Positions 1 through 42,245 of a stretch of 42,245 bases of DNA are shown here, piece after piece. Where the stretch lies: assembly GCA_023663285.1 (NCBI GenBank), contig JAMPHT010000029.1, forward strand, positions 1-42,245, read 5' to 3'. The stretch comes from Bacillota bacterium. Lineage in GTDB: Bacteria > Bacillota > Clostridia > Lachnospirales > Lachnospiraceae. A program made the position numbers and the translations under genes. The notes under the pieces were generated by a model, which saw only the letters and a program-made list of their open reading frames with translations, was not told the origin of the DNA and made no database searches. The stretch's first letter is position 1. Each line of letters opens with the position of its first letter.

Positions 1-195
1 ATATAACCGATACAAGGTTACATCACGAAATATATTTAAGCGACCCAAGAAAATGCAGTGCAGATAAATTAAAGACAGTTATAAGACATCCGATTAGGAA
101 ACTGCCAACATCAGGCTGAACGATATATTTGCTCTGCGTCTGCGCTTTCTCTGCTTTTCAGATAACTAAAACAAAGACGTTTCGAGGCTGCTGAC

Positions 196-237
196 TCGGA
201 TCGGCAGAACCGGAGGATCCGGATCCTGCCGATCCGA
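196..237. other. 12-bp hairpin downstream of the AraC-type gene
   Basis: The arms at 196-207 and 226-237 are perfect reverse complements (12 bp), and the 18-nt loop is itself rich in GGATCC-like palindrome. It lies 8 bp past the stop codon of the minus-strand regulator, so it may end or stabilise that transcript. No U-run follows on either strand, so a standard intrinsic terminator is not proven. The rest of 1-244 shows no gene, RNA or repeat that I recognise. Confidence 0.5.
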
Positions 238-244
238 AGTAAAG

Positions 245-1159
245 TTAAGCAGGATGAGAACCCTGTTCGAGTTTCTTCACTGCTCTTAATACCTGATACC
301 CCAGCACTTCAGGATAATGTCTTTGGTAATCCTGACAGGCGTCGTTCCACTCAAACCCGATAGATCCCGGATCGAAATTCCATGCCAGATCCTCTACCCG
401 TTTCATCACTTCCGTATTCTCTGTGACGTAATCAAAGGGCTGGTGGCAAAAGACAATATAATAGCTTCCCGGAAATTCACCTCTTAACTCGAATCCCTCC
501 GGGATTTCCTTGTTGTAATCAAGCGGTACGCCGGTCCCAAAGAAATAGCTGCGCGAATTGTTTTCAAGCGTCCAGCCGGAGGTAAAACGGGTGACTACCG
601 GATCAAGATCGGCGTCCTTCAGGCTTGACAGGATACCGCAGAGGAGGTCACAGTCATGCTGTGGCCAGATTCTTCCGGCCTTCGTGACGGATTCTCTGTA
701 GACGCCCAGATATTTGTGGGCGGGTATATACTCTATTCTTGTATACGGCTTGGAAAGGTTATTCATATCAAATCCTCCTTCTATATTTTTGAAAGGCTCC
801 AGAAGTGACTTTTTGCAGATAAGCGGCAGCGGGCGGGGATTCTTTCTATACATGGACGGTGCGCATCCGTAAATGTTTTTAAAAGCCCGTGTAAAAGTCG
901 ACTGGTCAGAAAAGCCGTATTTCAGCGCAATATCAATGACCGGGACACCGGTATCCCGTAATTCAACTGCAGCCATAGAGAGACACCTTTTCAACAGATA
1001 CTCCCGAATCGTGATACCGGTAAGCCTGTGAAACTGTTCGGAACAGTAATAAGGCGAATACCCGATATATGCAGACAGCTCTGAAAGCGTCGGATTCTCA
1101 CAGGCGTGCAGTTCGATATATTCAATCAACTTCTGCATCGTGCCGTTCCACTCCTGCAT
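245..1159 (-). CDS. AraC-family regulator with GyrI-like effector-binding domain
   Basis: 304-aa protein. Residues about 8-105 form a two-helix-turn-helix AraC DNA-binding domain; the second helix pair carries the family pattern around YGFSDQSTFTRAFKNIYG, followed by P-x-x-Y-R. Residues about 130-295 resemble the GyrI-like/AraC effector-binding domain (IEYIPAHKYLGVYRES at its start), which binds small hydrophobic ligands in the SoxS/Rob/BmrR-type families. The DNA-binding domain is N-terminal, as in the second regulator at 10296. Start: the first ATG has a purine-rich SD (AAAGGGGGA) about 6 nt upstream; a second ATG seven codons on is possible. An extended -10 promoter lies just upstream. Ligand and targets cannot be read from sequence. 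Confidence 0.88.
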   Translation of the reverse strand: MQEWNGTMQKLIEYIELHACENPTLSELSAYIGYSPYYCSEQFHRLTGITIREYLLKRCLSMAAVELRDTGVPVIDIALKYGFSDQSTFTRAFKNIYGCAPSMYRKNPRPLPLICKKSLLEPFKNIEGGFDMNNLSKPYTRIEYIPAHKYLGVYRESVTKAGRIWPQHDCDLLCGILSSLKDADLDPVVTRFTSGWTLENNSRSYFFGTGVPLDYNKEIPEGFELRGEFPGSYYIVFCHQPFDYVTENTEVMKRVEDLAWNFDPGSIGFEWNDACQDYQRHYPEVLGYQVLRAVKKLEQGSHPA

Positions 1160-1182
1160 TCCACTTCCCCCTTTCTGAAAAT

Positions 1183-1188
1183 ATTATA
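1183..1188 (-). promoter_or_regulatory. Extended -10 promoter of the AraC-type gene
   Basis: On the minus strand the sequence reads TGATATAAT, that is a TG-N-TATAAT extended -10 box, about 24 nt upstream of the start codon. No good -35 box is seen 17 nt further up, which is usual for extended -10 promoters. Confidence 0.55.
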
Positions 1189-1257
1189 TCAAAACTCCGC
1201 AAAAAAGCTTTGCACGAAGCGGGCAATTTATCAGGCTGCAAAAGCTCTAAAAGTATC

Positions 1258-1287
1258 TTGACAAACCACCCCTGTTTGCAATACAAT
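1258..1287 (+). promoter_or_regulatory. Promoter of the proS T-box transcript
   Basis: TTGACA (1258-1263) and TACAAT (1282-1287) are separated by 18 bp. Transcription would start near 1294, giving a leader of about 490 nt before proS, as expected for a T-box gene. Confidence 0.75.
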
Positions 1288-1293
1288 CACTAC

Positions 1294-1708
1294 ATACTTT
1301 AAAGACTGTGAAGAGGGTTAGTACAAATTGGTAAGCATTCCAGAGAGGGGACGTGGCGCGGCGGCTGTGGGAGCATGGCGGCAGTGCGGCTGGAAGGTCC
1401 TTATGCGGAAGGTTTGGAACCTGCCTTGGAGTCCCGTGCGAAATATGAAGCTGCGGCGGACGGCGCAGATATGCAAGGAGGGTATCCCCCCTGTATCTGC
1501 GGGTATAATGTGCATCGATTTGCTGCCATGCCGCTGCTTTCATGTCCATTTGTGCCAGAAAGCGGTATGACTGGAAGTATGAAGCACGGCGCAGGCCGGC
1601 GTTAGCGGCAGGAAAGGTGGATGTCGGCACTTAAGCGTGGGGCGGCATCAATAAGGGTGGTACCGCCGGATTTTCGGTCCCTTTGGGGAGCGAAATCCGG
1701 CGTTTTTT
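1294..1708 (+). promoter_or_regulatory. T-box riboswitch leader of proS
   Basis: The conserved T-box element AAGGGTGGTACCGCC is at 1653-1667. It overlaps the left arm of an intrinsic terminator with a perfect 10-bp stem (1664-1673 with 1693-1702) and a T6 tract at 1703-1708, the usual antiterminator/terminator arrangement. Uncharged tRNA binding at the T-box should favour read-through. The upstream part from about 1306 to 1440 has Stem I-like features (an AGTA element near 1318, GAGAGG near 1344). A proline codon CCT at 1420-1422, after GGAA, is a plausible specifier, but I could not fold the stem with certainty. The downstream gene is prolyl-tRNA synthetase, which fits tRNA-Pro sensing. Confidence 0.88.
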
Positions 1709-1710
1709 GC

Positions 1711-1747
1711 GCGAATCAGCAGAGCCGTTCCGAAGCTGCTGATTCGC
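1711..1747 (+). repeat. 12-bp palindromic hairpin between T-box terminator and proS
   Basis: Perfect 12-bp arms (1711-1722 and 1736-1747, core CGAATCAGCAG) around a 13-nt loop, directly after the T-box terminator and before the proS ribosome binding site. The right arm resembles a GCTGCTGACTCGG stretch at 188-200, so it may belong to a dispersed palindrome family. It would form a stable structure in the read-through transcript. Confidence 0.55.
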
Positions 1748-1782
1748 AGAGCAGTGCCAGGCAGAGTGAAAGGAGAAATGAA

Positions 1783-3234
1783 ATGGGAAAAGAAGGAAAA
1801 GACACATCAAACAAGCTGGTGCAGGAGATCACCTCCATGGAGACAGATTTCGCCCAGTGGTACACGGACGTAGTGAAGAAGGCGGAGCTTTGCGACTACA
1901 CCTCCGTCAAGGGATGTATGGTGATCAAGCCCGCAGGATATGCCATCTGGGAGCTGATCCAGAAGCAGATGGACGCCATGTTTAAGGAGGCGGGGGTAGA
2001 AAACGTGTATCTGCCCATGTTCATACCGGAATCCCTGCTGGAAAAAGAGAAGGACCATGTGGAAGGCTTTGCCCCTGAGGTGGCATGGGTGACTCATGGC
2101 GGCCTGCAGCCTCTGCAGGAGAGGCTCTGCGTCCGCCCTACCTCGGAGACGCTGTTCTGCGATTTTTATAAAAATGATATCCATTCCTACAGGGATCTGC
2201 CAAAGGTCTATAACCAGTGGTGTTCCGTGGTTCGCTGGGAGAAGGAGACCAGACCTTTCCTGCGTTCCAGAGAATTCCTGTGGCAGGAGGGCCATACCGC
2301 CCATGCCACGGCGGAAGAGGCGGAGGAGAGGACTATTCAGATGCTGAACCTGTACGCCGATTTCTGTGAGCAGGTGCTGGCGATTCCCGTCATAAAGGGT
2401 CAGAAAACAGAGAAGGAGAAATTTGCGGGAGCTGAGGCTACCTACAGTGTGGAGGCTCTGATGCACGACGGAAAAGCCTTGCAGTCCGGAACCAGCCACA
2501 ACTTCGGGGACGGTTTTGCAAAAGCCTTTGGTATTCAGTTTGCGGATAAAGACAATACCCTGAAATATGTGCATCAGACCTCATGGGGTGTTTCCACCCG
2601 CCTGATAGGGGCGATCATTATGGTACACGGGGACGACGAGGGGCTGGTGCTGCCGCCTAAGGTGGCGCCCATCCAGGTGTGTATCATCCCCATCCAGCAG
2701 AAAAAGGACGGGGTCCTGGAGAAGGCATATGAACTTCGGGATGCTCTGGGCAAAAATTTCCGTGTGAAGCTGGACGACAGTGAAAAATCCCCCGGCTATA
2801 AGTTTGCGGAGGCGGAGATGCGGGGCTATCCTATCCGGGTAGAGATCGGACCCAAGGATATCGAGGCGGGCAAATGCGTGATCTGCAGGCGGGATACCAG
2901 AGAAAAGATCGAGGTTGCCCTGGAGGAGCTGGAGACGGAGGTTGGCTGTCTGCTGGAGACTATCCAGAGGGAAATGCTGGAGAGAGCCGAAAAGCATATG
3001 CAGGAACACACTTACTCTGCTGTAAATAAGGAGGAATTCGAGAGGCTGTTTGCAGAAAAGACCGGTTTTGTGAGAGCCATGTGGTGCGGCGAGCAGGCGT
3101 GCGAGGATATGATCAAGGAAAAGCTGGCTGTCACCAGCCGCAATATACCCTTTGAACAGGAGCACATTGCAGATACCTGTGTCTGCTGTGGAAAACCGGC
3201 AAAAAAGATGGTATACTGGGGGAGAGCGTACTAA
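1783..3234 (+). CDS. proS: Prolyl-tRNA synthetase, archaeal/eukaryotic type
   Basis: 483-aa class IIa aminoacyl-tRNA synthetase that charges tRNA-Pro in the cytoplasm. The length, the absence of the roughly 180-residue INS editing insertion and the C-terminal zinc-type tail (CVCCGK and a final YWGRAY) match the short archaeal/eukaryotic-like form found in many Clostridia. Class II motifs are visible: motif 2 around [21 protein letters not shown] and motif 3 around the [12 protein letters not shown] segment. The open frame extends upstream to 1621, through the T-box terminator, but ATG 1783 has an AGGAG 7 nt upstream and gives the family length, so I choose it. Expression is controlled by the T-box leader. 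The esterase-like gene begins 32 bp after the stop and is probably co-transcribed. Confidence 0.96.
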
Positions 3235-3266
3235 AGGAAGCGTCTGCGGACAGAAAGGACAACAAT

Positions 3267-4136
3267 ATGCTGCATGAAATTTTTCCCATTCAGGCGCCGG
3301 GTTCGTTACCTGACGCCAGATTGATTACTTATATTCAGGACTATCATGAGGAAATCAGGATCGACAGGCGGCCTCTGGTGCTGGTTTGTCCCGGCGGGGC
3401 CTATGCTTATACCTCCGAGAGGGAGGGGGAGGCTCTTGCCATGCAGTTCCTGGCAATGGGCTGCCATGCGGCAGTGCTGAAATATTCCTGCGCTCCTGCC
3501 AGGTATCCGGTGGCGTTGACAGAGCTGGCCGCGGCTATGGCGCTGATTCGGGAGCATGAGGCGGAGTGGCGCGTGGAGCCTAAGGGAGTGATCGTCCTGG
3601 GCTGTTCTGCAGGCGGACACCTGGCGGCAAGCCTGGGTACGCTGTGGCAGGAGGCTTTTTTGGCGGAAGCGCTGCATATACGTCAGGAAGAGCAGAGAAA
3701 GCTGCGTCCGGACGGCATGATCCTCTGTTACCCGGTGATCACCGGGGGAGAGTTTGCACACAGGGGCTCCTTTGAAAATCTGCTGGGGCAGGAGGAAGGA
3801 GCGGAGGAACGCCTGGCGGATGCGGACAGTCTGCTGCGTAAGCTTTCTCTGGAGACAAGAGTAACGGAAGAAACGCCCCCTGCCTTTATCTGGCATACCT
3901 ATACCGACGGCTCCGTGCCGATGGAAAACTCCCTTTTCCTGGTGGGCGCGCTGCGCAGAGCAGGCGTTTCCACGGAGTTCCATATGTATCCGGTGGGAGG
4001 ACATGGCCTCAGCCTTGCCAACAGGCTGACCCAGAGCCGGGACGGCGGCGCAGTCCAGGAGGAATGTACCACCTGGATCCCGCTGGTGCGCGCCTGGATC
4101 GAGAGCAGATATGTGAGAGCCGCCGGAGAACTGTGA
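3267..4136 (+). CDS. Alpha/beta hydrolase, acetyl-xylan-esterase-like
   Basis: 289-aa cytoplasmic serine hydrolase. The VLVCPGGAYAYTS segment (residues about 38-50) looks like the oxyanion-hole HGGG-type region. GCSAGGH (about residue 112) is the nucleophile elbow G-x-S-x-G. A late Asp in HTYTDGSVP and a His in VGGHGLS complete a plausible catalytic triad. This is the esterase/lipase (COG0657, BD-FAE-like) group often annotated as acetylesterase or acetyl-xylan esterase; the true substrate is unknown. There is no signal peptide. It begins 32 bp after proS with an AAAGG-type ribosome binding site and ends 16 bp before the exonuclease gene, suggesting an operon. Confidence 0.85.
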   Translation: MLHEIFPIQAPGSLPDARLITYIQDYHEEIRIDRRPLVLVCPGGAYAYTSEREGEALAMQFLAMGCHAAVLKYSCAPARYPVALTELAAAMALIREHEAEWRVEPKGVIVLGCSAGGHLAASLGTLWQEAFLAEALHIRQEEQRKLRPDGMILCYPVITGGEFAHRGSFENLLGQEEGAEERLADADSLLRKLSLETRVTEETPPAFIWHTYTDGSVPMENSLFLVGALRRAGVSTEFHMYPVGGHGLSLANRLTQSRDGGAVQEECTTWIPLVRAWIESRYVRAAGEL

Positions 4137-4152
4137 TCGCGAGGAGATGCGG

Positions 4153-5100
4153 ATGAATTACATCGTATTGGATTTGGAGTGGAATCAGAGTCAAACTGAC
4201 ACAGGGGTAATACCGGAGCTTGTCTTTGAAATCATTGAAATAGGTGCTGTCATGTTAAATGACAGTTATGTCATGATTCATGAATTCAGCCGTCTGGTCA
4301 AACCGGAGGTGTATCATGAGATGAACCAGATCACCGGTAAGCTGGTTCATCTGCAGATGAAGGAGCTTCAAAGGGGCGTACCCTTTGTGGAGGCGGCGGG
4401 GGATTTCCTGAAATGGTGCGGTACGAAGGAGTATATTTTCTGTACCTGGGGAAGTATGGATCTGACAGAATTCCAGCGGAATATGCAGTTTTATGATATG
4501 ACGCCGCTGTCAGACGGCCCCATAGCCTTTCTGGATGTACAGAAGCTGTTCAGCCTGGCTTATGAGGACGGAAAATCGAGACACAGTCTGGAATATGCCG
4601 TTGATATGCTGGGGCTGGAAAAAGATATTCCCTTTCACAGGGCGTTCAGCGACGCCTATTATACGGCGAAGCTGCTGAAAACCATCGGAGAGCGGCACAG
4701 GGAAGTCATGCAGTATGTTTCCTATGACGTATTTCATCTGCCCGCCGGCAGAAAGCAGGAGATCAAGGTTCGGTTTGACAACTATGCAAAATATATTTCC
4801 AGAGAATTTGAAAGCAAGGAGGACGCCCTTGCGGATGGCGAGGTAATGTCGAGCAAATGTTACCTGTGCTGCAGAAACGTGAAAAGGAAGGTGAAGTGGT
4901 TCACGCCCAACGGGCGGAACTATTATTGCGCTGCGTACTGTGAAAAACACGGCTATCTGAAAGCAAAAGCAAGAGTCCGCAAATCGGAGAGCGGAAAGGT
5001 CTATATTGTAAAGACCACTAAGTTCATATCCCAGGAGGACGCGGCAAAGCTTAAGAACCGCAGCGCCCTGGTGAAGAGACAGAACGCAAGGCGGCGGTGA
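4153..5100 (+). CDS. DEDDh-type 3'-5' exonuclease
   Basis: 315-aa protein. The N-terminal half is an RNase T/DnaQ-like exonuclease: motif I is LDLEWN (Asp-x-Glu near residues 6-8), motif II falls around the TWGSMD segment, and motif III is HRAFSDAYY with the His and Asp of the DEDDh class. The C-terminal 120 residues carry Cys pairs (CYLCCRN, then CAAYCEKHGY) and a lysine/arginine-rich tail, which suggests a zinc-binding, nucleic-acid-contacting end. ATG 4147 is overlapped by the AGGAG ribosome binding site (4142-4146), so ATG 4153 with proper spacing is preferred. Substrate, DNA or RNA, is not determinable. It converges with the carboxypeptidase gene 33 bp away. Confidence 0.85.
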   Translation: MNYIVLDLEWNQSQTDTGVIPELVFEIIEIGAVMLNDSYVMIHEFSRLVKPEVYHEMNQITGKLVHLQMKELQRGVPFVEAAGDFLKWCGTKEYIFCTWGSMDLTEFQRNMQFYDMTPLSDGPIAFLDVQKLFSLAYEDGKSRHSLEYAVDMLGLEKDIPFHRAFSDAYYTAKLLKTIGERHREVMQYVSYDVFHLPAGRKQEIKVRFDNYAKYISREFESKEDALADGEVMSSKCYLCCRNVKRKVKWFTPNGRNYYCAAYCEKHGYLKAKARVRKSESGKVYIVKTTKFISQEDAAKLKNRSALVKRQNARRR

Positions 5101-5133
5101 CCTGTTTGCGCTTGCAGGCAATTGCTTTTTAAA

Positions 5134-6645
5134 TCAGAAATCATAATCCCTAAAGCGGTTCGGACGTTTCCGCTTCTTTGTATTTTTGCTTCTGCGCCAG
5201 CTCCGGCGTCCGCCTCCGAAGGAAAACTGGTAATTTTTCAAAATGGCCCTGATCAGGCACAGGATAAAAAATGCCGCGGCAATGCCGGCGAGTACGGTCA
5301 GCACCCGCACGATATTGATGAAGATCACGGATCTGCCGGAGCTTTCCTCATCCGCCTTGTCCTCGCTGTCATCGGTCGGTTCATTGAAAATATGGGTGTC
5401 GCTTTCATCCCTGACAAAATCCACCCGGACGGTGCCAATATCTACGCCGTGATAGGTGTAGCTGATAATGGCGGCCTGGTTCTCGTTGTCCGTCTCATAG
5501 GTGATGGCGGAATCCGTATCGTCAAAGGCGGCGGTCCGGGGCAGGATGATATAGTCGTCCTTATTCAGGGTCAGCAGAGGCTTGGAGTTGCCGAATATAT
5601 CGTTGCCTCCGTAAAACATACTGGAGTCGTCCACATTATATTTTGTCTCTGTCTGTGAGACGTTGACCTTGTCGAAGTTGCTGAAGCCGTAATTGAAAAG
5701 GGCGATGGTGTCCTCATACTGAAAAGGCGACTCGTCCCGCATGACAACGCAGATCAGCCGCATACCGTCCTTTTCCGCGCAGGACACCAGGCAGTATCTT
5801 GCAGCGTTGGTGTAACCGGTCTTACAGCCCACAAGGTTTTCGTAAGCGTAGGTGCCGCCGGGAATGAGCTGCATACTGCTGTTCTCTATCTTTGCCACCG
5901 GGATGGTGTCGGAGGCGGGTATCTCCAGGCGTCGGGTCATTGTGATCTTACACAGCATTTCATTTGCAAAAAAGGCGCGTCCAATCATTGCCAGGTCATA
6001 GGCCGTGGTATAGTGGTTCTCGTCGGGCAGGCCGTTTGGATTTACAAAATTGGAATTCAGACAGCCCAGCTTAGCCGCCCTCTCGTTCATCATTTCCGCA
6101 AAAACGCTCCAGTTACTGGTGCCGGAGATATGCTCCGCCACGGCGAAGGAAACTTCGTTGGCAGAACGAATGAGAATGGCGTTCAGGCACTGCTCCATGG
6201 TCAGCTGCTGACCCACATCCATGGCAATATGGTTGCTGTCCCTGGGAGTGTTAAAAACCGCGTCGTGGGAAAAGGTGACAACCTCATCCAGGGAGCATTG
6301 CTCTGTGGCGATCAGGCTAGTCAGGATCTTGGTGGTGCTGGCAGGGTATTCCTGTTGATGAATGTTCTTGGCGTACAGAATAGTCCCTGTGTCAACCTCC
6401 ATGAGAATGGCGGCTTCCGCAGACACCACGGGACCCGCAGGCCAGTTGGGCACCTCGTTGGACTGGACCGGCAGGGCGCGGTTCTGGTCAATGCGCTCGT
6501 CTATGCTTAGGGTATCCGCGCGGGCGGTGAGGCCCTGAGTGAGGAACAGGCTGCAGGCCCAGGCAAGAGCAGTGAAAAGAGCAGTGAAAAGAGCAGTATA
6601 TCGCTTTTTATTCTTTTTTATCTTAAAAATTTCAGTATGTGTCAT
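5134..6645 (-). CDS. D-alanyl-D-alanine carboxypeptidase (PBP5/DacF family)
   Basis: 503-aa membrane-anchored penicillin-binding protein that trims the terminal D-Ala from peptidoglycan stem peptides outside the cell. An N-terminal signal segment (residues about 16-40) is followed by the SxxK motif STTK (103-106), the SxN motif SAN (161-163) and KTG (275-277), the full serine carboxypeptidase triad set. A hydrophobic segment near residues 445-470 and a strongly basic tail (RRSWRRSKNTKKRKR) form a C-terminal membrane anchor. I choose ATG 6645, which has a GAGG 8 nt upstream, over the in-frame TTG five codons earlier. The signal peptide contains an in-frame 12-bp tandem repeat giving LFTALFTAL. 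It is transcribed alone from its own promoter. Confidence 0.93.
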   Translation of the reverse strand: MTHTEIFKIKKNKKRYTALFTALFTALAWACSLFLTQGLTARADTLSIDERIDQNRALPVQSNEVPNWPAGPVVSAEAAILMEVDTGTILYAKNIHQQEYPASTTKILTSLIATEQCSLDEVVTFSHDAVFNTPRDSNHIAMDVGQQLTMEQCLNAILIRSANEVSFAVAEHISGTSNWSVFAEMMNERAAKLGCLNSNFVNPNGLPDENHYTTAYDLAMIGRAFFANEMLCKITMTRRLEIPASDTIPVAKIENSSMQLIPGGTYAYENLVGCKTGYTNAARYCLVSCAEKDGMRLICVVMRDESPFQYEDTIALFNYGFSNFDKVNVSQTETKYNVDDSSMFYGGNDIFGNSKPLLTLNKDDYIILPRTAAFDDTDSAITYETDNENQAAIISYTYHGVDIGTVRVDFVRDESDTHIFNEPTDDSEDKADEESSGRSVIFINIVRVLTVLAGIAAAFFILCLIRAILKNYQFSFGGGRRSWRRSKNTKKRKRPNRFRDYDF

Positions 6646-6664
6646 GAAGCTACCTCGCAAGGGT

Positions 6665-6694
6665 ATTATAGCAGAGGCGGGCCCGCTTTGGCAA
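6665..6694 (-). promoter_or_regulatory. Promoter of the D,D-carboxypeptidase gene
   Basis: On the minus strand TTGCCA (6689-6694) and a perfect TATAAT (6665-6670) are separated by 18 bp. The start codon lies about 20 nt beyond the -10 box, so the leader is very short. Confidence 0.7.
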
Positions 6695-6796
6695 GCCGCT
6701 TAAATTTTGCCGGGTGCAGATCTGTCGGGGCCACCGATTGGCGCTATGCAGCCGGGTGATTCGGCAAGTGAAATCGTTAAGCAGTATAAAATATAA

Positions 6797-6825
6797 TTGG
6801 CAAAGAGAGGTTTTGAGCATATAAT
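6797..6825 (+). promoter_or_regulatory. Promoter of trmB
   Basis: TTGGCA (6797-6802), 17-bp spacer, TATAAT (6820-6825). Transcription would begin near 6832, about 55 nt before the trmB start. Confidence 0.72.
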
Positions 6826-6885
6826 GTAGTTGTTGCTTAAAAAGATTCGGAACTGCTGTTTGAAAAAGAGAGGAACCGGAGTGTC

Positions 6886-7530
6886 ATGAGACTGAAGAAT
6901 ATTACGGGCTCCAGGGAGGTGGTCGCGGGGAGTCCTTATGTGGTGCAGGAGGCAGTACAGCCCTCCTGCACCGGAAAATGGAAGGAGATTTTTGGAAACG
7001 ATCATCCGATTTCCGTTGAAATCGGTATGGGAAAAGGAAAATTTATACATACTATGGCCAGGGAGCATCCTGATATCAATTATGTGGGGATCGAAAAATA
7101 TTCCAGCGTCCTGCTGCGGGCCATTCAGAAGATGGAGCAGGAGGAACTGCCAAACCTGAAATACTTACGAATGGACGCGGAGAATGTGGACAAGGTCTTT
7201 GGCGCCGGGGAGGTGGACAGGATCTATCTGAATTTTTCGGATCCCTGGCCCAAGGACAGGCACGCAAAAAGACGGCTTCCCTCCAGAGAATTCCTGGCCC
7301 GCTATGACCTGATCCTGAAGCGGGACGGCAGGCTGGAGTTCAAGACCGATAACAGGAAGCTGTTTGATTTTGCGGTGGCGGAGCTTGAGCCCGCGGGCTG
7401 GAAGGCGGAGGTGATCACCTACGATCTGCACAGGGATGAAATTTTATCGGAGGGAAATGTCATGACGGAGTATGAGGAAAAATTTTCCGCTCTGGGGAAT
7501 CCCATTTGCAAATTTGTTATTTATCGTTAG
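6886..7530 (+). CDS. trmB: tRNA (guanine-N7-)-methyltransferase
   Basis: 214-aa cytoplasmic SAM-dependent enzyme that forms m7G46 in the variable loop of tRNAs. The SAM-binding motif EIGMGKGKF is near residue 46. The family signature LNFSDPWPKDRHAKRR (about residues 112-127) and FKTDN (about 149) are intact, and the C-terminal half has the usual DLHRDE and TEYEEKF elements. Full family length. The start ATG is preceded by AGAGG. Promoter at 6797-6825; the YitT gene follows 114 bp downstream and may share the transcript. Confidence 0.96.
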   Translation: MRLKNITGSREVVAGSPYVVQEAVQPSCTGKWKEIFGNDHPISVEIGMGKGKFIHTMAREHPDINYVGIEKYSSVLLRAIQKMEQEELPNLKYLRMDAENVDKVFGAGEVDRIYLNFSDPWPKDRHAKRRLPSREFLARYDLILKRDGRLEFKTDNRKLFDFAVAELEPAGWKAEVITYDLHRDEILSEGNVMTEYEEKFSALGNPICKFVIYR

Positions 7531-7644
7531 AGGATTGCTGCGCGGCGTTTGTAAAAAACACTGAGATGTGTCCGGCGAAAGCTTTGGGCCGCAGACGGCA
7601 GAAGAAAAATGTTGCCGCAGATTCAGGGAGGTTCGGATTAAATT

Positions 7645-8520
7645 ATGAAAAAAGAAGCTGTTATTTACGAAGGAAAAAGGTTTTTGATCAGTATGCTGGG
7701 CGCGTTTCTCTATGCGGTGGGCGTCAATCTGTTTGTGGTGCCATCCGGCCTGTATAACGGGGGACTGATGGGCATCTGTCAGGTCATCCGTACCCTGCTG
7801 GCGGATCTGTTCCACCTGGATTTCGGAAGCTTTGATATAGCCGGTATCATCTACTATATCATGAATATTCCTATCTTTATCGTGGCGTTTACCCGGATAG
7901 GAAGAATGTTTTTTGCAAAGACGTTGCTGGCGGTCTCGGCAATGACCTTATTTATGTCCGTTATCCCCGTGGGAGCGGTGGTTGACGACGTGATGGCGTC
8001 CTGCGTGGTGGGCGGCATCGTTTCCGGCGCAGGCGTGGGGATCATGCTCCGCATGGGCTCTTCCGGCGGCGGTATGGATGTGATAGGCGTACTGCTGACG
8101 AAATGGAGGCGGGATTTCAGTGTGGGCAAGGTGACGCTGCTGGTAAACATGGTGCTGTACGGCACCTGCCTTTTCCTCTTTGATGTGGATGTGGTGCTTT
8201 ATTCCGTAATTTACGCCGCGGTATATTCCGTTGCCATGGACAGGATGCACACCCAGAACATCAACGTGGAGGTCAATGTGATCACAAAGGCGGACACCAC
8301 CGCCATGGAGAAGGAGATCTTCAACGAGGTGGGACGAGGGATCACAAAATGGTCCGCGCTGGGGGCATATACCTACGACCGCTCCCACATCCTGTATATC
8401 ATGCTTTCCAAATATGAAGTAAACAGGCTGAGAGCCATTATCCACAAGCACGACCCCAACGCATTTATCGTGGTAAATGAGGGGGTCAGCGTGGATGGGA
8501 ATTATCTGAAGAAATTATAA
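7645..8520 (+). CDS. YitT-family membrane protein (DUF161 + DUF2179)
   Basis: 291-aa protein with about five hydrophobic segments in its first 200 residues, with conserved YitT features (AVGVNLFVVPSGLYNGGL near the start and GMGxIMLRMGSSGGGMDV-like GAGVGIMLRMGSSGGGMD near 135). The C-terminal 80 residues match the DUF2179 cytoplasmic domain (from ITKADTTAMEKEI through VNEGVSVDGNYLKK). The family is abundant in Firmicutes and its molecular function is unknown. The start ATG has a GGGAGG about 14 nt upstream, rather distant. It follows trmB by 114 bp and precedes the accessory repeat region. Confidence 0.9.
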   Translation: MKKEAVIYEGKRFLISMLGAFLYAVGVNLFVVPSGLYNGGLMGICQVIRTLLADLFHLDFGSFDIAGIIYYIMNIPIFIVAFTRIGRMFFAKTLLAVSAMTLFMSVIPVGAVVDDVMASCVVGGIVSGAGVGIMLRMGSSGGGMDVIGVLLTKWRRDFSVGKVTLLVNMVLYGTCLFLFDVDVVLYSVIYAAVYSVAMDRMHTQNINVEVNVITKADTTAMEKEIFNEVGRGITKWSALGAYTYDRSHILYIMLSKYEVNRLRAIIHKHDPNAFIVVNEGVSVDGNYLKKL

Positions 8521-8596
8521 TTATTTAAGAAAATATAAAGCGTACTTTATTTTATCCTAAAAAATAAGACTGTCAATGATTATGGCACATTTGCAA

Positions 8597-8824
8597 AAAG
8601 GAAAAAACTGATATGCAATGCAGCAAATGTGGGAAAATAGTAGCTGCTGGAGCCGCATTCTGTCCCCAATGCGGCATGGCGGTTGATAAGGCAGGCTTAT
8701 CTTCAGGCAATCAACTGTTGTATAAGCTAACAGAAAATGCCTTATGTTTGTAATTGCGGGGCCCGCACTGGAAGTCGTTAAGATGATAATTGATAAACTC
8801 ACGGAATGGGTGGATAAAGCAAAC
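8597..8824 (+). repeat. Direct repeat copy 1 (228 bp)
   Basis: By eye, 8597-8824 aligns without gaps to 9677-9904 with 10 mismatches in 228 positions (about 96% identical). The unit holds a complete small zinc-ribbon gene and the first 27 codons of a membrane-protein gene. The two copies, 1080 bp apart, bracket the RelB/YoeB pair. A further 20-nt element at 8574-8593, just before this copy, matches 10127-10146, just after the second unit, at 18 of 20 positions. Confidence 0.95.
8613..8753 (+). CDS. Small zinc-ribbon protein, copy 1
   Basis: 46-aa product beginning MQCSKCGKIVAAGAAFCPQCG: two C-x2-C knuckles (residues 3-6 and 17-20) form a zinc-ribbon as in the many short zinc_ribbon_2 proteins of Firmicutes. 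After the ribbon come 26 residues with no recognised motif. An AAGG lies 11 nt upstream of the ATG. Its stop codon overlaps the start of the next frame by 10 nt, as in the second copy at 9693. It is probably a regulatory or scaffold module joined functionally to the membrane segment coded next; in this copy the partner is truncated. Role unknown. Confidence 0.6.
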   Translation: MQCSKCGKIVAAGAAFCPQCGMAVDKAGLSSGNQLLYKLTENALCL

Positions 8825-8902
8825 TCATCCATCATTTCCTGTGTCAATGAATCAATGTTTACCGAGGCATTCATAATTCTTAACATACTCCGCATAATAT
8901 AA
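8744..8902 (+). pseudogene. Truncated copy of the membrane-protein gene
   Basis: The first 27 codons (MFVIAGPALEVVK through DKAN) match the intact gene at 9824-10132. Homology then stops abruptly at 8824, and unrelated codons run on to a stop at 8902. The transmembrane and C-terminal parts are missing. The break coincides exactly with the end of the 228-bp repeat, so it marks a recombination or insertion junction beside the toxin-antitoxin pair. Confidence 0.75.
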
Positions 8903-8927
8903 AGCATCAGTATTGTAAAGCATTTAC

Positions 8928-8958
8928 TTGACAATTTATCAATCTATGGTAGGATAAT
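8928..8958 (+). promoter_or_regulatory. Promoter of the RelB/YoeB operon
   Basis: A perfect TTGACA at 8928-8933 is followed by TAGGAT (8950-8955, 16-bp spacer) and, overlapping it, GATAAT (8953-8958, 19-bp spacer). Either could serve as the -10 box. The antitoxin start is at 8979. Antitoxin autoregulation is typical of the family, but no clear operator palindrome was found here. Confidence 0.6.
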
Positions 8959-8978
8959 AACTGAAAGGCGGTGTAAAT

Positions 8979-9248
8979 ATGGCACAGACAACAATGGTAA
9001 ATTTTCGTATGGATTCCAATACAAAAAAAGAAGTAGAGGAAATTTTTGCTAATATGGGACTATCCATGACAGCAGCAATCAACGTTTTCTTAAATAAAGT
9101 CAGAATGGAGCGTCGCATACCTTTTGAGATTACGGCTGACCCAGACCCATTTTATTCGGAAAGCAATATTAAACACTTAGAAAGCATTATTGCGGATATC
9201 GACGCAGGAAAAGCACATTTTGCAGAACATGATTTAATTGAAGATTAG
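8979..9248 (+). CDS. RelB/DinJ-family antitoxin
   Basis: 89-aa protein with an N-terminal ribbon-helix-helix: the VNFRMDSNTKKEVEEIF strand-helix and the GLSMTAAINVFLNKV helix are characteristic of RelB/DinJ. The acidic C-terminus (from PDPFYSESN to HDLIED) should wrap and neutralise the toxin. It is the first gene of a two-gene operon, followed 9 bp later by the YoeB-like toxin. The family normally represses its own promoter together with the toxin. Pairing of a RelB/DinJ antitoxin with a YoeB-type toxin is known among Firmicutes. Confidence 0.9.
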   Translation: MAQTTMVNFRMDSNTKKEVEEIFANMGLSMTAAINVFLNKVRMERRIPFEITADPDPFYSESNIKHLESIIADIDAGKAHFAEHDLIED

Positions 9249-9257
9249 GGGGAAATC

Positions 9258-9521
9258 ATGAAGTTACTGTGGGAGGACAGAGCATGGGAAGATTACTGTT
9301 ATTGGCAGGAACATGATAAAAAACTGATAAAACGAATCAATTCCCTCATAAAGGATATTCAAAGGAATGGTTATGAGGGTATCGGAAAACCAGAACCTTT
9401 AAAGGAAAATCTCCAGGGTTATTGGAGCAGACGCATTGATGATAAAAACAGAATCGTCTACTATATCAAAGATAATGTAGCTTTCATTCTTTCCTGTAAG
9501 GGACATTATGAAAATAGGTAA
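9258..9521 (+). CDS. yoeB: Txe/YoeB-family mRNA-interferase toxin
   Basis: 87-aa protein matching the family over its whole length: WEDRAWEDYCYWQEHDKK at the N-terminus, GIGKPEPLKENLQGYWSRRID in the middle, and NRIVYYI with a C-terminal KGHYENR. The conserved Glu of PEPL, the Arg of SRRI, and the C-terminal His-Tyr pair correspond to the ribosome-dependent mRNA-cleavage site of YoeB. It is expected to cut mRNAs at the A site when released from the antitoxin. The start ATG follows the antitoxin stop by 9 bp with GGGGGAAATC in the gap. Confidence 0.92.
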   Translation: MKLLWEDRAWEDYCYWQEHDKKLIKRINSLIKDIQRNGYEGIGKPEPLKENLQGYWSRRIDDKNRIVYYIKDNVAFILSCKGHYENR

Positions 9522-9691
9522 GGAAATATTTAGCTTACAGAATTCATTTGAAAGGACGTACTACATATTTTGCTATAGAATACGCAGGAGGAAGTATTTG
9601 CTTTGATGCAAAGTTAGTTGGTCTTGCGGATGTAAGGGATTTTGATAAACAAATACGCCGGGCAAAAAATCATCTCAAAGGAAAAAACTGA
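9518..9691 (+). pseudogene. Remnant coding frame between toxin and second repeat
   Basis: An open frame of 57 codons with coding-like composition reads YFAIEYAGGSICFDAKLVGLA and then DVRDFDKQIRRAKNHLKG, ending at TGA 9689-9691. It has no ATG and no ribosome binding site, and it starts inside the toxin gene's end. I take it as the 3' remnant of a gene whose front part was lost when the toxin-antitoxin unit or the repeat arrived. The family is not recognised. Confidence 0.4.
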
Positions 9692-9904
9692 TATGCAATG
9701 CAGCAAATGTGGGAAAATAGTAGCTGCCGAAGCCGCATTCTGTCCCCAATGCGGCATGGTGGTTGATAAGGCAACCTTATCTTCAGGCAATCAACTGCTG
9801 TATAAGCTAACAGGAAATGCCTTATGTTTGTAATTGCAGGTTCCGCACTGGAAGTCGTTAAGATGATAATTGATAAACTCACGGAATGGGTGGATAAAGC
9901 AAAC
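9677..9904 (+). repeat. Direct repeat copy 2 (228 bp)
   Basis: Second copy of the unit described at 8597-8824, with 10 substitutions and no gaps. Here the membrane-protein gene that begins within the repeat continues to a full-length end at 10132, so this copy is the more complete one. Confidence 0.95.
9693..9833 (+). CDS. Small zinc-ribbon protein, copy 2
   Basis: 46 aa, differing from copy 1 at only a few residues and keeping all four zinc-ligand cysteines (CSKC and CPQC). ATG 9693 is preferred to an upstream in-frame ATG at 9642, because the conserved zinc-ribbon begins exactly there and the 228-bp unit includes its AAGG. Its last codons overlap the start of the membrane-protein gene (ATGTTTGTAA), so the two are probably translationally coupled or derive from a once continuous zinc-ribbon-membrane protein. 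Confidence 0.65.
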   Translation: MQCSKCGKIVAAEAAFCPQCGMVVDKATLSSGNQLLYKLTGNALCL

Positions 9905-10132
9905 GATTATCTGCAATGGATAGATAAATCTATCAGTTTGCCGGGGTGGATGAACGTAACCATGAATGCTCTTGCAATCCTTTGTATTTTGTTAGGTATT
10001 GCCCTGCTCTTTTCCAAAAAGAAAGTAATTGAAATTTCATTCACAGACAAAAGAATCTGTGTGCTGCAGAAAAGCATGACAGGCAGCGAATATAATATGT
10101 TGTATCAAAGCATTATGGACAAAATACATTGA
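9824..10132 (+). CDS. Small membrane protein downstream of the zinc ribbon
   Basis: 102 aa. Residues about 1-45 are amphipathic with a WVDKANDYLQWIDKS helix. Residues about 46-67 (MNVTMNALAILCILLGIALLF) form one transmembrane segment. The C-terminal 35 residues are basic then polar (SKKKVIEISFTDKRICVLQ) and would lie in the cytoplasm or outside. No family is recognised. The start overlaps the zinc-ribbon stop by 10 nt with no independent SD, pointing to coupled translation or a frameshifted single gene. A truncated paralogue lies at 8744. Confidence 0.55.
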   Translation: MFVIAGSALEVVKMIIDKLTEWVDKANDYLQWIDKSISLPGWMNVTMNALAILCILLGIALLFSKKKVIEISFTDKRICVLQKSMTGSEYNMLYQSIMDKIH

Positions 10133-10220
10133 TTATGGCATATTTGAGTATACGGCGCAAGTAAAATCAAGAAAAAGCTTTTGCAATCCTGTATGATGAT
10201 TTCAGAGCAGTCAAAATCTA

Positions 10221-10254
10221 ATCATTCCGAGAAGAATCCGCAAGCGGATTCTTC
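10221..10254 (+). repeat. REP-like palindromic element, copy A
   Basis: An 11-bp perfect stem (10231-10241 with 10244-10254, GAAGAATCCGC) closed by an AA loop, preceded by ATCATTCCGA. The same arrangement occurs in reverse orientation at 17866-17900, including the ATCATTCCGA flank. Both copies are intergenic and upstream of a start codon. No transposase of a REP-associated type is in the window. Confidence 0.75.
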
Positions 10255-10322
10255 CAGACAGGTACAGAAGATCAGTATCATAAGGAGGTGATTACATGAC
10301 TTCCAGGCAGGTACAGAAGATC
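10251..10322 (+). repeat. 23-nt direct repeat around the AraC-type start
   Basis: 10251-10273 and 10300-10322 match at 22 of 23 positions (CTTCCAGRCAGGTACAGAAG core). The second copy is codons 2-9 of the regulator gene; the first is untranslated and abuts the hairpin element. The spacing of 49 nt carries the ribosome binding site AAGGAGGTGAT. Confidence 0.8.
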
Positions 10323-11258
10323 GTGGAGGAGATCGACGAATGTATTCGGCAGAGAAAGGATGAAAAGCTGACGCTTTCCGATCTTTCGCAGAAATTCGGA
10401 TATTCGGAATTTCATGTTTCCAGAAAATTTCGGGAGCTGTCGGGCATGAGGTTTCGGGATTACCTGCGGTATCGGAAGCTGGCATTTGCACTGAAGGAAG
10501 TGCGGGATACCAAAAGAGGGCTTCTGGAAATCGGACTGGATCACGGATTTGCTTCTCAGGAAGCGTTTACAAGGGCGTTTAAAGAGGCTTACGGCATAAC
10601 GCCCGGAAAGTATCGCCGCGATCCGGTGCCTGTGGTGCTGCGCACGATGATCAAACCGTTTGACTGCTACTTATGCGAAATTGGAGGAGCAGGCATGACA
10701 AGTGCAGCGAATGATGTAAAGACCTATTTTGTAACCATACCCGCGCATAAATTTCTGCATATCAGAAATTATGAAAGTATCGGGTATTGGGATTTCTGGC
10801 AGAAGCAGAGTCAGATTCCGGGACAGGATTGCGAGACCATCTGCGGGCTGCTGGACAGCATAAAGGGAAAGCTGGACGACGCGGGCGGCGCCGAGGCGAA
10901 CAGCGGAAGCGGCCAGATCATGGCGTATATCAACGATCCTGCCGGAAGGATCTGCAGCTGGGGGATCCCTCTGGCAGAGTGCTATGGAGTGCGGCTTCCC
11001 GCGGATTACAGCGGTCCGGCGCCGGAGCAGATGCAGCTGATGGAGGTCCCGGAGGGAGAGTATATCGTGTTTGAACACGGCCCCTTTGAGTTTGAAACGC
11101 AGAATGCCGCGGTGGAGCAGAAAATTGAGGAAGCCATGAAAAATTTTGACTACGATGCCTCCGGTTACTGCCTTGACCTGACCCCCGGCAGGATATTCTA
11201 TTTCTACCATGACTGTAAGCGGTTCTGGAAGTATATAAGGCCGGTGCGGAAAATATAG
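10296..11258 (+). CDS. AraC-family regulator with GyrI-like effector-binding domain (second copy type)
   Basis: 320-aa protein with the same architecture as the minus-strand regulator at 245: N-terminal AraC DNA-binding domain (residues about 8-108; DHGFASQEAFTRAFKEAYG then TPGKYRR) and a C-terminal GyrI-like domain (from KTYFVTIPAHKFLHIRNYES to the FDYDASGYCLDLTPG end). It is divergent in sequence from the first one, so a paralogue rather than a duplicate. The start has a near-perfect SD (AAGGAGGTGAT) 4-5 nt from ATG. It stands alone between accessory modules; target genes are unknown, and no neighbouring transporter identifies the ligand. Confidence 0.88.
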   Translation: MTSRQVQKIVEEIDECIRQRKDEKLTLSDLSQKFGYSEFHVSRKFRELSGMRFRDYLRYRKLAFALKEVRDTKRGLLEIGLDHGFASQEAFTRAFKEAYGITPGKYRRDPVPVVLRTMIKPFDCYLCEIGGAGMTSAANDVKTYFVTIPAHKFLHIRNYESIGYWDFWQKQSQIPGQDCETICGLLDSIKGKLDDAGGAEANSGSGQIMAYINDPAGRICSWGIPLAECYGVRLPADYSGPAPEQMQLMEVPEGEYIVFEHGPFEFETQNAAVEQKIEEAMKNFDYDASGYCLDLTPGRIFYFYHDCKRFWKYIRPVRKI

Positions 11259-11354
11259 GCAAATAAATTTTATATTGTGTCAAAAGCCATGTCATAGAGT
11301 TTTTTGAATGATTCTTATGTTTCGGAAAAATGACGAAACAGGTTTGCAAAAAAC

Positions 11355-11383
11355 TTGCAAATCTCCGCAGAAGGTGTTATCAT
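11355..11383 (+). promoter_or_regulatory. Promoter of the antisense antitoxin RNA
   Basis: TTGCAA (11355-11360), 17-bp spacer, TATCAT (11378-11383). It points into a region with no plus-strand gene but with a terminator about 100 nt downstream, which defines a short RNA antisense to the end of the holin-like toxin gene. Confidence 0.65.
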
Positions 11384-11389
11384 AAATAA

Positions 11390-11488
11390 AGAAGGGAAAG
11401 CCATAGAAGCGGCTTACCCTCAACAGTGGAACTAAAGCCTCTTAACGAGGCCGGCCGTTGCTATTGTGGGTAGCAGCGGTCTATTTTT
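11390..11488 (+). ncRNA. Probable antisense RNA antitoxin of a type I module
   Basis: A transcript of about 100 nt is predicted from the promoter at 11355-11383 to an intrinsic terminator (CCGTTGCT at 11455-11462 pairing with AGCAGCGG at 11472-11479 including one G-U, then a T-rich tract to 11488). It carries a hairpin GCCTC/GAGGC near 11437-11452 and an AAGCC...GGCTT hairpin near 11399-11415. Its 3' end overlaps the last nine codons of the minus-strand toxin gene and that gene's 3' trailer. This is the TxpA/RatA-like arrangement, in which antisense pairing at the 3' ends leads to mRNA decay. Ends are inferred. Confidence 0.6.
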
Positions 11489-11589
11489 GTGCGCCTGACG
11501 CGCACTTTCCCCTTAAAGATTGTGTAACACAAACCTATCAGGGCAACAATGAAGATACCAGTCTGTATAAGATCTGAATATATAATCAT
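11461..11589 (-). CDS. Holin-like type I toxin peptide
   Basis: 42-aa peptide (MIIYSDLIQTGIFIVALIGL start): one transmembrane helix from about residue 8 to 25 followed by a strongly basic tail (KGKVRVRRTK). This is the pattern of the TxpA/BsrG/Fst-like putative holin-like toxins of Firmicutes, which damage the membrane or cell envelope when over-produced. The SD is exceptionally strong (AAAGGGGGGTGAT, 4-5 nt from ATG), a typical trait of the class. A longer frame to 11700 lacks an SD and runs through the leader. The leader of about 85 nt contains a GGAGGGT/ACCCTCC-type structure that may mask the ribosome binding site. Confidence 0.75.
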   Translation of the reverse strand: MIIYSDLIQTGIFIVALIGLCYTIFKGKVRVRRTKIDRCYPQ

Positions 11590-11680
11590 TGCATCACCCC
11601 CCTTTCTTTCGTCCAGAGGGTTGACCCCTCCGAAATGGAGGGTAAAGCCGCCTTTTGCTCTATGGTTTCCCGTGTCTATA

Positions 11681-11709
11681 ACTATACCATATTCACACAT
11701 TGTTTACAA
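11681..11709 (-). promoter_or_regulatory. Promoter of the holin-like toxin mRNA
   Basis: Minus strand: TTGTAA (11704-11709), 17-bp spacer, TATAGT (11681-11686). Predicted transcription start near 11674, about 85 nt before the toxin start, a long leader as usual for type I toxin mRNAs. Confidence 0.6.
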
Positions 11710-11778
11710 CAAAAACTTCCAAAGATTCTCCCATCAATACGAAAGTAAAAAGGCGAAAGTAAAAAGGATTATTTTTTG

Positions 11779-11832
11779 TTGACAGAACGAAAGGAGCAAT
11801 GTATAATTTAACCGTGCTACAAACGTAACACG
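11779..11832 (+). promoter_or_regulatory. Consensus promoter and BlaI-type operator
   Basis: TTGACA (11779-11784), 17-bp spacer, TATAAT (11802-11807): a perfect sigma-A consensus. Immediately downstream lies an imperfect inverted repeat at 11813-11832 (CGTGCTAC-AAAC-GTAACACG, 7 of 8 pairs). It covers the expected start point and is a good candidate operator for the BlaI-like repressor coded by the first gene. A perfect promoter held off by a local repressor fits the BlaI/MecI mode. Confidence 0.75.
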
Positions 11833-11851
11833 AAAAGAGAGGACGACAATA

Positions 11852-12235
11852 ATGAGTACCATAAGCATTAAGATCTCTGACGCTGAGCTTGAGGTAATGA
11901 GCATACTTTGGCGAGAGAACCGGGCCGTATCGTTTAGCGATATCCGTACAGAGCTAAGTGATAAAATGGGTTGGGAGAAGTCTACGATTGCAACACTTTT
12001 AAGAAGGCTGCAGAAAAAGGGCGCCATTTCGATTCAGGAAAAGGAGATCCATTACTATATACCGAATATAACAAAAGAAGATTATATTATGCGCAGGAAA
12101 AAAAGTCTGGTAGATAAGCTTTATGACGGCAGCATAAAGAATTTCGTTGCAGCTCTTTGCCAAAGCGGGGAGCTCACGGAAGCGGATATTGATGAATTAA
12201 AGCTGTTTTTCCAAATGGGGGGCGAGAATAAGTGA
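11852..12235 (+). CDS. BlaI/MecI/CopY-family repressor
   Basis: 127-aa winged-helix protein: ISDAELEVMSILWRE at residues about 6-20, the recognition region SDIRTELSDKMGWEKSTIATLLRRL, and the wing KKGAISIQEKEIHYYIPNI match the family. The C-terminal 40 residues are the dimerisation arm (KSLVDKLYDGSIKNFVAALCQ) and lack any copper-binding CxCx motif, so it is the BlaI rather than CopY type. It should repress its own operon and be inactivated by proteolysis triggered through the M56 sensor coded next, whose GTG start overlaps its TGA stop. Confidence 0.92.
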   Translation: MSTISIKISDAELEVMSILWRENRAVSFSDIRTELSDKMGWEKSTIATLLRRLQKKGAISIQEKEIHYYIPNITKEDYIMRRKKSLVDKLYDGSIKNFVAALCQSGELTEADIDELKLFFQMGGENK

Positions 12236-13734
12236 CTGTTGTTGAAGAATATTCTGAAGAGGTAGTTAAACTCATTTTTTTGATGACGCTTAACGGCAGC
12301 ATAACATCATTGCTTGTATTTGCCATAAAACCTATTATAAAGGATAAGCTTCCCAGATCGTTCCAATATTATATGTGGTTTCCGGTAGTAATAGCCTTGC
12401 TGCTGCCTGTACCAAAGATCATAAAGATTTCTGCAACGAATAACTCGGTAATTTCAATGAGTTTCATGCGAGATCTTACACGGCGGATTTTTGATGCGGC
12501 ATCCGATACGCCTGTAAATCATACATATACATACAATAACGGTCCTGCCTTGAGCGTCGCGGTCATTTTATTCGTTTTTTGGCTATTGGGAGTGATTCTG
12601 GTACTTGGCTTTCATATTATATGTTATGTGTCTTATGTCCGAAGGATCAATAGACAAAATATAAATGCAGACCGGCAGGAGACGGAGCTGTTGAACGACC
12701 TGTTAAAAGGGAAAAAGCCTCTGCCGTTATATAAAAACCAAATGGTGGAAATACCCATTTTGATTGGTTTCTTCCGTCCTGCAATCATTTTGCCTGATAA
12801 AAAATATGAGGATGTAAAGCTTCGGAATATTCTGATGCATGAAATTACACATAGGAAGAGGCATGACATTTTCGTTAAGTGGTTGTTGATTTTTGCCGGA
12901 GCGATACACTGGTTCAATCCCCTTGTCTACCTTGTACGCCGAGAGATAAATAAAGTATGTGAATTGGCGTGCGACGAGTCCGTCATAAAGCGCTTTGATC
13001 CCGGTGAAATGCAGCAGTACGGCGATACCTTGATTGCGGTTGCGGCGGATTCCATAAGAAAGAAGCCCGTTTCGATAGCTATGCTCGAAGATAAAAGAAA
13101 TCTGAAAGAAAGGTTAGGTGCTATTATGAAACATAAAAAATATTCAAAAGGAACAGTCGTTGCAGCAAGTGTTATTCTGGTTGCCATTGTTTGCGTTGTT
13201 TTGACCTTCGGCGCATTACTCGGTATGGAAAACGAACATAATTACGCAGATAAATTCCCTTTGCTGCAAGACCAAAACCGTATTAAAGCGATTGAACTTA
13301 AGAAATCCTTATGTAATTATGACAAGGAGAACATTCTTGATGTAAATGTGCTTTTTGGTGATTTAGACGGCGAGATCACAAGTGCCAATATATTTATTAT
13401 ATGCCGGGAAAGTGAACTTAACTCTGAAATACGGAGCGGAATCGAGGCTCTTATATCTGAAGAACTTGATTTGGATATTTCAAATATCTATGTTGATTAT
13501 ATAGATTTTAATATGTTTTTTGGCCCGAAGGCTGCCTTGACAGAAAGTGAGCAAGGGGAATATAATAAGTGCGCTATATATAAAGTTGGTTTTACGAAAG
13601 AGGGGGGATCATATGGGAAGATTATCTATGCGGATCGCCAGTCTGATTCCGGTTTTTCTTTTTACTTTATTCCTCGGTGTGAGTGCTTTCTTGGATACAT
13701 ACGGAGATGCCCGCTATTATATTACCCAATATAA
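12232..13734 (+). CDS. BlaR1-like M56 membrane metallopeptidase
   Basis: 500-aa sensor protease. Hydrophobic segments lie near residues 14-35, 45-62, 106-135 and 213-235, and one after the protease domain near 300-325. The zinc motif HEITH is at 203-207, with the third ligand in CELACDES (about 243-250), the gluzincin layout of BlaR1/MecR1. There is no penicillin-binding sensor domain; instead a 170-residue extracellular-side tail of unknown fold follows. Starts at GTG overlapping the repressor stop (GTGA). The last 40 codons overlap the next gene in another frame and look out of register with family-like sequence, so the true C-terminus may have been replaced when the downstream gene joined. 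Confidence 0.85.
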   Translation: MTVVEEYSEEVVKLIFLMTLNGSITSLLVFAIKPIIKDKLPRSFQYYMWFPVVIALLLPVPKIIKISATNNSVISMSFMRDLTRRIFDAASDTPVNHTYTYNNGPALSVAVILFVFWLLGVILVLGFHIICYVSYVRRINRQNINADRQETELLNDLLKGKKPLPLYKNQMVEIPILIGFFRPAIILPDKKYEDVKLRNILMHEITHRKRHDIFVKWLLIFAGAIHWFNPLVYLVRREINKVCELACDESVIKRFDPGEMQQYGDTLIAVAADSIRKKPVSIAMLEDKRNLKERLGAIMKHKKYSKGTVVAASVILVAIVCVVLTFGALLGMENEHNYADKFPLLQDQNRIKAIELKKSLCNYDKENILDVNVLFGDLDGEITSANIFIICRESELNSEIRSGIEALISEELDLDISNIYVDYIDFNMFFGPKAALTESEQGEYNKCAIYKVGFTKEGGSYGKIIYADRQSDSGFSFYFIPRCECFLGYIRRCPLLYYPI

Positions 13735-14512
13735 CGATGCCACCGGAAGTCAGGCGATGTTTTATACGATTGAATCCAATAAAGGTGCTCTCATCATAAT
13801 CGATGGTGGATGGAGCGGAAATGCAGAACAGGTACGCTCCGTTTTAAAAGAAAAGGGAAATCATGTGGATGCATGGATTCTGACTCACCCACATCCGGAT
13901 CACATTGGTTCTTTCAACCAGATTTATTCGGCTCCTGGGGATATTACCATAGACGCCATATATGCCATTGAAATGGATTATGATAAATACAAGGCAAAAG
14001 CACAGCCTTGGGATGAGTTTGAAGTATACGAGAATTTTCTTGCTTTGACCGCAGATGAGGACAGGCTTTATTATGTCCGTTCCGGGGATGAATTTGAGGT
14101 TTGCGGCTTAAGCTTTTTTATACTACATACTTATGAAAGCTGGGTAGATGAGATGTCTCCCGATCTGGCAAATGATGGTTCCATGATGTTTAAAGTGACC
14201 AATCAGGAAGAATCTATGCTCTTTTGCGCCGATGTCGGAATCCGGGTCAGCGATCGGATAGAGGAGCAATGGGGAGATATGCTTGATTGCGACTATATTC
14301 AGATGGGACACCACGGAAATGGCGGATTATCGGAGAGCTTTTATCGCCTTACAGAACCCAAGGCTGCTTTCTTTGATGCTCCGGAATGGCTTATGAATCC
14401 GGAATCAAATGAAAACGGTTGGACAACGCCACAAAATCGTGAAATTATGGAATCCATGGAAGCCCAAATTTACTATTATTATACTGCACCGAATCGAATT
14501 GAATTAAAGTAA
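13613..14512 (+). CDS. Exported MBL-fold hydrolase (ComEC-type domain)
   Basis: 299-aa protein with a signal-like hydrophobic segment (residues about 7-26, IASLIPVFLFTLFLGVSAF) and then a metallo-beta-lactamase fold. HPHPDH (92-97) is the HxHxDH metal motif, FCADVG carries the central Asp, and MGHHGNGG a further His. Similar stand-alone domains resemble the C-terminal MBL domain of ComEC. It is not evidently a beta-lactamase, and its substrate is unknown. ATG 13613 has an AGAGGGGGG SD and gives a sensible signal sequence; it overlaps the end of the M56 gene by 122 bp. As third gene of the repressor/sensor operon it is the likely regulated effector. Confidence 0.8.
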   Translation: MGRLSMRIASLIPVFLFTLFLGVSAFLDTYGDARYYITQYNDATGSQAMFYTIESNKGALIIIDGGWSGNAEQVRSVLKEKGNHVDAWILTHPHPDHIGSFNQIYSAPGDITIDAIYAIEMDYDKYKAKAQPWDEFEVYENFLALTADEDRLYYVRSGDEFEVCGLSFFILHTYESWVDEMSPDLANDGSMMFKVTNQEESMLFCADVGIRVSDRIEEQWGDMLDCDYIQMGHHGNGGLSESFYRLTEPKAAFFDAPEWLMNPESNENGWTTPQNREIMESMEAQIYYYYTAPNRIELK

Positions 14513-14531
14513 CTTGTATCTCTGTATGTCA

Positions 14532-14578
14532 CATCAGCCGCCCTGCAGGTTTCCTCCCGCAAGGCGGCATTTCTGATG
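14532..14578. terminator. Putative bidirectional terminator between the MBL gene and pyrG
   Basis: GCCGCC (14537-14542) pairs with GGCGGC (14563-14568), extended by CATCA/TGATG on the outside across a small bulge. It lies between two convergent genes. There is no long U-run, so termination is likely but unproven. Confidence 0.5.
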
Positions 14579-14596
14579 CATTCTTTCCAAATTGTT

Positions 14597-16237
14597 TCAT
14601 TCTCGTAAGCTGGTTGCAGAGTTGATTTCATATGCTGCAGTGTCCTGCAGCGCCGCGGCCACAAATCCCTGAAACAGCGGATGGGGCCTGTTGGGGCGGG
14701 ACTTTAATTCCGGGTGGCCCTGAGTAGCCACATAAAAAGGATATTCCGTAAGCTCGCACATTTCTATGATGCGCCCGTCGGGGGAGGTCCCGGACAGACG
14801 CAGCCCCTTTTCCGTCAGGGCGGCCCGATAATCATTGTTTACCTCGTAACGGTGGCGGTGTCTCTCATAAATGGTCTCCTCGCCATAAAGAGCAAAGGCT
14901 TTGGACGCCTTGTCCAGCACACAGGGATATGCGCCCAGCCTTAAGGTGCCGCCGATGTCCTCCACTCCGTTCTGATCCGGCAGCAGTGCAATGACGGGAT
15001 GGGTGGTGTTAGGGTCAAGCTCGATGCTGTGGGCGTCGTTGTAGCCCAGCACATTTCGGGCATACTCCACAATGGTGAGCTGCATACCGAGACACAGGCC
15101 CAGCATGGGCTTTTTGTGGGTGCGGGCATAATTGATCGCCAGAATCTTGCCCTCAATGCCCCTGGAGCCGAAGCCGCCGGGGATCAGGACGCCGTTTACG
15201 TCCGACAGAAGCTCATCCACATTTTCAGGGGTCACCGTCTCGGAGTCGATCCACTTGATATGGACGGTGGTGCGGTTGCCGATGCCGCCGTGCTTTAAGG
15301 CTTCCACCACGCTGATATAGGCGTCGTGGAGGGAAACATATTTTCCCACCAGGGCGATCTGCACCTCGTTCAGCGGATGCTTCAGGTCATCCACCATTTT
15401 TTCCCAGTCGCTCAAATCCGGCTCAGGGCAGTCCAGATGCAGACATTCGCATACCGCCTGGGCAAGATGCTCCTTTTCCATGGCAAGGGGAGCCTCATAG
15501 AGATACTCCACGTCCAGATTCTGCAGCACCCGGCTGCTGGGGACATTACAGAACAGGGCAATTTTATCCTTGATGCCCTGCTCTAAGGGGTGCTCGCTGC
15601 GGCACACAATGATATCCGGCTGGATGCCCATTCCCTGTAAGTCCTTGACGCTGGCCTGGGTGGGCTTTGTTTTCAGCTCCTGGGAAGCATTCAGATAAGG
15701 AATCAGGGTGACATGGATCAGGATGGCGTTTTCGTGTCCCACATCATGCTGGAACTGTCTGATGGACTCCAGGAAGGGCTGACTTTCAATGTCGCCCACG
15801 GTCCCCCCCACCTCGATAATGGCGATCCGAGTGTCGGGGTCGGTAAAGTTCCGATAGAACCGGCTCTTGATCTCGTTGGTGATATGGGGAATGACCTGTA
15901 CGGTGCCGCCGCCGTAATCGCCCCGCCGCTCCTTCTGCAATACGGACCAATATACTTTTCCGGTGGTCACGTTGGAGTTTTTGTCAAGGCTTTCGTCGAT
16001 AAAGCGCTCGTAATGCCCCAGGTCCAGATCCGTCTCCGCGCCGTCGTCGGTGACGAATACCTCGCCGTGCTGGATGGGATTCATAGTGCCGGGGTCAATG
16101 TTGATATAGGGATCAAATTTCTGCATGGTCACCTTAAAGCCTCTGGCCTTCAGCAGCCGCCCCAGAGACGCCGCGGTGATTCCCTTTCCCAGACCGGAAA
16201 CTACGCCGCCTGTTACAAAAACGTATTTTACTGCCAT
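14597..16237 (-). CDS. pyrG: CTP synthase
   Basis: 546-aa enzyme making CTP from UTP, ATP and glutamine, the last step of pyrimidine nucleotide synthesis. The N-terminal synthetase domain opens with [15 protein letters not shown] (P-loop) and holds the [15 protein letters not shown] segment. The C-terminal class I glutamine amidotransferase domain carries the nucleophile elbow GLCLGMQ and a late His-Pro-Glu ([10 protein letters not shown]). Full family length. SD GAGGAG close to the ATG. It follows the DUF1846 gene on the same strand with an 80-bp gap holding a 9-bp hairpin. Confidence 0.97.
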
Positions 16238-16270
16238 AAACTCCTCTTTTCTGCACTGCCCAAAGAGAAT

Positions 16271-16300
16271 GCCTGTGCCGGACAGTGCGGGGGCACAGGC
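16271..16300 (-). other. 9-bp hairpin between the DUF1846 gene and pyrG
   Basis: GCCTGTGCC (16271-16279) and GGCACAGGC (16292-16300) form a perfect stem with a 12-nt loop. It is followed on the minus strand by ATTCTCTTT, a weak U-rich tail. It may attenuate or process the transcript entering pyrG; no PyrR-like sequence is recognised. Confidence 0.5.
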
Positions 16301-16317
16301 AGCTTTGCCTATCTGGA

Positions 16318-17793
16318 TCAGTATCGTTTTTTTGCGGTCTGGACGGGCTCGCTGGTGAGATCCACGCCCAGCCGTTTGTATATCTTGATATCTACCTCGG
16401 AGAGCATGACCGAGGTGTGTACCTGACAGCCTTTTAGCTTTGGAAGCTGCTCAAGAGCCCGCTTGGCGTTGGCGTCCGCCACCGCCGCCAGGGAAAGTGC
16501 AATCAGGACCTCGTCCGTGTGAAGCCTGGGATTTTTCCCGCCCAGGTAGCGGACCTTCAGATCCTGGATCGGCTCGATGGCGTCCGGCTTGATCAGGTGG
16601 GTGTCGTGGTCGATGACTGCCAGATGCTTTAAGGCATTCAGCAGCAGCGCCGCGGAAGCGCCCAGGAAATCGGAGGTTTTGGAGGTGATGATCTCTCCGT
16701 CCGGCAGCTCAATGGCCGCCGTAGGGACCCCCAGCTTTTCCGCCCGCTGCCTGCAGGCAACGGTAACGTGCCTGTCGTCGGTGGTGATCTTGGCCTGCTT
16801 CATGAGCAGCTCGATCTTATATACTTCCGTTTCGGAGGCTTCATCCTTTACCACCTTGTTCAGGGTGTTGTAATATCGCCGGATGATTTCCATGTCGGAG
16901 GCATGGCAGCAGGCTTCATCGTCCAGAATGCAGTTCCCCGCCATATTTACGCCCATATCTGTGGGGGATTTATAGGGGTTGCTCCCGTATATGCCCTCAA
17001 AAATAGCGTTCAGTACAGGGAAGATCTCAATGTCCCGGTTATAATTTACAGTGGTCTCCCCGTAAGCCTCCAGGTGAAAAGGGTCGATCATGTTGACGTC
17101 GTTCAGGTCCGCAGTGGCAGCCTCATAAGCCAGGTTGATAGGATGCTTTAAGGGTATGTTCCAAATGGGAAAGGTCTCAAACTTGGCGTAGCCCGCCTTG
17201 ATTCCCCTGAGGTTATCGTGGTAGAGCTGGGAGAGGCAGGTGGCCATCTTACCGCTGCCGGGGCCGGGGGCGGTTATCACCACAAGGGGCCTTGTGGTTT
17301 CTATGTATTCATTCCGGCCGTAGCCGTTCTCGCTGACAATGAGGGGCACGTTGGAGGGGTAGCCTTCGATAGTATAATGGATATATACCTTTATGTTTTT
17401 CTTTTCCAGCTTGGCCTTGAACTGGTCGGCGCTGTTCTGGCCGGAGTAGTGGGTGATGACCACGCTGCCCACATACAGCCCCTTTTGCAGAAATTCCTCC
17501 CGCAGGCGCAGCACATCCACATCGTAGGTGATGCCTAAATCGCCCCGGACCTTGTTCTTTTCTATGTCCGCCGCGCTGATGACAATGACGATCTCCGCGC
17601 AGTCGGAGAGCTGCATCAGCATCTGCAGCTTTGAGTCCGGTGAAAAACCCGGAAGGACACGGGATGCATGGTAGTCGTCAAAAAGCTTCCCGCCGAATTC
17701 CAGATAAAGCTTGTCCCCGAACTGGCCGATGCGTTCCATAATGTGTTCAGACTGCATTTTCAGATATTTTTCATTGTCAAAACCGATCTTCAT
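16318..17793 (-). CDS. DUF1846-family protein
   Basis: 491-aa protein matching the DUF1846 family over its length, including a [21 protein letters not shown] start, a P-loop-like [17 protein letters not shown] segment (about residues 180-196) and a C-terminal segment ([16 protein letters not shown]). The family is widespread in Firmicutes and has crystal structures, but no established function; the glycine-rich loop suggests nucleotide binding. The frame extends 18 codons upstream, but ATG 17793, with AAAGG about 6 nt before it and the conserved [10 protein letters not shown] start, is preferred. Upstream of it lies the palindromic element at 17866. It is co-oriented with pyrG. Confidence 0.88.
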
Positions 17794-17865
17794 TCTGCCT
17801 TTGTTCCTTTTCCGCGCTTCGTCTATGCCGCGGCGCAAACCAATCACTGAACCGCCGCAGGGCCG

Positions 17866-17900
17866 GAAGAATCCGCTCTGCGGATTCTTCTCGGAATGAT
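17866..17900 (-). repeat. REP-like palindromic element, copy B
   Basis: An 11-bp perfect stem (17866-17876 with 17880-17890) with a TCT loop, flanked by TCGGAATGAT (17891-17900). It is the reverse-orientation copy of the element at 10221-10254. It lies between the divergent DUF1846 and ftsH genes, 73 bp upstream of the chosen DUF1846 start. The remainder of 17794-18100 holds the ftsH promoter and otherwise nothing recognised. Confidence 0.75.
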
Positions 17901-18004
17901 TTAAATTATCTTAGACCATCTTCATTCCGTTCACACTTTTCATAATATCACAAAACTGCGGCGGTTGGAATAATAAAGTTTAGAATTCTTTCACATTTAT
18001 GCTA

Positions 18005-18033
18005 TTGATTTATCGACTGTTAATCTCTATAAT
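18005..18033 (+). promoter_or_regulatory. Promoter of ftsH
   Basis: TTGATT (18005-18010), 17-bp spacer, perfect TATAAT (18028-18033), giving a leader of about 60 nt. No CIRCE or CtsR-type heat-shock operator is visible. Confidence 0.75.
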
Positions 18034-18100
18034 AAAATAGGTTCTGTGCAACAAATAGTGGAAAATACCGATATTTGCAGAAAACAGAAATGGAGCTGCT

Positions 18101-20482
18101 ATGGACAATCAAATGAATCAATATGACAACGGGAACCGCGGAGGTTCGCCCGGCGGTGGAAATAACGGAAACGGAAATAACGGCGGGAACAACAGGAACG
18201 AGCCCCCGAAGTGGCCGGGTATCGTGACTTTGATCCTGGCGGTGCTGAGTGTGATCCTGCTCACTGTTTTTATTACAAATTTTCTTTTTGGAAGCATTAC
18301 GGAGGGGGAAGAGGTTTCTTATACCCGGTTCCTTCAGTATATCGAAGAGGATGCGGTGGAGAGCGTAGAGGTGCGTTCCACGGGGCAGGTGTATTTTACT
18401 CTGAAGTCAGATCCGAACCAGGAAAGCACCAATAATCAGTATCCTGGGCTTTTGCCGGGATTCTCCTTTTCCGGCTCACGGCAGGGATACCAGAGGAAAT
18501 ATTACGCCATGCTCATGGAGGATGGAAATACGCTGACAGCCCGGCTGGAGGAGCATGGCATCGACGGACATTATGTTCCCCAGAAGAACTCCACGTTGAT
18601 GGATATCCTGATATCCATCGTACTGCCGGTGGTGCTGATGGTGGTACTGATGAGCCTGCTGTTCCGCAAGATGGGCGGGGCTGGCGGTCCCATGGGCGTG
18701 GGGAAAAATAACGCAAAGGTCTATGTGCAGAAGGAGACGGGCGTTACCTTTAAGGATGTGGCCGGAGAGGACGAGGCAAAGGAATCTCTGGTGGAAGTGG
18801 TGGATTTCCTTCACAATCCCGGAAAATATTCCAAGATCGGCGCAAAGCTGCCCAAGGGCGCGCTGCTGGTGGGCCCTCCCGGAACAGGTAAGACCCTGCT
18901 GGCAAAGGCTGTGGCAGGGGAAGCCCATGTGCCCTTTTTCTCCCTGACGGGTTCTGATTTTATTGAGCTGTATGTAGGCGTGGGCGCAAGCCGTGTCCGG
19001 GATCTGTTCAAGGAAGCGAATAAGAATGCGCCCTGCATTATTTTTATCGACGAGATAGACGCTATCGGCAGGAGCCGTGATTCCAAGTACGGTGGCGGAA
19101 ACGAGGAGCGGGAGCAGACTCTGAACCAGCTGCTGTCGGAGATGGATGGCTTTGACACCTCCAAGGGAATCCTTGTGCTGGGCGCCACCAACCGTCCGGA
19201 GATCCTGGACAAGGCGCTGCTGCGTCCCGGACGTTTCGACAGAAGGATCATTGTGGACAAGCCGGATCTGAAGGGCCGTGTGGAAATACTCAAGGTGCAT
19301 TCAAAGGATGTGAAGATGGACGAGACGGTGGATCTGGACGCCATTGCGTTGGCAACCAGCGGCGCCGTGGGTTCCGACCTTGCCAATATGATCAACGAGG
19401 CGGCTATCAACGCCGTGAAAGAGGGCAGGGAATATGTCTGCCAGAAGGATCTGTTCAACGCAGTCGAGGTGGTGCTGGTAGGCAAGGAGAAAAAAGACCG
19501 CATCATGAGTAAGGAGGAGCGCAGGATCGTTTCCTATCATGAGGTGGGTCACGCGCTGATCAGCGCGCTGCAGAAAAATTCCGAGCCGGTGCAGAAGATC
19601 ACCATTGTTCCCCGCACTATGGGAGCGTTAGGGTATGTGATGCACGTGCCGGAGGAAGAGAAGTATCTGAACACCGAGGCGGAGCTTCGGGATATGCTGG
19701 TGAGCCTGGTGGGAGGGCGCGCCGCCGAGGAGATCGTGTTTGACACTGTGACCACGGGGGCGGCAAACGATATAGAAAAAGCTACGGACATTGCCCGGAA
19801 CATGGTGACCCGCTACGGTATGAGCAAGAAGTTCGGTCTTGTGGGGCTGGCTACGGTGGAGAGCCAGTATCTGGAGGGCAGGACGGAGCTGAACTGCAGC
19901 GATACCACGGCAGCGGCAATAGACGCGGAAGTGGTGGAGATTCTGGCGGAAAGCTATGAAAAGGCATTGGCGCTGCTTCGGGACAACCGTGACGTGATGG
20001 ATAAGCTGGCGGAATTCCTGATCGAGAAGGAGACCATTACCGGCAAGGAGTTCATGGAGATCTACCGTCGGGAAAAGGGAATTCCGGAGCCGGAGGATAA
20101 GAAAAAGGAAGCTGGAAACGCGGAAGATAAAATACCGTCGGTCATTGAAATGCCCGGTCCGGTAGCGGTTCCGGAGCCTGTGAGGATGCCGGAGCCGGGG
20201 CCTGCACAGCCGGATGCAGAAGCGAAAGCAGCCGGTGCAGGAGCGGAGCAGGTGCAGTCCGAACCCGCACAGCCACAGCCGCGATCGGAAACAGACGGTG
20301 CAGGAGCAGAGCAGGAGCAATCCGAACCCACGCAGCCGCAAGTACGATTGGAAACAGCCGAATCAGGAGACGCAGGAACAACCTCCGCGTCCGGAGGGCC
20401 AGCGGCTCCTGGAACACAGCCGGATGCCGGTCCTGTGGGGCGTTTTTCCAACGGCAGGATAGTATCTGACGACAGGAAATAA
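18101..20482 (+). CDS. ftsH: ATP-dependent zinc metalloprotease FtsH
   Basis: 793-aa membrane AAA+ protease that degrades misassembled membrane and some regulatory proteins. In order: a Gly/Asn-rich disordered N-terminus (1-35), TM1 (about 39-63), an extracytoplasmic domain, TM2 (about 166-190), the AAA+ domain with Walker A GPPGTGKT (259-266), Walker B IIFIDEID (314-321) and arginine fingers in [10 protein letters not shown] (374-383), then the M41 peptidase with HEVGH (481-485). From about residue 655 a 135-residue Pro/Glu/Gln/Ala-rich tail follows, longer than usual, with a tandem 21-aa repeat. SD GGAG 8 nt before ATG. uvrC follows after a hairpin. Confidence 0.97.
20231..20356 (+). repeat. 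63-bp tandem repeat coding for the FtsH tail
   Basis: Two adjoining 63-nt units (20231-20293 and 20294-20356) encode 21-residue repeats of the type GAGAEQ-x-QSEP-x-QPQ-x-R-x-ET. The repeat lies wholly in the low-complexity cytoplasmic tail, so copy-number change keeps the frame. Confidence 0.85.
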
Positions 20483-20505
20483 TATCCGGATATTGAAATC
20501 GGTTC

Positions 20506-20535
20506 GACGGTTCCTTCCCAAGGGAGGGAGCCGTC
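20506..20535 (+). terminator. 14-bp hairpin between ftsH and uvrC
   Basis: The 30 nt fold end to end into a 14-bp stem (two G-U pairs) with an AA loop, core GACGGTTCC/GGAGCCGTC. The following AATTCT is not a good U-tract, so it may be a partial terminator, an mRNA 3' stabiliser, or an attenuator that lets uvrC be read at a lower level. Confidence 0.55.
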
Positions 20536-20561
20536 AATTCTATGCGGGAGGAGTGCAGCTT

Positions 20562-22442
20562 ATGTTCAACTTTGAGGAAGAGCTCAAAAAGCTTCCGAAA
20601 GCGCCGGGAGTCTACATTATGAGAGACGACAAGGATGTCATATTGTATGTCGGTAAGGCTGTCAACCTGCATAACCGCGTGCGTTCTTACTTTCGGGAAA
20701 ATATCGGCCGGGGTCCTGCCATCGACAAGATGGTGACGCTGATCGCCCGGTTTGAGTATATTGTCACGGATTCGGAGCTGGAGGCTCTGGTTCTGGAAAA
20801 CAACCTGATCAAGGAAAATTCTCCCAAGTACAATACTCTTTTGAAGGACGATAAAACCTATCCCTATATCAAGGTGACGGTGGGGGAGGACTTTCCCCGT
20901 ATCCTTTTTTCCCGTACCATGAAGAAGGATAAGTCCAGATACTTCGGCCCCTATACCAGCGCGGCGGCAGTGCGGGACACCATAGACCTGTTGAGCAAGC
21001 TGTACTGTCTGCGGACCTGTAATCGCAGCCTGCCCAGGGATATCGGCCTGGAGCGTCCCTGCCTGAATTACCATATCAAACAGTGCCTTGCGCCCTGTAC
21101 GGGCCATGTAGACAAAGAACAGTACCGGGAGCAGGTGGATCAGGCGCTGGAATTCCTGAACGGAAATTATAATATGATCTTGAAGGAGCTGGAGGGAAAG
21201 ATGAAGGCCGCGTCGGAGAAGCTGGATTTTGAGGCGGCTGCGGGCTTTCGGGATCTGTACAACAGCGTGAAGCAGGTTTCTCAGAAACAGAAAATGACGG
21301 ACAACGTGGGGGAGGACAAGGATATCATCGCGCTGTATAAGCAAGAGGCAGAGGCGGTGGTGCAGGTGTTTTTTGTCAGGGATGGTAAGCTGATCGGCAG
21401 GGAACACTACTACATGACACACGTGTCAGATGGTGCTGAAGCAGAGATACTGGAAAATTTTGTAAAGCAGTTTTATGCGGGGACGCCTTTTATTCCGCGG
21501 GAGCTGATGCTGCAGTATGAGATAGAGGACGGAGAGCTGATAGAGAAGTGGCTTTCCGAGCGCAGAGGCGGCCGTGTTTACATCCGGGTGCCCAAGATCG
21601 GTTCCAAGGAAAGGCTGGTGGAGCTGGCGGCGGAGAATGCAAGACATATCCTGGAACAGGACAGGGAGAGGCTGAAGCGGGAGGAGGGCCGCACCATCGG
21701 CGCTGTGAAGGAAATAGCCAATATCCTGGGAATGGAGCGTATCGAGCGCATGGAGGCGTTTGATATTTCAAACATCAACGGCTTTGAAAATGTGGGCTCC
21801 ATGGTGGTGTTTGAAAAGGGAAAGCCCAAGCCCAGCGATTATCGCAAATTCCGTATCCGGACAGTGTCCGGTCCCGACGATTACGCCTGTATGCGGGAGG
21901 TGCTGACCAGAAGGTTCACCCACGGTATGGAGGAGCGGGAGGAACTGGAGGAGAAGGAGCTGGGCAATGAGTACGGAAGCTTTACCAGGTTTCCCGACCT
22001 TCTCATGATGGACGGCGGCAGAGGCCAGGTAAACATAGCGCTTTCCGTGCTGGATGAGCTGCACATCCACATTCCGGTCTGCGGCATGGTGAAGGACGAC
22101 AATCACCGCACCAGGGGTCTGTACTTTAACAATGTGGAGCTGCCTATCGACACTCATTCCGAGGGCTTTAAGCTGATCACCAGAGTGCAGGACGAGGCCC
22201 ACCGTTTTGCCATTGAATACCACCGTTCCCTGCGCAGCAAGGCACAGGTGAAGTCCGTGCTGGACGATATCCCCGGCGTGGGACCGGCCAGGAGAAAGGC
22301 GCTGATGCGCCATTTTAAGTCCATCCAGGACATAAAAAACGCATCTGTGGAGGAATTGTCCCGTATTCCGGAGTTGAACAGGAAAGCAGCGGAGGAGATA
22401 CGCCGCTTCTTTGACGGGGACCATGAGTCCGGACAGGAATGA
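20562..22442 (+). CDS. uvrC: Excinuclease ABC subunit C
   Basis: 626-aa nuclease of nucleotide excision repair, which makes the 3' and 5' incisions around lesions marked by UvrAB. The N-terminal GIY-YIG domain shows PGVYIM and [18 protein letters not shown] (residues about 12-45). A CNRSLPR and [13 protein letters not shown] cysteine region and a UVR motif ([15 protein letters not shown]) follow. The RNase H-like domain includes [23 protein letters not shown]-type sequence and [10 protein letters not shown]. Tandem helix-hairpin-helix motifs ([18 protein letters not shown]) close the protein. The frame runs up to 20493, but ATG 20562, with GGAGGAG about 10 nt upstream, matches the family start. 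Confidence 0.97.
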
Positions 22443-22485
22443 TCGTCCGGCCGAAGCCGATCGCTGAAACGGGTTTGTTCGGGAC

Positions 22486-22546
22486 TTCACATAAAGGTCA
22501 AAATGTGCTACACTTACAGGGATGGAAATTGCCGCCTTAAGGCGGC
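22486..22546 (+). promoter_or_regulatory. Promoter and palindrome upstream of hprK
   Basis: TTCACA (22486-22491), 17-bp spacer, TACACT (22509-22514), a moderate promoter. Beyond the start point lies a perfect 16-bp palindrome GCCGCCTTAAGGCGGC (22531-22546), ending just upstream of the ribosome binding site of hprK. It could be an operator or an mRNA hairpin. No cre-like catabolite site was recognised. Confidence 0.5.
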
Positions 22547-22568
22547 GCAATGAGAAGAGGAGACCGCC

Positions 22569-23510
22569 ATGGAGTATGTTACACTGACCCGTCTGATTGA
22601 AAAGATGAAACTGATGAATCTGACCCCTGAGGTCGACGTCAAGGGAATCAAGCTCAGACAGCCGGACATCAACCGCCCCGCCCTGCAGATGACGGGATAT
22701 CTGAAGCACTTTGACGCATCCAGACTTCAAATCATAGGCTTTGTGGAGCACAGCTATTTCAGCGAGCTGGAGGATTCCAGAAAGAAAGAGGTCTGTGACG
22801 GGCTGATGGACTATGACGTACCGGCGTTTGTATTCTGTCGGGAGCTGCAGCCGGACCCGATTTTTCTGGCGGAAGCTGTCGCCCACAAGATTCCTATTTT
22901 ATCTACAAAGAAAACCACATCCTCCTTTATGGCGGAGGCGATCAGATGGCTGAACGTAAAGCTGGCTCCCTGCATTTCCGTCCATGGCGTGCTGGTGGAC
23001 GTGTACGGCGAGGGAGTGCTGATCACCGGCGAGAGCGGGATCGGTAAGTCTGAGGCGGCTTTGGAGCTGGTAAAGAGAGGACACCGGCTGGTGACGGACG
23101 ACGTGGTGGAGTTGCGCAAGGTCAGCGACGATACGCTGATCGGTTCCGCGCCGGATGTGACGAAGCATCTGATCGAGCTGCGGGGTATCGGCATCGTGGA
23201 TATCAAAGCCCTGTTTGGCGCAAGCTCGGTGAAGGATACCTCCAATATCGACCTGGTGATCCGTCTGGAGGATTGGGACAAGGATAAGGAGTATGACAGG
23301 TTGGGCCTTGAGGATAATTATATCGAGTATCTGGGCAACAAGATCGTATGTCATAACATTCCCATCCGTCCCGGACGAAATCTGGCGGTGATATGCGAAT
23401 CTGCCGCCGTGAATCATCGACAGAAGAAGATGGGCTACAATGCGGCGCAGGAGCTTTATTCCAGGGTGCAGCACTCTCTGGCGAGAAAAAGGGATGAGGA
23501 CGACGAGTAA
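22569..23510 (+). CDS. hprK: HPr(Ser) kinase/phosphorylase
   Basis: 313-aa bifunctional enzyme that phosphorylates Ser46 of HPr and Crh when glycolytic intermediates are high and removes the phosphate when Pi is high, thereby steering carbon catabolite control. Walker A GESGIGKS is at 154-161. The following HRLVTDDVVE carries the catalytic Asp pair, and the signature ELRGIGIVDIKALFG is near 203-217. The N-terminal domain (1-130) is of normal size. SD AGGAG 7 nt before ATG. A Ser46-containing HPr-like partner is coded four genes downstream (27231). Confidence 0.96.
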   Translation: MEYVTLTRLIEKMKLMNLTPEVDVKGIKLRQPDINRPALQMTGYLKHFDASRLQIIGFVEHSYFSELEDSRKKEVCDGLMDYDVPAFVFCRELQPDPIFLAEAVAHKIPILSTKKTTSSFMAEAIRWLNVKLAPCISVHGVLVDVYGEGVLITGESGIGKSEAALELVKRGHRLVTDDVVELRKVSDDTLIGSAPDVTKHLIELRGIGIVDIKALFGASSVKDTSNIDLVIRLEDWDKDKEYDRLGLEDNYIEYLGNKIVCHNIPIRPGRNLAVICESAAVNHRQKKMGYNAAQELYSRVQHSLARKRDEDDE

Positions 23511-23568
23511 TATTAACAAAATAGAATCAACAAATGAACAGGATGAACATATGGAAGAGAGGGAAATC

Positions 23569-24507
23569 ATGAGTAATTACGCATTTGGAGTGGACATAGG
23601 AGGAACTACGGTAAAGATCGGCCTGTTTGACAGGGAGGGTCGTGTTCTGGACAAGTGGGAGATTCCCACCAACAAGGAAAATAAGGGTGTATCCATTATA
23701 CCTGACGTGGCCAAAAGCCTTCTGGAAAAAATGAAAGAGAAAGGCATTGAGGAGAAGGACCTTGCGGGCATCGGCGTGGGCGCGCCGGGATCTGTGGACG
23801 AAGAGGGGACTTTGTTAGGCGGCGCCGTCAACATCGGCTGGGATGCGTTTAACATACCCAAGGCGATGAACGCATATATTAATGTACCGGTGAAGGCGGC
23901 CAACGATGCAAATGCCGCAGCCTTCGGCGAGATGTGGCAGGGTGGCGGCAAGGGCTATGACAACATGGTGGCCGTGACCCTGGGGACCGGCGTGGGCGGC
24001 GGGATCATCATAAACGGAAGGCTCTTGAACGGCGTTACCGGAGCGGGCGGAGAGATCGGGCACATTCATCTGGAGGATAACGAGACGGAGGAATGTGGCT
24101 GTAAAAATAAGGGCTGCCTGGAGCAGTATGCGTCGGCAACCGGCATTGTGCGGCTGGCGAGAAGAAGGCTGGAAAAGGACGACGCTCCCAGCGTGCTGCG
24201 GGAGGAAGCATTATCCGCAAAAAGTGTGTTTGACGCAGTCAAGGCGGGGGACAGGGTGGCTATCGAGATCGCGGAGCAGTTCGGCGATTACCTTGGCAAG
24301 GGACTGGCAGCGGTTGCCGATGTGGTGAATCCTGAGATCTTTGTGATCGGAGGCGGCGTCTCCAAGGCGGGAGAGATCTTACTGACCTTTGTGGAGCCGA
24401 AGTTTCAGAAATATGTGTATGAGCAGTGCAGCGGAGCAAAATTTGCGCTGGCAAAGCTGGGAAATGACGCCGGTATTTATGGCACGGCAGGGTTGATACT
24501 CAGATAG
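23569..24507 (+). CDS. glcK: ROK-family glucokinase
   Basis: 312-aa sugar kinase, expected to phosphorylate glucose to glucose-6-phosphate. GVDIGGTTVKIGLFD (residues about 6-20) is the phosphate-binding start. TLGTGVGGGIIINGRL and GEIGHIHLE are the ROK signature, and CGCKNKGCLEQYAS has the three Cys that bind the structural zinc together with the upstream His. GGGVSKAGE near residue 265 is the adenosine region. The open frame begins within hprK at 23440, but ATG 23569 with a GAGGG ribosome binding site gives the family start. It lies 58 bp after hprK and 12 bp before murB, suggesting one operon. Confidence 0.93.
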   Translation: MSNYAFGVDIGGTTVKIGLFDREGRVLDKWEIPTNKENKGVSIIPDVAKSLLEKMKEKGIEEKDLAGIGVGAPGSVDEEGTLLGGAVNIGWDAFNIPKAMNAYINVPVKAANDANAAAFGEMWQGGGKGYDNMVAVTLGTGVGGGIIINGRLLNGVTGAGGEIGHIHLEDNETEECGCKNKGCLEQYASATGIVRLARRRLEKDDAPSVLREEALSAKSVFDAVKAGDRVAIEIAEQFGDYLGKGLAAVADVVNPEIFVIGGGVSKAGEILLTFVEPKFQKYVYEQCSGAKFALAKLGNDAGIYGTAGLILR

Positions 24508-24519
24508 GGATGGCGGGAA

Positions 24520-25455
24520 ATGATTAGTAAGGCAGTGATTCAGGCATTAGGAAGCTTTGTACCGGAGGAGGACATACGCCTGCAGGAGCCCATGGCAGGA
24601 CACACTACTTTTCGCATAGGAGGGCCGGCTGACTGCTTTGTGCAGATATCGAATAAAGAGCAGCTGATTCGGGTACAAAAATACTTAATGCAGGTGGAAG
24701 TGCCGTTTTTCATCCTGGGCAACGGCAGCAACCTGCTGGTCAGCGACGGGGGCTATCGGGGCGTCGTCCTGCAGATCGGCCCGAAGCTGAACCGGATAGA
24801 GGTGGAAGGAAGCGTGATCACCGCCCAGGCGGGAGCGCTTATGTCCCAGGTGGCGAAGGCGGCGCTGGAGCATGGCCTTGCGGGCCTGGAGTTCGCCTCC
24901 GGCATACCCGGCACCATAGGAGGCGGCGTTGTGATGAATGCCGGCGCCTATGACGGGGAGCTGAGCCGGGTGGTGACCCAGGTCAATGTGGTGAACAGCG
25001 CAGGCGAATGTATGGAGCTGGAAAATGACACCATGGAATTCGGCTACCGCACCAGTACCATCAAGAACAATCCTTTTACGGTGACGGAGGTGATCCTGAA
25101 GGCGGAGAAGGGTGACAGAGAACAGATCCAGGCAAAAATGGAAGAGCTGGCGGCGAGACGGCGGGAAAAGCAGCCGCTGGAATATCCCAGCGCAGGCAGC
25201 ACCTTCAAGCGGCCTAAAGGATATTTTGCGGGAAAGCTTATTATGGATGCAGGCTTAAGGGGCTTCCGCGTGGGCGGGGCAAGTGTGTCCGAGAAGCATT
25301 GCGGCTTTGTGGTAAATATGGGCAACGCCACGGCGGAGGACGTGCGGGATGTTATCAGCGAGGTACAGGAGCGCGTCAGGGAAAGGTTCAACGTGGATTT
25401 GGAGCCGGAGATCCTGTTTCTGGGATTCGGTGATTCGGGGGCAAAAGACAGATGA
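24520..25455 (+). CDS. murB: UDP-N-acetylenolpyruvoylglucosamine reductase
   Basis: 311-aa FAD enzyme that reduces enolpyruvyl-UDP-GlcNAc to UDP-MurNAc, the second committed step of peptidoglycan precursor synthesis. FAD-binding elements are HTTFRIGGPADCF (about residues 28-40) and FILGNGSNLLVSDGGYRG. The active-site region shows GLEFASGIPGTIGGGVVMNAGAYDGE, FGYRTS with its Tyr-Arg, and YPSAGSTFKRP with the catalytic Ser. The C-terminal Glu in LEPEILFLG is present. Its TGA stop overlaps the rapZ ATG (ATGA), so translation is coupled. Confidence 0.96.
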   Translation: MISKAVIQALGSFVPEEDIRLQEPMAGHTTFRIGGPADCFVQISNKEQLIRVQKYLMQVEVPFFILGNGSNLLVSDGGYRGVVLQIGPKLNRIEVEGSVITAQAGALMSQVAKAALEHGLAGLEFASGIPGTIGGGVVMNAGAYDGELSRVVTQVNVVNSAGECMELENDTMEFGYRTSTIKNNPFTVTEVILKAEKGDREQIQAKMEELAARRREKQPLEYPSAGSTFKRPKGYFAGKLIMDAGLRGFRVGGASVSEKHCGFVVNMGNATAEDVRDVISEVQERVRERFNVDLEPEILFLGFGDSGAKDR

Positions 25456-26318
25456 GATTTGTGATCGTGACGGGAATGAGCGGCGGAGGCAAGAGTACCG
25501 CGCTGAAAATGCTGGAGGATGCGGGATTTTATTGCGTGGACAACCTGCCTATCTCCCTTGTGGAGAAATTTGTGGAGTTGATCTCTACGCCAAACAGCGA
25601 GATCAGCAAGGTGGTGCTGGGGCTGGATGTGCGTTCTGACCAGTCCTTTGAGGACGCCACAAGGACGCTGACCACGCTGAAGGAAAAAGGTTACAGCTTT
25701 GAGATCCTGTTTATGGATGCGGACGAGAATGTGCTGATAAAAAGGTACAAGGAGACCAGGCGCGTCCACCCGCTGGCCCTGGAAGGCAGGGTGGAGGACG
25801 GCGTGAGACGGGAGCGGGAGGTTCTGGAGAATGTCCGCCACAGCGCGGATTATGTCATAGACACCACAAATCTCCTCACAAGGGAGCTGAAAGCGGAGCT
25901 TGACCGGATCTTTGTGGAAAACGGAGAGTACAACAGCCTCATGGTGACGGTAATGTCCTTCGGCTTCAAGTACGGTATCCCGGCGGATGCGGATCTGGTG
26001 TTCGACGTGCGCTTCCTGCCGAATCCCTTTTATATTGACGAGCTGAAGCATAAGACGGGAAATGATAAGGAGATACAGGATTTTGTCATGGGCAATGAAG
26101 AGGCGGAAGGATTCATGGACAGGCTGACGGACATGATACAGTTTCTGATACCGAATTATGTCAGGGAGGGAAAATACCGACTGGTCATTGCTATCGGCTG
26201 TACCGGAGGCAAGCACAGGAGCGTCACCCTTGCAAATGAATTGTACAGGCGTATGAAGGACAAGGGTGATTACGGAATGAAGCTTTATCACAGGGATATC
26301 ACCACCGGAACCTTTTGA
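25452..26318 (+). CDS. rapZ: RNase adapter RapZ/YvcJ-family nucleotide-binding protein
   Basis: 288-aa P-loop protein. Walker A GMSGGGKS is at 8-15, followed by the conserved GFYCVDNLP. The C-terminal half contains the family segment SFGFKYGIPADADLVFDVRFLPNPF, and GCTGGKHRSVTLA near the end. In Enterobacteria RapZ controls glucosamine-6-phosphate synthase through small RNAs; in Bacillus the homologue YvcJ binds and hydrolyses nucleotides and affects competence, so the RNA-adapter role is not assured here. It lies in the usual cluster with whiA and an HPr-like gene; the glmR/yvcK gene normally between them is absent. Confidence 0.94.
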   Translation: MRFVIVTGMSGGGKSTALKMLEDAGFYCVDNLPISLVEKFVELISTPNSEISKVVLGLDVRSDQSFEDATRTLTTLKEKGYSFEILFMDADENVLIKRYKETRRVHPLALEGRVEDGVRREREVLENVRHSADYVIDTTNLLTRELKAELDRIFVENGEYNSLMVTVMSFGFKYGIPADADLVFDVRFLPNPFYIDELKHKTGNDKEIQDFVMGNEEAEGFMDRLTDMIQFLIPNYVREGKYRLVIAIGCTGGKHRSVTLANELYRRMKDKGDYGMKLYHRDITTGTF

Positions 26319-26334
26319 TATATGGAGAAAAACG

Positions 26335-27234
26335 ATGTCATTTTCCAGTGAAGTAAAGGAAGAACTGGCGAAGCATATCAGCCCGGCAAGGCACTGCCAG
26401 ATAGCGGAACTGGCGGCGATCATGAATTTCTGCGGCCAGTATGGGAGAGATTCGGAGGGAAATTATACCATTGGATTTCAGACCGAAAATGAAGAGGTCG
26501 TAAGAAAAGGCTTTACATTATTGAAAAAAACATATAATATAGAGAATGGCGTTGCTTTAAGTGAGCAGGACATACAGGGAATTTTCCAGAAGCTGGGCAG
26601 TCTGGAGGAGCCGGTGAGCCGTCTGATCGTGAAAAATACCTGCTGCAGACGGGCGTTCCTTCGGGGAGCATTTTTAAGCGTCGGTTCCATGAGCGATCCG
26701 GCTAAAAGCTATCATCTGGAATTTGCCTGCACGGATGAAAGAAAGGCAAAGCAGCTGCAGGAAATGATGGGAGGCTTTGATATCGAATCAAAGATCATCC
26801 TGCGCAAAAAGTATTATGTGGTCTACCTGAAGGAAGGCTCCGGCATTGTGGATCTGCTGAATGTCTGCGAGGCGCCGGTGTCCCTGATGAATATGGAAAA
26901 TCTCCGTATTCTGAAGGAGATGAGAAATTCCGTGAACAGACGGGTGAACTGCGAGACCGCGAATATTGCCAAGACAGTGAACGCCGCCGCCAGACAGGTG
27001 GAGGACATAGAGTATCTGCGGGTTCATTATGGTTTTCAGAAGCTTCCGGCATCCTTGCGGGAGATGGCGGAGATCCGGCTGGAAAACCCGGATGCTTCGC
27101 TGAAAGAGCTTGGGGAATATTTCAATCCCCCCATGGGAAAATCAGGGGTCAATCATAGATTGCGTAAGCTCAGCGAGCTTGCCGAAAATGCAAGAGGAAG
27201 GAAGCAGTTCAAAAAAGAGGAGGAAATATTATGA
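26335..27234 (+). CDS. whiA: WhiA-type DNA-binding protein
   Basis: 299-aa protein. The N-terminal two thirds are the LAGLIDADG-endonuclease-like fold of WhiA (start MSFSSEVKEELAKH, then CCRRAFLRGAFLSVGSMSDP and YHLEF), without nuclease residues expected to be active. The C-terminal third is the helix-turn-helix domain (PASLREMAEIRLENPDASLKELGEYFNPPMGKSGVNHRLRKL). It is a developmental regulator in actinobacteria and affects cell division and envelope processes in Firmicutes. SD GGAG before ATG. The stop overlaps the ATG of the HPr-like gene (ATGA). Confidence 0.95.
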   Translation: MSFSSEVKEELAKHISPARHCQIAELAAIMNFCGQYGRDSEGNYTIGFQTENEEVVRKGFTLLKKTYNIENGVALSEQDIQGIFQKLGSLEEPVSRLIVKNTCCRRAFLRGAFLSVGSMSDPAKSYHLEFACTDERKAKQLQEMMGGFDIESKIILRKKYYVVYLKEGSGIVDLLNVCEAPVSLMNMENLRILKEMRNSVNRRVNCETANIAKTVNAAARQVEDIEYLRVHYGFQKLPASLREMAEIRLENPDASLKELGEYFNPPMGKSGVNHRLRKLSELAENARGRKQFKKEEEIL

Positions 27235-27494
27235 CAAAGAGGGACATCCGGATCAATCTGGAGAATGGGATGGAGGCAAGGCCCATAGCGCTGCTGGTGC
27301 AGGAAGCCAGCAAATATGAAAGCAAAATCTACATTCAGTCAGGCAATAAGCGAGTGAATGCAAAAAGCATCATGGGAATGATGAGCCTGGGACTGGACAA
27401 TGGGGAAGAGCTGGAGGTCTCTGCGGAAGGTGCAGACGAGCAGGCGGCTGTTGCCGGGATCGAGAATTTCCTGGAAGGAAAAAAGGGCGCATAG
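27231..27494 (+). CDS. HPr/Crh-like protein with Glu at position 15 and intact Ser46
   Basis: 87-aa HPr-fold protein. The phosphotransfer His15 of HPr is replaced: residues 13-18 read GMEARP (Glu15), where HPr has G-x-HARP and Bacillus Crh has GLQARP. The regulatory site is intact: NAKSIMGMMSLG places Ser46 exactly where HprK phosphorylates. It therefore cannot pass phosphate in the sugar PTS and should act as a Crh-like signalling partner, binding CcpA or other targets when Ser46 is phosphorylated. Its place in the rapZ-whiA-crh cluster supports this. SD GAGGAGG 8 nt upstream. A true HPr must be coded elsewhere. Confidence 0.92.
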   Translation: MTKRDIRINLENGMEARPIALLVQEASKYESKIYIQSGNKRVNAKSIMGMMSLGLDNGEELEVSAEGADEQAAVAGIENFLEGKKGA

Positions 27495-27520
27495 TGAGTT
27501 TTGTTACGGAGGAGTGCCGG

Positions 27521-28411
27521 ATGGGTGAAAAGCTTCTTTTTGTGTATAACCCAAAAGCGGGCAAGGCGCAGATCAGAACGAAGCTTGCGGATATACTGGA
27601 TATTTTTGCAGCGAAGGAATATGACATAACAATATTTCCCACAAGAAAGCATGACGACGCCAGGCGGATGGTGGAAGAGCGGGCAGGAGATTATGACCTG
27701 GTGGTGTGCAGCGGCGGCGACGGGACCCTGGACGAGGTAGTTACAGGCATGATGCAGAGCGGCTGCAGGGTGCCCGTTGGCTATATTCCTGCGGGGAGCA
27801 CCAACGATTTCGGCGGCAGTCTTTCCCTGCCTAAAAATATGGTCCGGGCGGCGGAGGTCATTGTGAACGGCAGGGATTTTGCCTGCGATATCGGCTCCTT
27901 CAACAGCGACGTATTTGTATATATCGCGGCATTCGGCCTGTTTACGGACGTGTCCTATGAGACAAAGCAGGACGTGAAAAATGTTCTGGGCCATATGGCG
28001 TATCTTCTGGAAGGGATGAACCGCCTGTCTGCCATAAAGTCCTACCCTATGAAGGTGACTTACGGCGACCGGGTGATCGAGGACGACTTCATTTTCGGCA
28101 TGATCACCAATTCCATGTCCGTGGGCGGATTTAAGAATATCACCGGGAAAAATGTAAAGTTGGACGACGGCGTGTTTGAGGTGACTCTGATAAAAAGGCC
28201 GAGGAACCCCGTGGAGCTCAGCAGCATCATGGTTTCCCTGCTGAACCGCAACATTGACAGCAGCTATATGTACTGCTTCCGCACGGCGGAGCTTAAGCTG
28301 GAATCGACGGAGTCTGTCACCTGGACCCTGGACGGGGAAAACGGCGGCAGCCACACTATGGTGAATATCAGGAATATCTGCAGGGGAATTGATATAAAAG
28401 TCAAAAAGTGA
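27521..28411 (+). CDS. Diacylglycerol/lipid kinase family (YegS/DgkB-like)
   Basis: 296-aa lipid kinase of the DAGK catalytic family. LFVYNPKAGKA (residues about 5-15) is the start of the nucleotide-binding domain, CSGGDGTLDEVVTG (about 66-79) the signature with the catalytic Asp region, and PAGSTNDFGGSLSLP (about 95-109) the second conserved loop. The C-terminal beta-sandwich domain closes with TWTLDGENGGSHT. Likely it phosphorylates diacylglycerol recycled from lipoteichoic acid synthesis, but related members act on other lipids. The frame opens at GTG 27494, yet ATG 27521, with GGAGG 8 nt upstream, is the better start. It follows the Crh-like gene directly. Confidence 0.9.
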   Translation: MGEKLLFVYNPKAGKAQIRTKLADILDIFAAKEYDITIFPTRKHDDARRMVEERAGDYDLVVCSGGDGTLDEVVTGMMQSGCRVPVGYIPAGSTNDFGGSLSLPKNMVRAAEVIVNGRDFACDIGSFNSDVFVYIAAFGLFTDVSYETKQDVKNVLGHMAYLLEGMNRLSAIKSYPMKVTYGDRVIEDDFIFGMITNSMSVGGFKNITGKNVKLDDGVFEVTLIKRPRNPVELSSIMVSLLNRNIDSSYMYCFRTAELKLESTESVTWTLDGENGGSHTMVNIRNICRGIDIKVKK

Positions 28412-28417
28412 TATAAT
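28389..28417 (+). promoter_or_regulatory. Promoter of the aldolase gene
   Basis: TTGATA (28389-28394), 17-bp spacer, perfect TATAAT (28412-28417), embedded in the end of the lipid-kinase gene. It gives the aldolase a leader of about 37 nt, followed by the SD GGAGG. Confidence 0.8.
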
Positions 28418-28460
28418 GAACGCAATATTTTTTAAATAATATAAAACGGAGGTAAGTAAT

Positions 28461-29324
28461 ATGTTAGTTTCTGCAACGGAAATGCTGAAAAAGGCAAAGG
28501 CGGGCCACTATGCGGTAGGCCAGTTCAACATCAACAACCTGGAATGGACAAAGGCGATCCTTTTGACTGCTCAGGAGTTGAATTCCCCTGTTATCCTGGG
28601 TGTGTCCGAGGGCGCAGGCAAGTACATGGGCGGCTATGACGTGGTGGTCGGCATGGTGAACGGACTGATAAAGGATCAGAACATCACCGTTCCCGTAGCG
28701 CTGCATCTGGATCATGGCAGCTATGAGCACTGCTACAAGTGTATGGAGGCAGGCTTCTCATCCGTCATGTTTGACGGCTCCCATTATCCCATTGAGGAGA
28801 ACGTTGAAAAGACAAAGGAGCTGGTTGCAGCGGCTCATGCAAAGGGAATTTCCATTGAGGCCGAGGTCGGTTCCATCGGCGGCGAGGAGGACGGCGTGAT
28901 AGGCATGGGCGAGTGCGCCGATCCTAACGAGTGTAAGCAGATTGCAGATCTGGGCGTCGATTTCCTGGCGGCGGGCATCGGCAACATTCACGGCAAATAT
29001 CCTGCAAACTGGAAGGGCCTTTCCTTTGAGACACTGGATGCGGTACAGCAAAAGACCGGCGATATGCCCCTGGTGCTTCACGGCGGCACAGGCATTCCCG
29101 CCGATATGATCAAGAAAGCGATCACTCTGGGCGTTGCAAAGATCAATGTAAATACCGAGTGCCAGCTTTCATTTGCGGCAGCTACCCGCAAGTACATTGA
29201 GGCAGGTAAGGATCAGGAAGGCAAAGGCTTTGATCCCCGTAAGCTTCTGGCTCCCGGCTTTGAGGCAATCAAGGCTACCGTTAAGGAGAAGATGGAGTTG
29301 TTTGGCTCTGTGGGAAAAGCCTGA
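28461..29324 (+). CDS. fba: Class II fructose-1,6-bisphosphate aldolase
   Basis: 287-aa zinc-dependent aldolase that cleaves fructose-1,6-bisphosphate to DHAP and glyceraldehyde-3-phosphate in glycolysis. HLDHGSYEHC (residues about 81-90) carries the catalytic Asp and a zinc His. IEAEVGSIGGEEDG is the second conserved segment, HGKYP and HGGTG supply the remaining zinc-site histidines, and NVNTECQ lies near the phosphate site. Full family length. It is read from its own promoter inside the upstream gene and closed by a strong terminator, so it is a single-gene unit. Confidence 0.95.
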   Translation: MLVSATEMLKKAKAGHYAVGQFNINNLEWTKAILLTAQELNSPVILGVSEGAGKYMGGYDVVVGMVNGLIKDQNITVPVALHLDHGSYEHCYKCMEAGFSSVMFDGSHYPIEENVEKTKELVAAAHAKGISIEAEVGSIGGEEDGVIGMGECADPNECKQIADLGVDFLAAGIGNIHGKYPANWKGLSFETLDAVQQKTGDMPLVLHGGTGIPADMIKKAITLGVAKINVNTECQLSFAAATRKYIEAGKDQEGKGFDPRKLLAPGFEAIKATVKEKMELFGSVGKA

Positions 29325-29382
29325 GAATATGTATGAGAATAACGGGCAGCACGCTCTGCAAACTGCCCTTATGTTAATGAGA

Positions 29383-29416
29383 ACCGTCGTCCGATGGAAA
29401 CCGGACGGCGGTTTTT
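29383..29416 (+). terminator. Intrinsic terminator after the aldolase gene
   Basis: An 11-bp stem (29383-29393 with 29402-29412, one G-U) with a loop of about 8 nt, followed by a T5 run. About 60 nt past the stop codon. The gap to the next start (29639) holds nothing else recognised. Confidence 0.88.
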
Positions 29417-29638
29417 CTGTGGGCGCCGGTTCCCGCCAAGTATCCGGCGGCGCAGATTTTACAAATGCCGCCTTTTGCAGATCGGCTCAACTGTCGGGTG
29501 AATTTCAGCGGCGGATTCTCTTTCCCCGTTATTGCGGGTACTGTCGAAATATACTATGATAAGCGTAAACGGAATGCACGGATTGTTTGTGCCGCCGAAG
29601 CGGTATGGCAGGATGTGTTGAAAGGAGCGGAAAATCAT

Positions 29639-30466
29639 ATGAAAACAGGCGAGGTAATCAGTAAAAGGCGTAAAGAGCTGGGGCTGACCCAGAATCAGCT
29701 TGCCGGAATGCTGGGCATATCCTTTCAGGCAGTGTCAAAATGGGAAAACAGCGCGGCTCTTCCGGATGTGGAAATGCTTCCGAAGCTGGCGGCAGCGCTG
29801 CATACTACTGTAGATGGGCTGCTGGGCTATAACAGTGTGGTGACGGACTATGACAGGCGGTACAGCACCGAGGACTACTACTGGGGTCTGATGCCCAACC
29901 GCATCTGCTATGATATTATGAAAATTCTGCCGCCGGTCAGACCTTATCGGGTGCTTGATATGGGCTGCGGAGAGGGGAAGGATGCGGTATTTTTTGCTAA
30001 ATGCGGGTATGCAGTGACGGCATTTGATATCTCTGAGCGGGGCATCGAAAAGGCTAGGCGGCTTGCAGAGCACAACCGGGTGGAGGTCTGCTTTTTCAAA
30101 GCGGATCTTATGGACTACCGGCCTGATTCGGAATATGATATCATATTCAGCAGCGGCGTGCTGCACTTTCTGCCTGAAACCGTGCGGGAGGAGCTTTGCG
30201 GCAGTCTGAAAGCGCATACGGCGGATACAGGCATAAACGCTATGAATGTATTTGTGAAAAAGCCCTTTATCGTTCGGGTGGCGGATGGTACAAGGGATGA
30301 AGAAAAGCGGCATTTGTGGCGTTCGGGGGAATTGTTCGGATATTATCACGACTGGCTCTTCCACACCTGCCGGGAAGAGGTATTTGACTGCAACAGCGGC
30401 GGCACGCCCCATAAGCACTGCATGGATACGCTGATTGCACAGAAGCAGAAGGAAAATTTGCATTAG
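29639..30466 (+). CDS. XRE regulator fused to a class I SAM methyltransferase
   Basis: 275-aa two-domain protein. Residues about 5-60 are an XRE/Cro helix-turn-helix (LGLTQNQLAGMLGISFQAVSKWE). Residues about 75-250 form a TehB-like Rossmann methyltransferase with motif I VLDMGCGEGKDAVFFAKCGY and motif IV-like DIIFSSGVLHFLP. The methyl acceptor is not predictable; TehB-type members act on small molecules such as tellurite or other metalloids. The frame opens at 29465, but ATG 29639 with AAAGGAG 11 nt upstream begins exactly at the HTH. Its stop overlaps the stop of the convergent PIN toxin gene by 4 bp, a very tight junction. Confidence 0.85.
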   Translation: MKTGEVISKRRKELGLTQNQLAGMLGISFQAVSKWENSAALPDVEMLPKLAAALHTTVDGLLGYNSVVTDYDRRYSTEDYYWGLMPNRICYDIMKILPPVRPYRVLDMGCGEGKDAVFFAKCGYAVTAFDISERGIEKARRLAEHNRVEVCFFKADLMDYRPDSEYDIIFSSGVLHFLPETVREELCGSLKAHTADTGINAMNVFVKKPFIVRVADGTRDEEKRHLWRSGELFGYYHDWLFHTCREEVFDCNSGGTPHKHCMDTLIAQKQKENLH

Positions 30467-30867
30467 CTGCATAAATATTTTTCACAAAATTCTTTTGCTG
30501 TTACAATCTGAATATTTTTATATTTTTCAACCGCAAGAAGGTCTTTATCACCGCTAACGATATAAAGAGAACGAGAATCTTTTGCACATCCAAGAAATTT
30601 ATTATCATCAGGATCTCGGCATATTTCTACATGGGTAACAGGCTCAATGATCTCCATGGCTGTAATTAGTGGAGTCAGAATATTTCTGTTGATATGTCCC
30701 TGCTTTCGGTCAATCATTTCTTGGACAATCGATTCATATTCATCGATAATTTCTGGCGTGGCGCAGGCAGTCATTTCTCCATTGACAACCGAACTGAGAA
30801 TTTTTCTTGGAAATCCGCCAAAAAACACACCTGAAATTAGAACGTTTGTATCTATCACAATTTTCAT
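30463..30867 (-). CDS. PIN-domain toxin (VapC-like, COG1569)
   Basis: 134-aa PIN-fold ribonuclease. IDTNVLISGVF at residues 5-15 gives the first acidic residue. TPEIIDEYESIV has the second acidic cluster, and CRDPDDNKFLGCA with SGDKDLL supplies the others, the four-acid Mg site of PIN nucleases. It likely cleaves RNA when freed from the antitoxin. Its ATG overlaps the antitoxin stop by 4 nt (ATGA type), a coupled antitoxin-toxin pair. The gene ends flush against the convergent methyltransferase. Confidence 0.9.
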   Translation of the reverse strand: MKIVIDTNVLISGVFFGGFPRKILSSVVNGEMTACATPEIIDEYESIVQEMIDRKQGHINRNILTPLITAMEIIEPVTHVEICRDPDDNKFLGCAKDSRSLYIVSGDKDLLAVEKYKNIQIVTAKEFCEKYLCS

Positions 30868-31130
30868 ACTTGCTTCTTCTTTCTAACAGATTTGATTATA
30901 TTATCAACATCATTCTCGTTGTATCCGGCAGACATTGCCCATTTTTGTGCTTCATCCAGTGCAGCTTCAAATTCTTCTGTAGAAGGGAGTTTTAAAGTTT
31001 TGAGCATAATAACATCGCCCGAAGTATATGCCACCAGTTTATCACCGGTATCAATTGATAGGAGTTTGCGGATGCCGACTGGTAAAGAAATTTGCCCTTT
31101 GGAGGAAACTGTCAATATTTGTGTGTTCAT
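30864..31130 (-). CDS. AbrB/SpoVT-type antitoxin
   Basis: 88-aa protein with an N-terminal swapped-hairpin AbrB domain: LTVSSKGQISLPVGIRKLL then GDKLVAY (residues about 5-35). The C-terminal part (FEAALDEAQKWAMSAGYNENDVDNIIKSVRKK) is helical and should bind the PIN toxin. It precedes the toxin in a two-gene operon and probably represses it through the 21-bp palindrome just upstream. Confidence 0.9.
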   Translation of the reverse strand: MNTQILTVSSKGQISLPVGIRKLLSIDTGDKLVAYTSGDVIMLKTLKLPSTEEFEAALDEAQKWAMSAGYNENDVDNIIKSVRKKKQV

Positions 31131-31146
31131 TTTTTTATGCTCCTTT

Positions 31147-31197
31147 TAAGTAAGAATTTCTTACTTATATTATGCCATAGCGTAAAAATATATGCAA
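31147..31197 (-). promoter_or_regulatory. Promoter and 21-bp palindromic operator of the AbrB/PIN operon
   Basis: Minus strand: TTGCAT (31192-31197), 17-bp spacer, CATAAT (31169-31174). Directly downstream, 31147-31167 is a perfect palindrome with 10-bp arms (TAAGTAAGAA / TTCTTACTTA) around one central base. It covers the transcription start, the position of an autorepressor operator. It is also only about 45 bp from the divergent promoter of the kinase operon. Confidence 0.75.
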
Positions 31198-31210
31198 GAA
31201 AAACAGATAA

Positions 31211-31239
31211 TTGACAGCCGTTCGGTATACCGATATAAT
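31211..31239 (+). promoter_or_regulatory. Perfect promoter with palindrome in the spacer, kinase-nuclease operon
   Basis: TTGACA (31211-31216), exactly 17 bp, TATAAT (31234-31239): full sigma-A consensus. The spacer contains a perfect 12-bp palindrome TCGGTATACCGA (31222-31233) touching the -10 box. A repressor sitting there, most simply the HTH protein coded first, would block polymerase. Transcription from about 31246 also shows that the first gene cannot start at the upstream ATG 31192. Confidence 0.85.
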
Positions 31240-31272
31240 AAATGGAGTAAGTTATATGCGGAGGTGAGCGGC

Positions 31273-31719
31273 TTGGACTTTCAGACATATCTTGATCGGC
31301 GTGGCATTACAAAATATCGTCTTTCTCAAATCAGCGGTGTACCTAAGACCACTATCATGGATATTTGCGCCGGGCGCAGTGAATTGGAACGGTGCAGCGC
31401 CAGAACCATTCGTCAGCTTGCCAGGGCGCTGGACTGCACGATGGAGGAGATCATGGACTTGTCCTCCTGCGGCGACGATACCGGCCTGCCGGAAGATAAG
31501 TCCTATTTGGAATGCGGCCTGCCTGATTTTCTGCGGGAATCCATTTTGCAAATGGAGGCAGCCTGGGCCAGACTGGATAAGGGAGAGAAGTATATGCGTT
31601 GGGACTGTGATTTTTGTAATCTGCAGACCGACATCAATAACGCAGAGGTCAACGGAATCATCAGTTCGGAACAGGCGTGGTATCTGCGGGAGAAGTATTT
31701 GGGGTTAGAAAGGGTGTGA
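31273..31719 (+). CDS. XRE-type regulator (HipB-like) of the kinase operon
   Basis: 148-aa protein. Residues about 8-62 are a helix-turn-helix (RGITKYRLSQISGVPKTTIMD, then TIRQLARALDCTMEEIM). Residues 75-148 form a separate C-terminal domain with conserved-looking WDCDFCNLQTDINNAE and EQAWYLREKYLG. TTG 31273 is preferred: GGAGG lies 8 nt upstream and the promoter lies between this codon and the upstream ATG at 31192. By position it matches HipB, the antitoxin/repressor of HipA kinases, but the C-terminal domain is longer than in classical HipB. The kinase gene follows after 4 bp. Confidence 0.8.
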   Translation: MDFQTYLDRRGITKYRLSQISGVPKTTIMDICAGRSELERCSARTIRQLARALDCTMEEIMDLSSCGDDTGLPEDKSYLECGLPDFLRESILQMEAAWARLDKGEKYMRWDCDFCNLQTDINNAEVNGIISSEQAWYLREKYLGLERV

Positions 31720-31723
31720 GGGT

Positions 31724-32602
31724 GTGGAGGATATTGACTTTACCAAACTGCAAAGGCGGAACAAGGCATATGCCGGAGCAAACGGAAGCAAAATCTCCGT
31801 AATTTACGAAGGTGAACAATATATGCTGAAATTTCCTGCGGCACCTTCCAGAAACAAGGCGATGAGTTACAGTAACAGTTGTTTTTCGGAATATCTCGGC
31901 TGCCAGATTTATGAGAGTATTGGAATCCCTGTCCAGAAAACGCTGCTTGGCACATTTCTGGTGAAAGGCAGGAAGAAGATTGTTGTGGCTTGCAGAGATT
32001 TTACGAGACCCGGCGTTGTGCTGCAGGATTTTGCCTCGCTGAAAAATCAGATCATTGATTCCGAGCATAATGGCTACGGCACAGAGCTTTCCGATATTCT
32101 CTCTACTTTTCGTGAACAGACGGCCATAGATGCCGGAGAATTGACAAAGCGCTTTTGGGATATGTTTATCGTAGATGCTTTTATCGGCAACTGGGATCGG
32201 CATAATGGTAATTGGGGATTTCTTTACGATACGCAAAACGATACAATAGAGCTGGCACCGGTTTATGACTGTGGCAGCAGTCTATATCCGCAGGCAGATG
32301 AAGCTGTCATGGAATTGGTCCTTGCTAATAAACGAGAGATGGATTATCGGATTTTTGAAATACCCACATCTGCACTTTTATTGAATGGGAAAAAGATAAA
32401 ATATTTTGATTTTATTTCATCACTGCAAAACGAGGACTGCAATCATGCCTTAGAACGAATCACATTACGGATAGATATGGGGAAAATTGCGGCTATCATA
32501 AATAATACGCCGTTTCTCAGTGATCTGCAGCGACGTTTTTATCTGGCGATGCTGGCGGAACGGAAAACCAGAATTCTTGACTTTTCTTTGGGCAGATTAT
32601 AG
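31724..32602 (+). CDS. HipA-like serine/threonine kinase (HipT/CtkA type)
   Basis: 292-aa kinase of the HipA C-terminal fold. YMLKFP (Lys36) fits the ATP-anchoring lysine. FIGNWDRHNGNWG (153-165) is the HipA catalytic loop with Asp158 and Asn163. APVYDCGSSL (178-187) holds the metal-binding Asp182. There is no N-terminal HipA subdomain 1, so it resembles the compact HipT/CtkA-type kinases. HipA phosphorylates GltX and related kinases target other translation factors; the target here is unknown. The start is GTG with a weak SD, 4 bp after the regulator, so coupled translation is likely. Together they form a toxin-antitoxin-like pair. Confidence 0.82.
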   Translation: MEDIDFTKLQRRNKAYAGANGSKISVIYEGEQYMLKFPAAPSRNKAMSYSNSCFSEYLGCQIYESIGIPVQKTLLGTFLVKGRKKIVVACRDFTRPGVVLQDFASLKNQIIDSEHNGYGTELSDILSTFREQTAIDAGELTKRFWDMFIVDAFIGNWDRHNGNWGFLYDTQNDTIELAPVYDCGSSLYPQADEAVMELVLANKREMDYRIFEIPTSALLLNGKKIKYFDFISSLQNEDCNHALERITLRIDMGKIAAIINNTPFLSDLQRRFYLAMLAERKTRILDFSLGRL

Positions 32603-32625
32603 ATTCAAATAAAGGGATATTTTAT

Positions 32626-33765
32626 ATGCAGCTACCATATTCTGATACTTTAGAAATTCAATATTTGAGCCGTATATTCGACAATACAAGCGAATGTTAT
32701 AAATTTTTTTGGTTTCAGGCGATTGTCTCAAAGGTGCTTGAGGGCAAAAGCTGTATAACATATGAAGAACTGGTCGATGAAATGATTGCGGATGCGTGGT
32801 ATATGGTGATTGAGTATCATTTGAATCTGGGACCCAGAGATACTTTGGAAAGCCTGGTGCTCTATTTGCAGCAGATATCGCAGCTGAAATCTTCAGAAAA
32901 GAAGGAAAACATCATCAGTTATCTAAAAAACTGTACGGATAAAGAAGTCGCGAAGCGAAAAAGAACATTGACAAAAAATGTTCCGTACCGTATTCAGGCT
33001 CCATTTATGGATAAGGTCAAAGGTAAAGAATGGGATGTGTCGGAAAGCGCGCTTATTTCTAAAATCAACCAGGAACGCAGATTAATGTATTACTTTGATG
33101 CGCTAAACGGTATGCAGACGGTCATACGGCTTAATTCGGAGTGGCTTACATATATACATCACAATCAGGAGATCATAAGCGGTTGGCTGCAGTATAATAT
33201 TGTTACCTATTTACAAAGACGCAATCCGAGTGTTCCGGGGATTGCCGATAAATTATATCCGCCGCAGGAACGGAAGCTGGAGAAGGTTAAAAAATATTGG
33301 AAGTTATTATTGGAGATTCAGCCGATCCACGAAATATATGGGCATATGCTGCTGTCTGAAAAGGATATTTCCATTGACCATTTTGTGCCGTGGTCGTATG
33401 TGGCTCATGACGAATTTTGGAATCTGCATCCTACAACGCGAAGTATCAATAGCAGCAAGAGCAACAATTTACCGGATTGGGATATTTATTTCCCACAGCT
33501 TGCAAGGTTGGAATTTTTTTCTTATGAGATGATGTGGCAATATGATGCTCTGCATAATGAATTTGAAAAATGTGCAAAGGAGCATTTGAACGATAACGCG
33601 GTAAGAAGAAAGATCTATCAAAAGGGGCAGGATTTTACAAGATTTTCCCACGCGTTGGAAGAGATTTTGCAGCCGGTATATCAATCTGCAAAAAATTGTG
33701 GATTTAAGGGTTGGGTCTATAGGGATGTGCAGGATAATGATGAGCGGGACAATATCGTATTATGA
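32626..33765 (+). CDS. HNH endonuclease-domain protein
   Basis: 379-aa protein of mostly helical, A/T-rich coding sequence. The nuclease core is near the C-terminus: SIDHFVPWSY (Asp251-His252), FWNLHPTTRSIN (Asn266, Asn275) and SSKSNNLPD (Lys278), the beta-beta-alpha metal pattern of HNH enzymes of the HNH_4-like type. The N-terminal 230 residues (helical, with a conserved-looking RIQAPFMDK segment) are not recognised and may bind DNA or partner proteins. AAAGGG lies about 12 nt before ATG; 23 bp separate it from the kinase. It is the probable DNA-cutting effector of the operon; no methylation partner of classical type II R-M is evident besides the small methylase coded next. Confidence 0.8.
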   Translation: MQLPYSDTLEIQYLSRIFDNTSECYKFFWFQAIVSKVLEGKSCITYEELVDEMIADAWYMVIEYHLNLGPRDTLESLVLYLQQISQLKSSEKKENIISYLKNCTDKEVAKRKRTLTKNVPYRIQAPFMDKVKGKEWDVSESALISKINQERRLMYYFDALNGMQTVIRLNSEWLTYIHHNQEIISGWLQYNIVTYLQRRNPSVPGIADKLYPPQERKLEKVKKYWKLLLEIQPIHEIYGHMLLSEKDISIDHFVPWSYVAHDEFWNLHPTTRSINSSKSNNLPDWDIYFPQLARLEFFSYEMMWQYDALHNEFEKCAKEHLNDNAVRRKIYQKGQDFTRFSHALEEILQPVYQSAKNCGFKGWVYRDVQDNDERDNIVL

Positions 33766-34345
33766 CAAAAATGCAGAAGAGTTTTGTCGTGCAACAAAAG
33801 ACGCTGACATGAGTTATTGCAGGGATAAATTTTTGCATTTTTTGAACCGGCAGGAGCATATGATTCATATCTTAGATGCAGGCTGCGGAAGCGGACGGGA
33901 TGCAAAAGCATTTTTAGATGCCGGCTATAAAGTAACAGCGTTGGATGCCTCAAGTGAAATATGTAAAGAGGCCGAGAAGCTGGTAAATCAAAAAGTTCTT
34001 TGCATGGGATTTGAGGAAATGCAGTTTCAGCAGGAATTTGACGGAATATGGGCGTGTGCCTCCCTTTTACATATTCCTTATATAGAAATGAGTGAGGTGT
34101 TGAAGCACTTTTGGTATGCCTTAAAAGAAGAAGGGATATTGTATGCTTCTTTTAAATATGGGAAAGGTATGAGAATCGATAAGGGCAGAGCGTTTTATGA
34201 TTATGAAGAGATGGAATTAAAAAATCTTATGATGAGTAATGGGTTTTTGGTAAAGGAGATTTTTATAACGCAAGATGTTCGTGAAAACAGGGAAAGTGAA
34301 CAATGGATCAATGTGTTGGTGGAAAAATTCAAAACGTCAAGATGA
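33737..34345 (+). CDS. Class I SAM-dependent methyltransferase of the kinase-nuclease operon
   Basis: 202-aa Rossmann methyltransferase: ILDAGCGSGRDAKAFLDAGY is motif I, ALDASSE the acidic end of strand 2, and IWACASLLHIPYIEM the motif IV region. No DNA-methylase signature (NPPY/DPPY) is present, so DNA is not an obvious substrate. The N-terminus SYYDKNAEEF is typical of this subgroup. From memory, close relatives occur fused to DEAD-box helicases in genome islands; I could not verify this here. Starts at ATG 33737 or 33740 and overlaps the nuclease gene by about 29 bp, so it is the last gene of the same operon. Confidence 0.8.
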   Translation: MMSGTISYYDKNAEEFCRATKDADMSYCRDKFLHFLNRQEHMIHILDAGCGSGRDAKAFLDAGYKVTALDASSEICKEAEKLVNQKVLCMGFEEMQFQQEFDGIWACASLLHIPYIEMSEVLKHFWYALKEEGILYASFKYGKGMRIDKGRAFYDYEEMELKNLMMSNGFLVKEIFITQDVRENRESEQWINVLVEKFKTSR

Positions 34346-34418
34346 AGTTTTGGATGAAGTTTTGGAAAATAGGATTGTAAAAGAATTAGAAAAAGAGGCA
34401 GATAAGCGTCCATTATAG
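34338..34418 (+). other. Coding-like remnant with 12-bp tandem repeat after the methyltransferase
   Basis: GATGAAGTTTTG occurs twice in tandem (34341-34352, 34353-34364), spanning the methyltransferase stop codon. In the +1 frame relative to that gene the sequence stays open through DEVLDEVLENRIVKELEKE to TAG 34416-34418, with coding-like composition. It may be the tail of another gene or a frameshifted extension. Together with the fall in A/T content after 34430, it marks the right edge of the accessory segment. Confidence 0.4.
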
Positions 34419-34450
34419 ATCAGCTTCAGAAAGGGAACAGGAGAGATCAC

Positions 34451-36916
34451 ATGAGCAGACTATGGTATGAGCAGCCGGCGGCTGAGTGGGAAGAGGCGCT
34501 GCCCATAGGCAGCGGCAGGCTGGGGGCAATGGTGTATGGCGGGACAGATGCCGAGCAGCTTCAACTGAACGAGGAGAGCATATGGTATGGCGGCAGAGTA
34601 GACCGGATAAACCCTGATTTCAAGAGGAATCTGCCTTTGATTCGGGAATATCTGGATCAGGGACAGATTGCGAAAGCAGAGCGTTTGATGGACAAGGCCA
34701 TGACAGGATGTCCGGACAGTATGCACCCGTACCAGACCTTAGGTGAGATCGCTTTCAAGTTTTATGGCATAGACAGAGAAAATGTCACAGCTTACACCCG
34801 AACGCTGGATCTGGACAGGGCGGTGGCGCGCACACAGTTCAGGGTGGGCGAGACCCTTTACTGCAGGGAGATCTTTGCCTCCCATCCGGCGGACTGTATT
34901 ATTATGCGGTTTACGGCGGATGGACCCGGCACGGTGGATTTTACCGCCAGAATGCGTCGGGGGAAATTTTTTGACGGCGTAAGACGGTACGGGGATGATG
35001 CTGTTGAACTCTATGGAAATCTGGGCAGGGGCGGATATGAATTCTCCATGATGCTGCAGGCGGAAGCAGTGGGGCAGGGGAAAGTCACTGCGCTGGGGGA
35101 GAGTCTTGACGCCGCGGGTGCAAAAGAGGTTATTTTGTATTTTACCGCGGACACCACCTATCATTACGGAATACAGGAGCAAAACGCGTGGGTGGCAAAT
35201 TTCAAGGAAAAATTTGCGGAGAAGGGCTTCAGCCTGCCTGTAGATGGGGAAACTGCAGTGAAAAATAGAACGTCGCCATCCTTTTGTCCCGCCGCGGCGC
35301 ATTACTTGGGTCTGGCGCAGCGGCAGGACATTCCGGAATATGAGAGGCTGGAGTATCTGACCCAGGCGGCGCTGCAGACGCTGCTGCACAACAATCTGAC
35401 GGCCCGAATCCAGAGGGCGTCAGAGAAAAAGTATCAGGGACTGCTGGCGGAGCACATAGCGGATCACAGCGCTCTTTACGATAGGTTTGCCTTTGAACTG
35501 GAGGGCGTCGAAGCCTTTGACAGTCTGCCCACGGATAAGCGGCTGGAGCAGGCGAAGGAAGGCAGGGCGGATGTGGGCTTAAGCAAGCTGCTCTTTGATT
35601 TCGGCAGGTATCTGACTATCAGCTGCAGCCGGGAAGGCGGGCTTCCGTCCACCCTGCAGGGGCTTTGGAACAAAGACTTTACGCCACCCTGGGACAGCAA
35701 GTATACCATTAATATCAACACGGAAATGAATTACTGGCACGTGGAGAGCTGTAACCTTTCCCGGTGTCATATGCCGCTGTTTGACCTGCTGGAAAAGGTG
35801 CAGATAACCGGCAGGCGCACCGCACGGGAGATGTACGGCTGCCGGGGCTTTGTGGCTCACCACAACACGGACGTCCACGGCGATTCCGCACCCCAGGACA
35901 TCTGGTATCCCGGTTCTTATTGGACCATGGGGGCGGCATGGCTTGCCACTCACCTCTGGACCCATTATCAATACACGCTGGACGAAACGTTTTTAAAAAG
36001 GGCGTTCCCTGTTCTGGCGGAGGCGGCATTGTTCTTTGTGGATTTTCTGATCGAGCGGAACGGTTATCTGGTGACAAGCCCCTCTGTTTCCCCGGAAAAT
36101 TCTTACAGGCTGCCGAATGGTGAGAAAGGCTCCTGCTGCGTGGGAGCCACTATGGACAATCAGATCCTGAGGCACCTCTTTACGGGCTGTCTGGGCGCAT
36201 GGGAGGCGTTGGGAGAGAAAGAGCCGGAGGGCTGTGAGATTGCGGATGTTGAAAGTATTCCGGAGCTGATGGAGCAGATTCGGAATTGCAGGGACAGGCT
36301 GACCCCCACGCAGATCAGCGACAGCGGCAGGATCATGGAGTGGCAGCAGGATCATGAGGAGGTGGAGCCGGGACATAGGCATATTTCCCATCTTTATGGT
36401 CTGTATCCCGGAGGAGAGATCACCGTGGATGGCACGCCCAAGCTGGCTGCGGCGGCGCGAAAGACGCTGGAATACAGGCTTTCTCATGGAGGCGGCCACA
36501 CGGGCTGGAGCAGGGCATGGATCATGAATCATTATGCCAGCCTCTGGGACGGTGAAGCGGCTTATGAAAATATTGAGAAGATGCTGGGCCAGTCTACTTA
36601 TCCCAATATGTTTGACCGGCACCCGCCCTTTCAGATAGACGGTAACTTCGGAGCCTGCGCGGCAATGAGCGGTATGCTGGCACAGAGCAGTCTGGGGAGA
36701 GCGGTGCTGCTTCCCGCGCTGCCAAAGGCATGGAAGGCGGGTTCTGTCAGGGGTCTAAGACTGGCAGGAAATGCAGAATTATATATGACATGGAAGGAAG
36801 GACGGCTTACTACTGCGGAGATCCATGCTGACAGTGATTATGACGCGGATGTCATATGCGGCGAAAAGCGGATACATATTACCCTAGGAGCGGGCCAGAG
36901 CAGTATTATCATGTGA
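34451..36916 (+). CDS. GH95 alpha-L-fucosidase
   Basis: 821-aa glycoside hydrolase family 95 enzyme that inverts alpha-1,2-linked fucose (or, in some members, galactose) on host glycans. The N-terminal beta-domain opens with YEQPAAEWEEALPIGSGRLGAMV and LNEESIWYGG. The (alpha/alpha)6 barrel contains NINTEMNYW (catalytic Asn pair), EWQQDHEEVEPGHRHISHLYGLYPG with the general-acid Glu, and FQIDGNFGACAAM with the conserved Asp. There is no signal peptide, so it acts on oligosaccharides after uptake. SD GAGAG-like sequence before ATG. It pairs with the GH2 gene downstream, pointing to mucin-type or N-glycan fragment degradation. Confidence 0.92.
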   Translation: MSRLWYEQPAAEWEEALPIGSGRLGAMVYGGTDAEQLQLNEESIWYGGRVDRINPDFKRNLPLIREYLDQGQIAKAERLMDKAMTGCPDSMHPYQTLGEIAFKFYGIDRENVTAYTRTLDLDRAVARTQFRVGETLYCREIFASHPADCIIMRFTADGPGTVDFTARMRRGKFFDGVRRYGDDAVELYGNLGRGGYEFSMMLQAEAVGQGKVTALGESLDAAGAKEVILYFTADTTYHYGIQEQNAWVANFKEKFAEKGFSLPVDGETAVKNRTSPSFCPAAAHYLGLAQRQDIPEYERLEYLTQAALQTLLHNNLTARIQRASEKKYQGLLAEHIADHSALYDRFAFELEGVEAFDSLPTDKRLEQAKEGRADVGLSKLLFDFGRYLTISCSREGGLPSTLQGLWNKDFTPPWDSKYTININTEMNYWHVESCNLSRCHMPLFDLLEKVQITGRRTAREMYGCRGFVAHHNTDVHGDSAPQDIWYPGSYWTMGAAWLATHLWTHYQYTLDETFLKRAFPVLAEAALFFVDFLIERNGYLVTSPSVSPENSYRLPNGEKGSCCVGATMDNQILRHLFTGCLGAWEALGEKEPEGCEIADVESIPELMEQIRNCRDRLTPTQISDSGRIMEWQQDHEEVEPGHRHISHLYGLYPGGEITVDGTPKLAAAARKTLEYRLSHGGGHTGWSRAWIMNHYASLWDGEAAYENIEKMLGQSTYPNMFDRHPPFQIDGNFGACAAMSGMLAQSSLGRAVLLPALPKAWKAGSVRGLRLAGNAELYMTWKEGRLTTAEIHADSDYDADVICGEKRIHITLGAGQSSIIM

Positions 36917-36972
36917 GCGGAGCAGGTGAATGACTGTGGAGAGAGTAAGTAGCGGATGCCTGCGGAAGGTGT

Positions 36973-37152
36973 AAATATGCGTAGACGGGAAGCGGGCAGG
37001 ATGCAGGCAGCCGCAAATATGCGCAGGCGGAATGCAGGCAGCAGGCAGCGGTAAATATGTGCAGGCGGAATGCAGGCAGCCGCAAATATACGCAGGCGAA
37101 ATGCGGGAAGCAGGCAGCGGTAAATATGTGCGGACAGAAAGGGACAGACTAT
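36973..37152 (+). repeat. Imperfect tandem repeats between the two glycosidase genes
   Basis: Units beginning AAATATG/AAATATA at 36973, 37015, 37053, 37084 and 37122 carry variants of CGCAGGCGGAATGCAGGCAGC. The spacing alternates (38, 31, 38), so the last two 69-bp blocks (37015-37083 and 37084-37152) are duplicates of a two-part unit. It occupies almost the whole intergenic space and reaches the start of the GH2 gene. It is not a CRISPR: the units adjoin and vary. Confidence 0.85.
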
Positions 37153-39793
37153 GTATACCCAGAACTTGGACAGTGATTCATGCAGATGGAGCTTATATGT
37201 GGACGGAAAAGGGGAGGGGATTCCTGCCGGGGTGCCGGGAAGCGTCTATCAGGCGCTTCTGGACAATGGGAAAATGGAAGATCCCTATTATCGCGACAAC
37301 GAGTTAAAGGCGTTGGCGCTGATGGACAGGGACTATACCTACAGGACGGAATTTGAGCTATCGGACCGGCTGCGGGACTGCGCACAGATATTGCTGCGGT
37401 TTGAGGGAATTGACACGGTGGCGGATATCCTCCTGAACGGCAGTCTCCTTGACTCGGTCTGCAATATGCACCGAACCTTTGAATATCCGGTAAAGGAGCT
37501 TTTGCGTGAGGGCAAAAATGAGCTTGAGGTCGTGCTGCATTCTCCCACCCGGTATATACAGGAGGCGTATGACCGCCGTTTTATCGACGGCAGCTCAGAC
37601 GCCATGAGAGGATTTTCCTATCTCAGAAAGGCTCACTGTATGTTCGGCTGGGACTGGGGTCCCCGCCTGCCGGATGCGGGGATCTGGCGGAACGTAAGTC
37701 TGATAGGGTATGATACTGCCAGGCTGGACGGGGTTTATATTACCCAGGAGCACAGCGGGGGAAAAGTAAAACTGAGATTCCGGGTGGATGTGGACAAGCC
37801 GGGCGAAGAGCGGATTTTGTCCTTTGGAAGGGACGAAAGGAAACTGACAGGGCTGTCATATACCGTAAAAGTCACGGGTCCGGCGGGAGAAATATATGAA
37901 CTGAAGCATAGCTTTGCCGAAATATCGAGTGGCCGGAAAGCTCCGGAGGCTGCAGGATACGGGCGTCCGCACAGCTTTGAAGGATTGGGATCCACCGGCA
38001 TTGCCTTGCCGGAGCTGCTCATCCCAGCACCCAGGCTCTGGTGGCCCAACGGTTACGGAGAGCAGCCTCTTTATCAGGTGGAGGTAGTTCTGGAGCGGGA
38101 AAGTGAAATCCTGGACAGCTGGAAAAAACGGATCGGCCTGCGCACTCTTACCGTACATATTGAGAAAGATGCGTACGGCGAGACTTTTGCCCATGAGATC
38201 AATGGAGTGCAGATCTTTGCCATGGGAGCGGATTATATTCCGGAGGACAATATTCTGCCCAGAGTGACGCCGGAGCGGACAAGGGAATTGCTGATGCAGG
38301 CGAAGAACGCTCATTTTAACTGCATCCGGGTGTGGGGCGGCGGGTATTACCCCGGTGATGATTTCTGGGACGCCTGTGACGAACTGGGGCTGATCGTGTG
38401 GGAGGACTTCATGTTTGCCTGCGCGGTGTACCAACTGACGGAAGAATTTGAGGAAAATATTACAGCGGAGTTTATCGACAACATAAAGCGCATCCGGCAT
38501 CATGCCAGCCTGGCGCTGTGGTGCGGCAACAATGAGATGGAATCCTTTGTGGAGAGCGGTCTCTGGGTCAGCAGGCAGCAGGAGCGGGCCGATTACATCA
38601 AGATGTACGAGTACATTATCCCGAAAGTGCTGAAGGAGCATGATCCCAATACCTTTTACTGGCCCTCCAGTCCTTCTTCAGGGGGAAGCTTCGACCACCC
38701 TAATGACCCTGACAGGGGAGATACCCATTATTGGGACGTCTGGCATGGAAACAAGCCTATCACGGAGTTTCGGAAATTCTTCTTCCGGTATGTGTCTGAG
38801 TTTGGCTTCCAGTCCTTTCCGCTGCTGAAAACCGTGGAGACCTTTGCGGAGCCGGAGGACAGAAATATATTTTCCTATGTTATGGAAAAACATCAGCGCA
38901 ACAGCTCGGCAAACGGTAAGATCATGAATTATATGGAGCAGACCTATCTGTATCCCGGCAGCTTCGACCTGACGCTCTATGCGTCCCAGCTTCTGCAGGC
39001 GGAGGCCCTGCGGTATGGCGTTGAGCATTTCAGGCGAAACAGGGGAAGGTGCATGGGGACTATCATATGGCAGCTCAACGATTGCTGGCCGGTGGCAAGC
39101 TGGGCCACCATTGATTATTGCGGGAGATGGAAAGCGGCCCAGTATTATGCGAAGCGGTTTTTCGCGCCTGTTCTGATCTCCTGTCAGGAGGAAGGGATCC
39201 TCACCCAGGACACTGATCCTAATGCCCAGCCCTATGAGGTGAAGAGATCCATTCGCCTGAATATAGCCAATGAGACCGTAGAAGAAAAGAGACTTCGGGT
39301 GGAATGGAATCTGCGGAACAGCCGGGGAGAGATCCTCAGGGGTGGCGACGCACTGGTCACGGTGCCCGGACTTTCTGCAGTCTGGCTGGAAAAGCAGGAC
39401 TGCATGGATGCGGACCTGTATGAAAATTATGTGAGCTATGAATGCTGGGAGGCAGACGGAGAAAGCGTGATCGGAGCGTCGGGCCGCGAGAAAGACAGTT
39501 CAAAGGGGGCAATCGAAAGCGCCGAGGAGCTGCCGCTGTCCTCCGGCACAGTCCTGTTTTGTCCGCCCAAGCATTTTCATTTTGCAGATCCCGGCCTTAC
39601 TGTGGAAGCGGATGGCGACGAGCTGATCGTCACAGCAAGAGCCTATGCAAAATCAGTGGAGGTCCAGAATGAAAATCAGGATATGCTGCTCTCGGACAAT
39701 TATTTTGACATGAACGGAGGGACCAGAAGGCTTAAAATCATAAAGGGCCGCCCTGTGGGGCTGAAGATCAGAAGCGTGTACGATATACGGTAA
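37151..39793 (+). CDS. GH2 beta-mannosidase
   Basis: 880-aa retaining glycosidase of family 2. The N-terminal sugar-binding domain includes FEGIDTVADILLNG and FGWDWGPRLPDAGIWR, the typical beta-mannosidase form. The TIM barrel carries NCIRVWGGGYY, the acid/base in LWCGNNEMES and the nucleophile Glu in VSEFGFQSFP. WQLNDCWPVASWATIDY is the late conserved substrate-site segment. The W-CGNNE and F-GWDWGP patterns favour beta-mannosidase over beta-galactosidase. There is no signal peptide, so it should act in the cytoplasm on imported manno-oligosaccharides, for example the N-glycan core. The start has GGGAC only; tandem repeats lie directly upstream. A strong hairpin terminator follows. Confidence 0.92.
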   Translation: MYTQNLDSDSCRWSLYVDGKGEGIPAGVPGSVYQALLDNGKMEDPYYRDNELKALALMDRDYTYRTEFELSDRLRDCAQILLRFEGIDTVADILLNGSLLDSVCNMHRTFEYPVKELLREGKNELEVVLHSPTRYIQEAYDRRFIDGSSDAMRGFSYLRKAHCMFGWDWGPRLPDAGIWRNVSLIGYDTARLDGVYITQEHSGGKVKLRFRVDVDKPGEERILSFGRDERKLTGLSYTVKVTGPAGEIYELKHSFAEISSGRKAPEAAGYGRPHSFEGLGSTGIALPELLIPAPRLWWPNGYGEQPLYQVEVVLERESEILDSWKKRIGLRTLTVHIEKDAYGETFAHEINGVQIFAMGADYIPEDNILPRVTPERTRELLMQAKNAHFNCIRVWGGGYYPGDDFWDACDELGLIVWEDFMFACAVYQLTEEFEENITAEFIDNIKRIRHHASLALWCGNNEMESFVESGLWVSRQQERADYIKMYEYIIPKVLKEHDPNTFYWPSSPSSGGSFDHPNDPDRGDTHYWDVWHGNKPITEFRKFFFRYVSEFGFQSFPLLKTVETFAEPEDRNIFSYVMEKHQRNSSANGKIMNYMEQTYLYPGSFDLTLYASQLLQAEALRYGVEHFRRNRGRCMGTIIWQLNDCWPVASWATIDYCGRWKAAQYYAKRFFAPVLISCQEEGILTQDTDPNAQPYEVKRSIRLNIANETVEEKRLRVEWNLRNSRGEILRGGDALVTVPGLSAVWLEKQDCMDADLYENYVSYECWEADGESVIGASGREKDSSKGAIESAEELPLSSGTVLFCPPKHFHFADPGLTVEADGDELIVTARAYAKSVEVQNENQDMLLSDNYFDMNGGTRRLKIIKGRPVGLKIRSVYDIR

Positions 39794-39898
39794 CGCCGCC
39801 TGAAAACGGATAGAATGAAAGGCTGGAAGGATACCGATGATCAATGCGGCGGTATCTATATGTGCCGAACAGTGAAAAATTACCCCAGAAAAGGGAGG

Positions 39899-39929
39899 AT
39901 GCCAAGGAACCGGGTTCCTTGGCATTTAT
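39899..39929 (+). terminator. Intrinsic terminator after the GH2 gene
   Basis: A 12-bp perfect stem (39899-39910 with 39914-39925, core GCCAAGGAAC) with a CGG loop, followed by TTATT. From here to 40122 I see A/T-rich sequence with no gene or recognised motif. Confidence 0.85.
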
Positions 39930-40122
39930 TATGAAAAAGTTATTTAGTAAAAAGTAACTGTGATTGGCTTGTTGTTTTGTTCCTTGCTTCGTTGCATGGT
40001 CTTAGTATAGGCCAAGAAAATGTCCAAAGAATGATGATAAATTTAAAAAAGCTTGAATGAATTGTAAATAAAATATGAACGCTGATCCTGACGAAAGGGG
40101 TGAGCTGTAAGAGCGTGGGATA

Positions 40123-40151
40123 TTGATAAATGCTGGAGTATATGCTATATT
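40123..40151 (+). promoter_or_regulatory. Promoter of the hsd operon
   Basis: TTGATA (40123-40128), 17-bp spacer, TATATT (40146-40151). Transcription would start near 40158, upstream of a short leader frame and hsdM. Confidence 0.65.
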
Positions 40152-40174
40152 TTAAACAGGAAGGAATAGGATAT

Positions 40175-40228
40175 ATGGTAGATAAGCTTGTAAATGTGGA
40201 GGCTGATTATGGCAGCAGGAACAACTAA
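40175..40228 (+). CDS. Possible 17-aa leader peptide overlapping the hsdM start
   Basis: ATG 40175 follows AGGAAGGAATAGGAT, a better ribosome binding site than many here. It codes for MVDKLVNVEADYGSRNN and stops at 40228, 20 bp inside hsdM in another frame. Its translation would run across the hsdM SD and start, so it could couple or limit HsdM production. It may equally be chance. Confidence 0.35.
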   Translation: MVDKLVNVEADYGSRNN

Positions 40229-41723
40229 TATAGGATTTGAAGAAAAATTATGGCAGGCGGCGGATAAATTGCGCTCGAACATGGATGCGGCAGAATATAA
40301 GCACGTGGTGTTGGGGCTTATATTCTTGAAATATGTCTCTGATTCCTTTGAAGAAAAATATCAACAATTATTGGCAGAGGGCTATGGCGATGAAGAGGAC
40401 AGGGATGAGTATCTGGCCGAAAATATTTTTTATGTGCCTAAAGATGCCCGATGGAGTGAAATTAAAAGTCATGCTACAAGTACAGATATAGGTAGCATTA
40501 TAGATCATGCAATGGATGCAATAGAAAAGGAGAATGATTCCTTAAAGGGGGTTTTGACTAAGAATTATTCCCGTCAGGAATTGGACAAGACGAGGCTTGG
40601 AGAACTTGTAACGCTCTTTACAAATATTGAAGTAGGTTCAACGGCAGCACAGGAAAGGGATGTTTTAGGCAGGGTATATGAATACTTTTTAAGCAAGTTT
40701 GCAAGCGCGGAGGGGAAGCTGGGTGGGGAATTTTATACGCCGTCCTGTATTGTCCGTACACTTGTTTCTATGATAGAGCCCTTTGAAGGGCAGATTTTTG
40801 ATCCTGCCTGTGGAAGTGGCGGTATGTTCTGCCAATCGGCGCGATTTGTCAAAGAACATCAGGGAAATGTCAGAGACATCTCTATTTTTGGTCAGGAAAG
40901 CAACCCTACTACATGGAAATTGGCAAAAATGAATCTGGCAATCAGGCAGTTGGAAGCGAACCTTGGAAAACATAATGCGGATTCCTTTCATGATGACCAA
41001 CATAAGACGTTGAAAGCAAATTATATATTGGCGAATCCGCCCTTTAATATTTCAGATTGGGGTGGAGAACGGTTACAGGCAGATCCAAGATGGAAATATG
41101 GTATTCCTCCTGTCGGAAATGCGAATTTTGCCTGGCTTCAGCATATGCTTTATCATTTGAATCCGGCAGGCGGTGTGGCAGGTACTGTATTGGCCAACGG
41201 TTCTTTGAGTTCAAATACATCAAATGAGGGAAATATTCGTGCAAATATGGTAAAAGATGATGTTGTGGAATGTATCGTAGCGATGCCAAGCCAGCTTTTT
41301 TACTCTACGGGTATCCCGGTTTCGTTATGGATCATGCGGAAAGGGAAAGGTGAGCATTCCCAAGGGAAGGTCCTGTTCATTGATGCCCGGAAGCTTGGGC
41401 ATATGGTAGACAGAAAGGTTCGGGAATTATCAGAAGAGGATATCAGAAAGATTGCGGATATATACCAGAATTGGAGGCGGGGAAAGGAATACATAGATAT
41501 TCAGGGCTTTTGTAAGGAAGCGTCATTAGAGGAAATAGAAAAACAAGATTACATTTTAACTCCGGGAAGATATGTAGGAATAGAGCAGGAAGAGGAGGAT
41601 GGAGAGCCATTTGAGGAAAAAATGCAAAGGCTTACTTCTGAATTGTCAGGGTTGTTTGCCGAGTCGCATGAATTAGAAGAGGAAATAAGGAAGAAGCTGG
41701 GGGCGATTGGGTATGAAATATAA
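40209..41723 (+). CDS. hsdM: Type I restriction-modification DNA methylase subunit
   Basis: 504-aa N6-adenine methylase of a type I R-M complex. The HsdM N-terminal helical domain (start to about residue 150, KHVVLGLIFLKYVSDSF) is followed by motif I FDPACGSGGMF and motif IV NPPFN, with GGEFYTP before motif I as usual. With HsdS it forms the modifying trimer and with HsdR the restriction enzyme. The frame opens at 40194, but ATG 40209 has GGAGG 7 nt upstream. Its end overlaps hsdS by 11 bp. Composition is A/T-richer than the glycosidase genes, consistent with acquisition. hsdR is not in the window. Confidence 0.95.
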   Translation: MAAGTTNIGFEEKLWQAADKLRSNMDAAEYKHVVLGLIFLKYVSDSFEEKYQQLLAEGYGDEEDRDEYLAENIFYVPKDARWSEIKSHATSTDIGSIIDHAMDAIEKENDSLKGVLTKNYSRQELDKTRLGELVTLFTNIEVGSTAAQERDVLGRVYEYFLSKFASAEGKLGGEFYTPSCIVRTLVSMIEPFEGQIFDPACGSGGMFCQSARFVKEHQGNVRDISIFGQESNPTTWKLAKMNLAIRQLEANLGKHNADSFHDDQHKTLKANYILANPPFNISDWGGERLQADPRWKYGIPPVGNANFAWLQHMLYHLNPAGGVAGTVLANGSLSSNTSNEGNIRANMVKDDVVECIVAMPSQLFYSTGIPVSLWIMRKGKGEHSQGKVLFIDARKLGHMVDRKVRELSEEDIRKIADIYQNWRRGKEYIDIQGFCKEASLEEIEKQDYILTPGRYVGIEQEEEDGEPFEEKMQRLTSELSGLFAESHELEEEIRKKLGAIGYEI

Positions 41724-42243
41724 TCTTTCAGATATATGCGAGTATGCCAGCGGAAGAGTAGATGTAACTGCTTTAGATGAGGATATTTATATATCCACAG
41801 AGAATATGTTGCCTAATAAAGGTGGGATATGTAAAGCTTCTGCTTTACCGGCGGTACAACAGACACATTCGTTTTATAAAGGAGATGTTCTGGTTTCAAA
41901 TATTCGGCCATATTTTAAAAAAATATGGTTTGCTGAATTTGATGGCGGGTGTTCAAATGATGTACTTGTTTTTCGGGCAAAGAAAGGGGTAAGTAGCAGA
42001 TTCCTTTACTATTTGATTGCTGATGATGCCTTTTTTGAGTATTCGATGGCAACATCTAAGGGTACGAAGATGCCCCGTGGAGACAAGGCTGCAATTATGA
42101 AATATGAGGTTCCGTGTTTTAAGTATGAGGAACAGGAAAAAATTGCAGGTATTTTAGATGCACTTGATAGAAAAATACGTAATAATCAGCAGATAAATGA
42201 TAATTTACCGCCGCATCGGGTACTGAAATTTGCTACAATGTAG
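41713..42243 (+). CDS. hsdS: Type I restriction specificity subunit, half-length
   Basis: 176-aa protein with one target recognition domain (from LSDICEYASGRVDV to the NIRPYFKKIWFAEF and TKMPRGDK segments) and one conserved spacer helix (EEQEKIAGILDALDRKIRNNQQINDNL). Standard HsdS proteins have two such halves and about 400 residues. Here the sequence departs after QINDNL into PPHRVLKFATM and stops at TAG 42241. It is either a natural half-HsdS that works as a dimer or a truncated or recombined allele, with the other half beyond the window. ATG 41713 overlaps the hsdM end, so translation is coupled. Confidence 0.8.
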   Translation: MKYNLSDICEYASGRVDVTALDEDIYISTENMLPNKGGICKASALPAVQQTHSFYKGDVLVSNIRPYFKKIWFAEFDGGCSNDVLVFRAKKGVSSRFLYYLIADDAFFEYSMATSKGTKMPRGDKAAIMKYEVPCFKYEEQEKIAGILDALDRKIRNNQQINDNLPPHRVLKFATM

Positions 42244-42245
42244 TA

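Follow-up and report, generated by a model that had tools for sequence, protein, structure and literature searches.

The window (i.e., the whole 42,245-nucleotide stretch analyzed here) contains four co-directional genes at positions 31211 to 34345, which encode a regulator, a kinase, an HNH nuclease, and a methyltransferase. The open reading frame (ORF) listing of the window bears out the array and the spacing given in the initial annotation: the gap between the regulator and kinase genes is 4 bp, that between the kinase and HNH genes is 23 bp, and the HNH and methyltransferase genes overlap by 26 to 29 bp, depending on the ATG taken as the methyltransferase start (33740 or 33737). The features of the locus are as follows.

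30463 to 31130, minus strand: PIN/AbrB toxin-antitoxin pair, separate from the cluster, in the same variable site
31211 to 31239, plus strand: sigma-70-type promoter-like site (TTGACA-17-TATAAT; 12/12 consensus), preceding the regulator-kinase pair
31273 to 31719, plus strand: regulator with an N-terminal Xre-type helix-turn-helix (HTH; HTH_26) and a C-terminal tail; TTG start chosen by Shine-Dalgarno
31724 to 32602, plus strand: Ser/Thr kinase of 292 aa, compact and HipA-like, from the CtkA branch (HipA_C); GTG start
32603 to 32625, plus strand: boundary between the modules, with DNA-level similarity to HNH relatives starting at 32606 or later
32626 to 33765, plus strand: HNH nuclease, 379 aa (HNH_4; Cas9-type HNH motif)
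33740 to 34345, plus strand: small class I SAM-dependent methyltransferase, approximately 201 aa (Methyltransf_25), overlapping the HNH gene

The perfect consensus match claimed earlier for the promoter-like site was reproduced; the 10 other promoter-like sites in positions 31100 to 34500 each scored 9/12, and shuffled sequences gave a mean of 8.5 sites scoring 9/12 or better. A weak promoter-like site (32577 to 32605; 9/12) lies just 5′ of the kinase-HNH gap. Since the two gene pairs are co-directional with a 23-bp gap, in which the plus strand showed no terminator-like site, they may be co-transcribed in the window. The cluster had been described as A/T-richer than its surroundings; this holds for the kinase, HNH, and methyltransferase genes (G+C content of 43, 40, and 38%, respectively) but not for the regulator gene (51%), given that the flanking genes range from 51 to 54%. 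The AbrB/PIN pair named in the initial annotation is indeed present upstream on the minus strand (PIN_3, 4.5e-19; MazE_antitoxin, 2.7e-7). We take the upstream flank of the variable site to be an aldolase-like gene (28461 to 29324); the site is bounded downstream by a large gene at 34451, a glycosidase gene according to the initial annotation.

The listed regulator start (31192) sits upstream of the promoter-like site. The TTG at 31273 (148 aa) is more likely to be the start, because a GGAGG sequence lies eight bases before it and 31192 precedes the promoter. The protein matches HTH_26 (2.8e-10), and its C-terminal tail is conserved beside CtkA-type kinases: a tail-bearing gene lies upstream of the kinase gene in 16 of the 19 relatives of at least 44% identity (the regulator of locus L197 was found by tblastn and was missed by the longest-ORF caller). 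In some relatives the DNA-binding domain differs or is absent while the tail is conserved, which suggests that the regulator and the kinase are a toxin-antitoxin pair; on these sequence comparisons, the regulator is the probable antitoxin/autorepressor. The sole Pfam match of the kinase above the cutoff is HipA_C (3.8e-16; from residue 22 of 292), and the HipA N-terminal subdomain 1 was not found by Pfam. The compact kinase with its own regulator, as first proposed, recurs as a pair among relatives. Residues K36, D151, N156, R159, and G165 are kept in 22/22 aligned kinases and D158, N163, and D182 in 21/22; these conserved core residues presumably have catalytic roles.

Among known systems, the kinase is homologous over nearly its full length to CtkA of Helicobacter pylori (structure 3akj; 4e-88; residues 3 to 288 of 292), with the alignment stopping at CtkA residue 286 of 325 and the window protein ending at 292. 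The available part of one report suggests that the extreme C-terminal tail of CtkA is a secretion signal and describes homologs in other gut bacteria that lack that tail or differ there (PMC5536186). This proposed signal falls outside the match to the window kinase. A further difference from CtkA is that the window kinase gene immediately follows the gene of an HTH-tail protein. The HipA catalytic core and a DNA-binding partner gene 4 bp upstream are HipBA-type features, but HipA subdomain 1 was not found. In this the window kinase, with HipA_C and the core residues, resembles HipT and the small HipG/I/J/M families, which the accessible text of PMC8262856 describes as having no N-terminal subdomain 1. 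The closest tested function for a two-gene HipA-type pair, likened here by description, is that of HipAD/DS-6, a HipA-related kinase plus a DUF3037-DUF1829 protein without similarity to HipB, in which phage defense needs kinase activity (PMC13092281, as far as the accessible text goes); it differs in its partner, which in the window is the HTH-tail protein. The kinase also matches PDC-M03A of the PADLOC candidate PDC-M03 (3.5e-28; near full-length), the regulator matched none of the PDC models, and no publication naming PDC-M03 was found in the open-license literature.

The first approximately 235 residues of the HNH protein match no Pfam family significantly; the Cas9-type HNH motif (HNH_4, 3.6e-10) follows. 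Residues D251, H252, N275, and K278 of this motif are invariant in 54 sequences, and HNH_4, detected in 54/54 aligned relatives, is the sole domain common to all of them among the five Pfam families matched. These five families include no winged HTH (wHTH) and no SAD/SRA domain. The D-H...N...K motif of HNH_4 is shared with Cas9 and IscB, and weak Cas9 profile matches occurred in 36 of the 54 members; the window protein has 379 aa and no RuvC match, and RuvC matched none of the 54. Among the matches listed (for PADLOC, 25 of 43 families), neither PADLOC nor NCBIfam contained a model of the family's own, and judging from these profiles the protein is a member of an unnamed family. The HNH proteins found range from Lachnospiraceae to cyanobacteria, Bacteroidota, and Proteobacteria. 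At least 565 relatives were confirmed; the named loci are the best-scoring 80 of these, and the adjacency counts below use the 76 with a full-length HNH gene.

The methyltransferase matches Methyltransf_25 (3.4e-15), with 3e23 as its nearest solved relative (1.9e-25); among its own relatives, Methyltransf_25 was detected in 41/41 and TehB in 39/41. Part of the MADS protein mad2 (283 to 424 of 492) was likewise matched by 41/41 members; no other mad match, and hence no full mad gene set, was found among the six window proteins scanned.

The initial annotation combined the four genes into a single system, i.e., one composite defense or abortive-infection operon. On this reading, the nuclease would be the first line and the kinase a backup killer. 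The tight co-directional genes behind one perfect promoter-like site, the presence of the tandem at the same site in a same-genus species, and the defense-type character of both pairs speak for such an operon, but the linkage data do not. A kinase/regulator homolog was found in 0/84 HNH loci (80 genome contigs and 4 viral; tblastn, E of 1e-3; 1.23 Mb; median locus, 14.3 kb), a search in which many flanks end at contig ends and in which the window kinase as the query would miss very distant HipA kinases; conversely, an HNH or methyltransferase gene was found in 0/20 kinase loci. Two observations run counter to this separation, namely a weak HipA-like stretch (42% over 55 aa) approximately 4 kb from the HNH gene at L069 and an annotated HipA-family toxin approximately 4.8 kb from a short HNH match in Segatella (L225). 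Co-occurrence at the genome level was also near chance: both families were present in 7 of 200 family genomes versus 4.7 expected (P = 0.16), adjacent in the window genome only and on different contigs in the other 6. In a phylum sample (299 genomes; E of 1e-3), the HNH profile was found in 8 genomes and the kinase in 13, with both only in the window genome; in a genus sample (101 genomes), each was found in 14 (HNH at ≤1e-25; kinase at ≤1e-15), with both only in G000 and G270. The initial annotation had stated that its proposal would be refuted if the two pairs did not co-occur elsewhere; apart from one same-genus locus sharing the site by descent, the loci showed no such linkage.

The DNA similarity to HNH relatives places a boundary between the pairs: it starts no earlier than 32606, just past the kinase stop codon, and did not extend into the kinase gene in any of the matches listed (L061 and L101 to L177). 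The same-genus species (L194) carries both pairs at the same site as the window, and the tandem is therefore older than that species split. Its kinase gene is broken (an internal deletion and a truncation) and is followed, after approximately 1.2 kb of unrelated sequence, by an HNH pair that is intact (dN/dS of 0.06 for the HNH gene and 0.21 for the methyltransferase gene); the regulator gene is intact and conserved (dN/dS, 0.05) despite the broken kinase, and the PIN gene of the neighboring pair is disrupted. At another locus (L196), the flanks are approximately 200 bp apart, and the site is therefore empty. Since each pair recurs without the other, the boundary lies at 32606, and the HNH pair stays intact beside a broken kinase, one four-gene system is unsupported; we rejected it on the linkage, boundary, and same-genus evidence and consider it very improbable. 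Instead, the cluster is probably a tandem of two independently inherited defense-type cassettes in a variable site, the first a kinase toxin-antitoxin pair and the second a restriction-type pair. A plausible four-gene system is in this way corrected to two testable two-gene cassettes.

The nuclease-methyltransferase pair proposed at the outset is recurrent: the methyltransferase gene adjoins the HNH gene in 44 of the 76 full-length named loci, in both gene orders, and overlaps it in 27 of the 44, a count that the longest-ORF caller may overstate by starting genes too early. The same adjacency occurs, partly by annotation, on plasmids of Acinetobacter, Pseudoalteromonas, and Marinomonas (the PLSDB gene tables are incomplete). 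Such adjacency would suit classical restriction-modification, in which the methyltransferase shields the host sites that the HNH protein cuts. Against it, the motifs [DNS]PP[YFW] and PC, which characterize DNA methyltransferases, are absent from the methyltransferase sequence, no separate target-recognition domain was found, and the profiles it matches are those of general, TehB-like, and small-molecule or protein methyltransferases; moreover, in 32 of the 76 full-length HNH loci, no methyltransferase gene lies next to the HNH gene. Classical restriction-modification is disfavored by the motif absence and the profile matches, and we regard it as unlikely. Members of the methyltransferase family were also found in genomes that gave no HNH match (e.g., G047, G071, and G176); taken with the HNH loci that lack an adjacent methyltransferase gene, this indicates that the pairing is not obligate. 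Alternatively, the HNH gene could encode a selfish homing-type endonuclease or a DNA repair nuclease that drifts between islands. Homing enzymes often carry an HNH domain, the distribution of the family is patchy (45/200 family genomes at an E of 1e-25 or better), and a good share of the loci have neither a methyltransferase nor a known defense neighbor. Two features argue against this explanation, to which we give a similarly low probability: partner enzymes recur, with reading frames that overlap, and the genes are repeatedly placed beside known defense genes in several phyla.

On the preferred reading of two cassettes, the HTH-tail protein of the first cassette (31211 to 32602) would bind the operator through its HTH, and its conserved C-terminal tail would hold the CtkA/HipA-like kinase inactive. 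Stress or infection could cause the HTH-tail protein to be lost or displaced, and the freed kinase, as the putative toxin, would halt growth by phosphorylating a host protein. Through this cassette, bacterial toxin-antitoxin pairs may be connected with a kinase family whose best-known member is a Helicobacter effector. In the second cassette (approximately 32606 to 34345), the HNH protein would act as a restriction-type defense nuclease with small-enzyme partners, cutting invading DNA or the intermediates of that DNA, with the target probably chosen through its uncharacterized N-terminal part. The methyltransferase may be of the small-molecule or nucleotide type and may assist or regulate the nuclease, and MazG, NUDIX, or HIT enzymes, which occur near some HNH relatives, may do the same for the nuclease there. 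They are not simple substitutes, since several loci (e.g., L063 and L137) hold more than one small enzyme.

We found no description of this gene combination in the accessible portions of the open-license literature on HipA/CtkA, HNH, methyltransferases, SauUSI/type IV restriction, phosphorothioation, and MADS. One tentative possibility, to which we give somewhat less than even odds, is that the HNH proteins are a single undescribed family of defense nucleases that, with variable small enzymes (i.e., methyltransferase, MazG-like or NUDIX pyrophosphohydrolase, or HIT), jointly police modified DNA and nucleotides beside SauUSI, Dnd, BREX, or CRISPR, the window holding the minimal two-gene form. 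The second cassette draws attention to an HNH nuclease family that has no name and has some members beside known defense systems. Proximity to defense genes is not proof of defense, and several plasmid HNH loci contained no recognized defense system. The defense neighborhood anticipated in the initial annotation was found for some relatives of the HNH pair, whose neighbors include SauUSI-like, Dnd, and BREX genes, CRISPR I-F, and McrBC plus type I restriction-modification. A SauUSI-like enzyme lies within 8 kb in 17 of the 76 full-length named HNH loci, and in 8/19 chosen family HNH loci versus 0/20 kinase loci (P = 0.0012; the 20 family loci were hand-picked from 45 genomes, and neighbors were classed by blastp (1e-5) against a few representatives, using longest-ORF gene calls in the relatives). 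SauUSI itself is a type IV restriction enzyme with other domains (PLD, helicase, and DUF3427) and is not part of the four-gene set; the copy at L077 matches mREase_IV at 9.8e-220. The Dnd-associated HNH nucleases described in the available part of PMC10853773 have a wHTH+SAD+HNH architecture, of which the window family has neither the wHTH nor a SAD/SRA match. As far as that text describes them, they lie just downstream of Dnd modification genes; the window family does so at L079, where the order is DndB, a PAPS-reductase-domain protein, DndD, DndE, and DndA, followed by the HNH and methyltransferase genes.

The four co-directional open reading frames proposed in the initial annotation (31211 to 34345, forward strand), with their gap sizes and overlap, were confirmed by an ORF listing of the window. 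In gene order, they were assigned to the Pfam families HTH_26 (regulator), HipA_C (kinase), HNH_4 (HNH nuclease), and Methyltransf_25 (methyltransferase). The promoter-like site at 31211 to 31239 matches 12 of 12 consensus positions, and the regulator probably starts at the TTG codon at 31273, preceded by GGAGG. The G+C content is 38 to 43% in three of the four genes versus 51 to 54% in the flanks, while that of the regulator (51%) is unlike that of its three A/T-rich partners.

The proposal that the four genes form a single unit was not borne out, since the regulator-kinase and HNH-methyltransferase pairs are unlinked in 84 HNH loci and 20 kinase loci. The former comprise the named relatives of the HNH nuclease (i.e., the best 80 of at least 565) and four viral contigs; a tblastn search at 1e-3 detected the methyltransferase in 55 of these 84 loci, and no homologs of the kinase, the regulator, or the upstream PIN/AbrB toxin-antitoxin pair. 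No HNH nuclease or methyltransferase was found in the kinase loci (9 to 17 kb, some cut by contig ends), one of which holds an SLFN-type helicase. Among 200 Lachnospiraceae genomes (cutoffs of 1e-25 or better for HNH and 1e-15 or better for the kinase), the match tables place HNH in 45 and the kinase in 21. Both occur in 7 genomes versus 4.7 expected (P = 0.16), on separate contigs in 6 of them and adjacent only in the window genome. DNA similarity to HNH relatives begins at or after 32609 among the 90 matches listed, and at 32606 in locus L194. There are two contrary cases: in 1 of 20 family HNH loci (L069), a stretch with weak similarity to HipA lies about 4 kb from HNH, and on a Segatella copri plasmid (L225:1-1189), a gene annotated as a HipA-family toxin is located about 4.8 kb from a short HNH match. 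The cluster most likely consists of two separate cassettes side by side.

L194, from a species of the same genus (G270), represents the same site as the window. Its regulator, HNH nuclease, and methyltransferase are 95%, 94%, and 82% identical to those of the window; only residues 1 to 35 and 149 to 226 of the kinase are left, and about 1.2 kb without a match to the window separates this remnant from HNH. In a simple Nei-Gojobori comparison of the two loci, dN/dS was 0.06 for HNH, 0.21 for the methyltransferase, and 0.05 for the regulator, which is intact and conserved in L194. The comparison genes gave 0.06 and 0.01 (two upstream genes that we take to be WhiA-like and aldolase-like), 0.11 (the gene at 34451), and 0.29 (AbrB). 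Control of the kinase alone does not readily explain the conservation of the L194 regulator. In L196 (G275), the two flanks, which match the window at 29339 and 34451, lie about 200 bp apart; this is an empty site. L195 (G235) shares an edge at 34430 with the window; beside the shared downstream gene, it encodes a DNA methyltransferase of the D12 class and a DndB-domain protein of 760 aa (L195:6253-9393). The contents of these three loci indicate that the site is variable and takes different defense-type cargo. A separate HTH-TehB-like methyltransferase gene upstream in the window (29465 to 30466) is mostly absent at L194.

The window kinase matches CtkA (structure 3akj) over nearly its full length (4e-88) and PADLOC family PDC-M03A (3.5e-28). 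K36, D151, N156, R159, and G165 are invariant in all 22 aligned kinases, and D158, N163, and D182, presumably catalytic and metal-binding residues, are kept in 21. Gerdes et al. (PMC8262856) described small HipA-like kinases that have no subdomain 1, with antitoxins of several types; neither "Helicobacter" nor "Ctk" occurs in the main text of that paper. CtkA homologs (about 50% identity) were reported from Clostridium and other gut bacteria in a paper that uses none of the terms "toxin-antitoxin," "helix-turn-helix," and "HipA" in its main text (PMC5536186). For HipAD/DS-6, a different HipA-kinase pair, protection of E. coli against phage has been reported (PMC13092281). The kinase pair in the window is a further instance of a kind already known.

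The gene upstream of the kinase ends with the motif IN...I(S/T).EQA.YLR.KYL in 16 of 19 kinase relatives (identity of at least 44%; 15 by upstream-gene comparison and L197 by tblastn). Of the remaining three, L230 showed no such gene, L087 has another sequence there, and L202 has a fragment located at a contig end. The part preceding this tail is HTH_26 in the window and HTH_3 in L083 (L083:8876-9295), and has no Pfam match in L084 (L084:7385-7960); L081 (78 aa; L081:8880-9116) and L086 (67 aa; L086:8849-9052) are apparently tail only. The occurrence of the tail alone or on different N-terminal parts hints that it is the antitoxin part. Judging from these sequences, the tail may bind the kinase, with the DNA-binding domain as an exchangeable addition. 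More distant kinases (27 to 38% identity; L089, L090, L093, L094, L097, L099, and L100) have a recurrent neighboring gene (131 to 316 aa as called), possibly a different antitoxin type (e.g., the resolvase-like HipP described for HipM).

The HNH-methyltransferase pair, the more interesting of the two cassettes, is a recurrent, widespread, unnamed, and often defense-associated module. All 54 HNH members match Pfam HNH_4 (four further families match one or two members each), and D251, H252, N275, and K278, among others, are invariant across them. PADLOC and NCBIfam matches to Cas9, Cas9d, IscB, PtuB, PDC-M01B, or retron-type HNH are weak or confined to few members among the matches listed (25 of 43 PADLOC families). 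Of the 76 full-length named loci (from the best 80 of at least 565), 44 have a methyltransferase adjoining HNH (at most 200 bp away and co-directional; 43 downstream and 1 upstream), and the ORFs overlap, as called, in 27 of these. The two genes also adjoin in the family sample (6 of 19 loci, with the methyltransferase upstream in 3 and downstream in 3) and in 1 of 4 viral loci. In viral contig L184, the methyltransferase lying near HNH is divided between two ORFs (L184:3657-4241), and two ORFs of more than 1,000 aa each lie 3' of HNH. On plasmids, a methyltransferase lies just 5' of HNH in Acinetobacter (L209, L250, and L251) and Pseudoalteromonas (L211, L217, L253, and L255; at distances of at most about 310 bp), and upstream in two pieces in Marinomonas (L228). 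A homology test against the window family covered L209, L211, L217, and L228; the methyltransferases of L250, L251, L253, and L255 were identified by annotation, as was one about 3.6 kb from HNH in L254.

Representative HNH neighbors match mREase_IV (9.8e-220) and defense candidate PDC-S07 (2e-49). One of the 20 family loci (L079:7370-15217) carries a single run of DndB, a PAPS-reductase-domain protein, DndD, DndE, DndA, HNH, and methyltransferase; HNH nucleases previously reported in Dnd neighborhoods have a domain layout unlike that of this family (PMC10853773). Among 27 plasmid and phage stretches around HNH matches, L213, L214, L216, and L222 have recognizable sulfur-modification genes close to HNH, and L223 has a cysteine desulfurase alone. 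BREX (L250) and CRISPR I-F (L251) genes lie 3' of the pair, McrBC and type I genes lie 3' of HNH in L228, and a DUF3427 protein is nearby in L256. No defense system was recognized near HNH in stretches including L210, L212, L217, L220, L252, and L253, or, apart from a VapC toxin, in L219; the L224 stretch is without annotation. L218 (a phage-labeled fecal record) contains a single run of SauUSI-like, NUDIX, methyltransferase, and HNH genes. SauUSI and DUF3427 have been described previously (PMC3874153).

Within 8 kb of HNH in the same 76 named loci (from the best 80 of at least 565), we found SauUSI-like (17 loci), SLFN/GIY-YIG helicase (13), NUDIX (12), and MazG-like genes of two types (11 and 8). 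The family sample consists of 20 loci hand-chosen among the 45 genomes, 19 of them full-length; SauUSI-like genes are present in 8 of these 19 loci, as are NUDIX genes in 8, and none of the 20 kinase loci has either (P = 0.0012). Since several loci (e.g., L063 and L137) hold more than one such enzyme together with the methyltransferase, the partners vary in combination and do not strictly replace one another. A MazG-like gene lies 3' of HNH in L226. In two Betaproteobacteria, a HIT-family protein gene lies directly 5' of HNH (L210:4589-4990 and L252:4678-4998).
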